Assembly (NCBI RefSeq): GCF_009708035.1
Contig: NZ_WMBQ01000002.1
Span: forward strand, 186,001-250,000
Length of the DNA: 64,000 bases
Direction: 5' to 3'
Source: Hyphomicrobium album
GTDB lineage: Bacteria; Pseudomonadota; Alphaproteobacteria; Rhizobiales; Hyphomicrobiaceae
Below, in pieces: positions 1-64,000 of the stretch (positions are counted from its first letter, which is position 1; every line of letters starts with the position of its first letter). A model generated the notes under the pieces. It did not search any database and had not been told where the DNA came from. It worked only from the letters and a program-made list of their open reading frames with translations. The translations under genes and the position numbers were made by a program.

Positions 1-202
1 GCCGGTCCGACCGGCCGGTGGCGACGACCATGAAGTCACCGATGGAAGACTTACCTGCCAGATCGATCGTCACGATCTCCTCGGCTTTCGCCTCGTCGAG
101 CCAATGGACGATGTCCTTGAGCAGGGCTGCCGGCTTCTGTCCGTCTGACAAAAGTTCGGCGTGAGGCGCGCCCCTACGGGCACCCTCAAGTGCGGTTCGC
201 AT
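1..202 (-). CDS. rsfS: Ribosomal silencing factor RsfS (3' part beyond window)
   Basis: Only the N-terminal 67 codons lie in the window; the gene runs off the left edge. The visible protein contains the RsfS core: a helix reading LLKDIVHWLDEAKAEEI, then VTIDLAGKSSIGDFMVVATG. RsfS binds ribosomal protein L14 and blocks subunit joining during starvation. The ATG at 202 is chosen because an in-frame stop lies a few codons upstream; an AGGAAGG stretch sits about 15 bases before it. It follows nadD on the same strand after a 215-base gap, the usual nadD-rsfS order. Seen: the conserved core. Inferred: the function. Confidence 0.85.
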   Translation of the reverse strand, partial: MRTALEGARRGAPHAELLSDGQKPAALLKDIVHWLDEAKAEEIVTIDLAGKSSIGDFMVVATGRSDR

Positions 203-417
203 CGTGTGCTGGTTGTCCCTTCCTCATGCACCCCTTGGGGCCTGCGCCACGGCGCTACGCGCAATTCCACGCCGTCGACGCTCGTCAGCGGACGGCACTC
301 GCCGGTCCACCGAACCGAAACATAAGGCCTCTCCGGCCCCATCAGCAATAGTTAATGCGTGACAAACCCGTGAAACGGCCATGAGTCCCTGTCAAAAAAC
401 GTCTATATTTTATAGCT

Positions 418-1053
418 TTACCGGTTTGCCGCGCGGCGGAGGGCCGTTGAGGACGCCTCCGACAGCCGGGTGCTGAGCAAGGCCCAAGCCGGTGGGTGCA
501 TGACCGGTAGGCGCCCGGCCAGGCTCTCGGCGACGCGGTAGCGGGCGAGGCTCGTGGCCGCCGGCGAGGCAAGCGCCCGCAACCTCCAGCCCGGCCGGTC
601 GACCACGGCGATGGGCACCAGGCGAGCGATGTCGCGCCAATGCTGCCAGCGGTCGAAGCCGGCGAGGTTGTCGGCGCCCATGACCCAGACGAAGTGCACG
701 CCCGGCAGCCGCCGCATGACAAAGCGGAGGGTGTCGTAGGTGTAGCGGCTACCGAGCGCCGCCTCGAACCCCGTCACCTTGATGCGCGGGTCGGCGGCGA
801 ACTTGCGGCTCGCCTCGATGCGCTCCGCCAGCGGCGGCAGTCCGTCGCCGCTCTTCAGCGGATTGCCGGGCGTCACCATCCACCAGAGTTGGTCGAGACG
901 CAGCCGGCGGATGGCGGTCGAGGCGCAGGTCGCGTGTCCCGCGTGCGGCGGGTTGAACGTTCCGCCCATCAGGCCGATGCGCTGCCCGGCGAATGCCAGG
1001 GGCATCGCGGCGCTGAGTTCGGCGGAGCTCGGGCTGGCGGAAGGGCGGGACAT
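418..1053 (-). CDS. nadD: Nicotinate-nucleotide adenylyltransferase NadD
   Basis: Transfers AMP from ATP to nicotinate mononucleotide to give deamido-NAD, the adenylation step of NAD synthesis, in the cytoplasm. The 211-residue protein has the nucleotidyltransferase signature GTFNPPHAGH at residues 31-40 and a C-terminal SSTALR segment (201-206) matching the family ISSTxIR motif. Length is normal apart from about 20 extra N-terminal residues, so the start may instead be the in-frame ATG at 1005 (Met17). It lies upstream of rsfS, as in most Rhizobiales, but is separated from proA by nearly 10 kb of other genes, which is unusual. Confidence 0.93.
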   Translation of the reverse strand: MSRPSASPSSAELSAAMPLAFAGQRIGLMGGTFNPPHAGHATCASTAIRRLRLDQLWWMVTPGNPLKSGDGLPPLAERIEASRKFAADPRIKVTGFEAALGSRYTYDTLRFVMRRLPGVHFVWVMGADNLAGFDRWQHWRDIARLVPIAVVDRPGWRLRALASPAATSLARYRVAESLAGRLPVMHPPAWALLSTRLSEASSTALRRAANR

Positions 1054-1204
1054 GGCTCTTTGCCGGACGACGTTCGTTTCGATTGTAGGCGATAACAGAT
1101 TGAATACGCATACCGTCCAAATCCGACATGCAACCTGAGTAACGCGCCGGTCATTATTGGTCTGTCATTGCTGATGCAGCCGGCCGACTTGGCCAGGAGG
1201 CAAG

Positions 1205-2209
1205 ATGCGCAGACGGCAATTTCTCGCTTCGGCTGCAGTGCTCGCGGGGGTAGCCGCCGTGCGCGCCCCGGCGTTCGCTGCCGACGACGGCGGCAAGTCG
1301 CACGCCATTCCGCATCTCCTCGACGGTTTTTTGAAGTTGCCCGGTCAGAAGGGCGTGCAGGTCGACGTCGACGTGCCGACGAGCCCGTGGCGCGTGACGT
1401 CCAATCCGGACGATGCGCTGTTCTGCGGCAGCTGTTTCAAAACCTTCGTGCTCAGCGCGTACCTGCAGGAGGTTGAGGCCGGGCGTCTTGACGAGCTCGA
1501 GCAGCTTGTCGTCGACGACGGCGTGCGCTCGTTCAGCAGCCTCGTGCTCGAGAACCTCACCGGCAAGACGCCGGCGAAGTGCGCGCTCGAGGCGATGATC
1601 ACGCATAGCGACAACACCGCGACCGACATGGCGTTGAAGCGGGTCACGCCGGCGCGCGTGCGCCAGTTCATCGCCGATGCGGGCCTGAAGAAAGCGCGCA
1701 TCCCGAATTCGACGCGGCAGTTCTTCTCCTACGTCGCCGGCGCCCCACAGGGCACTGATATCGGCTGGAAAGCGATGCGGGCGATCATCGCCGACGATAA
1801 GCCCGACACGTCGAAGTACCGCCCCGCGCTCAACGACGTCGAGACGATGGCCGCGCCGGCTTCCGAGTTCGTCGCCTATTACAAGCGCGCGCTGACGGGC
1901 GGATACTTCCAGAAGCCCGAGACGCTCACCGAATTCAAGCGCATCCAGGCCATGGCGGACGCCATCGCCATGGTCGTACCGGCCGACACCCCCGCCTACA
2001 TGAAGGGCGGCTCGATCGACTGGAACGGCTTCCATTGCCTGGCGATCGCCGGACAGATGATCGTGCGCGATACGCCGGTCACCGTCGCGTTCCTGCACAA
2101 CTGGACCGACGCCGATGGCGATCAGAAGCAGACGACGGCCGCCTTCAAGGACGCCGTCGCCGAGGTGCTCGGCAAAGTCCACAAGCGGGTGCTCGAGGTT
2201 CGCGCATAG
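1205..2209 (+). CDS. Exported class A beta-lactamase-fold serine hydrolase
   Basis: A 334-residue protein with a twin-arginine-like signal (RRRQFLAS, then a hydrophobic stretch to about residue 26). It carries the serine beta-lactamase/DD-peptidase landmarks in order: SCFK at 76-79 (nucleophile Ser and Lys), SDN at 135-137 and KGG at 267-269 in place of KTG/KSG. The class A general-base motif ExxLN is not obvious. It could be a beta-lactamase, a DD-peptidase or another serine hydrolase; resistance cannot be inferred. An AGGAGGC ribosome site lies just upstream of the ATG. The next gene starts six bases after the stop, so the two are probably cotranscribed. Confidence 0.72.
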   Translation: MRRRQFLASAAVLAGVAAVRAPAFAADDGGKSHAIPHLLDGFLKLPGQKGVQVDVDVPTSPWRVTSNPDDALFCGSCFKTFVLSAYLQEVEAGRLDELEQLVVDDGVRSFSSLVLENLTGKTPAKCALEAMITHSDNTATDMALKRVTPARVRQFIADAGLKKARIPNSTRQFFSYVAGAPQGTDIGWKAMRAIIADDKPDTSKYRPALNDVETMAAPASEFVAYYKRALTGGYFQKPETLTEFKRIQAMADAIAMVVPADTPAYMKGGSIDWNGFHCLAIAGQMIVRDTPVTVAFLHNWTDADGDQKQTTAAFKDAVAEVLGKVHKRVLEVRA

Positions 2210-2214
2210 AGGCC

Positions 2215-2700
2215 ATGCCCAGCGACAACATCCTGCTGTCGACCGTATTGGCGCTGCTAGTCGCTGCCGCGCCCGCGACCTCTGCGGTTGCAGAAAGCGC
2301 CGAGGACACGATCCGCGCCACGCTGGTGCAGTGGACCAAGGACTTCAACGCCGGCAACGCCGACAAGGTGTGCGCTCTGTTCTCGCCCGAGTTGCGCTAC
2401 GATTTCCGCGGGTATCCGGAGCGGGACTACGACGACGTCTGTACGCGCCTCAAGAGGTCATTGAGCGACAAGAGCAAACGCTACGAATACGGCCTCGACA
2501 TCCGCGAAATCATCCCCGCCGGCGACATCGCTATCGTGCGGCTGACTTGGACTCTCACTGTTGCACTGCCGAACGGACAGACAGTTTCGAGCGTTGAGCC
2601 GGGCATGGACATTTTTCGCAAGTCCCCGGACGGACAATGGAAAATCATCCGATACCTAGCTTACGAGGCGCCGCAGCGCCCAATAAGCAGCGGGGAGTAG
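2215..2700 (+). CDS. Exported NTF2-like (SnoaL/DUF4440-type) protein
   Basis: A 161-residue protein with an N-terminal hydrophobic signal (about residues 1-26, ending AVAES) and an NTF2-like cone fold: a helix with QWTKDFNAGNADKVCALFSP followed by beta-rich sequence ending in WKIIRYLAYE. Such domains bind small molecules or support steroid-like isomerases; no catalytic set can be assigned here. The ATG at 2215 is chosen because it gives the signal peptide and starts right after the upstream hydrolase. A longer in-frame reading into that gene is only overlap. Probable two-gene unit with the serine hydrolase. Confidence 0.7.
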   Translation: MPSDNILLSTVLALLVAAAPATSAVAESAEDTIRATLVQWTKDFNAGNADKVCALFSPELRYDFRGYPERDYDDVCTRLKRSLSDKSKRYEYGLDIREIIPAGDIAIVRLTWTLTVALPNGQTVSSVEPGMDIFRKSPDGQWKIIRYLAYEAPQRPISSGE

Positions 2701-2770
2701 AACCCGCGGGCCACTGAAAGAGTTGTTGTGGATGTGTGTTCGTAAAGGCCGACCCCAAGGAGGAGTCAAA

Positions 2771-3322
2771 ATGAAAGTCCGTTACAGTCTGATCGCCGCA
2801 TTTGCGGTGATGTCCGCCCCCGTGTTCGCTCAGGATGCGCCGGCGCCTTCGACGCAGGAGTCTTCGCCGCCCGCGCAGACCGAGCCGATGGCACCCGCAA
2901 CTCCGCCGGCCGCCACCACCCCGTCGGCGGCCGATCCGGCGCCCGCGCCGGCGCCTGCTCCGGCTGCTCCCGATAAGGAAGCCGCCGCTCCTGCTCCCAG
3001 CACGTCCACCACCATGGCCTCCGGCGACCTGAAGGAGTCCGAGGACGACGCCAAGATGGTCCCGTCGCTGAACGCGACCGTCGACAAGGTCGAGGAAATG
3101 GACATCTTCGACGGCAACGGCAAGAAGATCGCCGAGGTCGATGCCGTCCTCGAGGACTCGGCCGGTGAAGTGAAGGGCGTCGCCATCGAGTACGGCGGCT
3201 TCCTCGGCTTCGGCGAGAGTGGCGCGATCCTGACCTTCGACCAGGTCAAGGCGCAGGACGGCAAGTTGATCACGACCCTCAGCGAGGATGAGCTGAAGAC
3301 GCTTCCGGCCTGGGACAAGTAA
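2771..3322 (+). CDS. Exported PRC-barrel domain protein
   Basis: A 183-residue protein with a cleavable signal (MKVRYSLIAAFAVMSAPVFA), a long Pro/Ala-rich linker (about 22-90) and a C-terminal PRC-barrel (about 100-183) with IFDGNGKKIAEVDAVLED and IEYGGFLGFGESG. The PRC-barrel fold is shared by RimM and photosynthetic reaction centre subunit H; exported versions are common in Rhizobiales and their role is unclear. The start is fixed by a strong ribosome site (AAGGAGGAG, 2758-2766) ahead of ATG 2771, rather than the in-frame start 48 bases upstream. A 12-bp hairpin follows the stop. Confidence 0.82.
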   Translation: MKVRYSLIAAFAVMSAPVFAQDAPAPSTQESSPPAQTEPMAPATPPAATTPSAADPAPAPAPAPAAPDKEAAAPAPSTSTTMASGDLKESEDDAKMVPSLNATVDKVEEMDIFDGNGKKIAEVDAVLEDSAGEVKGVAIEYGGFLGFGESGAILTFDQVKAQDGKLITTLSEDELKTLPAWDK

Positions 3323-3335
3323 GCCCCGACCTATC

Positions 3336-3373
3336 AATGCAGCGCGCGACGCTTCGGCACCGCGCGCTGCATT
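3336..3373 (+). terminator. 12-bp hairpin after PRC-barrel gene
   Basis: The arms AATGCAGCGCGC and GCGCGCTGCATT pair perfectly around a 14-base loop, starting 14 bases after the PRC-barrel stop codon. There is only a weak T run after it, so it may end transcription inefficiently or protect the mRNA 3' end. Confidence 0.5.
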
Positions 3374-3630
3374 TGCGCGTCTGAAAGAAACGCATCGTTA
3401 GGCATAGCCGGAACTGGCTCATCTTTGAGCACGCGCGCCTTCGGCACGGGCAACGGCCTATTGCTGCAGCACGATCGCCCGCTGCAGGGGCCGCGTAGAC
3501 GGCGTCCCCGCATCAACGCTGCCCAACAACCAAGCGCGACGAGTGCGGATCGAATTTGCCGCAGTAGACCGCAAAATCGTTTGTTAGCCTCTGGCAGGCA
3601 GCTTGGGCACGCATTGCCAGGGGCGGAGCC
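3374..3630. other. Intergenic stretch before PAS-GGDEF-EAL gene
   Basis: Together with the hairpin before it this makes a gene-free gap of about 308 bases. No convincing small gene, repeat or clear promoter was seen. The readings through it on both strands have no ribosome site and no recognisable protein features. It presumably holds the promoter and leader of the signalling gene at 3631. Confidence 0.4.
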
Positions 3631-5829
3631 ATGTTCGACAAGCCGACAACCAACACGCGCGACACCCGCCTCGGGCGCGCTCGCACCTTCGTTCGTCGCG
3701 CCGGCGAGCGCGCTGCCGGTTTCGGCGCTGCGCTGTGGGAAGCGCTCGACGGCAGCGGCAAGGAAGTGAGAAGCGCGCGCGCCGTTGCCGACGCCGCCGT
3801 CGCCACCGCCGCCACCGCGCATGCACGCCTGCGCGAAGCTCTCGAGATCCTGCCGCAGGGCATCGTCTTCCTCGACAACGAGGGGCGCTACATCCTGTGG
3901 AACCAGAAGTACGCCGACATCTACAAGCGCAGCGCCGACCTGTTCAAAGTCGGGGCACGGCTCGAGGACACTCTGCGGGTCGGCGTCGCCCGCGGCGACT
4001 ATCCCTCCGCTAACGGCCGCGAAGAAGCGTGGATCAAGGAGCGCCTCAATCTTCTCTACGAGCCCGGTTCCCAGCACGAGCAGGTTCTCGCCGACGGCCG
4101 CTGCATCCTCATCGAGGAACGCAAGACCGGCGACGGCGGCATCATCGGCCTGCGCATGGACATCACCGGCTTGAAGCAGCGCGAGGCCTCCTTCCGGCTG
4201 CTGTTCGACGAGAATCCTGTGCCGATGTTCGTCTTGCGCCGCGATACGCAGGGCTTCCTCGCCGCCAACGCCGCCGCCGTCTCGCACTACGGGTTCAGCC
4301 GCGAGGAGCTTCTCTGCATGCGCCTGCCCGACCTGCAGGTGGCAGACGACGCGCCGGAAGATGATAGCGCCGCGCCGTTCGAGACCAGCGTTACGACCTC
4401 CACGCACCGCGCGCGTGACGGCCGTGCCATGGAGGTGGTCTCCTTCTCCCGCCAGCTCGACTACGAGGGTACGCCGGCGCTGCTCATCGCCGTCATCGAC
4501 GTCACCGAGCGCAAGGAGGCCGAGGCGCGCATCGCCTACATGGCGCACCACGATTCCCTCACCGATCTCCCCAACCGCGTGCTGTTCCGCCAACATCTGT
4601 CGGACGCGCTGGCAAAGCGCTCACGCACCGGCGGCTGCGTCGGCGCACTGTGCATCGACCTCGACAACTTCAAGCTGGTGAACGACACGCTCGGTCATCC
4701 GGTCGGCGACCGGCTCTTGCAGGATGTGGCCGAGCGCATAAAGCGCGTCACCCGCGACCGCGAGACGGCCGCGCGGCTCGGCGGCGACGAGTTCGCGATG
4801 CTGGTGCCCGATGTGAAATCTCCGCAGGATCTGGCGGTGCTGGCGCAGCGGCTCATCGACGTCATCAGCGAGCCCTACATCACCGATGGCCACGTCCTGA
4901 CTGTTGGCACGACCATCGGCATCGCCGTCGCGCCCACCGACGGCGACGATGCCGACCGCCTGTTGCGCAACGCTGACCTCGCCCTCTACCGCGCCAAGGC
5001 CGACGGCAAATCCACCTTCCGCTTCTTCGAGCCGGAGATGGATGCCCAGGCGCAGGCCCGCCGCCAGCTCGAGATCGATCTCCGGTCGGCGCTCGCCGCC
5101 GAGGAGCTGGAGGTCCACTACCAGCCGCTCGTCGACCTCGAAACGCACGACGTCGTCGGCTTCGAGGCTCTGCTGCGCTGGCCGCACGCGTCGCGCGGCT
5201 ACATCCCGCCGTCCGAGTTCATTCCCCTCGCCGAGGAGACCGGTCTCATCACCCCGCTCGGCAACTTCGCGCTGCGCCGGGCTTGCGCCGACGCGACCGA
5301 ATGGCCGGAGCACGTCAAGCTTGCCGTGAACCTCTCGCCGATGCAGTTCCGCGTCGGCAATATCTTCGTCACCGTCAGCGAGGCGTTGCGCGAAAGCGGG
5401 CTGGCTCCGGAGCGGCTCGACCTGGAGATCACCGAGAGCGTGCTTCTGGATCGCACCGACCAGGTCATCGCTCACCTGCACGCGCTGCGCGCCCTCGGCG
5501 TGCGCATCTCGATGGACGACTTCGGCACCGGCTACTCGTCACTGAGCTACCTGCGCGCCTTCCCGTTCGACAAGATCAAGATCGACCGCTCGTTCGTGCG
5601 CGGCCTGCAGGGCAACCCGCAGACTTTGGCGATCGTGCGCGCGATCCTCGGCCTCGCCGAGGGTCTCGACATGCGCGTGGTCGCCGAAGGCATCGAGACG
5701 CAGGCGGATCTCGCCTGCCTTGCGGCGGAAGGCTGCAAGGAGGGGCAGGGCTTCTACTTCAGCGAAGCGCGTCCGCAGGGCGAAGTTCTGAAGCTGCTGC
5801 GTGAGGCACCGCGCCGCCAAGTCGCCTGA
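3631..5829 (+). CDS. PAS-PAS-GGDEF-EAL c-di-GMP signalling protein
   Basis: A 732-residue protein with no clear membrane segment. After a basic N-terminus come two PAS-like sensors (about 70-180 and 185-300), a GGDEF domain (about 305-465) and an EAL domain (about 480-725). The cyclase motif GGDEF is intact at 384-388. The phosphodiesterase signatures EAL (512-514), NLSPMQF, DDFGTGYSSL (from 629) and the downstream KIDRSFV helix are also intact. Both making and breaking of c-di-GMP are therefore possible; in such proteins one activity often dominates. It ends one base before the convergent ada gene. The stimulus is unknown. Confidence 0.9.
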   Translation: MFDKPTTNTRDTRLGRARTFVRRAGERAAGFGAALWEALDGSGKEVRSARAVADAAVATAATAHARLREALEILPQGIVFLDNEGRYILWNQKYADIYKRSADLFKVGARLEDTLRVGVARGDYPSANGREEAWIKERLNLLYEPGSQHEQVLADGRCILIEERKTGDGGIIGLRMDITGLKQREASFRLLFDENPVPMFVLRRDTQGFLAANAAAVSHYGFSREELLCMRLPDLQVADDAPEDDSAAPFETSVTTSTHRARDGRAMEVVSFSRQLDYEGTPALLIAVIDVTERKEAEARIAYMAHHDSLTDLPNRVLFRQHLSDALAKRSRTGGCVGALCIDLDNFKLVNDTLGHPVGDRLLQDVAERIKRVTRDRETAARLGGDEFAMLVPDVKSPQDLAVLAQRLIDVISEPYITDGHVLTVGTTIGIAVAPTDGDDADRLLRNADLALYRAKADGKSTFRFFEPEMDAQAQARRQLEIDLRSALAAEELEVHYQPLVDLETHDVVGFEALLRWPHASRGYIPPSEFIPLAEETGLITPLGNFALRRACADATEWPEHVKLAVNLSPMQFRVGNIFVTVSEALRESGLAPERLDLEITESVLLDRTDQVIAHLHALRALGVRISMDDFGTGYSSLSYLRAFPFDKIKIDRSFVRGLQGNPQTLAIVRAILGLAEGLDMRVVAEGIETQADLACLAAEGCKEGQGFYFSEARPQGEVLKLLREAPRRQVA

Positions 5830-6912
5830 TCAGCGCTTGCGCTTCTCGCGGTCGAGCAGCGCCTGTTTGCGCTCCACGCCCCAGCGATAGCCGGTGAGCT
5901 TGCCCGTGCTGCCCACCACGCGATGGCAGGGGATCGCCACGGCAATGCGATTCGCCGCGCAGGCGGTGCCGACGGCGCGCACCGCCTCTGGCTTGCCGAT
6001 GCGCCGCGCGATGTCGCCGTAGGTGACGGTCTCGCCGGGCGGGATCTCACGCAGCGCCGTCCACACCCGATGCTGGAAGGCCGTGCCCTGCACGTCGAGC
6101 GGCAGGTCGAGCGCCTTCTGCGGCTGCTCGACGTAGGCGACGACCTTGGCGACCAGGTCCTTGAACGCGCGGTCGCCCTTGGTCAGCTTGGCGCGCGGCA
6201 ATCGATCGCGCAGCTCCCGCTCCAGCTCGGCAGGGTCGTCGCCAAAGAACAGGGCGCATATCCCCTTGTCGGTCGCGGCGACGAGCATCTTGCCGAGCGT
6301 GCATTTGGCGATGGCGTGACGGATCTCCGTATCGGCGCCGCCGGCGCGATAGGCGCGGGGCTTCATGCCCAGCGACGGCGTCGCATCGGCGTAGAAGCGG
6401 CCGGGGGAGTTGAACCCCGCTTCATAGATCGCTTCGGTCACGGACTTGTCTCCTTTCAGCGCGTCACGCACCCGCTTGTTGCGGTGGGCGACGGCGTAGG
6501 CTTTCGGCGTCAGACCGGTCGCCGCCTTGAACACGCGATGGAAGTGGTAGGAGCTGAGGCCAGCGGAAGCGGCGAGGGTTTCGAGGTTCGGTGCCGTTTC
6601 CGCCGTCTCGATCATCCGGCAGGCGACCGCGATTTTCTCGGCCTGCGCATTGTTGCCGCTCGCCATCTTGGGCTTGCAGCGCTTGCAGGCACGAAAGCCC
6701 GCGGCCTCGGCCTCGGCGCAAGTGGCGTAGAAGCTCACGTTCTTGCGCAGCGGTTTGCGCGCCGGACACGACGGCTTGCAGTAGATGCCCGTCGTCTTGA
6801 CGCCCAAGACGAAGGAGCCGTCGGCCGCCTTGTCGCGCGCCAGCACCGATGCCCAGCGGCGATCGTCGGCCGCGGCGGCTTTGCCGGTGGTCTGGGAGGT
6901 AGAGCGGGACAT
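5830..6912 (-). CDS. ada: Ada: DNA methyl-repair protein and AraC-type regulator
   Basis: Repairs methylphosphotriesters and O6-methylguanine by suicidal methyl transfer and, once methylated, activates repair genes. Domains in order: the zinc-binding Ada domain with GIYCKPSCPAR and ACKRCKPK supplying four Cys; an AraC HTH region (SSYHFHRVFKAATGLTPKAY); and the C-terminal methyltransferase with active site IPCHRVVGS. All key residues are present. Start ATG 6912 (360 residues) has AGG upstream; an in-frame ATG at 6936 would add eight residues. It converges with the GGDEF-EAL gene. Autoregulation is known for the family but no Ada box was identified here. Confidence 0.93.
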   Translation of the reverse strand: MSRSTSQTTGKAAAADDRRWASVLARDKAADGSFVLGVKTTGIYCKPSCPARKPLRKNVSFYATCAEAEAAGFRACKRCKPKMASGNNAQAEKIAVACRMIETAETAPNLETLAASAGLSSYHFHRVFKAATGLTPKAYAVAHRNKRVRDALKGDKSVTEAIYEAGFNSPGRFYADATPSLGMKPRAYRAGGADTEIRHAIAKCTLGKMLVAATDKGICALFFGDDPAELERELRDRLPRAKLTKGDRAFKDLVAKVVAYVEQPQKALDLPLDVQGTAFQHRVWTALREIPPGETVTYGDIARRIGKPEAVRAVGTACAANRIAVAIPCHRVVGSTGKLTGYRWGVERKQALLDREKRKR

Positions 6913-7005
6913 GGGACCTATTCTGGCGTGTTCCATGCGCCATACATAGGGGCGTGCGCTGCGCTCCGCACTCCGATCCTTGCGGTCGAATTCGAAAGCG
7001 GCCGA

Positions 7006-7557
7006 TCAGGGGCTCGGAGCAGGTGCGGCGCCGCTCTCGGCGACCGTCTTCAGCTTGGCGAGGCCCTTGTCCATCTCGTCGCCGATCATCTTCTTGCCGT
7101 TGAATACGATGCACATCGCCTTCTCGATGAAGTTCTGCTTGCCGCCCATGCTCCAGGTGACGACGGTCTGATTGGCCTCCGGCTTGAACTCGAACGTCGA
7201 GCTGCTCGTGTTCTCGAACGGCTTGGTGAAGTCGACCTTGAGATCGACCAGCTCGTTGGGGCGGCTGTCGACGACGGTCATCTTGCCCTCGCCGATCTGA
7301 TCGTTGCCCGACCAGGTGAACACCGCGTCCTTGCCGGCGGCCGGGCCCTCGAAGCCCACCTTGGCGTTCGGGTCCATCTTCGCCCACGGCGACCAGGCGT
7401 CCCACTTCTTCAGATCGTTGACGTTGTCGAAGACGGCGGCGGGCGGGGCGGCGATGGTCGCCTGGCGCTGGATGTGCAGGTCGTCCGGCTGCATGGCGAC
7501 GTAGCCGGCGAACGCGGCGATGAGCACGACGAGCACGAGAAGGATCTTCTTGAGCAT
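7006..7557 (-). CDS. Membrane-anchored SRPBCC-family protein
   Basis: A 183-residue protein with one N-terminal membrane segment (LLVLVVLIAAFAGYVAM) and an SRPBCC (START/polyketide-cyclase-like) domain. The domain shows the opening IAAPPAAVFDNVNDLKKWDAWSPW and the later TWSMGGKQNFIEKAM seen in many small exported SRPBCC proteins. The fold binds hydrophobic ligands; the ligand is unknown. Start ATG 7557 follows GGGAGCG, and the longer in-frame reading to 7602 lacks a ribosome site. It is cotranscribed with nothing obvious; ada lies downstream on the same strand after about 90 bases. Confidence 0.78.
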   Translation of the reverse strand: MLKKILLVLVVLIAAFAGYVAMQPDDLHIQRQATIAAPPAAVFDNVNDLKKWDAWSPWAKMDPNAKVGFEGPAAGKDAVFTWSGNDQIGEGKMTVVDSRPNELVDLKVDFTKPFENTSSSTFEFKPEANQTVVTWSMGGKQNFIEKAMCIVFNGKKMIGDEMDKGLAKLKTVAESGAAPAPSP

Positions 7558-7649
7558 GGCTTCGCTCCCGTTGTTTTGTTTGGGCGCACGCCGCCACGTC
7601 AATCGGGCGACTTCGCGGCGCTGCGATCACATTTTCTAGGGAAAGGCCC

Positions 7650-7871
7650 TTAGCGGCCGAGGCGCCGCGCCTCGGCGCGGTCAAACGCCAGCTGCTCGGC
7701 GGGGGTGCACCACGGGTTGCCGTAGTAGCCCCAGCGGCCGTTGAAGCGCGTGCAGTCCTTCACCGGCGGCGGCGCGCTACGCACGCCTTTGCGGCTGCCG
7801 GCTTCCGACGACGCCCCATGTGCTGCCGTCAAAGCCATGGTGAGCGCGAAGAGGCTTATGAATCGCAGCAT
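7650..7871 (-). CDS. Small exported protein of unknown function
   Basis: A 73-residue protein with a signal peptide (MLRFISLFALTMALTAAHG) and a short mature part containing CTRFNGRWGYYGNPWCTPAEQ, so two Cys flank an aromatic Gly-rich segment. A ribosome-site-like CAGGTAG precedes the ATG. It lies 29 bases downstream of the lipase fusion on the same strand, so the two may be cotranscribed. No function is recognised; the Cys pair suggests a disulfide in the periplasm. Confidence 0.6.
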   Translation of the reverse strand: MLRFISLFALTMALTAAHGASSEAGSRKGVRSAPPPVKDCTRFNGRWGYYGNPWCTPAEQLAFDRAEARRLGR

Positions 7872-7900
7872 GATCTACCTGACCTCGTCAGTGCTCCCCT

Positions 7901-10660
7901 CTATCTAAGCTGGGAGGGGTCGATCTCAAAGGGGTTCTTTTGCTCGCGCGACATCGTCGAAGCCTTGATCTTCATTGTTTCCAGTAGCTCGCCATTGGTG
8001 CGGTCTAGAGAGAAGAGGTTGCCGGCCGCATCGAGGTAGTCGACCACCTTGCGCTTCCCACCCTTCACGCTCTTCTCCGACAAGGTTAGCTCAGCGCTGC
8101 CGGCCTCGTCCCATTCGCTCGACGCGGGGAGCCTGTAGATCCATTTCGCCTCGCCGGTATCGATCGCGCGCGCAAATATTGTCCGCGATGCTAGCGGTGA
8201 GCGGGCCTGGGGTTGGAACGGCGCGCTTTCGCTAGCGACATAATACATGAGCTTCAGCGCCGGATCGAAGACGGCCTTGCTCAGCTGCTTGCCGCCACTG
8301 ATCTTCCACTGATCGCCGGTCCACGTCTTGAGGCTAGAATCCCTTCCGACCGGCTTGCCCTCCGCCATGGTCGTCTCCGGATTGAAGAGGATTTGGTCAT
8401 CCGGGCCCCTCGAGTACGCGCGCCAATTTTGCTTGCCTGTCTTCACGTCGAGGGAGGTCATATAGTCGCGCGTGCCAAACTCAGCGCCCGACACGCTGAC
8501 CATAACCTGATCATCGACGACGTAGGGCAGGCGGTCTCCGACCTGACCTTTCTGGGGATCGCCGGTGCGGGTCTTCCACAGCTCCTTGCCGGTCTTGGCG
8601 TCGAGCGCGATGAGCGTCGTGTCGGACTCGTACTTGATGACCTTGCCGTCGGCGTAGGCGAGCCGTCCGCTGTTGGGCTCGTCGCAGCACATGACCGGAA
8701 TGACGGTGGGGTCCTGTTGCGCCACGTGGGTCCAGGCGACCGATGGGCTTTGATCGAGGTTCACCGCGACGACCTTGTTGGTGAGCGGCATGCTGACAAT
8801 AACCTTATCGTCGACCTGCAACGGCGCGAAGGCATCGCCGCCCGTCATCGGACCCGCCAGTGCCACCAGCGTGTTGCGGCCCTCGTTGAGTTTGCGTGCT
8901 TCAATAGACGCTAGCGCGCCGCTCTCGGCAGCATCGATGCGGGTTGCCGGCTCAAGCCCCTTCATGCTGGCCACAAGTTCCACCTTCGCCGCTTTGTCGT
9001 CGGCGGGGGGCGCAATAGTAGCTTGAGCGAGCAGGGTCTTTACGTCGACACCCTGCCGCTCCCTGATCTCATCGTTGACTGGGCAGCCAGAAAATTCCGG
9101 ACCTTTCCCCGATTCGAAAGTCTTCAGCCGGCAGTCGAGGTAGACGTTGGCGCTGGCCAGGGTTTGCAACACTGCGTCCTTTTCCGACGCGTGGCTGTCG
9201 AGATATGCCGTCGCGGCGTCTGCCTGGGCGCGCTTGGCGATAGTGATCACGTCACGGATGTAGGTAGCGAAGGCGGTGCAGTTGAGTAGCGAGGAATGGG
9301 AGATACGGCACTCGTGACGCTCGGTCGCGTCGCCGTCCTCGAGTTGAGTGAAGCCGCGCGCCAGCGCGTTTCTGCCGACGAACATGGGCACCGTTCCATC
9401 ACCCTCGGTCCATGGCGGTCGGGCGACGTCCTCGATCACCCAGACCGGCGTGCTCCATGGCAACCACCCCCACCAAGTCGATTTCTTCGTGATCTCGAAG
9501 GAAGCATCAGTCTTCTCCGAGTTGCTCGCGAAGTACTTCACCTTCACGTTGGCAGGGAACTTGTACTGCGCCAGCCGGCAGAGAAATGCCCGCGCTTTGG
9601 GGAGTGTCTCGGCCAGGAAGCCATAGAACTCTTTTGTCGTGCGGGATGGCGGCTTCGTCGCTGGCCAACCCATCTCCTCCCATGCCTTCGCGTCGAAGAT
9701 CGAGAACTTGTCGCCGCTTCCCCCGATATCGGCGATGTGCGGCGGCCAGTCGTCGGGCGGCATGGTGTAGTGACTCATGCAATCCGCGGTGTGTTCGTGA
9801 TAGATCGGAAGCAGTTGATAGACGCTCGGGAACAACGCCCCGTAGTCGTTCAGCGCCTTGGCCACAGTTCCCTTGTCGAGCCTGTCCTTCAGCAGGCCCA
9901 GCATCCCGCCGAAGCTCTTGGCCATGAGTGTGAAACCGCTTGCCAGCGATTTGATCGCCTTGGGCGCGCCGAAGTGCGGCGTGCCGAGGAAGATCACTTC
10001 CTTGATGTTGAGCGGCTTGGGCTGCGGTGCATTCGCACCCTCGACGCGACAACTGGGCATGCCCCCATAGCGCCGGAACCATTCCTTGACGACGAGACCG
10101 CCCATGCTGTGGGCAATGAAGCGGATCTCGCGGTCCTTGAATTGATCGTACTGCTTGGTGTCGCACAGCCAGTCGTTCAGTTTCTCCGCTGTGCGCCCGT
10201 TGTCCTGGCGCCAATCATAGGGAAAGTACGCGAGCAGATCGACGCCGAGCTGCGCGTTCTTGATCTCCTGGATTCCGCTGGCATAGGCATCGACCTCGTG
10301 CACGTTGCCGAGTTTGAAGTCGTAAAGGATTGTCGCACGCACGGCGCCGTCGTCGCCGTCGAGGATCGATAGGTCCGGTGTCGACGTATCGTAGAGTCCC
10401 CACAAGACATTGCTACCGTTCGGTGTGGTTCGCTCGAGCCGCGATCCGATTATGCCCGGTACGAAGATGAAGAGTGGATAGTTCGCACGGACAGCGTTCT
10501 TCTGCGCCGCGAGGAACCCGGGCAAAACGGTGCCGAGTTGCTGCTGAACTTCCGGCTTCGCAGTATTGAGAAGCGCAAAGTCGTCCGCCTGGGCCAGCGG
10601 CAGGGTGGCAAAGAGCCAAAGCCCGGCGAAGCTCAACCGCCTATGCGATCTGAAATGCAT
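7901..10660 (-). CDS. Exported LCAT-like lipase fused to partial methanol-dehydrogenase-like domain
   Basis: A 919-residue exported protein (signal MHFRSHRRLSFAGLWLFA, cut near AQA). The first half is an alpha/beta hydrolase of the lecithin:cholesterol acyltransferase/lipase type: FVPGIIGSRLER, nucleophile elbow AHSMGG (Ser185), GTPHFG, then candidate Asp421 (DGTVPM) and His455. From about residue 610 it resembles the front half of PQQ methanol dehydrogenases (MxaF/XoxF): VMCCD with the vicinal Cys pair 658-659, IALDAKTGKELWK, SGAEFG (Glu727), TWTGDQWKISGG and EWDEAG (Asp851). The GNP metal-ligand segment and the back half of the propeller are missing, so dehydrogenase activity is unlikely. 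Start 10660 is chosen for its GAGG site and signal peptide. Confidence 0.85.
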   Translation of the reverse strand: MHFRSHRRLSFAGLWLFATLPLAQADDFALLNTAKPEVQQQLGTVLPGFLAAQKNAVRANYPLFIFVPGIIGSRLERTTPNGSNVLWGLYDTSTPDLSILDGDDGAVRATILYDFKLGNVHEVDAYASGIQEIKNAQLGVDLLAYFPYDWRQDNGRTAEKLNDWLCDTKQYDQFKDREIRFIAHSMGGLVVKEWFRRYGGMPSCRVEGANAPQPKPLNIKEVIFLGTPHFGAPKAIKSLASGFTLMAKSFGGMLGLLKDRLDKGTVAKALNDYGALFPSVYQLLPIYHEHTADCMSHYTMPPDDWPPHIADIGGSGDKFSIFDAKAWEEMGWPATKPPSRTTKEFYGFLAETLPKARAFLCRLAQYKFPANVKVKYFASNSEKTDASFEITKKSTWWGWLPWSTPVWVIEDVARPPWTEGDGTVPMFVGRNALARGFTQLEDGDATERHECRISHSSLLNCTAFATYIRDVITIAKRAQADAATAYLDSHASEKDAVLQTLASANVYLDCRLKTFESGKGPEFSGCPVNDEIRERQGVDVKTLLAQATIAPPADDKAAKVELVASMKGLEPATRIDAAESGALASIEARKLNEGRNTLVALAGPMTGGDAFAPLQVDDKVIVSMPLTNKVVAVNLDQSPSVAWTHVAQQDPTVIPVMCCDEPNSGRLAYADGKVIKYESDTTLIALDAKTGKELWKTRTGDPQKGQVGDRLPYVVDDQVMVSVSGAEFGTRDYMTSLDVKTGKQNWRAYSRGPDDQILFNPETTMAEGKPVGRDSSLKTWTGDQWKISGGKQLSKAVFDPALKLMYYVASESAPFQPQARSPLASRTIFARAIDTGEAKWIYRLPASSEWDEAGSAELTLSEKSVKGGKRKVVDYLDAAGNLFSLDRTNGELLETMKIKASTMSREQKNPFEIDPSQLR

Positions 10661-10835
10661 TTTGCGCCTCGTGCGCTGAAACGATCGGTCGGAAAAACTC
10701 ACCGGCACGAGCACGTGCCAGTACGAACGGAAGAATAGAAGAAAGCGCACGACTTAAGCGTGCATTGTGCCGCGCGCGGGCGCGGAAGGCAATCCGCTCA
10801 CGTGACAAACTTGATCGATGGGTGGCTTGCTTTGC

Positions 10836-12122
10836 CTATTTCGGCCGGATTTGTCCGTCGCCGCGGACCACGTACTTGAAGCTCGTCAGCTGCTCGACGC
10901 CGACGGGCCCGCGCGCGTGCAGCTTGCCGGTGGCGATGCCGATCTCGCCACCGAAGCCGAACTCGCCGCCGTCGGCGAACTGAGTCGAGGCGTTGTGCAG
11001 CACGATGGCGCTGTCGACCTCGCGCATGAAGCGCTCCGCCGTCGCCGTGTTGGCGGTGATGATGGCGTCGGTGTGCTGCGTGCTGTGCCCGGCGATGTGG
11101 GCGATGGCGCCGGCGACGCCGTCGACCGTCTTTACCGAGATGATGGCGTCGAGATATTCCGTTGTCCAGTCGGTGTCGGCGGCCGGCTTCACGCGCGCGT
11201 CGGCCTTCTGCGTCGCCGCGTCGCCGCGCACCTCGCAGCCGTCGTCGAGCAGCGCCTTGACGAGCGCGGGAAGAACGGCGGCCGGCGCCGCCTTGTCGAC
11301 GAGTAGCGTTTCGGTGGCGCCGCACACGCCGGTACGCCGCATCTTGGCATTGAGCACGACCTCGACTGCCATGCCCAGGTCGGCATCCTTGTCGACGTAG
11401 GTGTGGCACAGCCCTTCGAGGTGGGCGAATACCGGCACGCGCGCTTCCTTCTGCACGCGCTCCACCAGGCTCTTGCCGCCGCGCGGCACAATCACGTCGA
11501 TCGAGCCGTCGAGACCCGCGAGCATGTGGCCGACCGCGGCGCGATCGGCGATCGGCACGAGCTGGATCGCCGCCTCGGGCAGCCCGGCGCTCTTCAATCC
11601 GGAGGCCATCGCCGCGTGGATGGCGAGCGAGGAGTTGAGGCTTTCGGAGCCTGCGCGCAGGATAGCGGCGTTGCCGGCCTTCACAGCGAGCGCGCCGGCA
11701 TCCGCCGTCACGTTCGGGCGGCTTTCGTAGATGATGCCGATGACGCCGAGCGGCACGCGCACGCGCTGGAACTTCAGCCCGTTGGGTCGCGACCATTCGG
11801 CCAGCACGGTGCCGACGGGATCGGGCAGCTCGGCGATCTCCTCGACGCCCGTCGCCATGGCGGCGATGCGCGCCCCGTTGAGCAGCAGGCGGTCGATGAA
11901 TGCGGCCGGGCGTCCCGCCGTGCGCGCCGCCTCGATGTCCTTGGTGTTGGCGGCGAGGATTTGCGGCGTCGCCTCGCGCAGCGCCTTGGCGGCGGCGCGC
12001 AGTGCCTTGGTCTTGGCTTCCGGTGTGGCGAGCGCGAGAGCGTGCGCGGCTTCGCGTGCCCGCCGGCCGATGGCGAGCATCGCTCCCTCGGTCGCGGTGT
12101 CGATGCGCTCGGGCTTGTTCAT
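10836..12122 (-). CDS. proA: Gamma-glutamyl phosphate reductase ProA
   Basis: Reduces gamma-glutamyl phosphate to glutamate semialdehyde with NADPH, the second step of proline synthesis. The 428-residue protein is of normal length and has the aldehyde-dehydrogenase fold with the catalytic Cys267 in [11 protein letters not shown], the [20 protein letters not shown] substrate segment and a C-terminal [24 protein letters not shown]. It starts one base after the proB stop codon, so proB and proA form an operon and their products probably act together to channel the labile intermediate. Confidence 0.97.
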
Positions 12123-12123
12123 G

Positions 12124-13281
12124 TCACTTCCGCTGCAGGGCCATGTCGTCGCGATGGATCAGCTCATCGCAGCGCGACACCCCCAATATAGTGGCTATTT
12201 CGGCACTTTTCTTGCCGATGATGCGCTCCGCGTCGAAACGGGCGTAGGCGACGAGCCCGCGCCCCAGTTCACGGCCGTCCGGGCCGCGGATGATCACCGC
12301 GTCGCCGCGGTCGAAGTTGCCCTCGATGCGCGCCACTCCGGCCGGCAACAGGCTCTTGCCCGCGGCCAGTGCCTTCTCGGCGCCGGCATCGACGTGCACC
12401 TGGCCCTTGGGCTCGAGCTGCCCGGCGATCCAGCGCTTGCGCGCCGTCATCGGGTCGGAATGCGCAAGGAACCAGGTGCAAGGCGCGCCCTCACCGATGG
12501 AGCGCAGCGGGTGCATGACCTTGCCGCTGGCGATCACCATGTGCGTGCCGCCGCCGAGCGCAACTTTGGCGGCCTCGATCTTGGTCTTCATGCCGCCCTT
12601 CGACAGCTCGGTGCCGACATCGCCCGCCATCGCCTCGATCTCCGGCGTGATGGCAGTGACGACGTCGAGCCGCGTCGCATTGACGTTGGCGTTGGGCGGC
12701 GCCGTGTAGAGGCCGTCGATGTCGGACAGCAGCACCAGGCAGTCGGCCGTCACCATCGAGGCGACGCGCGCCGACAGCCGGTCGTTGTCGCCGTAGCGGA
12801 TCTCGGTGGTCGCTACCGTGTCGTTCTCGTTGACGACCGGCACGGCGTTGAGCTCCAAGAGCGTGCTGATCGTGTGGCGGGCGTTGAGGTAGCGGCGGCG
12901 CTCCTCGGTGTCGCCGAGCGTCAAAAGAATCTGCGCGGCGACGAGCCCACGGGCGCCGCACATCTCCTGGTAGGCGTGCGCCAGGCTGATCTGGCCGACG
13001 GCAGCAGCCGCCTGGCTCTGCTCCAGCTCCAGCGGCCCCTTCGGCAGCTTCAGCGTGTGGCGGCCGAGCGCGATCGCGCCCGACGACACCAGCACAACCT
13101 GCTTGCCCGCGCGGATGAGCGCCGCGACGTCATCGAGCAGCGAGGCGAGCCACTCGGCCTTGAGCGTGCCCGTCGCCCGGTCGGTGAGCAGCGCCGAGCC
13201 GATCTTGACGACGATGCGCCGGGCGTTGGTCCACTCGGGGCGCACGGCGCTCGCCAGGGCTGTTTTTGCTTCGGTGGTCAT
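12124..13281 (-). CDS. proB: Glutamate 5-kinase ProB
   Basis: Phosphorylates glutamate at the gamma-carboxyl, the first and feedback-controlled step of proline synthesis. The 385-residue protein has the amino-acid kinase domain ([49 protein letters not shown]) followed by a C-terminal PUA domain (about 290-370; [13 protein letters not shown]-like region through [13 protein letters not shown]). Start ATG 13281 gives the standard N-terminus. The open frame continues far upstream to 13917 but only as a mirror of the WD40 gene. proA follows immediately. Confidence 0.97.
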
Positions 13282-13465
13282 GGTTTGCGCTTCGGCGCTT
13301 AGCTCAGGGAAAAAGTTCTCGGGCCAGCCTGATAGCCCAGGCGCGGCAAAAGCGGTAGCCTTGGCGGAAAACAAGGGGGCCGCAGGTCCCTCATAGCGCG
13401 GCGCACATAAACAGGCGGTTGCCTCCGGTCCGAGGGGCGGCCCCGCGCACGCTTGAGGGAGCCCC

Positions 13466-14590
13466 ATGATCAGCAGCCGGCGCCGACTTGCGCTCGTCAC
13501 ACCGCTTCTCGCGCTCATCGCCTTCATCGCCCCCGGTCTGTCGGCGGGCACGATGGCGCCCGACGCGCCGCAGCCGATCCTTGTCCTCAAGGGCCACACC
13601 CGCGACCTCGCCAACGCCGCGTTCAGTCCCGACGGCAAGAGGGTCGTCACCGCGTCGAGCGACGGCACCGCACGGGTATGGGATGCCGCCACCGGCGCGG
13701 TTCTCGCCACGCTCAGCGGCCACGAGGAAGCGGTGCGCAGCGCCGCGTTCAGTCCGGACGGGACGCGCGTCGTCACCGCCTCGCGTGACGGGAGCGCACG
13801 TATCTGGGACGCGGCGACCGGCGTCGAACAGGTGAAGCTCGCCGGGCACGCGGGCATGCTGGAATACGCGGCGTGGAGCCCCGACGGAACGCGCGTCGTC
13901 ACCGCCTCACGCGACAAGCGCGGGACGGTCTGGGACGCCGCGACTGGAAAGGTGATCGCCGAATTGGAGGGTCACAAGAGCCCGGTGATGCGCGCCGCGT
14001 TCAGCCCCGACGGCAGCCGTATCGTCACCGCCTCGACCGACAAGACGGCGCGCGTCTGGGACGCTGCCACGGGGGCTCCCGTCGCCACTCTCGAAGGCCA
14101 CCAGCGCATGGTGCTCGGCGCCACGTTCAGCCCCGACGGAACGAGGGTCGCCACCGCCGGCAGCGACGAGACGGCGGCCATCTGGGACGCCAAGACGGGC
14201 ACGCGGCTGGCGACGCTCACCGGCCACGAGCGCGGCGTTCTTCACATCGTGTTCTCGCCTGATGGCAGCACGATCCTCACCACCTCGAGCGACCGTACCG
14301 GCCGCATCTGGGACGCCAAGACGGGCGCTCTGCTGCACACGCTGCCGGGGCACGGGCGGCCGGTGATGAGCGGCGCCTTCAGCCCGGACGGCAAGCTCGC
14401 CGTCACCGCGTCGCACGACAAGAACGCGCGCATCTGGAACGTGGCGACGGGGGCGCTGCTGGCGACGCTGCCGACGGACGGCAGCGAGGTGCAGACGGCG
14501 GTGTTCAGCCCGGACGGCACGCGGCTCCTCACGGCAACCTTTGACGGGGTCGCGCGCATCTGGGATGTCAGCGCTTATAAACCGCGCTGA
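13466..14590 (+). CDS. Exported eight-repeat WD40 protein
   Basis: A 374-residue protein made of a signal or anchor ([20 protein letters not shown]) followed by eight consecutive WD40 repeats, each 42 residues long with almost no variation: GH near the start, FSPDG in the middle and IWDAATG or VWDAATG at the end. Eight repeats would form one beta-propeller, or a seven-bladed one with an extra blade. It is probably a periplasmic protein-binding scaffold with no enzyme motif. The gene is divergent from proB with a 184-base shared upstream region. The methyltransferase at 14601 starts ten bases after its stop. Confidence 0.88.
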
Positions 14591-14600
14591 ACGGGGCCGC

Positions 14601-15194
14601 ATGTCGGAAGTCGTGCACATCTACGAGGCGAATGCCGCCGCCTTCGATCGCGACCGCGGCCGCCAGCTGATGGAGGCTGGTTACCTCGACGCGATCCTGA
14701 GCCGCCTGCCGAGTGAAAGCCGGTCCGTACTCGACCTCGGCTGCGGCGCCGGCGAGCCGATCGCCCGCTACCTGATCGACAACGACTGCCGCGTGACCGG
14801 CGTCGATGCGGCCCCGGCGATGATCGACCTGTGCAAGGCGCGCTTTCCGGATATGACCTGGATGGTCGGTGACATGCGCAGCCTGGCGCTGGGTCAGCGC
14901 TTCGGTGCGGTCATCGCCTGGGACAGCTTCTTCCACCTCGCGGCCGATGCGCAGCGCGGGATGTTCCCGATCTTCCGCGAGCATGTCGCGCCGTGCGGGC
15001 TCCTGCTGTTCACCTCCGGCCCTGAGCACGGCGAGGCGATCGGCGAGCTGTACGGGAAGCCACTCTATCACGCGAGCCTCGCCGCCGACGAATACCGGTG
15101 CTTGCTGGGACGGAACGGTTTCGAGGTCGTGCAGCACGCCGTCGAGGATCCGGCGTGCGGCGGACACACGGTGTGGCTGGCGCAGTCGATCTGA
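14601..15194 (+). CDS. Class I SAM-dependent methyltransferase
   Basis: A 197-residue protein with the SAM-binding motif I (VLDLGCGAGEPIARYL), motif II acidic residue (VTGVDAAPAMIDL), GDM in WMVGDMRSL and AWDSFFHL. It resembles small-molecule methyltransferases of the Methyltransf_25/11 type; the substrate is unknown. ATG 14601 is preferred over the ATG at 14541, which lies inside the WD40 gene. The two genes are close enough to be cotranscribed. A convergent HdeD gene ends four bases downstream. Confidence 0.83.
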   Translation: MSEVVHIYEANAAAFDRDRGRQLMEAGYLDAILSRLPSESRSVLDLGCGAGEPIARYLIDNDCRVTGVDAAPAMIDLCKARFPDMTWMVGDMRSLALGQRFGAVIAWDSFFHLAADAQRGMFPIFREHVAPCGLLLFTSGPEHGEAIGELYGKPLYHASLAADEYRCLLGRNGFEVVQHAVEDPACGGHTVWLAQSI

Positions 15195-15198
15195 AGGT

Positions 15199-15759
15199 TC
15201 AGGCGGTCGCGCGCCGCACGTCCAGTGCCAGCAGCGTCAGGCTGACGCCCTGCAGCAGCAGCGCCGCGCCGACGATCGTGCCGAGCGTCCAACCGGCCGA
15301 GGACGGCAGGTCGAACAGGATCAGCAGGCCGGCGACGATCGAGATCACTGCCGAAAGGATCAGCCAGCGGCGGCTGCCCGCATCGCCGACGCCGCCGCCG
15401 ATCATCAGCGAGGTGACGCCCTGGGCGACGAGCGTCGCGGCGATGATCATGGTCAGCGATACGAGGCCGAACGTCGGATAGAGGAAGATCAGGATGCCGC
15501 CGACGATGGAGGCGATGCCGCCGAACATCTGCCACGACGCGTGGCTCCAGTCGGAGGCGCGGATGCCGTGCATCAGCTGCAGCACGCCGGCCGCGACCAG
15601 CGCGGCGGCGATCCACATCTCGGTGGTCAGCGAGGCGGTGACCACGCCCATCGGCGTGCTCAGAATGAGGAAGCCGAAGAGGATGAGCACCACGCCGAGG
15701 GCCAATAGCCAGCCCCAGCTTTGATGCAGCTTGCCGCGCAGTCCCGTCGTCTCGGCCAT
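15199..15759 (-). CDS. HdeD-family membrane protein
   Basis: A 186-residue protein with about six membrane segments grouped in pairs, typical of the HdeD/DUF308 family. Landmarks are LALGVVLILFGFLILSTP and a repeated pattern of hydrophobic hairpins with Gly-rich turns. E. coli HdeD contributes to acid resistance at high cell density; whether this one does is not known. The start is the only good ATG ahead of the first membrane segment. It converges with the methyltransferase gene. Confidence 0.85.
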   Translation of the reverse strand: MAETTGLRGKLHQSWGWLLALGVVLILFGFLILSTPMGVVTASLTTEMWIAAALVAAGVLQLMHGIRASDWSHASWQMFGGIASIVGGILIFLYPTFGLVSLTMIIAATLVAQGVTSLMIGGGVGDAGSRRWLILSAVISIVAGLLILFDLPSSAGWTLGTIVGAALLLQGVSLTLLALDVRRATA

Positions 15760-15809
15760 TGTCCGCTCCCGCGAAGCTGTTCGTGGGGCCGGACTAGCAT
15801 GCGATCTGC

Positions 15810-17378
15810 CTATTTTTTGCTAACCGGCATGGCGGCGAGCGCCTGTCGGGCGGCTATGGCCCCGCCGAGGATGGCGCCCGTGTAGCCGCCGCTCCCGGCG
15901 TAAGCGGAAGCGAGGAACAGCCGGTCGATGGGCGTGCGCGGCGAACGGCCGGTGCCCTTCCAGATCGGTCCCGCCGGCGGGGTGGGGGCAAACCCGTAGA
16001 CGGCGCCCGCCGGTGCGTCGAGGTAGCTGTTCATCGAGCTCGCGGTGCTCATCACCGACGTCACCACGTTTTCGGCGAAGCCCGGATAGGCGCCATCGAG
16101 CGCCGCGACGAGCGCTTTCATCCAGGCGTCGCGCTTGGCGGCGTAGGCAGCGGCATCCATGCCCTGCCAATTGGCGAGCCGGTCGGCGCCGACGGCGGAG
16201 ACGGGATACGGCGGTCCACCGAGCCCGCTATCGATCGCCGCATAGTTGACGACGGCGACGGGCGGCATCGCTTCGCCGGGGGCTTCGGCAAGCAGCGCCG
16301 CGCCGCGCTTGTAGTCGGCGAGCGTGCGCATCCACTCGGGCAACAGCATCGTCGAATAAGAGCTGAGCCCCAGCTCCTGCGGGCGCCGCGTCAAACCGAA
16401 AGTGGCCGAGAACAGCGATATCGACAGCGGCTGACCGATATACGGCTCCGCGAAGGTCTCGCGCCGGTCGGGCGGCAGCATCTCGGCCATCATGCTCGGC
16501 GCGGCGTTGCTGACGACCACGCGGGCGCGCACTTCGACGCGCTCGCCGTCCTTCTTGCCGACGTGCGCCACACCCACCGGCAGGCCGTGCGCGTCGAGCA
16601 AAATCTCGGTGACGCGGCGATGCAGGACAATCTCCCCGCCGGCGGCGCGGAACGCGCGGGCGATGGCGCTGCTCAGGCGTTGCGATCCACCCTGGACGAA
16701 GCAGCCGCCCGAGCCGATGTAGCCGCCTTGTGCCAACGCGAACAGGATCCACCACAACTGATCGGGATCGTCGTGCCAGTAGAGCATGTTGGCGGCGAGC
16801 GCAGCTTTGGCGCCCTCGTCGTCGCCAAATGCACGCTGCAGCCGCTGCGCCAGTGAGTGGCGCCAGCCGGTCACCACCGGCGCGAGCTTCAACAGCGCGG
16901 AGAGCCCCGCCAGAGGATCATCGAAGGCCGCGCGACCCTGGCTCAGCACTCCGAGCCCGGCGGTAATCCGTTCCATGTCGGCGAGCAATTCACCGATGCC
17001 GACACGCAGCGCCGGAAAGCGATCGATGAACGCCGCGCGTGCCTCGCCGAAGCCGTCCGGCAGCACGAATGGTACGGGGCCGAGCGGACCACCGCGCGCC
17101 TCGTAGACACTGCCCGCCGGCACCCACGTCACCTTGTCGAGCACGCCGAGGCCGCGAAGGATGTGGTGCTTGGGCTCGAGCGGGTCATGCGGGTTCGCGG
17201 TTTCGTGCAGCGAGCCTTCGACGACCATCTCGCCGGATTTGTAGGTCGAGGCGGCGCCACCGACGCTGTAGTTGCGCTCGATGAGCAGCGTCTTGCAGCC
17301 CCGCTGCGCGAGCGTGGCAGCGGCCGTCAAGCCACCCAGGCCTGCGCCGATGACGATGGCGTCGTATTGCGTGTCCAT
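15810..17378 (-). CDS. CrtI/CrtISO-like FAD-dependent oxidoreductase
   Basis: A 522-residue flavoprotein with an N-terminal dinucleotide-binding motif (AIVIGAGLGGLTAAATLA, then LLIERNYSVGGAA) and a C-terminal FAD-binding stretch (LFLASAYAGSGGYTGAILGG). This layout is that of phytoene desaturase/carotenoid isomerase relatives (COG1233). No other carotenoid gene is nearby, so the substrate cannot be assigned. A longer in-frame reading continues upstream into the EAL gene and is not credible; ATG 17378 sits directly before the FAD motif. It is downstream of the EAL gene on the same strand. Confidence 0.85.
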   Translation of the reverse strand: MDTQYDAIVIGAGLGGLTAAATLAQRGCKTLLIERNYSVGGAASTYKSGEMVVEGSLHETANPHDPLEPKHHILRGLGVLDKVTWVPAGSVYEARGGPLGPVPFVLPDGFGEARAAFIDRFPALRVGIGELLADMERITAGLGVLSQGRAAFDDPLAGLSALLKLAPVVTGWRHSLAQRLQRAFGDDEGAKAALAANMLYWHDDPDQLWWILFALAQGGYIGSGGCFVQGGSQRLSSAIARAFRAAGGEIVLHRRVTEILLDAHGLPVGVAHVGKKDGERVEVRARVVVSNAAPSMMAEMLPPDRRETFAEPYIGQPLSISLFSATFGLTRRPQELGLSSYSTMLLPEWMRTLADYKRGAALLAEAPGEAMPPVAVVNYAAIDSGLGGPPYPVSAVGADRLANWQGMDAAAYAAKRDAWMKALVAALDGAYPGFAENVVTSVMSTASSMNSYLDAPAGAVYGFAPTPPAGPIWKGTGRSPRTPIDRLFLASAYAGSGGYTGAILGGAIAARQALAAMPVSKK

Positions 17379-17479
17379 GCCGTGGAGTACTGGTGCCCGA
17401 CTGATTTCGCTGCCGGTGTTTAGGCTAGAGAGCCGGCGAGGAATAGTCGCGCAATTACCTGCTTGCAACCGCGACGAGG

Positions 17480-19678
17480 TCAGCTGGCCACTGCCGACGC
17501 GATCTGGCGGGAGGCGATGAACTCGGTCATCTGCGCAACGGGGAGCGGGCGCGAGAAGAGGTAGCCCTGCAACTGGTCGCAGCCGGCGGCCTGCAGCCAC
17601 CGCTGCTGCTCGCGCGTCTCCACGCCCTCGGCGACGATGGTCAGATCGAGATCCTGGCCGAGCCTGATGATCGAGGCCAGGATGACCGAACTCTCGGGCG
17701 GCTCGCCGGCACCGTCGAGGAAGCTGCGGTCGATCTTCAGCTTGTCGAAGCCAAAGCGGCGCAGGTACTGCAGGCTGGAATAGCCGGTACCGAAGTCGTC
17801 GAGCGCCACCTTGACGCCAAGCGCCTGCAGGCCGCGCATCTGCTCGTTGGCGCGCTTTTCGTCGGCGAGCAGCACGCTCTCGGTGATCTCGATTTCGAGA
17901 CGCTCGGCGGGGAACTGGCTTGCCTCGAGCGCCTGGCGCACGACCTCGACTACGTCGCCGTGATGGATCTGCGAGGCCGAGACGTTGACCGCGACACTGA
18001 TCCCCGACCACGCCTTGGCGTCCCGGATCGCGCGATCCAGCACGTGCTCGCCGATGCTCTGGATGAGACCGGTTTCCTCGGCGAGCGGAATGAAGATGTC
18101 GGGCGAGATCGGTCCCAACGTGGCATCGGTCCACCGCGCCAGCGCCTCGACGCCCAGCACCCGCTTGCCGCTCACGTCCACCAGCGGTTGATAGAAGACA
18201 TCGATCGCGCCCCCGGCGATGGCATCGCGCAGCGCCATCTCGAGCATATGCCGGTAGGTGATCTCGGCGTCCATCTCCGGTGCAAACGCGACGGCCGTCT
18301 CCGTGATCGCGCCTTTCGCCTTGTCCACCGCGAGCTCGGCGCGGCGCAGAAGCTCATCTCCCGTCGCCCCATCGCGCGGGCCGATCGCGTAGCCGACGGA
18401 TACGGCGACGATTACGCTCGCGCCGCCGACGTCGAACGGCTCGGCGAGCGCCGTCATGATATCGCTTGCCAGCTCGCTGGTGGCGGCCTCGGTGAGGCGC
18501 GGCGCCAGCATGACGAAGCTGTCGCCGTCGCTACGGGCGACGATGCCGCCCGGCGGGAGCAGGTTCCGCAGCCGCTTCGCCGTCCCGATGAGCACGGCAT
18601 CGCCGGTCGCCGCGCCGAAGGCGTCGTTGATTGCCTTGAACTGGTCGATGTCGACCATGATGAGGCTCACCGGCACCGGCCTTTGCCGATCCTCCAAGAG
18701 GCCGGCAATCTCCTCGTGCAGTCCGGTGCGGTTGGGCAGGTCGGTGAGCTGGTCGGTGCGAGCGGCGGTCGTCGCGTGCTCCTCGCTCTGCAGAATCTGC
18801 CGCGCCTTGCGCTTGCCCCACACGACGAGGAACCAGGTCAGCGCCCCGATCAGCAGCAGGGCGGCGCCGAGGCCGGGCGCGACGTGGCGGATGAATTGCA
18901 GCCCCGGCTGATCCTTGCGCCAGACGAGCGTGCCCACCGGCGCGCCGTCGTCGGACTTGACCGCCTCGCTGGAATCCCCGGCAGGGGTCCCGGTCGCTAC
19001 CCAATGCAGCTCGCGAAAGCCGAAGTTCTCGCCCAGCCGCTTCGTGAAGCCCTTGTCGATGTCCTCCACTGCAACGAGCAGCATCGGCGGATCGGGCGTG
19101 GCGATGGGTTTGCCTGCGTCCGGCACGATCGTCGACACGATGACGGTGGCGGGCTTGCCGTCGATCGACCGCGCGTCGGCAACGGCCACGTGATGCTGCA
19201 CCGTGCCGTCGGGCATCGCGATGTCGGTGACGACGACATCGTAGTGCGGCTTGAGGTGCGGATGGCGAACCGCCTGCAGCAGGTCCGTCAGGCCCGCGCC
19301 GATGGCCCCATAGTCCGAATCCGCTCGGGCCGCCGCCGCATAGCCGAACACCGGCGCATCATTGCCGGCAAGCACGTAGATTTGGTCGTAGCCGAGGAGA
19401 TCGCTGAGATACTTGCCATAGAAGGTTCGCATCCAGCCGGTGTCTTTGTGGCGCGTCTGCTCAAACGCTTCCGACCACACGGTCTGTACGCGCAACTCGC
19501 GGGCCAGCGACAACCCATGCTGATCGATGGCGTGCTCGATCGTGTCCCGCTGCCGCTGAAGCGCAGTATCGTCGGCCTCGCGCGCGCCGATCAGCAATGA
19601 AATCAAGACAGCGAGGATCGACGCGGCGCCGAGCGCCACGATCGGAAACGTCACAAAAGCGGTGGTCCGCTTGGGCAA
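17480..19678 (-). CDS. Membrane CHASE4-like/EAL protein with degenerate GGDEF
   Basis: A 732-residue protein with two membrane segments (about 8-31 and 275-296) that enclose a periplasmic CHASE4-like sensor with a conserved WSEAFEQT. A GGDEF and an EAL domain follow. The cyclase site reads DGDSF (384-388) instead of GGDEF, so c-di-GMP synthesis is unlikely; the domain may bind GTP as an allosteric input. The EAL domain keeps EAL (511-513), NVSASQ, ITESVLL and DDFGTGYSSLQYL, so phosphodiesterase activity is likely. Together with the protein at 3631 it gives the window two c-di-GMP enzymes. Confidence 0.88.
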   Translation of the reverse strand: MPKRTTAFVTFPIVALGAASILAVLISLLIGAREADDTALQRQRDTIEHAIDQHGLSLARELRVQTVWSEAFEQTRHKDTGWMRTFYGKYLSDLLGYDQIYVLAGNDAPVFGYAAAARADSDYGAIGAGLTDLLQAVRHPHLKPHYDVVVTDIAMPDGTVQHHVAVADARSIDGKPATVIVSTIVPDAGKPIATPDPPMLLVAVEDIDKGFTKRLGENFGFRELHWVATGTPAGDSSEAVKSDDGAPVGTLVWRKDQPGLQFIRHVAPGLGAALLLIGALTWFLVVWGKRKARQILQSEEHATTAARTDQLTDLPNRTGLHEEIAGLLEDRQRPVPVSLIMVDIDQFKAINDAFGAATGDAVLIGTAKRLRNLLPPGGIVARSDGDSFVMLAPRLTEAATSELASDIMTALAEPFDVGGASVIVAVSVGYAIGPRDGATGDELLRRAELAVDKAKGAITETAVAFAPEMDAEITYRHMLEMALRDAIAGGAIDVFYQPLVDVSGKRVLGVEALARWTDATLGPISPDIFIPLAEETGLIQSIGEHVLDRAIRDAKAWSGISVAVNVSASQIHHGDVVEVVRQALEASQFPAERLEIEITESVLLADEKRANEQMRGLQALGVKVALDDFGTGYSSLQYLRRFGFDKLKIDRSFLDGAGEPPESSVILASIIRLGQDLDLTIVAEGVETREQQRWLQAAGCDQLQGYLFSRPLPVAQMTEFIASRQIASAVAS

Positions 19679-19857
19679 TCATCCACCCCGCGTGTCGTGC
19701 CCTCTAGTCCTCGCTGCCGCCGACCTACGCAGAGGCGGCTGAACAAGCAGTAATTTAGGGCGGTCGACGTCGGGGTGCGGTGAGCGCTTCGTTAACGAGA
19801 TAGCAAACTCGCGTCCAAACGGGACAACGGTCGCCGCGAAGTCCGCAACTGCAAGCG

Positions 19858-21416
<1,559 letters not shown>

Positions 21417-21468
21417 ATGCACCGCGCTCCGATCTCGTGCCGGCAAACGAAGGCGGCCGGCTATGAAA

Positions 21469-21493
21469 AAGGGGGACGCCGCGCATCCCCCTT
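21469..21493 (-). terminator. Terminator of the rplU-rpmA operon
   Basis: Read on the minus strand, AAGGGGGA and TCCCCCTT pair around a nine-base loop and are followed by a run of T. It lies about 28 bases after the rpmA stop codon, between rpmA and the GNAT gene, and should end or attenuate the ribosomal protein transcript. Confidence 0.7.
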
Positions 21494-21520
21494 GCAATCG
21501 CTAAAGGTGGATGGCGCCGA

Positions 21521-21787
21521 TTATTCGGCGGTCTTGTCTTCGCGCACCGACACGTAAACGCGGCCGTTGCGCTTGGTGTTGAATTCGACGGCGCCCTCGA
21601 CCACCGCGAAGATGGTGTGGTCGGAGCCCATGCCGACGCCGTTGCCCGGGTGCCACTGGGTACCGCGCTGGCGGACCAGGATGTTGCCGGGGATGACCTG
21701 CTCGCCGCCGAAGCGCTTAACGCCGAGGCGCTTTGAGTGCGAGTCGCGGCCGTTACGCGTTGAGCCGCCAGCTTTCTTTTGTGCCAT
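21521..21787 (-). CDS. rpmA: 50S ribosomal protein L27
   Basis: An 88-residue ribosomal protein beginning [16 protein letters not shown], the conserved N-terminus that reaches into the peptidyl transferase centre, then [17 protein letters not shown] and the conserved HTIFA segment. Length is normal. It follows rplU after about 31 bases on the same strand and is followed by a terminator hairpin. Confidence 0.98.
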
Positions 21788-21818
21788 GGATCAGTTCCTT
21801 CGAAACTCGGGCTGCCGC

Positions 21819-22130
21819 TTAGGCGCCGACGATGCTCTTGATACGGACCGTGACGAGGTCCTGGCGATGGCCGCGCTTGCGGCGCGAATTCTTGCGGCGG
21901 CGCTTCTTGAAGGAGATGACCTTCGGGCCGCGGGTGGCCTCGACGAACTCGCCGACGACCTTGGCGCCGGAGACGAGCGGGCTGCCGAATTTGGGCTTGT
22001 CGCCGCCGATCATGAGGACTTCGGCGAACTCGACCTTGGAGCCGGCTTCGCCGGCGATCTTTTCGATGGTGATGACGTCGTCAGCAGCAACACGGTACTG
22101 CTTGCCGCCCGTCTTGATGACAGCGTACAT
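21819..22130 (-). CDS. rplU: 50S ribosomal protein L21
   Basis: A 103-residue ribosomal protein starting MYAVIKTGGKQYRV, the signature L21 N-terminus, with a basic KKRRRKNSRRKRGHRQ loop and a VRIKSIVGA C-terminus. First gene of the rplU-rpmA operon. A strong promoter lies about 140 bases upstream. Confidence 0.98.
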   Translation of the reverse strand: MYAVIKTGGKQYRVAADDVITIEKIAGEAGSKVEFAEVLMIGGDKPKFGSPLVSGAKVVGEFVEATRGPKVISFKKRRRKNSRRKRGHRQDLVTVRIKSIVGA

Positions 22131-22269
22131 AGCTATTCCTTCAACGTTATCCGCGCCCTATGGCGCCGCAGGCGAGCTGCGGACTTTATGAGATCGCCTC
22201 TTCGGGAAGGGCGACCAGGCCTCGGGCAGCGCATTGCGCGCCCCGATTTCCGGGGCGCGGGAAGGCGGG

Positions 22270-22298
22270 TTTATCCTCGAAGCCCCGGAAATTGTCAA
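22270..22298 (-). promoter_or_regulatory. Sigma70-like promoter for rplU-rpmA
   Basis: On the minus strand, a perfect -35 TTGACA (22293-22298) is separated by 17 bases from GATAAA (-10, 22270-22275). A transcript would begin near 22263 and have a leader of about 130 bases before rplU. The upstream side overlaps a 10-bp inverted repeat (CCCCGGAAAT at 22283-22292 and ATTTCCGGGG at 22310-22319) that spans the -35 box and could be an operator. Confidence 0.65.
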
Positions 22299-22335
22299 TC
22301 CGGCCCAGTATTTCCGGGGTTTCCGGGCGGGACGC

Positions 22336-23181
22336 CTATCGGCCAGCCGCCGGCAGCGCCAAGAGAATGTCGCTGCCGCTGCGCCAGCGCTCCCTATAAC
22401 CGGCCTCAAGCAGTCCGGCGAGGCAGTCCTCCTGCCATCGGGGCGCGTGGTCGACCTCCATGAAGATGCGGGCTGGCCAGAGCTGCCGCGGGGCGGAGCG
22501 AATGAACGGCATGAGCGCCCGGTCCTCGAATCCTTCGATGTCGATCTTCAAGGCGTCGATCCGCTGGAGTCCGGTGCTTTCGATGATCGCGTGCAGCGGT
22601 GTCACCGGCACCATCAGCTCCTCGCCCTCCGTTCCGACCAGGCTCGCGTGCCCGTACTGTTTCATGCTGACATGGATGGTCGCCTCGCCCGGTTGCGCGC
22701 CGACGGCCGTCGGGCACACGGTCACGTTGGAGAAGCCGTTGGCGGCAACGTTGAAGCGGAGGCGCGCCAGCATGGCCGGCAGCGGCTCGATGGCGATCAC
22801 GCGTCCTGCTGGTCCGACCTTGCGTGCGGCAAAGACTGCGAACAGACCGCAGTTGGCGCCGACGTCGACGAACACGTCGCCGGGCTTCAGGTCGGTGGTG
22901 ATGACGTCGATGGCGATGCGGTTGGTGTGCCCGTTGCGCTCCAATGCCATCTGCTCGGTGTAGTTGTCGTTGACCCGGCAGCGCAGCTTCAGGCCGTCGA
23001 CCTCGACGTCGTACTCGGTGCCGATGCGCGCAAGCAGTCTGCGCACCGGTCCCTTGACCGCTCCGCGCGCGATGCGCTGGCGCAATGCCGCGATGCAGAG
23101 TGCCGCGGGGAAAGTGGGCCGGTAGTAGCCCCATTGGTCAATCGCGAGCGGCGAGGAAAAAGTGGGCAAAGTATTCATCAT
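22336..23181 (-). CDS. FkbM-family methyltransferase
   Basis: A 281-residue protein with the SAM site VFVDVGANCGLFAVFAARKVG, an acidic IAIEPLPAML, and the later IDALKIDIEGFEDRAL motif typical of FkbM methyltransferases. The family often O-methylates sugars or lipopolysaccharide/capsule parts; the substrate here is unknown. ATG 23181 (MMNTLPTF) is chosen over the in-frame ATG at 23298, which has no ribosome site. It lies in a single-gene unit between rplU and the divergent Ntn-type hydrolase gene. Confidence 0.82.
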   Translation of the reverse strand: MMNTLPTFSSPLAIDQWGYYRPTFPAALCIAALRQRIARGAVKGPVRRLLARIGTEYDVEVDGLKLRCRVNDNYTEQMALERNGHTNRIAIDVITTDLKPGDVFVDVGANCGLFAVFAARKVGPAGRVIAIEPLPAMLARLRFNVAANGFSNVTVCPTAVGAQPGEATIHVSMKQYGHASLVGTEGEELMVPVTPLHAIIESTGLQRIDALKIDIEGFEDRALMPFIRSAPRQLWPARIFMEVDHAPRWQEDCLAGLLEAGYRERWRSGSDILLALPAAGR

Positions 23182-23383
23182 GGAAAAGATCTCGAAGCTG
23201 GAATCAGTGGGCTGACAAGCAGTGCACCGCCGATCTTCGGCAGCAAAGCGGGGGCACGTAATTGGACGTTGGAAACTTGCCGCCTGTGGCGGCGACAACG
23301 CGAAAGTGTCGGACTACTGTTCAATTCCTTGGCGCGGGCCCACATTGTGCTGACGGAGTTGTCCACTCGCTGAAACGGAAACG

Positions 23384-24379
23384 ATGCAATCCCTCGAGCC
23401 CATACCCGTCCACGATGTGGGCGCCGCCTACCCGCTGGAAACTTTGGAGCTGGAGGAGGCACGCGCGCATGCGCTGATCGACGGCGCGACCGCGCACGTG
23501 CCGCGCGCCGCGCTTCGCACTCTCGACGCCGTCTCCCGCCGCTGGCTCGCCAAGCAGGACAGCGTGCATCTCGACGAGATCGACGCCATCGCCGCGCGTC
23601 TCGGCCGCCCCGGCGCCTACTTCCTGTCCGTCAACTACGAGTGGGGATGCACCTGCCGCGTCGCGCCGTCGCCGGAAGGCAAAACCGCGCGGCTGGTGCG
23701 CGTCCTCGACTGGGTGACGGAAGGTCTCGGCCGCTACGTCATCGCCGCGCGCGTCGCCAGCGACGCCGGTCCGTTCGTGACGCTGACCTGGCCAGGCTAC
23801 ACGGGCGTGCTGCAGGGCATGGCGCCCGGCCGCTTCTCGGCGGCCTTGAACCAGGCGCCGATGCGCCCGGTCTGGGGCCAGTTCCACCTCGACTGGGCGG
23901 TCAACCGTGGCCGCATCTGGCGCATGAAGCATCTGACGCCGGCGCATTTGTTGCGTGAGGTTTTCGAGACGGCCGCGTCATTCGGCGAAGCGAAGCGCAT
24001 GCTCACCGAACGTCCGATCTCCACGCCGGCCATCTTCACGCTCGCCGGACTGAAGCCGTCCGAGACGGCGGTCATCGAGCGCACCGAAACGGAAGCCCGC
24101 GTACACGAGGGCTGCAACGCCGCCGCCAATCACTGGCAGGCGCCCGGCTGGTCGGGATATTCGCGGGGTTTAGATAGCGCCGGGCGTGCTTGCCTCATGC
24201 ACCAGGTATCGACGGCGCTCGATCCGAGCTTTGCGTGGCTCAAGCCGCCGATCCGCAATTGGAACACGCGGCTCGTCATGGTCGCCGATGCATCGGAAGG
24301 CCGTCTCGTCGCGCAGGGCTACGAGGTGGACGGCCGCACCACCGCGCCGGCGACGGCACCGCTCGAGCTGACGGCCTGA
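23384..24379 (+). CDS. Ntn-type linear-amide hydrolase (acid ceramidase/choloylglycine-hydrolase-like)
   Basis: A 331-residue protein with a likely nucleophile Cys89 in NYEWGCTCRVA and an Ntn-like pattern: LDWVTEGLGRYVIAAR, then TWPGYTGVLQGMAPGRFSAALNQAP. This resembles the acid ceramidase/NAAA and choloylglycine hydrolase group that cleaves linear amides. No signal peptide is seen, and the protein is not self-evidently processed at the Cys. The substrate is unknown. It is divergent from the FkbM gene and converges with the alpha-oxoamine synthase gene; a link to sphingolipid-like or N-acyl amino acid metabolism would be speculation. Confidence 0.6.
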   Translation: MQSLEPIPVHDVGAAYPLETLELEEARAHALIDGATAHVPRAALRTLDAVSRRWLAKQDSVHLDEIDAIAARLGRPGAYFLSVNYEWGCTCRVAPSPEGKTARLVRVLDWVTEGLGRYVIAARVASDAGPFVTLTWPGYTGVLQGMAPGRFSAALNQAPMRPVWGQFHLDWAVNRGRIWRMKHLTPAHLLREVFETAASFGEAKRMLTERPISTPAIFTLAGLKPSETAVIERTETEARVHEGCNAAANHWQAPGWSGYSRGLDSAGRACLMHQVSTALDPSFAWLKPPIRNWNTRLVMVADASEGRLVAQGYEVDGRTTAPATAPLELTA

Positions 24380-24394
24380 GCGGCACCGCCGCGC

Positions 24395-25648
24395 TTACGC
24401 GCCCAGCACCTCCTTGGTCACGTCGAGCGCATGCTTGATCTCCTCGGGCGTGAACTCGCAGGTGAGGAAGAAGCGCAGGCGCGCGGCGTTCACCGGAACA
24501 CCCGGCGACATGATGAGCGAGGTATTGATGCCGCGCTCCAGAACTTTCGACACGGCCTTGGCGGCGCGCGTGGTGGCGCCCACCATCACCGGCAGCATGC
24601 CGATGCCGATGGAGCGGCCGGTGTTCAAGCCGCGTGCCTTGGCTTCGCGCAGGAACAACTGACCGTTGGCGTGCAGGCGGGCGACGCGATGCGGCTCGCG
24701 CTTGACGACGCGGAGCGCGGCGAGGGCGGCGGCCGTCATGCTCGGCGGCAGGCCGACCGAGAACACGAAGCCCGGCGCCGAGTAGCGCAGCGCATCGATC
24801 AGCTCGCGGTTGCCGGCGATGTAGCCGCCGCACGAGGCGTAAGCCTTGCTCAGCGTGCCCATCCAAATGTCGACCTTGTTGCCGGGAACGCCGGTGTGCT
24901 CGGCGAGGCCGGCGCCGGTGTTGCCGAGGACGCCGCAACCGTGCGCGTCGTCGACCATCAGCCAGGCGCCGTAGCGCTCCTTCAGCTCGACCACGCGGGC
25001 GAGATCGGGGATGTCGCCCTCGGTCGAGTAGAGGCCTTCGATGACGACGAGGCAGTTCTTGTACTTGGCGCGCTCCTCGCGCAGCACCTGCTCCAAGAGG
25101 TCGAGCTTGTTGTGCCTGAAGGTCATGGTCTTGGCGCCCGACAGGCGCATGCCGACCACGGCGCTGTTGTGCACGAACTCGTCGTGGATGATGAGGTCGT
25201 CGGCGGTCATGATCGTGCCGATCGTCGACACGTTGGCGGCATGTCCGGAGACGAACACCAGCGCGCCTTCGACGCCGATCGTGTCGGCGATTTCCTGCTC
25301 CAGCTCGCGGTGGAGAGGCGTGTCGCCCGACACCATGCGGCTCGCCGAAACGGACGTGCCGTAGGCGTCGATGGCGGCCTTCGAGGCATTGATCAGGTCA
25401 GGATGCTTGCTGAGGCCGAGGTAGTCGCACCAGGCAAAGTTCAGAACCGGCTTGCCGTCGATCAGCGTATGCCGGCCCTGCGGGCCCTCGGTCGAGCGGA
25501 AGAACGGGTTCGCGATGCCAAGCATCTTGCCGAGCCCCTGGTGGTAGGTAATCGACTTGTATTCAGGGAGCGACGAGAAGGGGGCCGCGACGAGGTCGCG
25601 GTCCAGCTTCGCGCGCAGCTTGTTCAGCGTCTGGGGCATGATGCTCAT
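24395..25648 (-). CDS. Alpha-oxoamine synthase (KBL/BioF/SPT family)
   Basis: A 417-residue PLP enzyme of the family that condenses an amino acid with an acyl-CoA or acyl-ACP (BioF, glycine C-acetyltransferase, 5-aminolevulinate synthase, serine palmitoyltransferase). Seen: SASRMVSGDTPLHRELE, GHAANVSTIGT, VDDAHGCGVLG and the PLP lysine K268 in TLSKAYASCGG. The N-terminal 50 residues (PEYKSITYHQGLGKML) are longer than in BioF. Product identity cannot be settled. The ribosome site AGGAG ahead of ATG 25648 decides the start. It is preceded on the same strand by a 70-residue gene, probably cotranscribed. Confidence 0.83.
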   Translation of the reverse strand: MSIMPQTLNKLRAKLDRDLVAAPFSSLPEYKSITYHQGLGKMLGIANPFFRSTEGPQGRHTLIDGKPVLNFAWCDYLGLSKHPDLINASKAAIDAYGTSVSASRMVSGDTPLHRELEQEIADTIGVEGALVFVSGHAANVSTIGTIMTADDLIIHDEFVHNSAVVGMRLSGAKTMTFRHNKLDLLEQVLREERAKYKNCLVVIEGLYSTEGDIPDLARVVELKERYGAWLMVDDAHGCGVLGNTGAGLAEHTGVPGNKVDIWMGTLSKAYASCGGYIAGNRELIDALRYSAPGFVFSVGLPPSMTAAALAALRVVKREPHRVARLHANGQLFLREAKARGLNTGRSIGIGMLPVMVGATTRAAKAVSKVLERGINTSLIMSPGVPVNAARLRFFLTCEFTPEEIKHALDVTKEVLGA

Positions 25649-25695
25649 GGTAGGTGCTCCTGGCTACGCACGACGTCACCGCCGCGCTTTACGGT

Positions 25696-25908
25696 TCAAA
25701 ATCGCGAGTAAACTCCGAGGTGGAAGTCGAAGCCGCCGGCGTCGTCGAAGGCCGGGGCGAAGGCGCTGGCCTTGCTCGGGCTCTTGGGTCGAGCGGCAGG
25801 AAATGGCTCATCGAAGATGGCGCTGTCGTCGCGCACGAGGCCACCGAAGGGATGGCCGGGGAAGGGAGCCTGCTCCTCGAAGGCGTTGGGCTCGTAGGAC
25901 GGACTCAT
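25696..25908 (-). CDS. Small hypothetical protein upstream of alpha-oxoamine synthase
   Basis: A 70-residue acidic, Phe/Pro-rich protein (PNAFEEQAPFPGHPFGGL, AFDDAGGFDFHLGVY). It has a strong ribosome site (AAGGAGAGG) six bases before its ATG, which is the main evidence that it is real. It has no signal, membrane segment or known motif. It ends 47 bases before the alpha-oxoamine synthase on the same strand, so it could be a partner of that enzyme, but nothing in the sequence shows this. Confidence 0.6.
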   Translation of the reverse strand: MSPSYEPNAFEEQAPFPGHPFGGLVRDDSAIFDEPFPAARPKSPSKASAFAPAFDDAGGFDFHLGVYSRF

Positions 25909-26253
25909 GAAACCTCTCCTTGCGTTCGCGCGCCCGTGGAACTGGAGCGCCGCGTGGAGAGGTTTTAGGAAAATGATCGGCCAATGCGCTGTTCCGGCCG
26001 GAACACGCGTGTGCTGAAAAAAATTTGCGTCGGGCTATCAGCGAGCGGCGGCGATCCGAGAGGTTGTCGGGCTGCTGCCGCGACGCTCGCCTCCTCTCAC
26101 GTCATCCCCACGAAGGTGGGGACCCAGCCACGTTTCAACCAGCGCGGCGATCGTCGTTAGGCATGGTGCCCTGGGTTCCCGCCGTCCATGCGGAGCATGG
26201 CTTCGCCATGACGCGGGAATGACGGGGTGATTTGGGGGCGCGTGACGGTCCGC
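25909..26253. other. Intergenic region with extragenic repeat
   Basis: A 345-base gene-free stretch between the 70-residue gene and creD. Its right half is an extragenic palindromic element (listed separately); its left half holds the upstream region of the 70-residue gene. No further gene was seen. Confidence 0.6.
26101..26224. repeat. Extragenic palindromic repeat element
   Basis: The element begins GTCATCCCCACGAAGGTGGG and ends with GCGGGAATGAC. Within it are a TCCCCAC/GTGGGGA hairpin (26105-26122), TTCCCGC paired with GCGGGAA (26176-26219), and a small CATGC/GCATG hairpin inside. GTCATCCCC...GTGGGGACC palindromes are common intergenic repeats in Alphaproteobacteria. Only one copy is visible here. 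It lies downstream of creD on the minus strand. Confidence 0.6.
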
Positions 26254-27639
26254 TCAGCTAGCGGGGCGCTTTTGCCCCGACCAATCGACGTTGAGCGTCG
26301 CGAACATCACGACCGCCAGCATCACGAACCCGGCGATGGCACCGGCGAGCAAGGCGTAGTCCTCCAGCTGCAGGATCAGGTACAAGAGCCCGTACAGCAG
26401 GAACAGCACGCCCGCCATGATGAGCCCCTTGTTGAGGCTCTGCTGCACCCGCGCGACGTAGAGCGACAGGAGCCCGCCCGTGGCGACCGCGGCGATGAGG
26501 TAGGCGCTAAGACAACCGATCTGCTCGGCGAACGACAACAGCAGCACGTAGAAGAAGATCATCGACAAGCCGACGAACAGGTACTGCACCGGGTGCACCT
26601 GCCGGGCCGAGCGGGTCTCCAGCACGAACACGGCCATGAACGCAGTGGCAAGGAACATCATCGCGTATTTCGCGGCGCGACTGACGATCTGATAGAAATC
26701 CACCGGCACGATGAAGCGCACGCCGAAGGCATAGGGGGACATGCGCTCCAGGTCTTGATCGGCGAGCGACCAGGATTGCGGCACGCTGCGTGCCAGGTGC
26801 GGGATCTGCCACTTCGCGGAGAACGATGTCGGCTCGACCGTGCGGTCGTTCGGCAGGAAGGCGCCGGTGAAGCTCGGGTCGCTCCAATCGGACGAGAGCG
26901 CGACGGTCGTCTCCTGCGCAACCGGCGCGAAGGTCAGCTCGGACGAGCCGTTGAGCGCCAGCGCGAACTTGAAATCGAAGCCGTTGATGCCGGTCGGCGC
27001 CGCGTCGGTGACGCCTTGCGTGGCGAACAGCGTCGCAGCGGGCGCGAGGCGCACGTGAATGCCGCCGCCGCGCATGGCCGGCACGCCGATGCTCGGCTCG
27101 AACGCCAATGCCTGGCCGCCGTCGATTGTCACCGATGCGGCTTCCTTCAGGCCCGACACGTCGCTGATTGCCACCGCCAGCACGGCATCGCGCCAGCGCA
27201 CCGACTGTGCGTCGGCGACCACCTCGGCGATGTCGGGAGCGGCGAAGCTGCCGGAAAAATCGAGTAGCCCGGTGTAGACGGCGACGTCGTAGATGGAGCG
27301 GTGCAGGACCTTGGTCGTCGCCTTGCCGCTCACCTTGAGCGACTTCGGGAGAAATACGGCACGCCGCTCGACCACCTCCTCGACGCGCTTGTCACCCTCG
27401 CCGGTCACGCGCTTCACGGTGTAAGGCACGATCAGCAGCGGACCATCGATGTACTGGCTGGCGCCCCACTCCTGCGCCACCGTCTGGCGCACGCCTTCGG
27501 CGCGCTGCTCGCGCTCGCTGATCAAACCCCACACGAGCAAGAGCGGAATGGTCAGGATCAGTATCAGGCCGCAGATGAGGAGGAATTTGAACCCGGGGCT
27601 GTTCAGCAGCCGCGCAATGGCGGCGGTCAGGCTTTCCAC
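26254..27639 (-). CDS. creD: CreD-family inner membrane protein
   Basis: A 461-residue protein with one N-terminal membrane segment (about 18-40), a periplasmic domain of about 280 residues, and a cluster of five or six membrane segments at the C-terminus. Landmarks are VWGLISEREQRAEGV after the first segment and SARQVHPVQYLFVGLSMIFFYVLLLSFAEQIG near 350, both typical of CreD (Cet). The family is tied to colicin E2 tolerance and envelope integrity. No creABC regulator lies nearby, so control is unknown here. Confidence 0.9.
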   Translation of the reverse strand: MESLTAAIARLLNSPGFKFLLICGLILILTIPLLLVWGLISEREQRAEGVRQTVAQEWGASQYIDGPLLIVPYTVKRVTGEGDKRVEEVVERRAVFLPKSLKVSGKATTKVLHRSIYDVAVYTGLLDFSGSFAAPDIAEVVADAQSVRWRDAVLAVAISDVSGLKEAASVTIDGGQALAFEPSIGVPAMRGGGIHVRLAPAATLFATQGVTDAAPTGINGFDFKFALALNGSSELTFAPVAQETTVALSSDWSDPSFTGAFLPNDRTVEPTSFSAKWQIPHLARSVPQSWSLADQDLERMSPYAFGVRFIVPVDFYQIVSRAAKYAMMFLATAFMAVFVLETRSARQVHPVQYLFVGLSMIFFYVLLLSFAEQIGCLSAYLIAAVATGGLLSLYVARVQQSLNKGLIMAGVLFLLYGLLYLILQLEDYALLAGAIAGFVMLAVVMFATLNVDWSGQKRPAS

Positions 27640-27751
27640 TCAATTTCTCCACGGCAAGCAATATCGCCGTGGAGGGAACAGCAGCGGGGTGGCGCGAACA
27701 AGTCAGCAAATTGGCGGGATTTCCGGCAACTTCGGAATTTCCGCGGCGGGA

Positions 27752-28582
27752 TCAGGCGCTCGCCTTGCGCACGTCGGGGACCACCTCGTCAGCCCATACT
27801 TTGAAGGTCTTCAAGGTGTGCGGGCCGAACGTGTTGATCAGCGGCACGTCGGTGGCATCGCGGCCGCGCGCCACGACGATCCGGCCGACGCGCCGCTTGT
27901 TATGGCGCGCGTCGAACGTGTACCAGCGGTTATCGAGGTACACCTCCGTCCAGGCGCTGAAGTCCATCGGTGCCGGATCGGCTGGAACCCCGATGTCGCC
28001 GAGGTAGCCGTTGACGTAGCGCGCCGGGATGTTGAGGCAGCGGCAGAAGGTGATCATCAGGTGGGCGAAGTCGCGGCAGACACCCTTCTTCTCCGCAAAG
28101 GCGTCTAGCGCGGTGCGCGTAGCGCTAGCGTGCGGATAGCCGAACGTCAGATGATCGTGCACGTAGTCGCAGATTGCCTGCACCCGCGTCCAGCCAGGCT
28201 TGACGCCGCCGAACATATCCCACGCCACTTGGCTCAACCGGTCGGTCTCGCAGTAGCGGCTGCCGAGCAGGAAGGTGAGCAGGTAGTGCGGCAGGAGGTC
28301 GACCTGCACCTCGCGCGCATCGGGCGCGATATCGTCCGGCCTGCCGCTGTCGATGATCGTGCCGTCGAGGCGCAGCGTGATGTCGCCGGCCGGCGCCATC
28401 AGCCGGCGGCACTGATTGCCGAAGCTGTCGAAGTACATCATCGCCTGCGTTGGAGGCGCGGTGGCGAACGGGGCTTCGGTGTTGATGTCCTTGCGGCGCT
28501 CGGGGTGCACGTCGAGCAAAGAGATCAGCGGAGTGGCCCGGGGGACCGTGATGCCGATCTCGCAACCGTAGTTGATGAGCAT
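27752..28582 (-). CDS. Transglutaminase-like protein
   Basis: A 276-residue cytoplasmic protein of the bacterial transglutaminase/protease-like fold (COG1305). It has a beta-rich N-terminal half and a papain-like core with Cys in KKGVCRDFAHLMITFC, and YTFDARHNKRRVGRIVVARG near the end. At the place where many relatives have HAWxE this one has SAWTEV, so the usual catalytic His is replaced by Ser; the conserved Asp in FDARHN remains. Start ATG 28582. It is divergent from the GbsR/MarR-like regulator gene. Confidence 0.8.
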   Translation of the reverse strand: MLINYGCEIGITVPRATPLISLLDVHPERRKDINTEAPFATAPPTQAMMYFDSFGNQCRRLMAPAGDITLRLDGTIIDSGRPDDIAPDAREVQVDLLPHYLLTFLLGSRYCETDRLSQVAWDMFGGVKPGWTRVQAICDYVHDHLTFGYPHASATRTALDAFAEKKGVCRDFAHLMITFCRCLNIPARYVNGYLGDIGVPADPAPMDFSAWTEVYLDNRWYTFDARHNKRRVGRIVVARGRDATDVPLINTFGPHTLKTFKVWADEVVPDVRKASA

Positions 28583-28832
28583 GGGGAAAATTCCTGACTG
28601 GCGCGGCACTAACGTGCGCCGCTGAGCGCGGTTCCCGGAATTTCGTGCGTGACTAAAGTTTAGGCCGTTGGTCTGGCGCGCAAATCTGCGACGCCGATGG
28701 ATTGAGCCGCGCGTGCAATGCCGCGCTCGCGCTTGCAATCTTATGCCCATCGGCTTGCCGGCGCCTGCCCAATAAGGCGGCAGCGCGCGACGCAAATACC
28801 GCCAGTTGCGCTTGACGGCGGGGCGTTTGTGT

Positions 28833-28862
28833 CGCTAATTTCGGTCATGACAGAAATTAGCG
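28833..28862. promoter_or_regulatory. Near-perfect 30-bp palindrome over the regulator start codon
   Basis: CGCTAATTTC and GAAATTAGCG form 10-base arms around GGTCATGACA, whose core GTCATGAC is itself palindromic; 28 of 30 positions match their mirror. The regulator start codon (28847-28849) sits in the centre. It is a likely operator for the dimeric regulator encoded by the same gene, or a hairpin that hides the start codon in the mRNA. Confidence 0.75.
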
Positions 28863-29419
28863 TACATACCGACCTGTTGCCCGGCGCCGTCGAGCGCTTC
28901 GTCGTCCATTGGGGCGAGATGGGCACCACCTGGGGCGTGAACCGCTCGGTGGCGCAGATCCATGCGCTTCTCTATCTGAGCGAGGTTCCGCTGACGGCCG
29001 AGGACATCGCCGAGCGCCTCGGTATGGCACGCTCCAACGTGTCGACCAGCCTGCGCGAGCTCCTGGGCTGGAGCCTCATCCGCCGCGTGCACGTCATGAG
29101 CGACCGGCGCGACTACTACGAAGCCGAAGCCGACATGTTCGAGATGGTTCGGCGCATCGCCCTGGTTCGCAAGGCGCGGGAGATCGATCCGGCGCTCGCC
29201 GTGCTGCGCAGCTGTGCCACCGAGGCCAAGGGCGACGCGGGCGTTTCGCCGGCCGTGCGCAAGCGGCTCTCCGCAATGCTCGAGTTTACCGAGACGGTCG
29301 ACCGCAGCTTCGGCGAGATCATGCGGCTGCCGGCGCCGACGCTGATGGCGCTCATCCGCATGGGCGGCACGATCGCTCGCTTCGTCGGCCGCAAGAGTAG
29401 CAAGAAGCCGCCACGCTGA
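28847..29419 (+). CDS. GbsR/MarR-family transcriptional regulator
   Basis: A 190-residue winged-helix regulator. The DNA-binding part reads AQIHALLYLSEVPLTAEDIA, then ERLGMARSNVSTSLRELLGW (recognition helix) and the wing LIRRVHVMSDRRDYYEAE, as in GbsR-type MarR proteins. The C-terminal half is helical and should bind a ligand. The ATG at 28847 lies in the middle of a 30-bp palindrome, which suggests autorepression. It is followed by DUF4166 and a small membrane protein, 27 bases apart and then overlapping, so the three form an operon that the regulator may control. Confidence 0.85.
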   Translation: MTEISVHTDLLPGAVERFVVHWGEMGTTWGVNRSVAQIHALLYLSEVPLTAEDIAERLGMARSNVSTSLRELLGWSLIRRVHVMSDRRDYYEAEADMFEMVRRIALVRKAREIDPALAVLRSCATEAKGDAGVSPAVRKRLSAMLEFTETVDRSFGEIMRLPAPTLMALIRMGGTIARFVGRKSSKKPPR

Positions 29420-29446
29420 AGTGGGCGGAGAACGGGGAGGTGTGAT

Positions 29447-30151
29447 GTGTCGGTCCTCGACAAACGCAATGTCGCCCTGCAACCGCAGCCGCTGCACCAC
29501 GCAGCGCCGGCCGCCGTTCCCATCGCCGCTCCCACCGTGCTGGCGCCGATCGAGGACCTCCGGTTTCGCGCTCTCGTCGGCGAGCGGGCCTGGGGGGAGC
29601 TGCCTGACGCCGTCCGCCGGCGCTTCTCCAAATGCCTCGGGCCGAGCGAAGCGCTCGTCTACCAGGGCCTGGTGACGGCGACGCGCTTGTCGCCAGCCGG
29701 GCGCGTGCTTTCGTTCCTCGCTAGGGCCATCGGCTCGCCGCTGCCGCTGACGGACGGCGCGACCGGGCCGGCGGTGGTGATCGTCACCGAGGACGCGGGT
29801 CTCGGCGGCCAGAGCTGGCTCAGAATCTATGCCCGCCCAGGTCGCTTTCCACAGGCGATCCACTCGGCCAAGCGCTTCAGCGGGCCGACGGGCCTCGAGG
29901 AGTACGTCGGCTGCGGCATCGGCATGGCGTTGCGGGTCAGCGTCGAGGAGGGGGCGCTCGCCTTTCGGTCGGTCGGGTTTTTCGTGCAGATCGCCCGCTG
30001 GCGCCTTTCCATCCCGCGGCTGCTCCATCCCGGCCAAATGCAGATCGTGCACCGCGACCTCGGCGCCGGCAGTTTCGAGTTCGCGCTCAGTCTGACGCAT
30101 CGGGTGTTCGGCCGGCTCGTGCACCAAGCTGCGGTGTTCCACGATGCGTGA
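29447..30151 (+). CDS. DUF4166 domain-containing protein (GTG start)
   Basis: A 234-residue protein matching the DUF4166 pattern: FSKCLGPSEALVYQGLVTA, then PAVVIVTEDAGLGGQSWLRIY and EEYVGCGIGMALRVSVEEGAL. Function of the domain is not known. The GTG start at 29447 is chosen for the GGGGAGG site six bases upstream; the overlapping ATG at 29445 is out of frame. It lies in the regulator operon, and its stop codon overlaps the start of the next gene (GTGA). Confidence 0.8.
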   Translation: MSVLDKRNVALQPQPLHHAAPAAVPIAAPTVLAPIEDLRFRALVGERAWGELPDAVRRRFSKCLGPSEALVYQGLVTATRLSPAGRVLSFLARAIGSPLPLTDGATGPAVVIVTEDAGLGGQSWLRIYARPGRFPQAIHSAKRFSGPTGLEEYVGCGIGMALRVSVEEGALAFRSVGFFVQIARWRLSIPRLLHPGQMQIVHRDLGAGSFEFALSLTHRVFGRLVHQAAVFHDA

Positions 30152-30405
30152 GCACGCTCGCGCTCCGCGGCGACGCGAGCTATGATCGGCACATGACACG
30201 CCGCGCCGTACGAACGATCTGGGTCCTGACCGGGCTGTGCCTCGTGGCCGGCGTGGTGGTCAGCGCGTCCCTGTGGGTGGGTGCGCCGGACCGTCCCTGG
30301 CAGCACGCGATGAAGGAGCTCTCCACCCTGCTCGACGTGGTGGCGCTGCTCCTGTGGATGGGCATTTTCGCCATCTACTGGGCGCGGCGACGGCCCCGCC
30401 CCTGA
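30148..30405 (+). CDS. Small two-segment membrane protein
   Basis: An 85-residue protein with two membrane helices (IWVLTGLCLVAGVVVSASLW and LLDVVALLLWMGIFAIYWA) and a basic C-terminus. The GTG at 30148 overlaps the DUF4166 stop (GTGA), a classic coupled start. An in-frame ATG at 30193 would give 70 residues and still keep both helices. Function unknown; it is most likely part of the GbsR-DUF4166 unit. Confidence 0.6.
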   Translation: MSTLALRGDASYDRHMTRRAVRTIWVLTGLCLVAGVVVSASLWVGAPDRPWQHAMKELSTLLDVVALLLWMGIFAIYWARRRPRP

Positions 30406-30437
30406 CGCCACCTCAAAACTGTCGCCCCTAAAAACGC

Positions 30438-30472
30438 AGCGCGCCGGGACACCCCGCGGGCCCCGGCGCGCT
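30438..30472 (-). terminator. Terminator for gene at 30523-31044
   Basis: AGCGCGCCGGG and CCCGGCGCGCT form an 11-bp GC-rich stem around a 13-base loop. Read on the minus strand it is followed shortly by GCGTTTTTA, giving an intrinsic terminator. It lies between the convergent small membrane protein gene and the TTG-start gene. Confidence 0.65.
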
Positions 30473-30522
30473 TCTCAAGTCGCAATCCCGAGTGACGGGA
30501 GGATTGCGATTAATTCTTGTGT

Positions 30523-31044
30523 TCACTGCAATGGCAGCGAGACCGCGTAATTCTGCAACGGGGACTCGGGCTCCGTCTGCGAGCGGACCTTCTGCGAATA
30601 GTCGACCTCGCACATCTCGACCATGCCCTCATCGTCGGCAGATTTGGCGGCGTCGGTGGCGCCCCAGATCCACGGCATGGAAGCGTTGGTGAGCGGCTCT
30701 TGTTCCGGCTCGATCGCTTCGACGATACAACGCAGGCGCAGGTCGTAGCGGATACGCTGGACCTTGGCGCCCTTGCTGTTGGCATCGGCCACGAGGCGTC
30801 GGGTCTCGGCGCGCATTTGCGCCAGCGCGGCTCGCGCTGGAGCGTCCTTCTTGGGGCGGGCCACGGCGTCGACCGCGCGGCCCCCGGTGGTGGTGTGCAG
30901 CGGAGCGCCGTTGTCATCAACGACGGTCCATTGGTAGCTGCCTGGTTGTGCCAACTCGGACGCGTTACTTACCTGCGGCAATTCTTGGGCAGTGGCCGGG
31001 AGCGTTCCCAGCAGAAGTGCAAAAGCAAGACAAAACGCTTTCAA
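30523..31044 (-). CDS. Exported hypothetical protein (TTG start)
   Basis: A 173-residue protein with a signal peptide directly after the start (LKAFCLAFALLLGTLPATAQ) and a mature part rich in Asp and Arg, with a DLRLRCIVEAIEPE segment and three Cys. The likely start is TTG 31044, placed 4-6 bases after AGAGGTGG; upstream in-frame ATGs have no ribosome site and would add residues ahead of the signal. No known domain is recognised. It is a single-gene unit with its own terminator. Confidence 0.65.
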   Translation of the reverse strand: MKAFCLAFALLLGTLPATAQELPQVSNASELAQPGSYQWTVVDDNGAPLHTTTGGRAVDAVARPKKDAPARAALAQMRAETRRLVADANSKGAKVQRIRYDLRLRCIVEAIEPEQEPLTNASMPWIWGATDAAKSADDEGMVEMCEVDYSQKVRSQTEPESPLQNYAVSLPLQ

Positions 31045-31300
31045 TTTACCACCTCTTTTACATGCGAGCGGCGATGTCCATTTAGTATCACGCCAGGGGT
31101 GGTTGACCAACGCACTACAACCCGTTTTGCACGCAATGCACATGCTCCGCAAAACTGTGCATTCTCGCGCCATTTGTCATCTAGCGGCGCATCTGCATCT
31201 CGAGAAGCGCGTTTGCGACCCCAGACAAATCATGTATTTGCAGTATCTTAACCGTGTTCGGCTGAGACTTTGATGCGCAAGGTCTCTAGGGGATGAGAAA

Positions 31301-31486
31301 ATGACCGAAGCACTCAAGCTGGTCGCTTCCGAATATGCGTCGGTGTGCATCGACAAGGTAGAAAGCGTTGCGCGCTCGCATGATCGCCATTGGTGGGCGG
31401 GCGTCGGACTTTATCTTTGGACCGCTTTCCTATTCGGAAATGTCGTAGGCGAGATGTGGAGGCTTTTCGGCACGCCAATGGCGTGA
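31301..31486 (+). CDS. Small hypothetical membrane-associated protein
   Basis: A 61-residue protein with a short N-terminal helix (LVASEYASVCIDKVESVA) and one C-terminal membrane segment (WWAGVGLYLWTAFLFGNVVGEMW). A ribosome-site-like AGGGGATGAG lies eight bases before the ATG. No family is recognised. It belongs to the stretch of small genes around tRNA-Ser. Confidence 0.5.
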   Translation: MTEALKLVASEYASVCIDKVESVARSHDRHWWAGVGLYLWTAFLFGNVVGEMWRLFGTPMA

Positions 31487-31511
31487 GCCGGATTGCCCCG
31501 TTTCAAAAATG

Positions 31512-31544
31512 AAAAGCGCGGCGTCCCCGGGGGGAAGGCCGCGC
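31512..31544 (-). terminator. Terminator for gene at 31586-31825
   Basis: GCGCGGC (31516-31522) pairs with GCCGCGC (31538-31544). Read on the minus strand the stem is followed by TTTTC and more T, so it should terminate the coiled-coil gene just upstream of it. Confidence 0.55.
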
Positions 31545-31585
31545 AACTGCCTGTTGTCTCTAAAGAGAGGCGCAAAGCCGGGGCG

Positions 31586-31825
31586 CTAGTTGGCGCGCCC
31601 GCGCAGCCGCGTGTTTATGGCGTCGATCTCGCCGGCGAGCTCCTGCAGCCGCGCCCGGTTGTCGAGGTAGGCCCCGCGGCGATTGTCGCGCTCTGCCGCC
31701 GTGGGCTCGCGCTGGAGATGCTCGAAGCTGCCGAGAATGCTCTCGCACTGCTTCTCGACCACCATCACCTCGTCCTTGAGACGCTCGCAGGCCATGAGCC
31801 ATTCGAGCGATTGCCTATCCAGCAT
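31586..31825 (-). CDS. Small coiled-coil protein
   Basis: A 79-residue, probably all-helical protein: LEWLMACERLKDEVMVVEKQ near the start and LDNRARLQELAGEIDAINTR near the end look like two coiled-coil segments. The GGAGGG site eight bases upstream of ATG 31825 supports this start over the in-frame ATG at 31858. No function is known. Confidence 0.6.
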   Translation of the reverse strand: MLDRQSLEWLMACERLKDEVMVVEKQCESILGSFEHLQREPTAAERDNRRGAYLDNRARLQELAGEIDAINTRLRGRAN

Positions 31826-32021
31826 GAGAATGCCCTCCACTCTTACTGACTGAGGCATTCTGTGGGCGGGTACGGCTGGGCGGCCAGTTGCGGGTATGTC
31901 TTATCCCCGTAATCCCCTGGGTTGCCGCAATTGCGCTCCGCGGGTCGTGTTCCGCGCGGAACATCGCGGCGGCGCAGGGGCGCCTATGGTCCGGGGCATC
32001 GAAACCCCTGGAGGCAAGCCA

Positions 32022-32114
32022 ATGTTCACCGAAATCGTTCAGCTGCTCAGCAACCCCGACAACCTGCTCGTCAAGGTGCAAGACGGGGAAATCTACCTCA
32101 TGCCGGCCGAGTAG
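32022..32114 (+). CDS. 30-residue candidate microprotein
   Basis: A 30-codon frame beginning MFTEIVQLLSNPDNLLVKVQ and ending IYLMPAE, with GGAGG placed eight bases before the ATG. The pattern of a short amphipathic helix followed by two beta strands could be a folded mini-protein. It is too small to assign. Evidence is the ribosome site and the sensible composition only. Confidence 0.45.
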   Translation: MFTEIVQLLSNPDNLLVKVQDGEIYLMPAE

Positions 32115-32279
32115 GCACCGCCGCGCCTCGCCGCCATGCCACCCACGCAACGTGGGCCGAACTGCCGCCCTTGAGGCTTGTCAGGCCCGCGCGTTTCTCT
32201 TAAGAGCACCGTTCCTAACGTCCCGGCCTGTCAGCCCTGCGCATATGCTCGGCGCGTTGACAGCCCGTGTGGTGGGTTT

Positions 32280-32369
32280 GGAGAGGTGGCTGAGTGGCTG
32301 AAAGCACCGCACTCGAAATGCGGCATACTCGCAAGGGTATCGTGGGTTCAAATCCCACCCTCTCCGCCA
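32280..32369 (+). tRNA. tRNA-Ser (anticodon CGA)
   Basis: A 90-base class II tRNA. The acceptor stem GGAGAGG pairs with CCTCTCC (32359-32365); the anticodon loop CTCGAAA gives CGA; there is a long variable arm with TACTCGCAAGGGTA; the T arm has GTGGGTTCAAATCCCAC; the encoded CCA ends the gene. It reads UCG serine codons. Confidence 0.97.
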
Positions 32370-32398
32370 CAACCGCGAGCTAAAACCACCCGACCAAA

Positions 32399-32683
32399 TC
32401 AGCGAAGCACCTTGGCGATCCTCTCGCGCGACGGAAGCGCCGGGCTGTAGTCGCGGTTGCGATGCGCATTGTCGGCAACTTCGTCGCCGCCATGCTCGTC
32501 GTGCTGGTTCGGCTGTTGCTCCGGGCCCGACGCGCCTTTGCCGTCGCCGGCGCTGCCGCCGTATCCGTGGCTCAGGCCTTCGCCGCCCTGGCCCTTCCGT
32601 CCAGGCACCCAACTCTTATTTTTGATCTTGCCTTCGCCGCGGGTCTTGCCGACCTTCGGCCGCAGACGTTTGCGCGCAAGCAT
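32399..32683 (-). CDS. Small hydrophilic hypothetical protein
   Basis: A 94-residue, strongly charged, Gly-rich protein (LARKRLRPKVGKTRGEGKIK, then QGGEGLSHGYGG). It is probably unstructured, with a basic start and mixed-charge tail. AAGGAG lies eight bases before the ATG. It comes directly after a 31-residue gene on the same strand, so the two are likely cotranscribed. No function is known. Confidence 0.5.
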   Translation of the reverse strand: MLARKRLRPKVGKTRGEGKIKNKSWVPGRKGQGGEGLSHGYGGSAGDGKGASGPEQQPNQHDEHGGDEVADNAHRNRDYSPALPSRERIAKVLR

Positions 32684-32687
32684 GGCG

Positions 32688-32783
32688 TCACTCCTTGCGG
32701 GTGGTGACGGGTATCGTCCAGAAGCTCGAGGCGCTGGCCATCACGAGCTGCGAATACAGATAGGGCAGAAGAAAAAGGGGCAT
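32688..32783 (-). CDS. 31-residue membrane microprotein
   Basis: A 31-residue frame with one hydrophobic segment (PLFLLPYLYSQLVMASASSF) and the strong ribosome site AAAGGAGAGACGAA ahead of its ATG. It ends four bases before the start of the 94-residue gene. No family is recognised; the strong translation signal is the reason to keep it. Confidence 0.5.
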   Translation of the reverse strand: MPLFLLPYLYSQLVMASASSFWTIPVTTRKE

Positions 32784-33116
32784 TTCGTCTCTCCTTTTCT
32801 CGTGTTGGCTAGATAACCGCCGGCGGGTTCGGCGCGTTCCCTGCTGCTGCCGTGGGGTGCCGATGCGCGCCAATTCGCGCGCGGAACCCTCGTCAGCCCC
32901 ACCCGTTAGCCCTGCATGGAACGGATAATTCTAGCCCCCGTATGCCGATCCGCCGGCGGCCACGCGGCGGCGTCTTTCCCGATTGCGCGGACGCCTGGCA
33001 GCGTTGCGCCGGCGGCGGCAAAATCTGAAGGTTCCAAGCGGCGCCCTAGAGACCCGTCACCCAAGCCCAAGCGGCAGGTGGCCGCGGCGACGTCGCGCTA
33101 ACGATTGGAGGGAGCC
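32784..33116. other. Region without convincing genes
   Basis: About 330 bases between two small genes. A basic, Ala-rich 61-codon frame (32916-33101, plus strand) ends 15 bases before the next gene but lacks a ribosome site and looks like chance coding in GC-rich DNA. No repeat, terminator or RNA was recognised. Confidence 0.4.
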
Positions 33117-33257
33117 ATGGCGCTTCCCGTCGACTATGCGAACGACCCAGAGCTGCAATACCACTACCGGACGTATCGGAGCTTCGTCCGCTGGGCGTTT
33201 GTGGCTGCCGCCCATGTGCTGCTGATCCTTGCCTTGCTGGAATGGTATCTTGGTTGA
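33117..33257 (+). CDS. Probable aa3-type cytochrome c oxidase subunit IV-like protein
   Basis: A 46-residue protein: a short polar start with Tyr-rich YHYRTYRSFVRW, then one membrane helix (VAAAHVLLILALLEWYLG). This is the layout of the very small alphaproteobacterial aa3 oxidase subunit IV (EHxRTYxGF-K/R followed by one helix). GGAGGG lies three to eight bases before the ATG. No oxidase genes are adjacent, so the assignment is by resemblance only; it could be another small membrane protein. Confidence 0.5.
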   Translation: MALPVDYANDPELQYHYRTYRSFVRWAFVAAAHVLLILALLEWYLG

Positions 33258-33372
33258 CGCTCAGATCGTCGCGTAAAGCGAGTGAGTTGCCGTCGTCGGC
33301 ATAGTGCGATAGCGAGTACTTCGCACGTCCATGCCGCCTTCTCACACCCATCCATCTGCGAGCGACCCATCC

Positions 33373-34221
33373 ATGAAGCTTGTGCGTTTTGGCCAGCCCG
33401 GCGCGGAAAAGCCGGGGCTTGTCGATAAGCAAGGCGCTATCCGCGACCTCTCCGTTCACATTTCCGATTTCACCGGCGCCAACCTGTCGCCTGCCTCGCT
33501 CGACCGCCTGCGTGCCATCGAGCCGGAGTCGCTGCCGCTCGCGCCCGCGGGCGTGCGCCTGGGTGCGCCCGTCGCCGGCACGCGCAACTTCGTCGCCATC
33601 GGCCTCAACTACGCCGACCACGCCAAGGAGACGGGGCAGGAGATTCCGGCGGAGCCGATCCTCTTCAACAAGGCGCCGACCTGCATCTGCGGGCCCAACG
33701 ACGACATCATGTACCCGAAGAACTCGGACCGCATGGATTGGGAGGTCGAGATCGCCTTCGTCGTCGGCACGCGCTCCCGCTATGTCGAGGAAAAGGATGC
33801 GCTGGCGCACATCGCCGGCTACTGCCTGTGCAACGACGTCTCCGAGCGCCGCTTCCAGGTGAAGCGCGCCGGCCAGTGGGTGAAGGGCAAGTCGGCCGAG
33901 ACGTTCGGTCCGCTGGGGCCGTTCCTGGTGACGCCGGACGAGATCCCCGACGTGCAGAACCTCGCCATGGCGCTCGACGTCAACGGCGATCGCAAGCAGA
34001 CGGGCTCGACGTCGACGATGATCTTCTCGATCCCGTTCCTGCTCGCCTACGTCACCCAGTTCATGGTGCTGGAGCCGGGCGACGTGGTGACGACCGGTAC
34101 GCCGCCGGGCGTCGGCTCGGCGAAGACGCCGCCTGAGTACCTGAAGGCCGGTGACGAGCTCGTCCTGCGCGTCGAGGGTCTCGGGGAGCAGCGCGCCAAG
34201 GTCGTCCCCTTCAAGCTTTAG
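33373..34221 (+). CDS. Fumarylacetoacetate hydrolase (FAH) family protein
   Basis: A 282-residue enzyme with the FAH fold: GTRNFVAIGLNYADHAKETG (start of the core), then the metal ligands in DWEVEIAFVVG and NDVSERRFQ, and the end GDVVTTGTPPGVGSAK. The family cleaves C-C bonds or hydrates 2-keto acids in breakdown of aromatic compounds, ureidoglycolate or acylpyruvates; this one could be any of these. The start ATG 33373 is preferred over 33331. It overlaps the convergent gene at 34211 by 11 bases. Confidence 0.9.
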   Translation: MKLVRFGQPGAEKPGLVDKQGAIRDLSVHISDFTGANLSPASLDRLRAIEPESLPLAPAGVRLGAPVAGTRNFVAIGLNYADHAKETGQEIPAEPILFNKAPTCICGPNDDIMYPKNSDRMDWEVEIAFVVGTRSRYVEEKDALAHIAGYCLCNDVSERRFQVKRAGQWVKGKSAETFGPLGPFLVTPDEIPDVQNLAMALDVNGDRKQTGSTSTMIFSIPFLLAYVTQFMVLEPGDVVTTGTPPGVGSAKTPPEYLKAGDELVLRVEGLGEQRAKVVPFKL

Positions 34222-35512
34222 GTTCAGCTGTGCCCGCAGAAGGCCGCGACGGCGCGGCGCGTTTCCCCGTGCCGTCGATCAGAACCTGTAGGAGCTGGCA
34301 CACCCCCGGCAGGCGCATGAACCAGCCGAGGAAGGCGCACGCCAGGTTCACGTGGTCGAGGCACGACGCGATCGCGTAGACGCCGTGCACCTCGCTGCCG
34401 TCGGGATAGCGATAGGTCACGCGCGCGAGCGCTTCCGGATGCTCGGACGCATCCTTGATGTCGAGCCCGACGGGGCGAAGCCGCTCGATCCAGTGCTGCG
34501 TATCGCGGCATATCTCGCAATAGCCCGCGAAGTACACTGTCGACGGCTTGCCGATCCAGGGCCGCCAGCGCGGCAACCAGTTGCGCACATGGCTGCGGTA
34601 GGTGCGCCACGCCGCGCCGAAGCGCGGCTGCAGGTCGATCGCATGATGCCAACGCACGATACCGAGCGCGTAGACCACCGCGACGCCGGCAGCCGCTGCC
34701 AATAGCCAGCTTTGAAAAGCCATCCCCAGCATCAGCAGACTCCCCACGACCGAGATCTGCATCGGGTTGGCGACGTAGGCATACGGCCCGGTGACGACGA
34801 GGCGCTTGGGCGGATCGAAGGGGATAGGCGTGCCGCGCCCGCGCTCGGCGAATTCCTGGCTGCCCGCGAGGCCGAGAACCACGGGGATCAGCAGCGCGTT
34901 GAAGACGAGTGACAGCTGCCACGCCGGCCACAGCATCGCCTCCCACACGCTGCGGCCGGAATGTTCGAGGATCACCGCCGGCAGCATGACGAACATCAAG
35001 ATGCCGGTGATGACTGCCTGCGCCGTGGCCCGGCAGCCGACGTGCACATCGCGCGCCGTAAAGCTCGCGATCAGCCATCCCGGCAGGAAGCACGCCGCGA
35101 GCACCAGCGCTTCGCCCCACAGCCAATCGTTGCCGAGTTGAACCAGCGGCGTCAGGCGCGGCATGGCGACGACGTCGATCCATAGCGCGGTGAGCAGTGC
35201 CAGCAGCACGTACCGGCCGCCGAAGAGCAGGAACAGTGCCGCGCCCCACCACACCGCCCAGCCGAGCAGCACGTCGAACGGCACCCCCAGCAGCAGGCCG
35301 CCGGTGGCGTTGAACGTCCACCAGCCCATGTGTAGCGCCACGAGGTTCGCCAGCACGAGCGTGGTCAAGTTCCAGAGGCTGGCAATGAATACGCCCGCGA
35401 GCGCGCGCTTGCCGGGCTGCGCCACGAGGATGGCGGCACCGGCGATCAGGAACGGCACGAGCAGCACCGCTGCCCGCTGCTCGCCGACGCTAAGTTCGAG
35501 GAGTGGCGGCAT
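34211..35512 (-). CDS. Membrane methyltransferase-like protein with DCC (DUF393-like) tail
   Basis: A 433-residue protein. The N-terminal 320 residues hold about nine membrane segments and the isoprenylcysteine/phospholipid methyltransferase-type end (VVTGPYAYVANPMQISVVGS, then the acidic/His region IVRWHHAIDLQPRFG). The last about 100 residues resemble a DCC thiol-disulfide domain: TVYFAGYCEICRDTQHWIER with a CxxC and DIKDASEHPEALARVTY. Such a fusion is uncommon. The methyl acceptor is not known. The gene overlaps the start of the next upstream gene by 23 bases, so the two are coupled. Confidence 0.75.
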   Translation of the reverse strand: MPPLLELSVGEQRAAVLLVPFLIAGAAILVAQPGKRALAGVFIASLWNLTTLVLANLVALHMGWWTFNATGGLLLGVPFDVLLGWAVWWGAALFLLFGGRYVLLALLTALWIDVVAMPRLTPLVQLGNDWLWGEALVLAACFLPGWLIASFTARDVHVGCRATAQAVITGILMFVMLPAVILEHSGRSVWEAMLWPAWQLSLVFNALLIPVVLGLAGSQEFAERGRGTPIPFDPPKRLVVTGPYAYVANPMQISVVGSLLMLGMAFQSWLLAAAAGVAVVYALGIVRWHHAIDLQPRFGAAWRTYRSHVRNWLPRWRPWIGKPSTVYFAGYCEICRDTQHWIERLRPVGLDIKDASEHPEALARVTYRYPDGSEVHGVYAIASCLDHVNLACAFLGWFMRLPGVCQLLQVLIDGTGKRAAPSRPSAGTAEPKA

Positions 35513-36443
35513 GGTCGATCAGCTCCTCGGCGACGAGGCCAACCGCGTACTTCTGCAGTGTGCCGAAGTACCAGTAGGGATCGTACTTGCGGTGAAACGA
35601 CAGGCGCCAGGTGACGAGCGTGTCGCCATTGGTCGTCGGCGTCAGCTCCACCTCCGAGCGCTTCCAGCCGAGGTAATGCGCGACGTAAGACGTGTCGCTC
35701 GCAAGCTCGAACGCGATCTTGCGTTCGTTCGCCTCGACGACCTTGAAGACGGCCGTGCCTTCGATGCGATTCCAGAAGATGTGCTTGTAGGCGACGAACG
35801 TCGCGCTCCGCGTATCGCCCACGCCAAGGCCGTCACCCTGCAAGTCGACGGGATAGGGGAAGATGCGCAGGAAGAACGGCTTGTCCTCACCCAGGACCGG
35901 CGGCTGGGCCAGCGCCGCCCGCACGGCCTCCACGGGCGCCGAAACGATTTTGCTGACGACGACCTCGTGCTCGCGCGGGAAAGACGTCTCGGGCGTGACG
36001 CCCTCCATGGCCATCAGCGCGATGGCAGTCGCTATGATGGCACTTTGCAGATTGCCCTTCTTGGCGCGGCGCTTGCGCCCCCAATCAATTGCCGCGGCGA
36101 TGATCAGGCCGACGGCAAAGAACAGCGGCGAGGCGAACAGGATGCAGATATAGCCTTCCTGGAAGACGGGCGCGGCGAGGAGCAGCGCAATCGCCATGCC
36201 CTTCATGGTCGCGCCGGTCGCCGATTTGTCTGGCGGCGTCAGCGACAGGCCGAGGGCCAGCAGCAGCGGCAGCCCCAGGTAGAGCGCTGCCGACTCGTCC
36301 AACCCCTTGCGCCGCAGATATCCGTAGATGAGACCGGCGCAGCCGATCACCAGCACCGCGGAGAACAGCTTCCACTGCCCGGGGCCGATCTTGTAGCCGG
36401 TGTCCTTGGGTTTGATTTCGTCTTGTGTCGGGTCTGGCTGCAT
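35490..36443 (-). CDS. Membrane protein with SRPBCC domain
   Basis: A 317-residue protein with three or four N-terminal membrane segments (KLFSAVLVIGCAGLIYGYL, then LLLALGLSL and FFAVGLIIAAAIDW) and a C-terminal SRPBCC-like domain (KIVSAPVEAVRAALAQPPVL, LGVGDTRSATFVAYK, LTPTTNGDTLVTWRLSFHRK). Membrane-linked lipid-binding folds of this kind are poorly known. Its 3' end overlaps the methyltransferase-DCC gene, so they are cotranscribed and may act on the same lipid or quinone; this is inference. Confidence 0.7.
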   Translation of the reverse strand: MQPDPTQDEIKPKDTGYKIGPGQWKLFSAVLVIGCAGLIYGYLRRKGLDESAALYLGLPLLLALGLSLTPPDKSATGATMKGMAIALLLAAPVFQEGYICILFASPLFFAVGLIIAAAIDWGRKRRAKKGNLQSAIIATAIALMAMEGVTPETSFPREHEVVVSKIVSAPVEAVRAALAQPPVLGEDKPFFLRIFPYPVDLQGDGLGVGDTRSATFVAYKHIFWNRIEGTAVFKVVEANERKIAFELASDTSYVAHYLGWKRSEVELTPTTNGDTLVTWRLSFHRKYDPYWYFGTLQKYAVGLVAEELIDHAATPRT

Positions 36444-36542
36444 TGATGGTCGCCCCGCGTCCGCTGCCTAGGCTTGGCGGGAGCGGCGGCGGCGCGCAAC
36501 AGCAAAGATTCCGACGCCGGGTTCGTGCGCGACTGGAGATAC

Positions 36543-36578
36543 AAAAAGGCGGCGCCGGGATGCAGCCCCAACGCCGCC
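36543..36578 (-). terminator. Terminator of the VWA gene
   Basis: On the minus strand GGCGGCG and CGCCGCC pair around a 17-base loop, followed by TTTTT. It begins 22 bases after the VWA stop codon at 36600 and should terminate that transcript. Confidence 0.7.
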
Positions 36579-36599
36579 GTACCGTGCCCTCGTCGTTCC

Positions 36600-37961
36600 T
36601 CAGTAAGCCTGCTGGACCTTGGCCCTATGCTGGTCCTGGCGCATCAGCTTGCGGGTGCGGTCCCAGGCATCGCCGTCGAGGCTGCTCGCCGCCTCGCGGC
36701 TCTTGTTCTCGAGATCGGTGAGCGCGCCGACGGAAGCGCTGGGGGCCGGGGCGGCGCCGGCCGTGTAGAGGTCGCGCGAGCGCTTGATGTAGTCGGCGTT
36801 CTTCTCGAGCACCTTGCGCGCGCCGGCGATGTCGCCCTTGTCGCGCAACTCCACCGCCTGCTCGCTGTTCTCGGTGGCGATCTGCCGGGTCACCTGGCTC
36901 ATCACCGGCTTGTTGAGGCCGTCCTCGATGTCCTTGGCGTTGGCGGAGAAGCGCACGCTCGGCTTGGCCTCGGCGCGGGCAGCCTTGCCGCCGTCGTCGA
37001 GGTCGACATAGGTGACGGAGATGTCGGCCACGTCGGCGGCACCTTCGCTGCGCCCTTCCGGCGCCTGCAGCTCGACGACGACATAGCGCTCGTTCTGGGC
37101 CTGCAACTGGTTGAGCTTCAGCGTGACCTTGCCGCCGTCGATGCTGCCGTCGCGGCCGAGGATGCGCTTCGGCGTAAAGCCGGCCCTGCACTCGATGATG
37201 ATGGTGATGTCGCGCGCCGAGACGGACAGCGCGTCGCCGAACTCGCGGTCGAAGATCTCGGCGAGATCGCTGGGCCGCTCGACGAACACGTGGTTGCCGT
37301 CGGAGGCGGCGGCCAGGCGCTGCATCAGGTCCTCGTTGTATTCCAGCCCGAGGCCGATGGTCGACACGGAGATGCCCTTCGATGCGAGCTTGCGGCCGAG
37401 CTCGGCCAGCTCGCCCGGCGTCGACGGGCCGACGTTGGCGAGGCCGTCCGACAGGAGGATGACGCGGTTGACGTTGTTGCCGGAGACGAACTCCTCGATC
37501 TGCTTGCCGCCCTCCTTGACGCCGGCATAGAGGCCGGTGGTGCCGTTGGCTTCCAGCTTGTCGATCGCCTCGATGAGTTTCTCGCGCGAGGCGCGCAGCG
37601 GCGCGGCTGGGCTGAGCACCTCGACATCGTGATTGTAGGAGATGAGCGCGACCGTATCGTCCGACGACAGGCGCTTCAGCGCGACGCGGGCGCCTTCCTT
37701 GGCGGCTTCGATGCGGTCACCCTGCATGGAGCCGGAGCGGTCGATGACGATCGCCGCGTTGATAGGCGGGCGGCGCTCGCGGTTGGAGGCGGCGAGGCTC
37801 TTCAGGTTGAGGCGCAGGTAGACGTTCCCCGGCTTGGCCGTCGACAGCACGCTCTGGCCGAGATCGGCTTCGAGCTTCAGCCCGGCGGCGTGGGCAGGGA
37901 CGTGCAGCGAGAACGGTGCGGCAAGGGCAATAGCGAACGCCGCGTAGCGGATCATCGACAT
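36600..37961 (-). CDS. Exported von Willebrand factor A (VWA) domain protein
   Basis: A 453-residue exported protein (signal MIRYAAFAIALAAPFSLHVP). The VWA domain (about 60-240) has the metal site DRSGSMQ (DxSxS) plus TGLYAGV and LLSDGLANVG; the rest is beta-rich with a helical tail. VWA domains mediate metal-dependent protein binding. The ribosome site AGGAG nine bases before ATG 37961 fixes the start; the long upstream reading is not coding. The next gene upstream ends in a strong terminator, so it is a separate transcript, but close to a large coiled-coil membrane gene. Confidence 0.85.
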   Translation of the reverse strand: MSMIRYAAFAIALAAPFSLHVPAHAAGLKLEADLGQSVLSTAKPGNVYLRLNLKSLAASNRERRPPINAAIVIDRSGSMQGDRIEAAKEGARVALKRLSSDDTVALISYNHDVEVLSPAAPLRASREKLIEAIDKLEANGTTGLYAGVKEGGKQIEEFVSGNNVNRVILLSDGLANVGPSTPGELAELGRKLASKGISVSTIGLGLEYNEDLMQRLAAASDGNHVFVERPSDLAEIFDREFGDALSVSARDITIIIECRAGFTPKRILGRDGSIDGGKVTLKLNQLQAQNERYVVVELQAPEGRSEGAADVADISVTYVDLDDGGKAARAEAKPSVRFSANAKDIEDGLNKPVMSQVTRQIATENSEQAVELRDKGDIAGARKVLEKNADYIKRSRDLYTAGAAPAPSASVGALTDLENKSREAASSLDGDAWDRTRKLMRQDQHRAKVQQAY

Positions 37962-38047
37962 CGCAATATCTCCTCGAACGAAATGTGCGAGGACGCTAGT
38001 GCGCGGCCGCGGTGGCGCGATGGCGGAACGGCGTCGGCGCAATGGCT

Positions 38048-38093
38048 TAAAAAAGAGAACGTCCCGCGTTGCTGGCGAGCAACGCGGGACGTT
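38048..38093 (-). terminator. Strong intrinsic terminator after the 1,075-residue gene
   Basis: AACGTCCCGCGTTGCT and AGCAACGCGGGACGTT form a perfect 16-bp stem with a 4-base loop (38058-38093). On the minus strand the stem is followed by CTCTTTTTT. It lies 22 bases after the stop of the large gene and before the VWA gene. Confidence 0.85.
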
Positions 38094-38115
38094 GGCAACG
38101 TGAACTGAACGTAAG

Positions 38116-41100
38116 CTAGTTGAGCGTCGGGCGGCCGTTGTCGGAGGCGACACGCGTCTCGCTGTGCTGCGCCTGATCGAAGCTTGCCTCCAGACGGCGC
38201 CATGCGGTCTCGTTCGAGCGCGCATTGGCCTTGAAGGCGTCGAGCAGCTTGCGCGCCAGGTTATAGAGCGCCTGTTGGTCGTTGGAGAGGCGCCCGTCGC
38301 CGGCATCCGGCTCGAGCCGCTCGACGACCTCGTGCACGACCGCCTCGAACGGTCCGTTGGGGAGCAGCATCAGCACGTGCCAGTGCTGGTCGAGCTCCAG
38401 ATAGGCCTCGTCGAGCAGCTGCCGGTCCCAGGAGGCCTGCGGCTTCAGCCGGTGCTTCAGCAGGGTGTACATCTCGTCGAACGCCAGGCGGGCATCGTCC
38501 TCGTGCTTGCGCAGGAAGCCGTCGAGCAGCGCGTTGAGCCGCCGCGTGCGGGTGAAAGCCTCGTTGGCGGCGATCGCAGCCGCATGCGCGCCGCCCGACA
38601 CCCGCTCCCAGCTCGGCGCGTCGATGTTGAGCGCCGATAAAAGCTGCGTGACGAACCCGGTGCGAATCTCGCTCGTCGTCTCTTCCTCGATCGCCGGCTT
38701 GTGCTCGATCGCCTTGGTGCGCTCGGTGAGCGAGCCGCCAAAGTTCTGCCGTTGCGCCGGCGACTGGCCGATGCGCGGACGGCCATAGTCGGCCATCAGC
38801 GTGCGCGCACGGATGCGGGCCAGCGTCTTATACAAGTCGCGGTGGATCCAGAATTCGTTGGCGGTCTTGCCGCGCCGCTGGACGCGGCCGAGCGTGGCGC
38901 CGGCATTCAGCGTCGAGCGCACGACTCGTTTGTGATCGGGCTCCACCTCGGCGAGGTTGATCTCGGCGGTGAAGCCGCGGTCCTCGTCGATCGGGTGCAT
39001 ATAGTGCAGCACCGTCTCGGCGTTCTGGTTGATGTCGGGCAGCAGAGCCACGCCGACGATCTTCTCCAGCTCGGCGAGGTCGATGTTCGCCTTGTCGGCC
39101 TCGAACGAGCGCTTGGCGACGATCGACAGGAACTCGTAGAGCTCGGCCCGCACGAGATAGCGGTTCTGCTGCTCGTCGTAGTCGACCGCGCTGATGGTCG
39201 AGCCGGCGTTGAGGACGCCGATCACCTGCCGCTCGGTGTGCGGGTCGAGCATCTCCGGGCGCACCTCGGCCATGAAACCCGACGCATTGGTGATCGGCCG
39301 CATGGTGTTGAGCGTGGCGCGGGCGTTGTCGAGCGTGTCCGGCAGCAGCGCGTTCTCGATGATCGCCTCGAGCTGCTGCGAGTTGCGGCCCTTGGACGAC
39401 GGCACGTCGGCCAGCGGCGAGCGCACGGCGTTAGCGCCGAACAGGCCGGTCATGAAGATCAGCGAGTCGATGCCGATGGCGATGGCGAGTGCCAGGTAGG
39501 CCAAGCGGTTGCCGTCCTGGAAGGCGTTCCACGAGACGACGAAGCGGTGCGCCTTGTCGTCACGATTCATCTCGGCGAAGGCGACTTTGCCGCGCAACTC
39601 GTCGGTCTGCTGGCTGGGGAGCTGGCTGTCGGACAGGCACTTCACGGCAAAGCCGAACAGCGCGTCGGTGGAGCGCTGGGCGGCAAGCTTGTCGCCGCCG
39701 ACGCAGTTGGCGTTGAACGCCTTGGTGCCGGCCTGCAGCGTGAACAGCGTCGATGCCGCCTCGCTCGCCTGCTTGGGATCGCAGTCGATGCCCGAAACTT
39801 TCGGCTTGGTCACGTCAGCGGCGAACATGGCGCTGTAGAGCTGCGAGCAGCGCTGCTGCACCTCGGCGAGGCGGTCGGCGCTGGGATGCTGGCGGAACTC
39901 GGCGCGCGCCGTCTCGAAGGCGGGCAGCACCCGGCCCGGATCGACACGCTGCTCGGCGTCCTGCCCGGCGATGTTCTCCTGCGCCATGCGAATGCGCTCG
40001 CCGGCGGTGGCTTCCTCGCCCTTGTACTTGGCGAGCTCGCCGTCGATCGACGCCAGCTCGCGCTTGATCTGCGCGATGCGGGTTTCGGCCGTGTCGAGAC
40101 GCTTCTTGGCGTCCTTCACGCGGTCGTCCTGGATCTTGACGGCGGCCTGCATCTTGCCGAGGTCGCCCATGATCTGGCGATACACCGGCCCGCGGCCCTC
40201 TTTGAGCGTGCCTTCGACGCCCTTGCTCTCGGCCATGGCCTCGACGCGCTTGGCGTCGATCGCCTTGGAGCGCGAGTCGAGCTCCGTCTTGGTTGCCGCG
40301 TAGTCGGCGGCGAGCGTCGCGCGGTCGCCCTCGAGGCGTGCCAGCTCGTCGGTGAGCGTTGTCTTCTTGCCGGCGATGCCGGCCTGGCCGCTCTGCGCGG
40401 TGGTGATGCGCTCCTGCTGCTCCTTGATGCCGCGATTGCGCGCTTCGATCTGGTCGTTGAAGTACTTCTCGATCTCTCCCGTCGAGCCTTGCGCGGCGGA
40501 GGCGAGGCGGTCGAGCTGATCCTCGTAGGTGTGCCAGCCCTCGCTCTGGAACAAGGACGACGTCTGGGTCAGTTGTTGGTCGGCGATGGTCTTGCCGATG
40601 TCGGCGATGATGGCCGAGACCTGATTGGTGGCGCGCAGCTCCGACACGCGCTGGCGCTGCTCCTGCGGGAAGACGACGTTGAAGCGGCTGTCGAACGAGA
40701 AGAAGACCGACGTTGACATGCAGGCGAGGAACATCACCCACAGCATCGAGTTCTTGGCCATGATGCGCAGGGCCTGGGCATAGGGCGATATCACGTCGGT
40801 GCGCGCGAATATCGTGAGCAGGCCGAGGAGGCCGAACAACAGGCCGGCGGCCACGAGGCCCTGGATCACGTAATCGGTATTGATGCCGTAATGGTACTGG
40901 TAGACGGCGAAGCCGGCGGCGAGCAGCGCGCCGCCGACGAGCAGCACGACGATGAGCGGGGCGGTGACGCGGGTGATGCCGGCGCGCGGCACGGTACTCA
41001 TGCCGGTAGCGAAGCTCTCGCCGATCAGCCAGGCGACGATCAGCATCACGCCGTGGATGCCGAAGGTGAACATGAGCGACAGCACCGGCTCGCCGGTGAA

Positions 41101-41343
41101 GTTCGTCATGCCGTCCCAGGTGGTCCAGCCGCCGGCGAGGGAGAGGACGATGGCAGCGGTGCCGAGCATGGCGAGCTGCCAGTTGCTGAAGAAGACTTCC
41201 TCGACCACCCGCCACAACCGCGGGCCGACCTTGAACAGTGCGATGAGGGCGGCAATCACTAGGACGGTGAGGAGAATGCTGCGTGCGTACGCAGCCGGGT
41301 TCGCCATCACCGCATCAAAGGCCTGCTTCACGTCCATCTGCAT
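38116..41343 (-). CDS. Large membrane/coiled-coil protein with duplicated domain, unknown function
   Basis: A 1,075-residue protein with no recognised family. Six membrane segments (about 21-38, 55-72, 87-108, 126-146, 159-179, 196-216) are followed by a long coiled coil (about 230-480), a Cys-containing stretch, another membrane segment (about 613-635), and two tandem copies of an about 90-residue domain. The copies start LEAIIENALLPD (about 655) and LEKIVGVALLPD (about 755), each with a central LNAGST/LNAGAT. A helical C-terminal region follows (about 880-1,060). It looks like an envelope scaffold or sensor. ATG 41343 is used; 41337 is also possible. It has its own terminator. Confidence 0.8.
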   Translation of the reverse strand: MQMDVKQAFDAVMANPAAYARSILLTVLVIAALIALFKVGPRLWRVVEEVFFSNWQLAMLGTAAIVLSLAGGWTTWDGMTNFTGEPVLSLMFTFGIHGVMLIVAWLIGESFATGMSTVPRAGITRVTAPLIVVLLVGGALLAAGFAVYQYHYGINTDYVIQGLVAAGLLFGLLGLLTIFARTDVISPYAQALRIMAKNSMLWVMFLACMSTSVFFSFDSRFNVVFPQEQRQRVSELRATNQVSAIIADIGKTIADQQLTQTSSLFQSEGWHTYEDQLDRLASAAQGSTGEIEKYFNDQIEARNRGIKEQQERITTAQSGQAGIAGKKTTLTDELARLEGDRATLAADYAATKTELDSRSKAIDAKRVEAMAESKGVEGTLKEGRGPVYRQIMGDLGKMQAAVKIQDDRVKDAKKRLDTAETRIAQIKRELASIDGELAKYKGEEATAGERIRMAQENIAGQDAEQRVDPGRVLPAFETARAEFRQHPSADRLAEVQQRCSQLYSAMFAADVTKPKVSGIDCDPKQASEAASTLFTLQAGTKAFNANCVGGDKLAAQRSTDALFGFAVKCLSDSQLPSQQTDELRGKVAFAEMNRDDKAHRFVVSWNAFQDGNRLAYLALAIAIGIDSLIFMTGLFGANAVRSPLADVPSSKGRNSQQLEAIIENALLPDTLDNARATLNTMRPITNASGFMAEVRPEMLDPHTERQVIGVLNAGSTISAVDYDEQQNRYLVRAELYEFLSIVAKRSFEADKANIDLAELEKIVGVALLPDINQNAETVLHYMHPIDEDRGFTAEINLAEVEPDHKRVVRSTLNAGATLGRVQRRGKTANEFWIHRDLYKTLARIRARTLMADYGRPRIGQSPAQRQNFGGSLTERTKAIEHKPAIEEETTSEIRTGFVTQLLSALNIDAPSWERVSGGAHAAAIAANEAFTRTRRLNALLDGFLRKHEDDARLAFDEMYTLLKHRLKPQASWDRQLLDEAYLELDQHWHVLMLLPNGPFEAVVHEVVERLEPDAGDGRLSNDQQALYNLARKLLDAFKANARSNETAWRRLEASFDQAQHSETRVASDNGRPTLN

Positions 41344-41570
41344 TTCCCGCTAAACCGGCCGGGGCCGGATAATCCGTCGCCGCGTCCAATGCGGCGCAAT
41401 AGCAACGCACGATGCAAGATGACCACAGCTCCTGTCCACTTCGGGGCAGGATTGCGGCGATCCCATGCACTAGGAGTTGGAATATGGATTCCGAGTGGGC
41501 CGGGAAAATCCAGCGCGCGCGCCCCGGCAGAATTGGGGATCAGGCAGTTGGAATGCAAGCACAACCAAAT

Positions 41571-41590
41571 TGCGCGCGTTTGCGCGCGCA
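41571..41590. repeat. GC-rich 8-bp hairpin
   Basis: TGCGCGCG and CGCGCGCA pair around TTTG, between the thiolase-like gene and the large membrane gene, both transcribed leftwards. It may be a weak terminator or mRNA stabiliser; there is no clear T run. Confidence 0.35.
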
Positions 41591-41616
41591 TTGCACCAAC
41601 GCTGCAACAGAGTGCA

Positions 41617-42774
41617 TTAGACGGCTTCGAACAACGCCGCGAGACCCATGCCACCGGCGACGCCCATCGTGGCGAGACCGAGTGAGCGGCCTTTGCTCTC
41701 GCCGCGCGCCATGCGGGTGAAAAGACGCGTGACGAGCACCGAGCCCGCCGCGCCGAACGGATGGCCGCGGGCGAGCGCGCCACCGTCGGGGTTCACCAGC
41801 TCCTCGTCGAGTTCGAGCGCGCGGATGACGGCGATCGCCTGTGCCGCCGAGCTTTCGCTCATCTCGATGTGCCCGATGTCGGAATCCTTGTAACCCTTGA
41901 AGCGGGCTTTCAAATTCCGCATCGCCTCGATCGGCGCCGACGCTTCCTCGTCGGGCGCGACGCCGCGCGCCGCATGCGCCACGAGACGCAGACCGCGCGG
42001 TTTGCCGAGCGAGCTCCACACGTCGTGGGAGACCACCACCGACACGGCGGCGCCGTCGTGCAGGCTCGAGGTGTTGCCCGGCGTGAGCGTCCCGTCCGGC
42101 GCCATATAGGGGGCGAGTTGCGCCAGATCCTTGAAGTCGGGGGCAACGCTGCTCTGGTCGCGCGCTTCCTCGGGGTTGGCGCGCAGGGGAGCGATCTCGC
42201 CGACGAAGCGCTTGTGCTCGCGCGCCTGCTCGGCCTTGAGGAGGGACCGCAGGGCGTAGGCGTCCTGCTCGGCCCGGCCGATCCCGAGGCGCGCCGCCAA
42301 CACCTCGGCGGATTCCACATGTGCGGGGACGTCGCGCTCCTCGCCCGCACCCGGCTCATAGCCGAGGAAGCGCGGAAGCTGCTGCAGGCTGCGAGGCTTG
42401 GCGACGCGCCAAGGCGCCATCGAGATCGCCTCGGCACCGCCCGCGACAACAGCGTGCGCATCGCCCAGCTTGATGGCGCGCGCGGCGGCGAGAATGGCAT
42501 CGAGGCCCGAGCCGCACTGCCGGTCGATACTGGCCGCTGGCGTCGTTTCGGGCAGCCCCGCAGCAAGTGCGATGAGGCGCGCCGGGTTGCCGCCTTGCGT
42601 GGCGTTGCCGACGATCAGTTCGTCGATCCGAGCGGGCTCGAGGCCGCTGTCCTGCAACGCAACAGTGACGAGCGGAGCGCACAGCTCCTCGATGCGCCGA
42701 CTTTTATGCAGGCCGCCGACACGACCGATAGCGGTCCGCCGTGCCGCGACGATGTACGCGGATTGAGAAGGCAT
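41617..42774 (-). CDS. Thiolase-family protein lacking the second active-site Cys
   Basis: A 385-residue thiolase-like protein. The acyl-accepting Cys87 (DRQCGSG) and the catalytic His338 (ARGHPFGAAG) are present. The C-terminal motif reads ATMGVAGGMGLA where active thiolases have [12 protein letters not shown]; the acid-base Cys is replaced by Gly371. Classic degradative or biosynthetic thiolase activity is therefore doubtful. The true phaA of this window has the normal CIGGG. Start ATG 42774 is chosen at the conserved N-terminus. It is divergent from zur. Confidence 0.82.
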   Translation of the reverse strand: MPSQSAYIVAARRTAIGRVGGLHKSRRIEELCAPLVTVALQDSGLEPARIDELIVGNATQGGNPARLIALAAGLPETTPAASIDRQCGSGLDAILAAARAIKLGDAHAVVAGGAEAISMAPWRVAKPRSLQQLPRFLGYEPGAGEERDVPAHVESAEVLAARLGIGRAEQDAYALRSLLKAEQAREHKRFVGEIAPLRANPEEARDQSSVAPDFKDLAQLAPYMAPDGTLTPGNTSSLHDGAAVSVVVSHDVWSSLGKPRGLRLVAHAARGVAPDEEASAPIEAMRNLKARFKGYKDSDIGHIEMSESSAAQAIAVIRALELDEELVNPDGGALARGHPFGAAGSVLVTRLFTRMARGESKGRSLGLATMGVAGGMGLAALFEAV

Positions 42775-43002
42775 AATTGCTGCTTGGGCTCTCGAAAATT
42801 GATACGCGAGAGAGCTTGAACCTGGCGCCGACGGGCGGCGCCCGCTCCCGACTTCCATTGTCCGGTGGCCCGTAGCAACCATATGATGGTGGCGGAAAAG
42901 GGATGAATTGCAGGTAGGTTTACGATCCCTTTCCGGCAGCGCCTATGCCGCGATCCTGCGGTGGTATACAGTCACGGAAACAGAAACGCCTGGGATGAGA
43001 CG

Positions 43003-43506
43003 ATGACCGAGGCCACCGCCAAGCAGCAGAACGCGCCGTCGTTGACCCAGTCGGAGCGCAAACTGGCGAAAGCCGTCGATAGAGCCAGCCAGGCGTTTAC
43101 CGAAAAGAACCTCCGGTTCACCAAACTTCGCCAGGACGTATTCGAAGAGATCGCCGCCACCCACGCTTCGATCGGTGCCTACGACATCCTCGCCAAGCTG
43201 GCCGAGAAGGGAACGCGGCTGGCGCCCATCTCGGTCTACCGCGCCATCGACGCCCTGCTCGAAGCCGGCGTCATCCACCGGCTGGAAAGCAAGAACGCCT
43301 TCTTCGCCTGCCGGCGCATGGATCATCGCACCGGCCGCCGTCCGATCTTCCTCTCCTGCGAGCGGTGCAACGCCGTGCAGGAGGTGGATTCGGAAGGTAT
43401 TTTCGACACCATCGATCGCTTGGCGCGCGGGGCGTCGTTCCAGCCGCGGGTGAAGTTCGTCGAGGTGTCCGGACTGTGCCGCGCCTGCCAGTCTAAGAAG
43501 GACTGA
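43003..43506 (+). CDS. zur: Zinc uptake regulator Zur
   Basis: A 167-residue Fur-family repressor that senses zinc and turns off zinc uptake genes. Seen: the winged helix (RFTKLRQDVFEEIAATHASI, YDILAKLAEKGTRLAPISVYRAIDALLEAG), and two Cys pairs (FLSCERCNAVQEV and GLCRACQ) that bind the structural zinc. Fur-only iron-site residues are not obvious. ATG 43003 is preferred over 42961. It is followed after seven bases by znuC and then znuB, so it heads the zinc operon. Confidence 0.88.
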   Translation: MTEATAKQQNAPSLTQSERKLAKAVDRASQAFTEKNLRFTKLRQDVFEEIAATHASIGAYDILAKLAEKGTRLAPISVYRAIDALLEAGVIHRLESKNAFFACRRMDHRTGRRPIFLSCERCNAVQEVDSEGIFDTIDRLARGASFQPRVKFVEVSGLCRACQSKKD

Positions 43507-43513
43507 AGCACTC

Positions 43514-44395
43514 ATGGCGGAGAGCGATGGAGTGGTCCAGGCGGCTCCTAAGCCGTGCGGCCACGGTCCCGGTCATGCCTGTACTCACGCGCACGTGCAC
43601 GACGGGGAAATCCCGGCGTTCGACCCGGCGGCGCTGATCTCGGCACGCGGCGTCAGCGTGATCCGCAACGGCCGCGACCAGCTCGTCAACGTCAATCTCG
43701 ACATCCACGAGCGCGAGATCGTTACGCTCATCGGCCCCAACGGCGCCGGCAAGACGACGCTGGTGCGCGTGCTGCTCGGGCTCGAGAAGCCGGATCGCGG
43801 CTCGGTGCACCGGCGCCGCGACCTGCGCATCGGCTACGTTCCGCAGCGCTTCGACAGCGACGCCGTCATACCCATGACGGTCGAGCGCTTCCTGACGCTC
43901 GGCAGCAATGAAAGCATCGACCGAATTGGAAGCATGCTGAAAAGCGTCGACGCCACGTCGGTGCGCCATCAGCAACTCGGCGAGCTCTCGGGCGGCGAGC
44001 TGCAACGCGTGGTCCTCGCCCGCGCCCTCCTGCGCCGTCCCAATCTGCTCGTGCTCGACGAGCCGGTGCAGGGCGTCGACTACAGCGGCGAGGCCGACCT
44101 CTATAACCTGATCGCCAAGCTGCGCGACGAGGCGGGCTTCGGCGTCCTGCTCGTGTCGCACGACCTGCATTTCGTCATGGGGCGCTCAGACCGGGTGATC
44201 TGCCTCAACCGTCACGTCTGCTGCTCAGGCGTGCCGGAAGCGGTGGCGCAGCATCCGGCGTACGGACGCCTCTTCGGCGCAGAGGCGGCGCGCGCCTTTG
44301 CCGTCTATCGGCATCATCACGACCACAGCCACGACCTCGCCGGCCATCCGCATCCGGCGCCGGCGAGCGACGAGCCACCGCGCGGAGACCGCTAG
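43514..44395 (+). CDS. znuC: Zinc ABC transporter ATP-binding protein ZnuC
   Basis: A 293-residue ABC ATPase with Walker A GPNGAGKTT, signature LSGGELQRVVLARALL, Walker B LLVLDEP and the switch His in LVSHDLHFVM. The N-terminus (CGHGPGHACTHAHVHDG) and the C-terminus (YRHHHDHSHDLAGHPHP) are His-rich and could bind zinc. It energises the ZnuB permease at the inner membrane. Its stop TAG at 44393-44395 lies inside an inverted-repeat element. No znuA was found in the window. Confidence 0.93.
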   Translation: MAESDGVVQAAPKPCGHGPGHACTHAHVHDGEIPAFDPAALISARGVSVIRNGRDQLVNVNLDIHEREIVTLIGPNGAGKTTLVRVLLGLEKPDRGSVHRRRDLRIGYVPQRFDSDAVIPMTVERFLTLGSNESIDRIGSMLKSVDATSVRHQQLGELSGGELQRVVLARALLRRPNLLVLDEPVQGVDYSGEADLYNLIAKLRDEAGFGVLLVSHDLHFVMGRSDRVICLNRHVCCSGVPEAVAQHPAYGRLFGAEAARAFAVYRHHHDHSHDLAGHPHPAPASDEPPRGDR

Positions 44396-44468
44396 TGTGA
44401 TGATCGAAAAATTCGCCAGCACAAGCGGCACGGGATCGAGCGAATTTCTCGATCTGAATCACACTAGC
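44391..44468. repeat. MITE-like inverted-repeat element 1
   Basis: Ends GCTAGTGTGAT and ATCACACTAGC are perfect 11-bp inverted repeats. Inside, GATCGAAAAATTCG and CGAATTTCTCGATC pair with one mismatch, leaving a 25-base loop. The left end provides the znuC stop codon. No coding content; it resembles a miniature mobile or REP-like element. Confidence 0.7.
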
Positions 44469-44480
44469 AAACCTATGATT

Positions 44481-44560
44481 CTAGTGTCCCTCTTAATTCC
44501 GAAGTTCGCTCGGGACACTAGCCTTGAGTTCTGGCGAACTTCGGAATTGGGACACTAGTG
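44481..44560. repeat. MITE-like inverted-repeat element 2
   Basis: CTAGTGTCCC (44481-44490) has two inverted copies GGGACACTAG (44512-44521 and 44549-44558). Between them AATTCCGAAGTTCGC (44495-44509) and GCGAACTTCGGAATT (44534-44548) are a perfect 15-bp inverted pair. The right end supplies the GTG start of znuB. The shared CTAGTG ends link it with element 1. Confidence 0.7.
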
Positions 44561-45367
44561 CTCGAGCCGTTCCTCATCCGTGCCCTCGTCGCCAGCCTCG
44601 GGCTCGCCGCCGTCGCTGCCCCGCTCGGCTGCTTCGTTGTCTGGCAACGGCTCGCTTACTTCGGCGAGACGGTCGCCCAGGCGGGGCTGATCGGCGTGGC
44701 GCTCGGTCTGGCGCTGCAGATGGACGTGACGTGGGGCGTGCTCGTCGTCGCGCTCGCAGTGGCGGCTCTCCTGCTCTGGTTTAGCCGTCAGAAGCTCGTG
44801 GCGCTCGATTCCATCCTCGGGCTCCTGCATCACGCCGCACTTGCTGCGGGCGTCATTGCCACCTCGATGATCAAAGGTGCACCGGTCGATCTCACCGGCT
44901 TCCTGTTCGGCGACGTGTTCGCCGTGACCAGCACCGACGTCGCCATCATCTTTGTCGGTGGCGCGGCCGTGCTCGCCACGGTTGCGTGGCTGTGGCAGCC
45001 GCTGCTGCGGCTGGCCGTGCACGAGGAGCTTGCCGCCGCCGAGGGCGTCGACCGCGAGACGGTGCGTACCGTGTTCATCGTCCTGCTCGCCGTGACCATC
45101 GCCGTTGCCATGAAGATCGTCGGCATCCTCCTGGTCATGGCCTTCCTGGTCGTACCGGCGGTGGCCGCCCGCCCCTTGAGCCGGACGCCCGAGCGGATGG
45201 TGCTGCTGACCGGGCTGATCGCCATGGGCAGTGTCATCGCCGGACTGTGGCTGTCGGCCGCGGTCGATAGCCCGGGAGGGCCGTCGATCGTCATCGTCAT
45301 GTCGGTTTTGGCCGGGCTGTCCCTCAGTTGGGCCACCTACGGGCGCCCTGGCGCCTCCGCCAGGTAG
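44558..45367 (+). CDS. znuB: Zinc ABC transporter permease ZnuB
   Basis: A 269-residue integral membrane protein with about eight membrane segments and the family sequence [19 protein letters not shown] near the N-terminus, plus [18 protein letters not shown]. It forms the channel of the zinc importer with ZnuC. The GTG at 44558 ([13 protein letters not shown]) is the start; there is no ATG or clear ribosome site because a repeat element lies directly upstream, so translation may be weak or coupled. Confidence 0.9.
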
Positions 45368-45429
45368 GGGATCGAGCGCCGCCCTCTGGCCAAGTTGTGG
45401 GCGCTGGATTAGTTAGACGCTTGGTGCCA

Positions 45430-46722
45430 ATGGCGGAAATGGGAGCCATGCAGGCTTCGGCAACCGAACTGATAGCTCCGCGGCGGCAAACGCATTCCGT
45501 CCGCGTTGCCGGCGTTGTCGTCGGCGGCGGTGCGCCCGTCGTCGTCCAGTCGATGACCAATACAGACACCGCCGACATCGACTCGACGGTTGCCCAGGTC
45601 GCGGCCCTCGCCCGCTCCGGTTCCGAGCTCGTGCGCATCACCGTCGACCGCGACGAGGCGGCAAAAGCCGTCCCCCACATCCGCGATCGGCTCTTGGCGC
45701 GCGGCGTCTCCGTGCCGCTGGTCGGCGACTTCCACTACAACGGCCACACGCTGCTGGCGGACAACCCGGGCGCCGCCGAGGCGCTCGACAAGTACCGTAT
45801 CAATCCCGGCAACGTCGGCTTCAAGGACAAGAAGGACCGGCAGTTCGCCGCCATCGTCGACACCGCGCTGCGCTGGAAGAAGCCGGTGCGCATCGGCGTC
45901 AACTGGGGCTCGCTCGACCAGGAGCTGCTGACGCGGCTGATGGACGAGAACGCTCGCGCACCCGAGCCGAAGGACGCGCGCGCCGTGATGCACGAGGCGA
46001 TCGTGCAATCGGCGCTCATCTCTGCGCAGCGCGCCGAAGAACTCGGCATGACGGCGAACGACATCATCCTCTCGGCCAAAGTCTCCGCCGTGCAGGATCT
46101 GGTCAGCGTCTACACAATGCTGGCAGGGCGCAGTGAATATGCGCTGCACGTCGGGCTGACCGAAGCCGGCATGGGCTCGAAAGGCATCGTGGCGTCGACT
46201 GCCGGCATCGGTCTGCTGCTGCAATCCGGCATCGGCGACACCATCCGCGTGTCGCTCACGCCGGAGCCGGGTGGCGACCGCGCGCTCGAGGTGATGGTGG
46301 CGCAGCAGATCCTGCAGTCGATGGGCCTGCGCTCCTTCATGCCCGTCGTCACCGCCTGCCCCGGCTGCGGGCGGACGACGTCGACCGTGTTCCAGGAGCT
46401 CGCCAAGCGCGTGCAGGACATGATCAGCGAGCGCATGCCGGAGTGGCGCCGCCGCTATCCCGGCGTCGAGACGCTGAACTTCGCGGTCATGGGCTGCATC
46501 GTGAACGGCCCTGGCGAATCGAAGCAGGCCGACATCGGCATTTCGCTGCCTGGGACCGGCGAGGCACCGGCGGCACCGGTGTTCATCGACGGAAAGAAGA
46601 TGACAACTCTGCGCGGCCCGAACATTGCCGCTGAATTCCAGAAGATCGTGGAGGACTATATCGAGCGTCGATTCGGCGGGGCGGCGCCGGTCGACAGCCC
46701 GCAAGCGAGACAGACGGCCTGA
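45430..46722 (+). CDS. ispG: 4-hydroxy-3-methylbut-2-enyl diphosphate synthase IspG
   Basis: Converts MEcPP to HMBPP in the non-mevalonate isoprenoid pathway, using a 4Fe-4S cluster. The 430-residue protein has [20 protein letters not shown] near the start and the cluster Cys in [14 protein letters not shown] and [17 protein letters not shown] 45430 is used; 45439 and 45448 are alternatives. It lies 62 bases after znuB on the same strand. With ispA it accounts for two isoprenoid steps in the window. Confidence 0.97.
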
Positions 46723-46752
46723 GGCGCGGCCCAGCCCTTTGGGGGAACGACA

Positions 46753-47274
46753 ATGACAATAAGATCAAAAAGCTTCTCCGTTCACGAGGTCGGCAGGATT
46801 GCGGCGCTCGGAGTCCTCCTCGCCGTCGCCGGCTGCTCCGGCTCTTCGATCCCCGATACGGATCGCGTGTTCCTGTCCGCGGCCGGAGGCTGGGATCGCA
46901 ACCGCGACGGCGTCGTCACCTGCGATGAGTGGAAGGCCTACGCGGCGGAGCTGTTCGACGCCGCCGACGCCGACCGCGATGGGACCATCGATCGCACCGA
47001 ATATTCGAAGATCATCGTGACCGATCGCATGTTCGAAACGGTCGACTTCAAATACTACGACGCCAACGGCGACGGCAAAGTCGCGCGCACCGAGTTCGTC
47101 GACAAGCCGAACCGCGCCTTCGCACTGCTCGACAAGTCGAACGAGTGCAAGCTGACGTCGAGCCAGGTTGCCGGCGCGCGCGCCAACACCGAGCAGATCT
47201 TCGACACCAAGAAAGCGGAGTCGGGCGATCCGCGCGAGAAGCAGAAGGGCGGCCCCGGCGTCGGCGGCATGTAG
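46753..47274 (+). CDS. EF-hand lipoprotein
   Basis: A 173-residue lipoprotein: signal with lipobox LAVAGC, then three EF-hand calcium loops (DRNRDGVVTCDEW, DADRDGTIDRTEY, DANGDGKVARTEF) and a Gly-rich tail. It probably binds calcium in the periplasm or at the outer membrane. The ribosome site GGGGGAACG precedes the ATG. It starts 30 bases after ispG and may share its transcript, though the roles are unrelated. Confidence 0.82.
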   Translation: MTIRSKSFSVHEVGRIAALGVLLAVAGCSGSSIPDTDRVFLSAAGGWDRNRDGVVTCDEWKAYAAELFDAADADRDGTIDRTEYSKIIVTDRMFETVDFKYYDANGDGKVARTEFVDKPNRAFALLDKSNECKLTSSQVAGARANTEQIFDTKKAESGDPREKQKGGPGVGGM

Positions 47275-47359
47275 CGTCTCTATTTGGCCCGATATGGGGC
47301 CAAGGCGCCTATCAATCGCCCCGCTCAGGCCATTGGCGATTCGTATCTTTTTGGCGACA

Positions 47360-47378
47360 CCCCGGACTCGGTCCGGGG
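47360..47378. repeat. Short palindromic repeat
   Basis: CCCCGGAC and GTCCGGGG form an 8-bp stem with a TCG loop between the EF-hand and porin genes. Such CACCCCGGACTnnGTCCGGGG units are frequent extragenic repeats in Alphaproteobacteria and can also act as terminators; no T run follows. Confidence 0.5.
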
Positions 47379-47438
47379 AACTCCGGCGCTGTGCCCGACG
47401 TTTGGGGCTCAGTCATTCGACGAACGGGGACAATCGCC

Positions 47439-48134
47439 ATGAAGAAGATTTTGCTGGCCGGCATCGCTGCCGGCGCTTGCGCGAGCAACGCGCTGGCGGC
47501 CGACCTCGGACCTTACCGTCCGCCGCCGCCCGTCGAGCCGATCTACGAGCCTGTCCGCAGCGGACCCTACAACTGGCAGGGCCTCTATCTCGGCGTGAAC
47601 GCCGGCTACGGCTGGGGCAACGACAACGGTGCTTCCTACAACGGATTTGGCGGCGGCTCCGGTGCGCTGAATGCCGACGGTTGGTTCGGCGGCGGCCAGA
47701 TCGGCTACAACGCGCAGTTCAACGCGCTGGTGCTCGGTCTGGAAGCCGACTTGCAGGGCGCCGACATCAGCGACACCACGGCGCTGAGCGGCGGCCTTAG
47801 CCAGGTGACTACCGACATCGAGTATTTCTCGACCTTGCGCGGCCGCGTCGGCTTCGCGGCTGGACCGGCGCTTCTCTATGTGACGGGCGGTTGGGCATTC
47901 GCCGATCTCAGCCAGAGCCTCACTGCGCCGGGCGCTTCGTTTAGCAGCAGCGACTGGGAGAGCGGCTACACCGTCGGCGGCGGTATCGAGTGGGCGTTCG
48001 CGCCGAACTGGTCGTTGAAGTCGGAATACCTCTACGTCGACCTGGGTGAGCAGACGTATTCCAGCCCGGCCGGCACCTACACGACGCAGACGGATTTCCA
48101 CACGGCGCGCGTCGGCCTCAACTACCGCTTCTAA
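47439..48134 (+). CDS. Omp25/Omp31-type outer membrane beta-barrel protein
   Basis: A 231-residue outer membrane protein: signal MKKILLAGIAAGACASNALA, a short Pro-rich linker, then an eight-stranded barrel starting NWQGLYLGVNAGYGWG and ending in the conserved C-terminal strand FHTARVGLNYRF. Omp25/31-type porins are typical of Rhizobiales and Brucella. They act as structural barrel proteins. It is a separate unit, followed by an imperfect hairpin. Confidence 0.88.
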   Translation: MKKILLAGIAAGACASNALAADLGPYRPPPPVEPIYEPVRSGPYNWQGLYLGVNAGYGWGNDNGASYNGFGGGSGALNADGWFGGGQIGYNAQFNALVLGLEADLQGADISDTTALSGGLSQVTTDIEYFSTLRGRVGFAAGPALLYVTGGWAFADLSQSLTAPGASFSSSDWESGYTVGGGIEWAFAPNWSLKSEYLYVDLGEQTYSSPAGTYTTQTDFHTARVGLNYRF

Positions 48135-48153
48135 GCGTCTTTACAGATTTTCG

Positions 48154-48187
48154 ATGGGCGTCGCAGGCAAAGCCTGGCGGCGCCCAT
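48154..48187. terminator. Imperfect hairpin between porin and ispA
   Basis: ATGGGCG pairs with CGCCCAT, and the inner AGGC with GCCT, with mismatches between. It lies between convergent genes and could end both transcripts; T runs are short. Confidence 0.45.
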
Positions 48188-48205
48188 TTCGTTTGCGCGG
48201 CTGCG

Positions 48206-49105
48206 TCAGTGGGCGCGGCTGGCGGCAAAGGCCGCGGCCTCGACCAGCGTGCGGGCTTTGTCGCCGAAGCGCTGCAACTCGCCCTCGGCGCGGCGCACGG
48301 TTTCGGCAAGTTGAGCGCGCGCTTCCGCAACGCCAATGAGGGAGACGAGCGTCGCCTTGCCCGCGGCGCTGTCCTTGCCGGCGGCCTTGCCCATCGCCGC
48401 GGGGTCGCCTTCCGCATCGAGCAGGTCGTCGGCGATCTGGAAGGCGAGGCCGAGCAGATCGCCATAGCACCGCAGCGCCGCGCGTTCATCCGCGGTCGCC
48501 TTTGCCAGCACCGCGCCCGCTTCGCACGATGCGGCGATCAACGCGCCGGTCTTCAAGGCTTGCAGCCGGCGGACATGGGCGACCGTCCATTGCTGCGGCT
48601 CGCCGCGCTTCTCCGCTTCGAGATCGAGCATCTGGCCGAGCACCATGCCGCGTGCGCCAGCGGCGTGCGCGAGCACCTGAGCAAGCGTGGCGCGCACGTC
48701 CGGGTCGGCATGCGTCTCAGGCCGCGCGACGATTTCGAAGGCGAGCGTGAGCAGCGCATCGCCGGCAAGGATCGCCGTCCACTCGTCGAAGGCCTTGTGC
48801 ACGGTCGGTAGTCCGCGCCGCACATCGTCGTTGTCCATGCACGGCAGGTCGTCGTGGGCCAGCGAATAGCAGTGCACGCACTCGAAGGCGGCAGCCGCGT
48901 CGCGCGCCGCGGATGCCTCGACGCCGAAAAGCGCCGCGCTCTCGATGACCAGAAACGGCCGGAAGCGCTTGCCGCCGCCCAAGAGTGCGTGGCGCATGGC
49001 GGCGGCGAGCCGGCTGCCTTTATCCGGCCCGCATTCTGCGAGCAATTCGGCGAGGCGCCCCTCGATTGAACCCGCGGCCGCGCCGAGCCTTTGCACGAAC
49101 GTCAT
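48206..49105 (-). CDS. ispA: Farnesyl diphosphate synthase IspA
   Basis: A 299-residue trans-prenyltransferase that builds geranyl and farnesyl diphosphate. The first Asp-rich motif is DDLPCMDNDD, the second is DDLLDAEGD, with GGGKRFRP and SLAHDD conserved. The two-residue insertion within the first motif is typical of bacterial short-chain enzymes. It is divergent from mtgA. Confidence 0.94.
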   Translation of the reverse strand: MTFVQRLGAAAGSIEGRLAELLAECGPDKGSRLAAAMRHALLGGGKRFRPFLVIESAALFGVEASAARDAAAAFECVHCYSLAHDDLPCMDNDDVRRGLPTVHKAFDEWTAILAGDALLTLAFEIVARPETHADPDVRATLAQVLAHAAGARGMVLGQMLDLEAEKRGEPQQWTVAHVRRLQALKTGALIAASCEAGAVLAKATADERAALRCYGDLLGLAFQIADDLLDAEGDPAAMGKAAGKDSAAGKATLVSLIGVAEARAQLAETVRRAEGELQRFGDKARTLVEAAAFAASRAH

Positions 49106-49199
49106 TTCGGACTACCTACTAGCGTCGGGCCAGCCCTACGCCGTCAGGCCGCGGGCAATAAGCGCTGCGGATATAGCACCGGGGCGATGCAAGAACAGT

Positions 49200-51098
49200 A
49201 TGGAAAGGTCCGATTCACCTCGGCCGCCCGCCGCCGATCCGGCTGCGGAAAAAGCAGAGCAGCCTAAACGGGCGGCTACGGGCGAACCTGCGTCCGGCGA
49301 CGAGCCTCTGGCCGTCGACACCGCCGCGCCGCGCGCGGCCGATCCCTTCGTCGAAGCCGAGCCCGAGGCAACCGAGCGCGGGCACTTCGAGACGATCGAG
49401 CGCGAGACCACGCAGCCCGTACGCCGCTACTTCGAGCCGCGCAACAGTGCGCCCCCGGTGAAGCGCGCCGGCATCGCCGAGGCGGTGAGCTACACGCCGC
49501 CCCACGCCGACGACGAGCGGCCCGCGTACCTCGATGCGCTGTCGGAAGCGATGCGCGCGCACGAAATGCCCGAGCCGATGGAGGACGAGCAGCTCGCGGA
49601 GCCGGCGTTCGAGCCGTGGCCCGATCCCTTGTCGACGACGCAGCCGGGAGCGCGTGCGCAACAGCGGGCCGAACCAGTTGCTGCGCCGGAGCCCGAGGCC
49701 GCGACCGAGCCGCCGCGCGCGGCCGATCCCGATCCCGCCGCCGAGCCCCCGCAAGATCCGCCGGCGCCTCCTGCTCCGTCGTTCGAGCCGTCGCCGTTTC
49801 AAGTGATGCGGCCGCTTCCCGCCCGGGGACCATTGTCGGCGCTGGCGGACGCAGCGCGCGCCAGGCAGGCAGCCGCCCCCGAGGCAAAACAGGAAGCGCC
49901 GGCAGAGACGGCCGCTTGCGAGCCGGATGTCGTTGAACCCGTGCCGCCCCAGCGGGAGGTGGCGCCCGAGCCGCCCGTGCAAGAGGCGGCCGCACCACCC
50001 GCGCCGCCCTCATCGCCCGAGATCGCTCGCGATGCGCCGCCCGCGCCAGCGGAGCCGCCGCCGATGGCGCCGCCACCACCTGCGCCGCCGAAGTCAATCG
50101 CTGCCGCGCCGCCGCCGGTACGGCAGGACTACTCGTCACCGCGTCCGTCGCCGCCGTCGCAGTTCGCGCCACCCTTCACGCGCGCCGAACCGGCAATGCG
50201 TCCCACCGAGCCGGCGATGCGTCCCAAAGATCCGGCGCCACGACGGCCGGTACCGCCGCCGCCATCACCAGCGCCGCGTGCACCGACGCTGCAGCACGAC
50301 GTCGCCGCCGCCTGGGCGCCACCGCAGCGGCGCGAGCCTTCCTTCTATCGCGACGCTCCGCAGCAACCAGCGGCGGAAGCGACGGCGGTGGCCGCACCGG
50401 AAAGCCGCGATTGGCGCGACCTCATTCGCCGCGCCGCCAACGTCGCCTTCCTCGTCTTCGTCGGATGGTTCGTCGCCGTCCTTCTGCTCATCGGCGTCTA
50501 CCGCTTCGTCAATCCGCCGTTCTCGATGCTCATGATGCAGCAGGCGCTCACCGGTACGCCGATCGACAAGCAGTGGGTGCCGATCGAGCGCATCTCGCCC
50601 AACCTGTCGCGCGCCGTGATCGTCGCCGAGGACGGCCGCTTCTGCGAGCACTGGGGCATCGACTTCATCGAAATGGCGCATGCGGTCCGCCGCGCCTCCG
50701 ACGGCTATCCGCGCGGCGCCAGCACCATCACCATGCAGGTGGCGAAGAACCTCTTCCTCGTCCCCACCAAGAGCTACCTGCGCAAGATCGTCGAGGTGCC
50801 GCTCACCTTCGCCATCGAGCTCGCCTGGCCGAAGTGGCGCATCCTCGAGATCTACCTGAACATCGTGGAATGGGGTCCGGGGGTCTTCGGCGCCGAGGCG
50901 GCCTCCCGCGCCCATTTCGGACGCCCCGCCTCGAGCTTGAGCGCCCGCCAGGCCGCCCAGCTGGCCGTGGTTCTGCCCAACCCGATCGTGCGCGACGCCG
51001 GCTCCCCCGGCCCCCGCACCTCCCGCCGGGCCTCCACCATTCAGGCGCGGGCGGCCGGCAACCGGACGGCGTCCTCCTGCGTCGACGGGCGCCGCTAA
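49200..51098 (+). CDS. mtgA: Peptidoglycan glycosyltransferase MtgA with long Pro-rich N-terminal extension
   Basis: A 632-residue protein. Residues about 1-400 are Pro/Ala/Glu-rich and probably unstructured in the cytoplasm; a single membrane segment follows (about 412-434), then a GT51 glycosyltransferase domain with the catalytic Glu in VIVAEDGRFCEHWG, RGASTITMQVAKNLF and EIYLNIVEWGPGVFG. Normal MtgA is about 230 residues, so the extension is unusual. ATG 49200 is the assumed start; another start inside the extension cannot be excluded. It polymerises glycan strands at the inner membrane and is divergent from ispA. Confidence 0.85.
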   Translation: MERSDSPRPPAADPAAEKAEQPKRAATGEPASGDEPLAVDTAAPRAADPFVEAEPEATERGHFETIERETTQPVRRYFEPRNSAPPVKRAGIAEAVSYTPPHADDERPAYLDALSEAMRAHEMPEPMEDEQLAEPAFEPWPDPLSTTQPGARAQQRAEPVAAPEPEAATEPPRAADPDPAAEPPQDPPAPPAPSFEPSPFQVMRPLPARGPLSALADAARARQAAAPEAKQEAPAETAACEPDVVEPVPPQREVAPEPPVQEAAAPPAPPSSPEIARDAPPAPAEPPPMAPPPPAPPKSIAAAPPPVRQDYSSPRPSPPSQFAPPFTRAEPAMRPTEPAMRPKDPAPRRPVPPPPSPAPRAPTLQHDVAAAWAPPQRREPSFYRDAPQQPAAEATAVAAPESRDWRDLIRRAANVAFLVFVGWFVAVLLLIGVYRFVNPPFSMLMMQQALTGTPIDKQWVPIERISPNLSRAVIVAEDGRFCEHWGIDFIEMAHAVRRASDGYPRGASTITMQVAKNLFLVPTKSYLRKIVEVPLTFAIELAWPKWRILEIYLNIVEWGPGVFGAEAASRAHFGRPASSLSARQAAQLAVVLPNPIVRDAGSPGPRTSRRASTIQARAAGNRTASSCVDGRR

Positions 51099-51292
51099 GG
51101 GCCCGCCAAGGGTCTGGCACTCCCCGTGGAATATGCGTATAAGGCGCCCCACCAGCGCCCGGGTGCGGGATTACCCTCCAGGGCGCTTACAGGAAAAGAG
51201 CTTCCCACAGCCGGGGTTTTGACGGGCTTGCAAAGGCCCGAGCGCGGTGCATTTAGCCCGCAAGAGCCCTGTCTCAGCACGGAGTTAGGACT

Positions 51293-51478
51293 ATGGCAGT
51301 TCCGCGGAAGAAAGTTTCTCGCATGAAGCGAGGCATGCGCCGCTCGCATGACGCGCTCGGCAATCCAACCTACATCGAGGACAAGGACTCCGGCGAGCGC
51401 CGCCGTCCGCACCACATCGACCTGAAGACCGGCAAATACCGCGGCCGGCAGATCCTCGAGCCCAAGGCCGACGCCTAA
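51293..51478 (+). CDS. rpmF: 50S ribosomal protein L32
   Basis: A 61-residue protein starting [20 protein letters not shown], the conserved L32 N-terminus, with [16 protein letters not shown] at the end. Bacterial L32 often carries a Cys-rich zinc loop; this one has no Cys and is therefore a zinc-free (C-minus) form, relevant in a window that also encodes Zur. Confidence 0.97.
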
Positions 51479-51613
51479 AGCCGATACGGCGGCGCCTCGG
51501 CGCCGCCCCGGCTTCACGCCGGTGCCCCTTTGGCCGTTGCAGCGGCAAGGTCCGCATGGCAGAAACGGGGCTGCCAGGGCAGGGCTTGCCCGGCCCAACA
51601 GGGGGAATGCGCT

Positions 51614-52024
51614 ATGTCGCTCAGGTCAATTCCGTCCATTGTCCTCGCGTTCATTCTCTACAACGCGATCGTCTTCGTCTCCGGCACCACGGAAGTCCTG
51701 AACAACGCGCTGTTCGAGCTGCCGATGCTCAGCGGCGGCACCTGGCGCTTTGAAGTCGGCGACCTGATCATCCTGGTCACGCTATTCCTGCTCTTCGCCG
51801 AGCTCATCAAGGCGACGTACACGTCGACCTCGTCGCTCGTCGATCACGGGCTGTCGATGGTCGTATTCGTCGCCTGCCTCGTGGAGTTCCTGCTTGCCCC
51901 GCTGGCGGCGACGTCCACGTTCTTCCTCGTCATGGTGGCAACCGCCATCGACGTCGTGGCCGGCTTCACGATCGGCATCCGCGTGGCGCGCCGCGATCTC
52001 GCGATCGGCGGCGGCATCGACTGA
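51614..52024 (+). CDS. Small integral membrane protein, unknown function
   Basis: A 136-residue protein with four membrane segments (SIVLAFILYNAIVFVSG, LIILVTLFLLFAELIK, MVVFVACLVEFLL, FFLVMVATAIDVVAGFTIGI). Start ATG 51614 has a GGGGGAA site eight bases upstream. It belongs to the conserved alphaproteobacterial small membrane proteins with no known role. It is followed by a bidirectional terminator. Confidence 0.75.
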   Translation: MSLRSIPSIVLAFILYNAIVFVSGTTEVLNNALFELPMLSGGTWRFEVGDLIILVTLFLLFAELIKATYTSTSSLVDHGLSMVVFVACLVEFLLAPLAATSTFFLVMVATAIDVVAGFTIGIRVARRDLAIGGGID

Positions 52025-52046
52025 GCGGACTGCAGCAACCGAAATC

Positions 52047-52082
52047 AAAAAAGGCGATCGCCCGGAAGCGATCGCCTTTTTT
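52047..52082. terminator. Bidirectional terminator
   Basis: AAAAAAGGCGATCGC and GCGATCGCCTTTTTT pair around CCGGAA, giving an A run on one side and a T run on the other. It lies between the convergent membrane protein gene and phaR and should stop both. Confidence 0.85.
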
Positions 52083-52107
52083 GTTTCTTCGCAGCGAAGC
52101 GTAAAGC

Positions 52108-52746
52108 TTAGTCGCGGTCTTGCGTCAGCTTGTCGATCTTCTGCTGCATATTGGCGAGCTGCGTCTTGAGCTCGCTGATCTCGTTGGTATCGCCGGCCTT
52201 GGCTTCAAGCGCCGGGCCCTTGTCGGCGCCGGGCTTCCCATCGGGGCGCTTACCACCCGGCACGCCGGTGAAGGGGCTCCACATCGACAGCGCCTGCTCG
52301 AACATCTGCATGTTCTTGCGCGCCTGGTCTTGGTAGACCTCGAAGGCGGCGGCGGGGTTGGAGAACGCGGTCGCGAACTGGGCGCGGATCTTCTCCTGCT
52401 CCTTGACGAGGTTCTCCAGGCTGAACTGGAGGTAGCCCGGCACCATGCGGCCGATGCTGTCGTCGTAGAAGCGGATGAGCTGGCGCAGGAACGGCACGGG
52501 GAGCAGCGTCTGCCCGCCGACGCGGTTTTCCTGCTCGACAATGATCTGCGTGAGGACCGAATGCGTGAGATCGTCGCCGGTCTTGGCGTCGTAGACGACG
52601 AAGTCCCTATCGCCCCGCACCATCGTCGCCAGATCTTCTAGCGTCACGTAGGTGCTGGTCTCGGTGTTATAGAGCCGGCGGTTGGCATACTTCTTTATGA
52701 CAACCGCTTCTTTTTTGTCGGCAGAAGCGTCGGGTTTGTTCAACAT
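52108..52746 (-). CDS. phaR: Polyhydroxyalkanoate synthesis repressor PhaR
   Basis: A 212-residue regulator with the PHB accumulation DNA-binding domain (VVIKKYANRRLYNTETSTYV, LEDLATMVRGDRDFVVYDAK) at residues about 15-75, followed by the PHB accumulation regulatory domain and a coiled-coil tail (ELKTQLANMQQKIDKLTQ). It represses phasin and PHA genes and binds the polymer. ATG 52746 is chosen. It is divergent from phaA. Confidence 0.92.
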   Translation of the reverse strand: MLNKPDASADKKEAVVIKKYANRRLYNTETSTYVTLEDLATMVRGDRDFVVYDAKTGDDLTHSVLTQIIVEQENRVGGQTLLPVPFLRQLIRFYDDSIGRMVPGYLQFSLENLVKEQEKIRAQFATAFSNPAAAFEVYQDQARKNMQMFEQALSMWSPFTGVPGGKRPDGKPGADKGPALEAKAGDTNEISELKTQLANMQQKIDKLTQDRD

Positions 52747-52974
52747 CGCAGGGCCGCCAGGGGAGTTTTTTGCACTGCGGCAGCGTAACACACCCCTCCC
52801 CATGGGTGCCAGCCGTTTGTGTTGACCGCTGCAGCCAGATAGCGCATTAGCTGGCAGCAAGCCTAAGCTTCGGTAACACGTGGTTTACAAGCGGCCGGCC
52901 GGGCCCCCAGGTCGGGGCGCGCTGCCGTGTGGCCACCCAACAAAACCAATGCGCTCGAGGAGGCGCCACCGCGG

Positions 52975-54159
<1,185 letters not shown>

Positions 54160-54263
54160 ACGAAAAGTAACCACAGGTTCGCCCCGGCCTTGCGAAAGGG
54201 CCGGGGGTACCCGCCACACAACCGCATTCAATCAACAAAAGACAATCCGAGGGAGGCTACTTC

Positions 54264-54992
54264 ATGGCTCGTGTCGCGCTGGTGACGGGAGGGACGCGTG
54301 GCATCGGTCACGCAATCTCGACTGCGCTCAAGAATGCGGGCTACCGCGTCGCCGCTAACTACGCGGGTAACGACGCCGCTGCGCAGCAGTTCCAGGTCGA
54401 GACGGGCATCCCGGTCTTCAAGTGGAACGTCGGCGACTACGCCGCCTGCGAAGCCGGCTGCGCCCAGGTGGCGAAGGAGGTCGGCCCGGTCGACGTCCTC
54501 GTCAACAACGCCGGCATCACGCGTGACGCCATGCTCCACCGCATGACCCTCGAGCAGTGGAAAGAGGTGATCTCCACCGACCTCGATTCCGTCTTCAACA
54601 TGACGCGTCAGGTGATCGACGGCATGCGTGCCCGCAACTTCGGCCGCGTCATCAACGTCTCGTCGATCAACGGCCGCAAGGGCCAGATGGGGCAGACGAA
54701 CTACTCCGCCGCCAAGGCCGGCATGCACGGCTTCACCAAGGCGCTGGCCTTCGAGGGCGCGGCCAAGGGCATCACCGCCAACACCATCGCGCCCGGCTAC
54801 ATCGCCACCGAGATGGTGCGCGCCGTGCCGAAGGAAGTGCTCGACACCAAGATCATCCCGCAGATCCCGGTCGGCCGCCTCGGCGAGTCGGAGGAGATCG
54901 CGCGTGCCGTGGTGTTCCTCGCTGCCGATAGCGCCGGCTTCATCAACGGCGCGTGCTTCGACATCAACGGCGGCCACTACATGGCCACCTGA
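54264..54992 (+). CDS. phaB: Acetoacetyl-CoA reductase PhaB
   Basis: Reduces acetoacetyl-CoA to (R)-3-hydroxybutyryl-CoA with NADPH. The 242-residue SDR has the Rossmann TGGTRGIGHAIS, VNNAGITRDAMLHRM, and the catalytic Ser-Tyr-Lys in NVSSINGRKGQMGQTNYSAA with Lys two positions on. The ribosome site GAGGGAGG precedes the ATG. It is followed by a terminator. The PHA synthase gene itself is not in the window. Confidence 0.95.
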   Translation: MARVALVTGGTRGIGHAISTALKNAGYRVAANYAGNDAAAQQFQVETGIPVFKWNVGDYAACEAGCAQVAKEVGPVDVLVNNAGITRDAMLHRMTLEQWKEVISTDLDSVFNMTRQVIDGMRARNFGRVINVSSINGRKGQMGQTNYSAAKAGMHGFTKALAFEGAAKGITANTIAPGYIATEMVRAVPKEVLDTKIIPQIPVGRLGESEEIARAVVFLAADSAGFINGACFDINGGHYMAT

Positions 54993-55033
54993 GCGATCGA
55001 CGCCAAGCCCGACGACGGGGCACTACCAAATGC

Positions 55034-55063
55034 AAAGGCCGGGCTCGCGCCCGGCCTTTTTGT
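55034..55063 (+). terminator. Terminator after phaB
   Basis: AAAGGCCGGGC and GCCCGGCCTTT pair around TCGC and are followed by further T. It lies about 40 bases after the phaB stop and before the convergent NYN gene, and probably works for both strands. Confidence 0.85.
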
Positions 55064-55087
55064 TGTCTGCGCCTGATCGGTGCGGGC

Positions 55088-56836
55088 TTAGCCGCGCAGC
55101 CGCGTGCGGATGATGCGGGGGAATTCGTCGCCGGTGCCGGTGGACTGCTGCTCGGCGCCCGGCTGGCGGCCGTCGTCGAAGCTCCACCACCGATCGCCGC
55201 CCGCGGCCTGGCCGGGCTCGCCCCCCATGCCCTGCTGCGGCTGCCGGGCCGGGGCGTAGCCGCCCTGCGCCGCGGCACCGCCATTGCGCTGGGCGATCGG
55301 CGCCGCGAACCACGCTTCGATCAGATCGAGCTCGTCGGCCGACAGATTGAGGCCCTGGCTACGGCAGCGCGCGACCACGAAGTTGCGGAAGCGCGAAGCG
55401 AACAGGTTCGGCGAGGCGCCCTGGTCGAACCACGGATCGGGCTCGCTGACGACGTCGAGCACAAAGCGCACGTCGTCGCGGCGGATCTCGATGCCCATGC
55501 TCTCGGCACGCTTCACGATGTTGCTGAGCGTCTGCTGGCCGGAGAGGCCGTTGGCGGCGATCTCCTGCGCCATCACGTCGAACAGCGTGCGGTAGTCCTG
55601 CGGCGACAGCGTCGGAGCCTGGCTCGCCTCGTGGATGCGGGCGATCGACTGCTGTATGGCCGCGGCGCCCTGGGCCGTGCGCTGCGCGCCCGGAGCCTGC
55701 TGGCGGGATTGCCCCGGCTGGCCCGAGAGGGTGTCGGACTGTGCCGGGGCCAGCGGACCGCGCTGCATCGGAGCGGGGGCCCCGATCGGCGCAGCGTCGG
55801 CTCGCTGAGCGGGTTGACCACCGAACAGCGGCGCGAGCGCGCGCTGCATGATGGGCTGCTCGGAGCGGATTGGCTCGGAGCGGACGATCTCGTTGCGGAT
55901 GGGCTCGGCGCGCGTCTCGATGCGCGGCGCGTCGGTCTGCACGGCACGCTTGGCGTCGTAGACGAAGTAGGGCGCATTGCCGGTGAGGCGGATGTCCTCC
56001 GGCAAGCCGCGGGCGAGAAGGTCGCGGAAGCTGCCTGTGCCGCCCCAGGCGGAGCCGGCGGTCTTGTCGTGACCGAGAATGCGCACGCAGCGGTCGGCCA
56101 GCGCCTCGAGCGGCATCGGCTGATCGGCGGCGCGCACGGCGTTGGCGACCTCGGCGAGGATCTCTCGGCGCACCGACTCGATCGACGCGGCGCTCGGCAG
56201 CGCCTGCTGCTCCGCGCGGCCTTCGCTCTGGTTGGTCAGCTGGCCGTCGACCAGCAGCGACAGGAAGCTCGCCTCGCGGATCTCCGCGTCGCAGATCGCC
56301 GTATAGGGGGCGGCGGTGTGATCGTTCGAGTAGATCACCGTGCGGCGCGCGTGCGAGCGGAGGCGGTGCAGCACCGGCGTGAAGTCGGCGTCGGCCGAAA
56401 GGATGACGAACTCGTCGAAGTAGGTGTCGTGCGTGAGCAGGTCGCGCACGTCCATCACCATGCGGATGTCGGCGGAGTTCTTCATCTGCGCGGTGAGCGG
56501 CGGGCAGTCGACGACCTCGAAGCCGGCGCGCAGGAAGTGGTGGCGCACGAACGGGAACGAGCTCATGTCGGTGGAATTATCGCCCTGGTTACGGCGGGGG
56601 ACAGGATTACCGTAGCAGCGGTTGATGACGATGCGGCGGTCGGCTTGCAGTGCCGGCGAGTTGGTCGCCGTCATCAGCGCTCCCGACGCGATCTCCTTGA
56701 GCCAGGTGCCAGCGTCCTTGGAGAAACGCTTGGCCGCCTCCTCGTTCTTGCGCTTCAGCGACAAGTAGACGTTGTCGTAGTCGACGAACACCGCCGTTAG
56801 AATTTGCCCAGACGACTCGCGCTTCATAAGCGGCAT
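55088..56836 (-). CDS. NYN-domain nuclease-like protein with LOTUS (OST-HTH) region
   Basis: A 582-residue protein. Residues about 10-200 form a NYN/PIN-like domain (VFVDYDNVYLSL, then NSADIRMVMDVRDLL and VILSADADFTPVLHRL) with Asp residues placed for metal-dependent RNA cleavage. A LOTUS/OST-HTH-like region follows (about 220-310, SIESVRREILAEVANAV through NAPYFVYDA), then a Gln/Pro-rich linker and a second helical domain. This is the layout of MARF1-type RNA effectors. Target RNA and partners are unknown. Confidence 0.75.
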   Translation of the reverse strand: MPLMKRESSGQILTAVFVDYDNVYLSLKRKNEEAAKRFSKDAGTWLKEIASGALMTATNSPALQADRRIVINRCYGNPVPRRNQGDNSTDMSSFPFVRHHFLRAGFEVVDCPPLTAQMKNSADIRMVMDVRDLLTHDTYFDEFVILSADADFTPVLHRLRSHARRTVIYSNDHTAAPYTAICDAEIREASFLSLLVDGQLTNQSEGRAEQQALPSAASIESVRREILAEVANAVRAADQPMPLEALADRCVRILGHDKTAGSAWGGTGSFRDLLARGLPEDIRLTGNAPYFVYDAKRAVQTDAPRIETRAEPIRNEIVRSEPIRSEQPIMQRALAPLFGGQPAQRADAAPIGAPAPMQRGPLAPAQSDTLSGQPGQSRQQAPGAQRTAQGAAAIQQSIARIHEASQAPTLSPQDYRTLFDVMAQEIAANGLSGQQTLSNIVKRAESMGIEIRRDDVRFVLDVVSEPDPWFDQGASPNLFASRFRNFVVARCRSQGLNLSADELDLIEAWFAAPIAQRNGGAAAQGGYAPARQPQQGMGGEPGQAAGGDRWWSFDDGRQPGAEQQSTGTGDEFPRIIRTRLRG

Positions 56837-57035
56837 CCCCCCGCGTGGCCGTAAAATGTCGATTGCGAGGACTTTTTGGTGAGTCGGCCTTCAGCGGCAA
56901 CCAGAGTCGACTCGCGATACGGGGAAAACTGTTCAATGCTCGGCGCTTAGTTGACGTGGCACGCACCAACAAACAGTGGAAAACCCGATTGTGAGGTTTG
57001 CGGGCAACAAAGTGGTCGCTGCTCGTGGCAACACT

Positions 57036-57470
57036 TCACGCACGCGGCGGGGAAAATCCGTTCTCCGCCAACTCGAAATGCTCGAACAGAAAACCCGGGG
57101 CCACGGTGCAGCCGACGAGCGTCCAATCGCCGAGGCTCTGCGCACTCTGCCAGTGGCCCGGCGGCACGACGCCCTGCGGGCGCTCGCCGGCCACGAGGTC
57201 GGCGCCGAGACGCAGTTCGGTCTGCGGCCCATCCGGCGGCGCGATCGACAGAAGCAGCGGCGCGCCCGCGTGCCAGTGCCACACTTCGGCAGCGTCGACG
57301 CGGTGCCAGCGGGAGATTTCGCCGGCGGCGAGCAGGAAATATATGGCGGTAGACGCGGCGCGCTTCCCGTCGCCGCGGTCGTCGCGGAACGTCTCGCGGT
57401 AGTGGCCGCCTTCCGGATGCGGCTGCAAATCGAGGAGTTGGATGATCTCGGCCGCGGTGCGCTCGGACAT
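57036..57470 (-). CDS. Cupin (DUF985-type) protein
   Basis: A 144-residue single-domain cupin with PHPEGGHYRETFRD, TAIYFLLAAGEISRWHRVDA and EVWHWHAGAPLLLSIA, matching the cupin_5/DUF985 family. Role unknown; possibly a sugar-binding or metal-binding protein. The gene starts three bases after the gloB stop codon, so the two are cotranscribed. Confidence 0.85.
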   Translation of the reverse strand: MSERTAAEIIQLLDLQPHPEGGHYRETFRDDRGDGKRAASTAIYFLLAAGEISRWHRVDAAEVWHWHAGAPLLLSIAPPDGPQTELRLGADLVAGERPQGVVPPGHWQSAQSLGDWTLVGCTVAPGFLFEHFELAENGFSPPRA

Positions 57471-57473
57471 GCT

Positions 57474-58244
57474 TCAGCTCTTGTTCTTGCGCTCGCGGAT
57501 AGCGGCGAACACGTGCCAGTCGGGCGCGTACAGCATGCCGAGCTTGGCGCGGATGGCGGTGACGTGCGGGCGCAGGAAGGGGTTGGTCTCGAGCTCGCGG
57601 TCGAGGCGCGTCGGCAGCGTCGGCTTGTTGTCCTTGCGCAGCTGGTCGACCTCCTTGGCGCGATTGACCAGCGCCTGGTTGTCGGGCTCCAGCGTCAGCG
57701 CGAAGGCTGCGTTCGACTGCGTGTACTCGTGGCCGCAGTAGATTTCCGTGTCGCGCGGCAACCGGCTGAGCTTCTGCAGCGACTTCCACATCATCTCGGC
57801 ATTGCCTTCGAAGATGCGGCCGGCGCCCATCGCGAACATCGTGTCGCCGACGAACGCGACCTTGGCGGCCGGTATGAAGTAGGCCACGTGACCCAGCGTG
57901 TGCCCGGGCGTCTCGATGACCTTAATCTCGAAGGTGCCGAACTTGATCGTGTCGCCTTCCGCCACGTCCACGTCGATGCCGGGTATGCGCTCGGCCTCGC
58001 CCTTGGGGCCGATGATGGTGCAACCCGTCGCCTCCTTGAGTTGCAGGTTGCCGCCGGTGTGATCGCTGTGATGGTGGGTGACGAGGAGGTGCGTCAGCTT
58101 CCAGCCCTTCGCCTCCAGCCGCGCGAGGATCGCCTTGGCGTCGGGCGCATCGATGGACGCCGTGACGCCCGCCTCGGGGTCGTGGATCAGCACACCGTAG
58201 TTGTCGGAAAGGCAAGCAAACTGCTCGATTTCGAGCTTCGGCAT
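57474..58244 (-). CDS. gloB: Hydroxyacylglutathione hydrolase GloB (glyoxalase II)
   Basis: A 256-residue metallo-beta-lactamase-fold enzyme that hydrolyses S-lactoylglutathione, finishing methylglyoxal detoxification. It has THHHSDHTGG (metal motif HxHxDH), GHTLGHVAY and the C-terminal GHEYTQSNAAFAL segment. The protein is slightly longer at the C-terminus, ending with AIRERKNKS. It is divergent from the methyltransferase gene at 58380. Confidence 0.92.
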   Translation of the reverse strand: MPKLEIEQFACLSDNYGVLIHDPEAGVTASIDAPDAKAILARLEAKGWKLTHLLVTHHHSDHTGGNLQLKEATGCTIIGPKGEAERIPGIDVDVAEGDTIKFGTFEIKVIETPGHTLGHVAYFIPAAKVAFVGDTMFAMGAGRIFEGNAEMMWKSLQKLSRLPRDTEIYCGHEYTQSNAAFALTLEPDNQALVNRAKEVDQLRKDNKPTLPTRLDRELETNPFLRPHVTAIRAKLGMLYAPDWHVFAAIRERKNKS

Positions 58245-58379
58245 CAGAACCGGCTCACTTTCTTGGCAAGCGTCGACGAAGCGCGAGCGTAGCGGCGCGC
58301 CGATCCGATGACAACGCGGGCTTGAAATGCCGCGCGAAGCGGTCAGATTGGCGGGCGACGCAAAAGGACTGCGACCATC

Positions 58380-59114
58380 ATGCAGCTCGACGTCGAGGAA
58401 CTAAGGGAGTTCTACGCCGCGCCGCTCGGGCAGACGGTGCGCCGGCTGCTGACGCACCGCATCCGCGCGCGCTGGCGCGGCCTGCACCGCTCGACGCTCA
58501 TCGGCCTCGGCTACTCCGCGCCCTATCTCGGCGCGTTCCGCGGCGAGGCGCAGCACCTCGGCGCGCTCATGCCCGACAGCCAGGGCGCGGTACGCTGGCC
58601 GCGCGATGGCGCGTCGCAGAGCGTTCTCGTCGACGACGACCGCCTGCCGCTCGCCGACGGGTCGGTCGATCGCCTGCTTGCCGTGCACTGCCTCGAGGTC
58701 GCCGAGCACACGCGGCACCTGCTGCGCGAGATGTGGCGCATCCTGGCGCCCGAAGGTCGCATCATCCTCGTCGTGCCCAACCGCCGCGGCGTGTGGGCGC
58801 GATTGGACAATACGCCGTTCGGCTTCGGGCGCCCCTACAGCCGCCGGCAGCTCGAGCAGCTTCTGGTCGGCGCGATGTTTACTCCGGTCGATTGGGGTGG
58901 CGCTCTCTATTTCCCGCCGCTCGGCCGGGCGGTGCTGCTGCGCTCGTCGACTGCGTGGGAGCGCGTCGGCGAGTCGGTATCGCCGGCGTTTTGTGGGGTG
59001 ATGATCGTCGAGGCGCGCAAGGAGCTGGTGGCGCCGATCGGCAAGCCGGCCAAGGCGCGGCGCCTGCCGCAGCTGGTGCCGTCGGCCACGTCCGCCCGCC
59101 GCGACCGCAGCTGA
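58380..59114 (+). CDS. SAM-dependent methyltransferase (type 11-like)
   Basis: A 244-residue protein with a weakly conserved SAM-binding region: GLGYSAPYLGAF in the usual motif I place, LPLADGSVDRLLAVHCLEVA (motif II/IV) and EMWRILAPEGRIILVVPNRR. The N-terminal motif lacks the standard GxGxG, so SAM binding is inferred from the overall fold. In Rhizobiales a gene of this type often lies divergent from gloB. Target unknown. Confidence 0.75.
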   Translation: MQLDVEELREFYAAPLGQTVRRLLTHRIRARWRGLHRSTLIGLGYSAPYLGAFRGEAQHLGALMPDSQGAVRWPRDGASQSVLVDDDRLPLADGSVDRLLAVHCLEVAEHTRHLLREMWRILAPEGRIILVVPNRRGVWARLDNTPFGFGRPYSRRQLEQLLVGAMFTPVDWGGALYFPPLGRAVLLRSSTAWERVGESVSPAFCGVMIVEARKELVAPIGKPAKARRLPQLVPSATSARRDRS

Positions 59115-59123
59115 CGAGTTGAC

Positions 59124-62100
59124 TCAGCCGGCTTCGCGGAAGCTCTGCGCGGTTTGCAGGTCGACCGAAACGAGCTGCGAGATGCCCTTCTCCGCCATGG
59201 TGACGCCGAACAGGCGGCTCATGCGCGACATGGTCATTGGGTGGTGGGTGATGACCAGGAAGCGCGTCGCGGTCTCCGCCGCCATCGACTCGAGCAGGCG
59301 GCAGAAGCGATCGACGTTGGCATCGTCGAGCGGTGCGTCCACCTCGTCGAGCACGCAGATCGGCGAGGGGTTGGTGAGGAACACGGCGAAGATCAGCGAC
59401 AGGGCGGTGAGCGACTGTTCGCCGCCCGACAACAGCGACAGCGTCACCGGCTTCTTGCCCGGAGGCTTGGCGATGATCTCCAGCCCGCCTTCCAGCGGAT
59501 CCTCGCCCTCGATCATTTCGAGCCGCGCCTCGCCGCCGCCGAACAGCGTCATGAACAGCTTGCCGAAGTGGGCGTTGACCGCCTCGAACGCCTCCTGCAG
59601 CCGCTTGTGCGCCTCGCGGTTGAGCTGGCCGATGGCGGCGCGCAGCTTGGCGATGGCGCTCTCCACGTCGGTCTTCTCGGTGTCGAGGTTGGCCGCCTGG
59701 ATGCTGAGCTGCTGCAGCTCGTCGTCGGCGGCGAGATTGACGCCGCCCAAACGCTCGCGGTCGGCCTTGAGGCCGGTCAGCTTGCGCTCGACGTCGGCGA
59801 GTGGCGGCATGTAGGCGCCGGGCTGAAGCTCGGAGACCGCCAAGCAGCCTTCCGGCGCGATGCCGAGTTGCTCGCGGATCTGCCGCGAAACGTCTTGCCG
59901 GCGGGTGCGGGCGCCCTCGAGCCGTGCCTCGGTGCGGGCGCGGCCCTCGCGCGCTTCCGTCACGGTGCCCTGCGCCGCGCGCAGCGCCTGCACGCCGGCG
60001 CGCAACGCCGTGTCGGCCGTGGCCAGCGCGTCGGCGGCTACCTGTCGCTCGCGCTCCGCCGCGGCGAGCGCGCTCATCAGCTTGTCGCGCTTCTCCTCGA
60101 TCATCGCCGGGACATCGGCGAGCCCGTCCAACTCGCGCTCGGTGTCGACGAGGCGTGTCTTCAGAGTTTCAATCTGCTGCTCGGCGCCGCCCGAACGCGT
60201 CGTCCAGCGCTCGCGCTCAACTTCGATAGCTGTGCCGCGATCGGCGCGGGCACGCCGCTCGCGCTCGATATCGCTCACGGCGGCGCGCGCTTCGGCCACG
60301 GCCATGCGGCGCGCTTCCGCCTCGGTCTTCGCCGCGGCGAGCACCGGCTCCAAGTCCTCGGCGGCGGCAAAGGCTGCGGCTGCCTCCTCCGCCTCGCCCA
60401 GCAAGTCCTTGGCGACGACAAGCTCTTCTTCGGCGCGCGCCCGCGCGCCCGAGACGGCGGCGAGCTTGCTTTCCGTGTCGCGCGCCGCGCGCTCGATGGT
60501 CGTGAGGCTGTCCCGCGTCTTCGCCAGCATGCCCTGCGCCTCGCGGCCGAGCTGGCGCAGGCGCTGCTCCTCGGCGCGTGCGGCGGTGAGTGCCTCGACG
60601 GCCTGGCGCTCTTCGTCCGCGGCCGACGCGGCGGCGGTGTGGGCTTCGGCTTCCTCGATTTCAAGCGACGACAGCCGGTTCCGCTCGGCGAGGCGCTGGG
60701 CGGCGGGCGTCGCGCCTTCAGCGGCGGCCGTGAAGCCGTCCCACCGCCACAGATCGCCGGCGCGGCTGACGAGGCGCTGGCCCGGCTTCAACGCCGGCTG
60801 CAGCTTATGGCCCTGGGTGCGATCGGCGACGATGCCCGTCTGGCGCAGGCGGCGGTCGAGCTCCGGCGGCGCCTGCACGTGGGTGGAAAGCGGGTCGACG
60901 CCGGCGGGCAGCACCGGATCGTGCCGCGGCACCTCGACGTGGCGCCAGTGGACGGCGGCTTCTAGCTCGGCGGGCGCCTCGAGATCGTCGCCGAGTGCCG
61001 CGCCGAGCGCTGCCTCGTAGCCGTGCGCCACGCGGAGACGTTCGAGGATGGGCGGGAAATCCGTGTGCCGCGCGCCAATCAGCAATTTTACGAGGGTCTC
61101 GCGCTCGGCGCGCATCGCCGCGAGGCCTAGGCGCGCCTTGTTGCTCACCTCGCGCGCCGCGTCGGCGATGGCGGCGATGGTGCGGGCGTTTTCCTCGGCG
61201 GCGAGCGCCTGCGTCTCGCACTTGACGATCTGGTCGGAGAGCGTCTGTCCCGCCTCGGTGATCTGCTGCAGCTTTTCCGCGTCGGGCGCGCGCCCGGCAA
61301 TCTCGCGCGTCTGCGCCTGCAACTCGGCGAGCTGGCGGCTGAGCTTGGCGATCACCGCCTGGCGCTCGGCGAGATTGGCTTCGACGCTGTGCTTGCGGGC
61401 GCGATGCTCGGCGACCTTGGTGGTCAACTCGGCGAGCTGGCCTTCGGCGTCGCGCAAAGCTTCCTGCGCCGCCTCGAGCCGTGTGCGGGCGCCGCGCTCG
61501 CTGTCGCCTGCCTCGGCCTCCGCCGCGGCGAGCTTTTCGGTCTCGGTTCCGAGGTCGGCGAGGATCTGGCGGGCCTCGCCGATCAGCGCTTCCTCACGTG
61601 CGGTGTCGTTGCTGAGCTGCTCGGCCCGAGCGCGCAATTCGCGCTCGCGCTCCGCGGCGCGCGCCGCCTCCCGCTCGAAATTCTCCTGCTCGACGCGCAG
61701 CCGCCCGAGGACGCCGGCGCGCTTGCCTTCCTCCTCGCGCAGCGGGTCCATCTGCTCGGCGAGACGCACCTCCTCGGTGAGCGCCTGCGATTCCGTTTCC
61801 GTCGCCGTGGCGAGCACTGACAGCGCGTCGCGCAGCCTGCCCTCCTCGCCGTCGACTTGCGCCTGCGCGTCGGTCCACGCGAGATGCATGACGAGCGCTT
61901 CCTGGCGGCGGATCTCGTCGGAGATTTCCTTGTAGCGCCGCGCCGCGCGCGCCTGCCGCTTTAGGCTCTCGACCTGGCTGTTGAGCTGGCCGAGCACGTC
62001 GCTCAGCCGCGCCAGGTTCGACTCCGCTGCCTTGAGGCGCAACTCCGCCTCGTGGCGGCGGCTGTGCAATCCGGCGATGCCGGCCGCGTCCTCGAGTATG

Positions 62101-62585
62101 CGGCGGCGCTGCTCGGGCTTGGCGTTGACGATCTCGCCGATCTGCCCCTGGCGCACCAGCGCCGGCGAGCGGGCGCCGGTCGCGGCGTCCTCGAACAGGA
62201 TCTTGATGTCGCGGGCACGCGCCTCGCGGCTGTTGATGCGATAGGCGCTGCCCGCCTCGCGCTCGATGCGCCGGGTGATCTCGACCTGGTCGCTGTCGTT
62301 GAACTCGGCCGGCGCCTTGCGTTCGTGGTTGTCGAGGAAGATCGTCACTTCCGCCGAGTTGCGGGCCGGACGCGAGTTGGTGCCGGAGAAGATCACGTCG
62401 TCCATGGCGGCGGCGCGCATGCTCTTGTGCGAGGTCTCGCCCATGACCCAGCGAAGCGCTTCCAGGAGATTGGATTTGCCGCAGCCGTTCGGCCCCACGA
62501 CGCCGGTGAGTCCCGGCTCGATGACCAGCTCGGTCGGCTCGACGAACGACTTGAATCCCAAAAGCCTTAGGCGAGTGATCTTCAT
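59124..62585 (-). CDS. smc: Chromosome segregation protein SMC
   Basis: A 1,153-residue condensin ATPase that compacts the chromosome. Walker A is GPNGCGKSN near the N-terminus; long coiled coils flank a hinge (about 500-650); the C-terminal head has signature LSGGEQSLTAL and Walker B ICVLDEVDAPLDD. The start ATG 62585 (KITRLRLLGFKSF) is the standard N-terminus; the seven codons upstream in frame are rejected. It lies downstream of two DsbA-like genes on the same strand. Confidence 0.96.
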   Translation of the reverse strand: MKITRLRLLGFKSFVEPTELVIEPGLTGVVGPNGCGKSNLLEALRWVMGETSHKSMRAAAMDDVIFSGTNSRPARNSAEVTIFLDNHERKAPAEFNDSDQVEITRRIEREAGSAYRINSREARARDIKILFEDAATGARSPALVRQGQIGEIVNAKPEQRRRILEDAAGIAGLHSRRHEAELRLKAAESNLARLSDVLGQLNSQVESLKRQARAARRYKEISDEIRRQEALVMHLAWTDAQAQVDGEEGRLRDALSVLATATETESQALTEEVRLAEQMDPLREEEGKRAGVLGRLRVEQENFEREAARAAERERELRARAEQLSNDTAREEALIGEARQILADLGTETEKLAAAEAEAGDSERGARTRLEAAQEALRDAEGQLAELTTKVAEHRARKHSVEANLAERQAVIAKLSRQLAELQAQTREIAGRAPDAEKLQQITEAGQTLSDQIVKCETQALAAEENARTIAAIADAAREVSNKARLGLAAMRAERETLVKLLIGARHTDFPPILERLRVAHGYEAALGAALGDDLEAPAELEAAVHWRHVEVPRHDPVLPAGVDPLSTHVQAPPELDRRLRQTGIVADRTQGHKLQPALKPGQRLVSRAGDLWRWDGFTAAAEGATPAAQRLAERNRLSSLEIEEAEAHTAAASAADEERQAVEALTAARAEEQRLRQLGREAQGMLAKTRDSLTTIERAARDTESKLAAVSGARARAEEELVVAKDLLGEAEEAAAAFAAAEDLEPVLAAAKTEAEARRMAVAEARAAVSDIERERRARADRGTAIEVERERWTTRSGGAEQQIETLKTRLVDTERELDGLADVPAMIEEKRDKLMSALAAAERERQVAADALATADTALRAGVQALRAAQGTVTEAREGRARTEARLEGARTRRQDVSRQIREQLGIAPEGCLAVSELQPGAYMPPLADVERKLTGLKADRERLGGVNLAADDELQQLSIQAANLDTEKTDVESAIAKLRAAIGQLNREAHKRLQEAFEAVNAHFGKLFMTLFGGGEARLEMIEGEDPLEGGLEIIAKPPGKKPVTLSLLSGGEQSLTALSLIFAVFLTNPSPICVLDEVDAPLDDANVDRFCRLLESMAAETATRFLVITHHPMTMSRMSRLFGVTMAEKGISQLVSVDLQTAQSFREAG

Positions 62586-62639
62586 CGCGGTCCCTGCGCG
62601 CAGCAAATAGCGCCGCTCAGCATAGCGGATGCAGCCGGA

Positions 62640-63446
62640 TCAGTTCGGCGCCCCAGCCGACGCGGTAGCCGGGCCCGCCAGCAGCGGATCGACCATCGCG
62701 CGGATGTCCTCCAACGTGAGCTCCTTCTTTACGAGCTTGCCCGCAACGAAGAAGTTGGGAGTGCCCATGACACCGAGCTTGCGCCCGCGGTCTTTCACCC
62801 ACTTGAGCCCATCGATCATGGCTTGATTCTCGCGACAGGCGTCGAACTGCTGGCGCGTCATCCCCACCTGCGCGGCGACCTTGAATACGGGGTCGAGGCG
62901 CACCTCCTGGGAGACCCAGGCCGATTGCTGCTCCATGAATTTCCCATAGAGCGTCAGATACTTGTCAGGATTCGCGCAACGCAGCGCGACGGTCGCGGCA
63001 CCCGACGTCTTGCCGATCGGGAACTCGCGCATGATGAAGCGCACCTTGCCCGTGTCGATGTACTGCTTCTTGAGCTGCGGGAAGGTGGTGAGGTGGAAGT
63101 TGCGGCAGTGCGGGCAGGAGAGCGACGCGTATTCGACGATGGTGACGGGGGCGTCGGGGCGGCCCAACGCGAATTCCGGCAGCGTGCCGGTCACCATGAT
63201 GTCGGCGGGCGTCGGGTTCTCGATCACCTCGCGGCCGCCCGCGGGCTTCTCGCTCGGATCGGCGAAGGGATTGAATCGCTCCGGGCCTGTCGACGCTGTG
63301 TCCTCGGCGCTCGGATAGGCGCCGCCGGTGTCCGGCGCCTTGTCGGGCGTCAACTCAGTGGTCGGCGGCAACAGGGTATTGCCGCCGCACCCCGCCAGCA
63401 GGGCCGGGAGCATGAGCAGCGCAGCAAGGACGCTTATCCGGCTCAC
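62640..63446 (-). CDS. DsbA-family lipoprotein thiol-disulfide protein (GTG start)
   Basis: A 268-residue lipoprotein: lipobox LLAGC after a hydrophobic signal, then a low-complexity linker and a DsbA-like thioredoxin fold with active site CPHC (VEYASLSCPHCRNFHL), KVRFIMREFPIG and the cis-Pro MGTPNFFVAG. The GTG at 63446 is used because it starts the signal directly; a longer frame overlaps the upstream gene. It starts 11 bases after the stop of the second DsbA-like gene and is likely cotranscribed. Confidence 0.83.
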   Translation of the reverse strand: MSRISVLAALLMLPALLAGCGGNTLLPPTTELTPDKAPDTGGAYPSAEDTASTGPERFNPFADPSEKPAGGREVIENPTPADIMVTGTLPEFALGRPDAPVTIVEYASLSCPHCRNFHLTTFPQLKKQYIDTGKVRFIMREFPIGKTSGAATVALRCANPDKYLTLYGKFMEQQSAWVSQEVRLDPVFKVAAQVGMTRQQFDACRENQAMIDGLKWVKDRGRKLGVMGTPNFFVAGKLVKKELTLEDIRAMVDPLLAGPATASAGAPN

Positions 63447-63457
63447 GATCCTATGGC

Positions 63458-64000
63458 TCAGCTCTTGGCCAGCAGCGGCTCGATCATGGCGTCGAACTTG
63501 TCCAGCGTCGGACCGCCGTCGAGCTTCTTGCCGTTGATGTAGAAGGTCGGCGTCGACTGCACGCCGAACACGTCGGAGGCGCGCGTGCGGCCGGCGGTGA
63601 TGTCGTCGAGCAGCTTCTGATCGGTCAGGCACTTGTCGAACGACTCCTGCGTGAAGCCGGCCTGCTTGGCGATCTCGAACAGCCGCGGCACGGGGTTGCC
63701 TTCGCCGAACGCCCACTCCTGCTGCTTCTCGAACATCACCTCGATCAGCGGGAAGGCTTTGTCGCCCCCGGCGCAGCGCGCCAGCATCGAGGCGGCGGCG
63801 GCGAGGTTGTCGAGCGGGAACTCGCGGAAAATGTAGCGCACCTTGCCGGTGTCGACGTACTTCTTCTTGAACTCGGGCCACACATCCTTGGTGAAGTGAG
63901 CGCAGTGGCCGCAGGTCATCGACGCGTACTCGACGACCGTCACCTTGGCGTCCGTGGGGCCGACCGCCAGGTCCGGCAAGCCGACCGGCTTCATCAGCTC
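63458..64000 (-). CDS. DsbA-family protein (5' end beyond window)
   Basis: A partial gene, with the start and any signal peptide past the right edge. The visible about 180 codons give a DsbA/thioredoxin fold with active site CGHC (VVEYASMTCGHCAHFTKDVW), RYIFREFPLDN and the cis-Pro segment VQSTPTFYINGKKL. It is a paralogue of the lipoprotein directly downstream. Probably a periplasmic thiol-disulfide oxidoreductase. Confidence 0.87.
   Translation of the reverse strand, partial: ELMKPVGLPDLAVGPTDAKVTVVEYASMTCGHCAHFTKDVWPEFKKKYVDTGKVRYIFREFPLDNLAAAASMLARCAGGDKAFPLIEVMFEKQQEWAFGEGNPVPRLFEIAKQAGFTQESFDKCLTDQKLLDDITAGRTRASDVFGVQSTPTFYINGKKLDGGPTLDKFDAMIEPLLAKS

Follow-up and report, generated by a model that had tools for sequence, protein, structure and literature searches.

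An LCAT-like lipase in one open frame with a truncated XoxF-like quinoprotein module in Hyphomicrobium album

What is a gene that begins as a lipase and ends as part of a methanol dehydrogenase, and what could the second part be doing there? The question is raised by a minus-strand gene in a 64,000-nucleotide stretch of the Hyphomicrobium album genome (contig NZ_WMBQ01000002.1, positions 186,001 to 250,000; hereafter the window), which a first-pass annotation made from the letters of the DNA had described as a lipase fused to an incomplete domain of the MxaF/XoxF type. That description is borne out by matches, far beyond chance, to the Pfam family PF02450, the NCBIfam model TIGR03075 and the solved structure PDB 6oc5. 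The joining of a lipase and a truncated quinoprotein in one open frame is confirmed as a real architecture. Both parts come from known families; the combination appears to be new and is so far a singleton architecture. The annotation knew of no described lipase-quinoprotein fusion, and our search of a literature collection that covers few subscription journals likewise found no description of one.

The open frame and its lipase half

The frame runs without stops from 10750 to 7901 on the minus strand (949 codons, stop at 7903-7901), and residues are numbered here from the upstream GTG at 10750. Of the two possible starts, the ATG at 10660 is favoured, since it is preceded by a GAGG and a terminator-like hairpin (10723-10700) lies between the GTG and the ATG, the hairpin being weak support because such hairpins are equally common in shuffled sequence. 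A search for promoter-like sites near the gene found none. The first 25 residues from the ATG resemble a signal peptide when read by eye, and the protein is putatively exported. Coordinates of all features are collected in Table 1.

Table 1. Features of the fusion gene and its surroundings (positions in the window; residues counted from GTG 10750).
Feature	Position	Strand	Basis or remark
Fusion gene	7901..10660	-	919 aa from ATG 10660; 949 aa from upstream GTG 10750; open frame
Signal-peptide-like stretch, residues 31-55	10586..10660	-	Judged by eye
LCAT-like alpha/beta hydrolase, about residues 90-490	9281..10483	-	PF02450; alignment with 12 relatives
Nucleophile Ser215 in AHSMGG	10106..10108	-	Invariant in 13/13 aligned sequences
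Acid Asp451 in GDGTVP	9398..9400	-	Invariant in 13/13 aligned sequences
His485 in SHSSLL	9296..9298	-	Invariant in 13/13 aligned sequences
Linker, residues 491-637	8840..9280	-	No separate match in Pfam or NCBIfam
Truncated XoxF-like module, residues 638-930	7961..8839	-	NCBIfam, solved-structure search, alignment, predicted structure
Vicinal Cys688-Cys689, retained	8684..8689	-	Cys in 81/81 XoxF
C-terminal tail, residues 931-949	7904..7960	-	Not alignable to XoxF continuation; low-confidence end of model
Terminator-like hairpin, between proA and fusion ATG	10700..10723	-	Weak: 3 such sites found vs 2.8 expected
proA-like gene, neighbour of insertion	10836..12122	-	75-86% identical in 7/7 other congeneric genomes
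Small ORF, neighbour across insertion	7650..7871	-	52-58% identical, beside proA in 5/7 congeneric genomes

An artefact of assembly or sequencing that joined two genes is highly improbable. The fusion is known from one genome only, as an artefact would be, but the assembly comprises 3 contigs with a completeness score of 100%, base composition is even across the join, and no near copy of either half turned up elsewhere in the genome, the dehydrogenases being at most 48% identical.

The N-terminal part belongs to the LCAT family by its Pfam score (PF02450, E 7.7e-9; 35.7 bits, above the cut-off of 21). In an alignment of the fusion with 12 relatives picked from 23, Ser215, Asp451 and His485 are invariant, and we take them to be the family's catalytic triad of nucleophile Ser, acid Asp and His. 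As in LCAT, lysosomal phospholipase A2 and LCAT-like bacterial esterases, the motifs AHSMGG, GTPHFG, GDGTVP and the His follow one another in order; unlike those proteins, the fusion is only 21-27% identical to its 12 aligned relatives and carries a quinoprotein part seen on none of the lipase relatives examined. When the lipase part was searched by sequence against solved structures, no lipase came back, only isomerase matches at chance level, so the assignment rests on PF02450 and the alignment. Structures were predicted for the lipase and quinoprotein parts separately, and that of the lipase is poor (pLDDT 51); its best Foldseek matches are Tle4, lysosomal phospholipase A2 and LCAT at TM 0.25-0.28, which from so weak a model are consistent with the family only. 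Because the protein starts like a signal peptide and the model that matched Tle4 is weak, we set aside a reading as a type VI effector. If exported, the esterase would have extracytoplasmic lipids or esters as its substrates, acting via Ser215-Asp451-His485.

LCAT-like matches were also seen inside two larger open frames, of 2025 and 1958 aa (L050 and L053, in genomes G1054 and G975), and inside frames of 865-921 aa on five viral-classed contigs (L155, L156, L158, L160 and L161). Other large proteins with an LCAT-like domain may therefore exist.

A truncated propeller and its cofactor site

The C-terminal part is related to methanol dehydrogenases of the XoxF type. Residues 639-929 match positions 61-345 of the 530-position methanol/ethanol dehydrogenase profile TIGR03075 with E 7.7e-65, the profile search that the first-pass annotation had proposed thus giving a clear quinoprotein match; the score of 219.5 bits lies below the cut-off of 480.05, and truncation lowers it. 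Pfam PQQ repeats match as well (E 2.9e-11). Among solved structures the nearest are XoxF enzymes, led by the lanthanide XoxF 6oc5 (E 4.7e-81). The matching region corresponds to XoxF residues 71-364 of 601, with similarity starting near residue 638 (weaker before) and ending at about 928, where XoxF continues for some 240 residues. Like XoxF (PDB 6oc5, 6dam, 4mae), residues 638-930 align with few gaps, and identity to XoxF at genome loci is 42-50% (best 80 of at least 572 relatives). A further family, acido-empty-quinoprotein group A (TIGR04528), is comparable by name as a quinoprotein relative without PQQ; it differs in that the fusion reaches 88.7 bits against a cut-off of 650, a match much weaker than that to TIGR03075.

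An AlphaFold2 model of the quinoprotein part, built with 30 sequences, is moderately confident (pLDDT 74, pTM 0.76) and places its strands in five groups of four (644-676, 697-728, 737-779, 826-873 and 889-927). A Foldseek search with this model finds XoxF 6dam first (TM 0.71 by query length, rmsd 3.5). The five strand groups suggest that about five of the eight XoxF blades are kept and about the last three absent; with similarity ending at XoxF residue 364 of 601, this is not a complete eight-bladed propeller. The annotation was thus right that the propeller is truncated, although what is missing appears to be less than the half it had named. An arc of five blades out of eight exposes edge strands and may be unstable as a fold. 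Searching the source genome with the missing C-terminal half of XoxF revealed no orphan copy: all 6 matches fall in complete dehydrogenases. Besides the fusion, this genome holds six PQQ-dependent alcohol dehydrogenase frames, ranging from XoxF-like ones at 46-48% identity down to one at 29%.

We compared the module with 81 XoxF sequences, comprising the best 80 of at least 572 relatives and one from a viral contig. Of 149 columns at least 95% conserved in this set, the fusion keeps 90 and has lost 59, and the losses cluster at 818-856 (16 of 25 lost) and 873-886 (7 of 11). Conservation is high at 800-816 (12 of 12 kept) and 679-695 (12 of 15, with all of 679-690 kept). Within windows drawn by eye around the W-motifs, 24 of 30 conserved columns are kept, against 66 of 119 elsewhere (p 0.02).

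Several losses fall on the cofactor site. The metal ligands of SolV XoxF, as given in PMC11845868, are Glu172, Asn256, Asp299 and Asp301. By alignment two of the four are kept (Glu172 as Glu757, Asp299 as Asp881) and two are replaced, Asn256 by Glu841 (N841E) and Asp301 by Ala883 (D883A). The Asp corresponding to Asp301 was shown to be essential in XoxF, according to PMC8546591. One dehydrogenase of the same genome (L004), taken as MxaF-type, also has Ala at the Asp301 position but keeps the Asn at the Asn256 position. Further conserved residues are replaced in the fusion (R908A, R694S, W823L and W825K), at positions that presumably contact PQQ. The annotation's observation that the GNP metal-ligand segment is replaced thus stands, but as a list of the losses it was incomplete. 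Like XoxF, the fusion retains the vicinal Cys pair, the metal Glu and the Asp299-type Asp; unlike XoxF, it lacks about three blades, has the metal Asn and the lanthanide Asp replaced, and carries its module behind a lipase.

This pattern of a kept W-motif core with losses at the site suggests a fold that is kept while the cofactor site has been dismantled. We consider it somewhat probable, on balance, that the protein is an exported LCAT/phospholipase-like serine esterase carrying a catalytically dead XoxF remnant that serves as a scaffold or binding surface. Retaining most of its W-motif core, the five-blade module would then be a folded support rather than an oxidoreductase, and candidate partners of its surface are the envelope, the substrate or the protein itself. 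The first-pass annotation had offered either a binding module or a response to PQQ or lanthanide. The former is compatible with our data; the latter is unsupported, because the site is largely dismantled and the ligands Asn256 and Asp301 are replaced, and the module is better read as non-catalytic, serving binding or folding.

The kept Cys-Cys, Glu757 and Asp881 could nevertheless be a sign that some redox or metal role persists. Together with the intact columns 679-690 and 800-816 and the presence of six complete PQQ dehydrogenases in the genome, they speak for a truncated propeller that binds PQQ or metal, or that completes itself with a second copy or with the XoxF of the cell, either of which would couple the lipase to methanol oxidation. 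We regard this as improbable in view of the replacements at the Asn841, Asp883, Arg908, Arg694 and Trp823 positions and the absence of about three blades. It is a speculative proposal, and an unlikely one, that the five-blade remnant works as an adaptor, attaching the lipase to the cell's methanol dehydrogenase or to its cytochrome, or that it joins a second copy of itself to form a new propeller; a quinoprotein fold would then have been turned into a targeting or assembly domain for a lipase.

Origin, distribution and maintenance

The fusion gene forms a lineage-specific insertion of about 2.9 kb between a proA-like gene, which we take to be proA, and a small ORF that had no match in a Pfam search. 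In five of the seven other congeneric genomes (G001, G002, G003, G005 and G006) proA is closely followed by the small ORF with no fusion between them; in the remaining two (G004 and G007) the stretch examined showed neither small ORF nor fusion. A search for transposon ends at the insertion found only short scattered repeats. The GC content of the gene is 60.8%, against 64-72% in the other tabulated ORFs. Third-position GC is a less clean measure, at 78% for the fusion and mostly 81-93% for the other ORFs, four of whose frames lie at 62-72%. Because both halves share this atypical composition (61.3% and 60.6%), the gene probably entered the lineage already fused, as one piece. A tree places the fusion within a group of 25 mostly Bradyrhizobium XoxF proteins, a placement made unreliable by a branch that is far too long, at 3.89 changes per column where the median is 0.068.

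The first-pass annotation had looked to other species for support in the form of a conserved fusion. This did not emerge: no other copy was found in any of the genome, plasmid and contig collections searched, several of them by sampling. Searched with the lipase part, 3 of 103 family genomes matched, the source included, and none held a second fusion. In overlapping samples 11 of 385 genomes of the class, 10 of 397 of the order and 11 of 398 of the phylum matched. Apart from the source's own, these lipase matches are weak: the best has E 2.2e-13, and their length does not exceed about 320 residues. With the whole protein, 30 of 60 relatives matched, the source included, and every other match begins at residue 554 or later. 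Pattern scans of genome and viral contigs with the lipase part, which use exact 8-residue words and reach close kin only, found no relative. A second scan of genome contigs yielded at least 598 stretches and at least 572 relatives; no lipase lay beside XoxF at E 1e-3 within the stretches of the best 80 of these relatives. None of 329 plasmid records covers 80% of the fusion protein, and the lipase part alone matched 12 plasmid records weakly. Phages gave no match, PHROGs one at chance level and PADLOC none. An 859 aa frame in genome G044 was considered as another fusion and rejected, its translation reading as a complete XoxF with unrelated sequence upstream. The absence of a second fusion is fairly firm for the 103 genus and family genomes and weak beyond them.

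During these searches a complete 603-aa XoxF was seen at 2881-4692 of a viral-classed contig of 78,717 bases (L074, IMGVR_UViG_3300048670_001593). Its neighbours are an amidoligase-like gene, an ORF with weak likeness to metalloproteases and an ORF that falls slightly short of the cut-off for DoxX. A phage may carry this methanol dehydrogenase, or some of the contig may come from a host.

Known from one species, with 59 of its 149 conserved columns lost, its last blades missing without a partner in the genome and its branch so long, the XoxF part could be passive baggage en route to decay, left when a lipase gene became joined to a damaged copy of xoxF. This accidental fusion is the main rival to the reading as a dead but serving module, though we consider it a minor possibility. 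Mean identity of the XoxF part to 82 XoxF genes (the best 80 of at least 572 relatives and L002 and L003 from the same genome) is 57.5, 69.4 and 52.8% at codon positions 1, 2 and 3, with second positions best conserved, an identity that covers the time before the fusion too and does not by itself prove present use. When three XoxF genes were decayed neutrally in simulation to 48% identity, 5.5-6.1 stops arose on average and 0 of 300 runs stayed stop-free for each starting gene, whereas the roughly 290 codons of the XoxF part, at about 47% identity, contain no stop. Both the codon-position bias and the stop-free frame argue against prolonged neutral decay. The mostly kept W-motif core points in the same direction, and at 46-48% identity to the nearest dehydrogenases of its own genome the remnant is too distant to be a fresh copy of any of them.

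Possible reuse of a quinoprotein fold

If the module is folded and under selection, the fusion would be a case in which an enzyme fold that depends on metal and PQQ was shortened to about five blades and took on a new, non-catalytic role as an appendage to an unrelated enzyme. Such reuse would bear on the gain and loss of blades in beta-propellers, and it carries a warning for annotation in that a match to a PQQ-dehydrogenase domain need not imply methanol oxidation.
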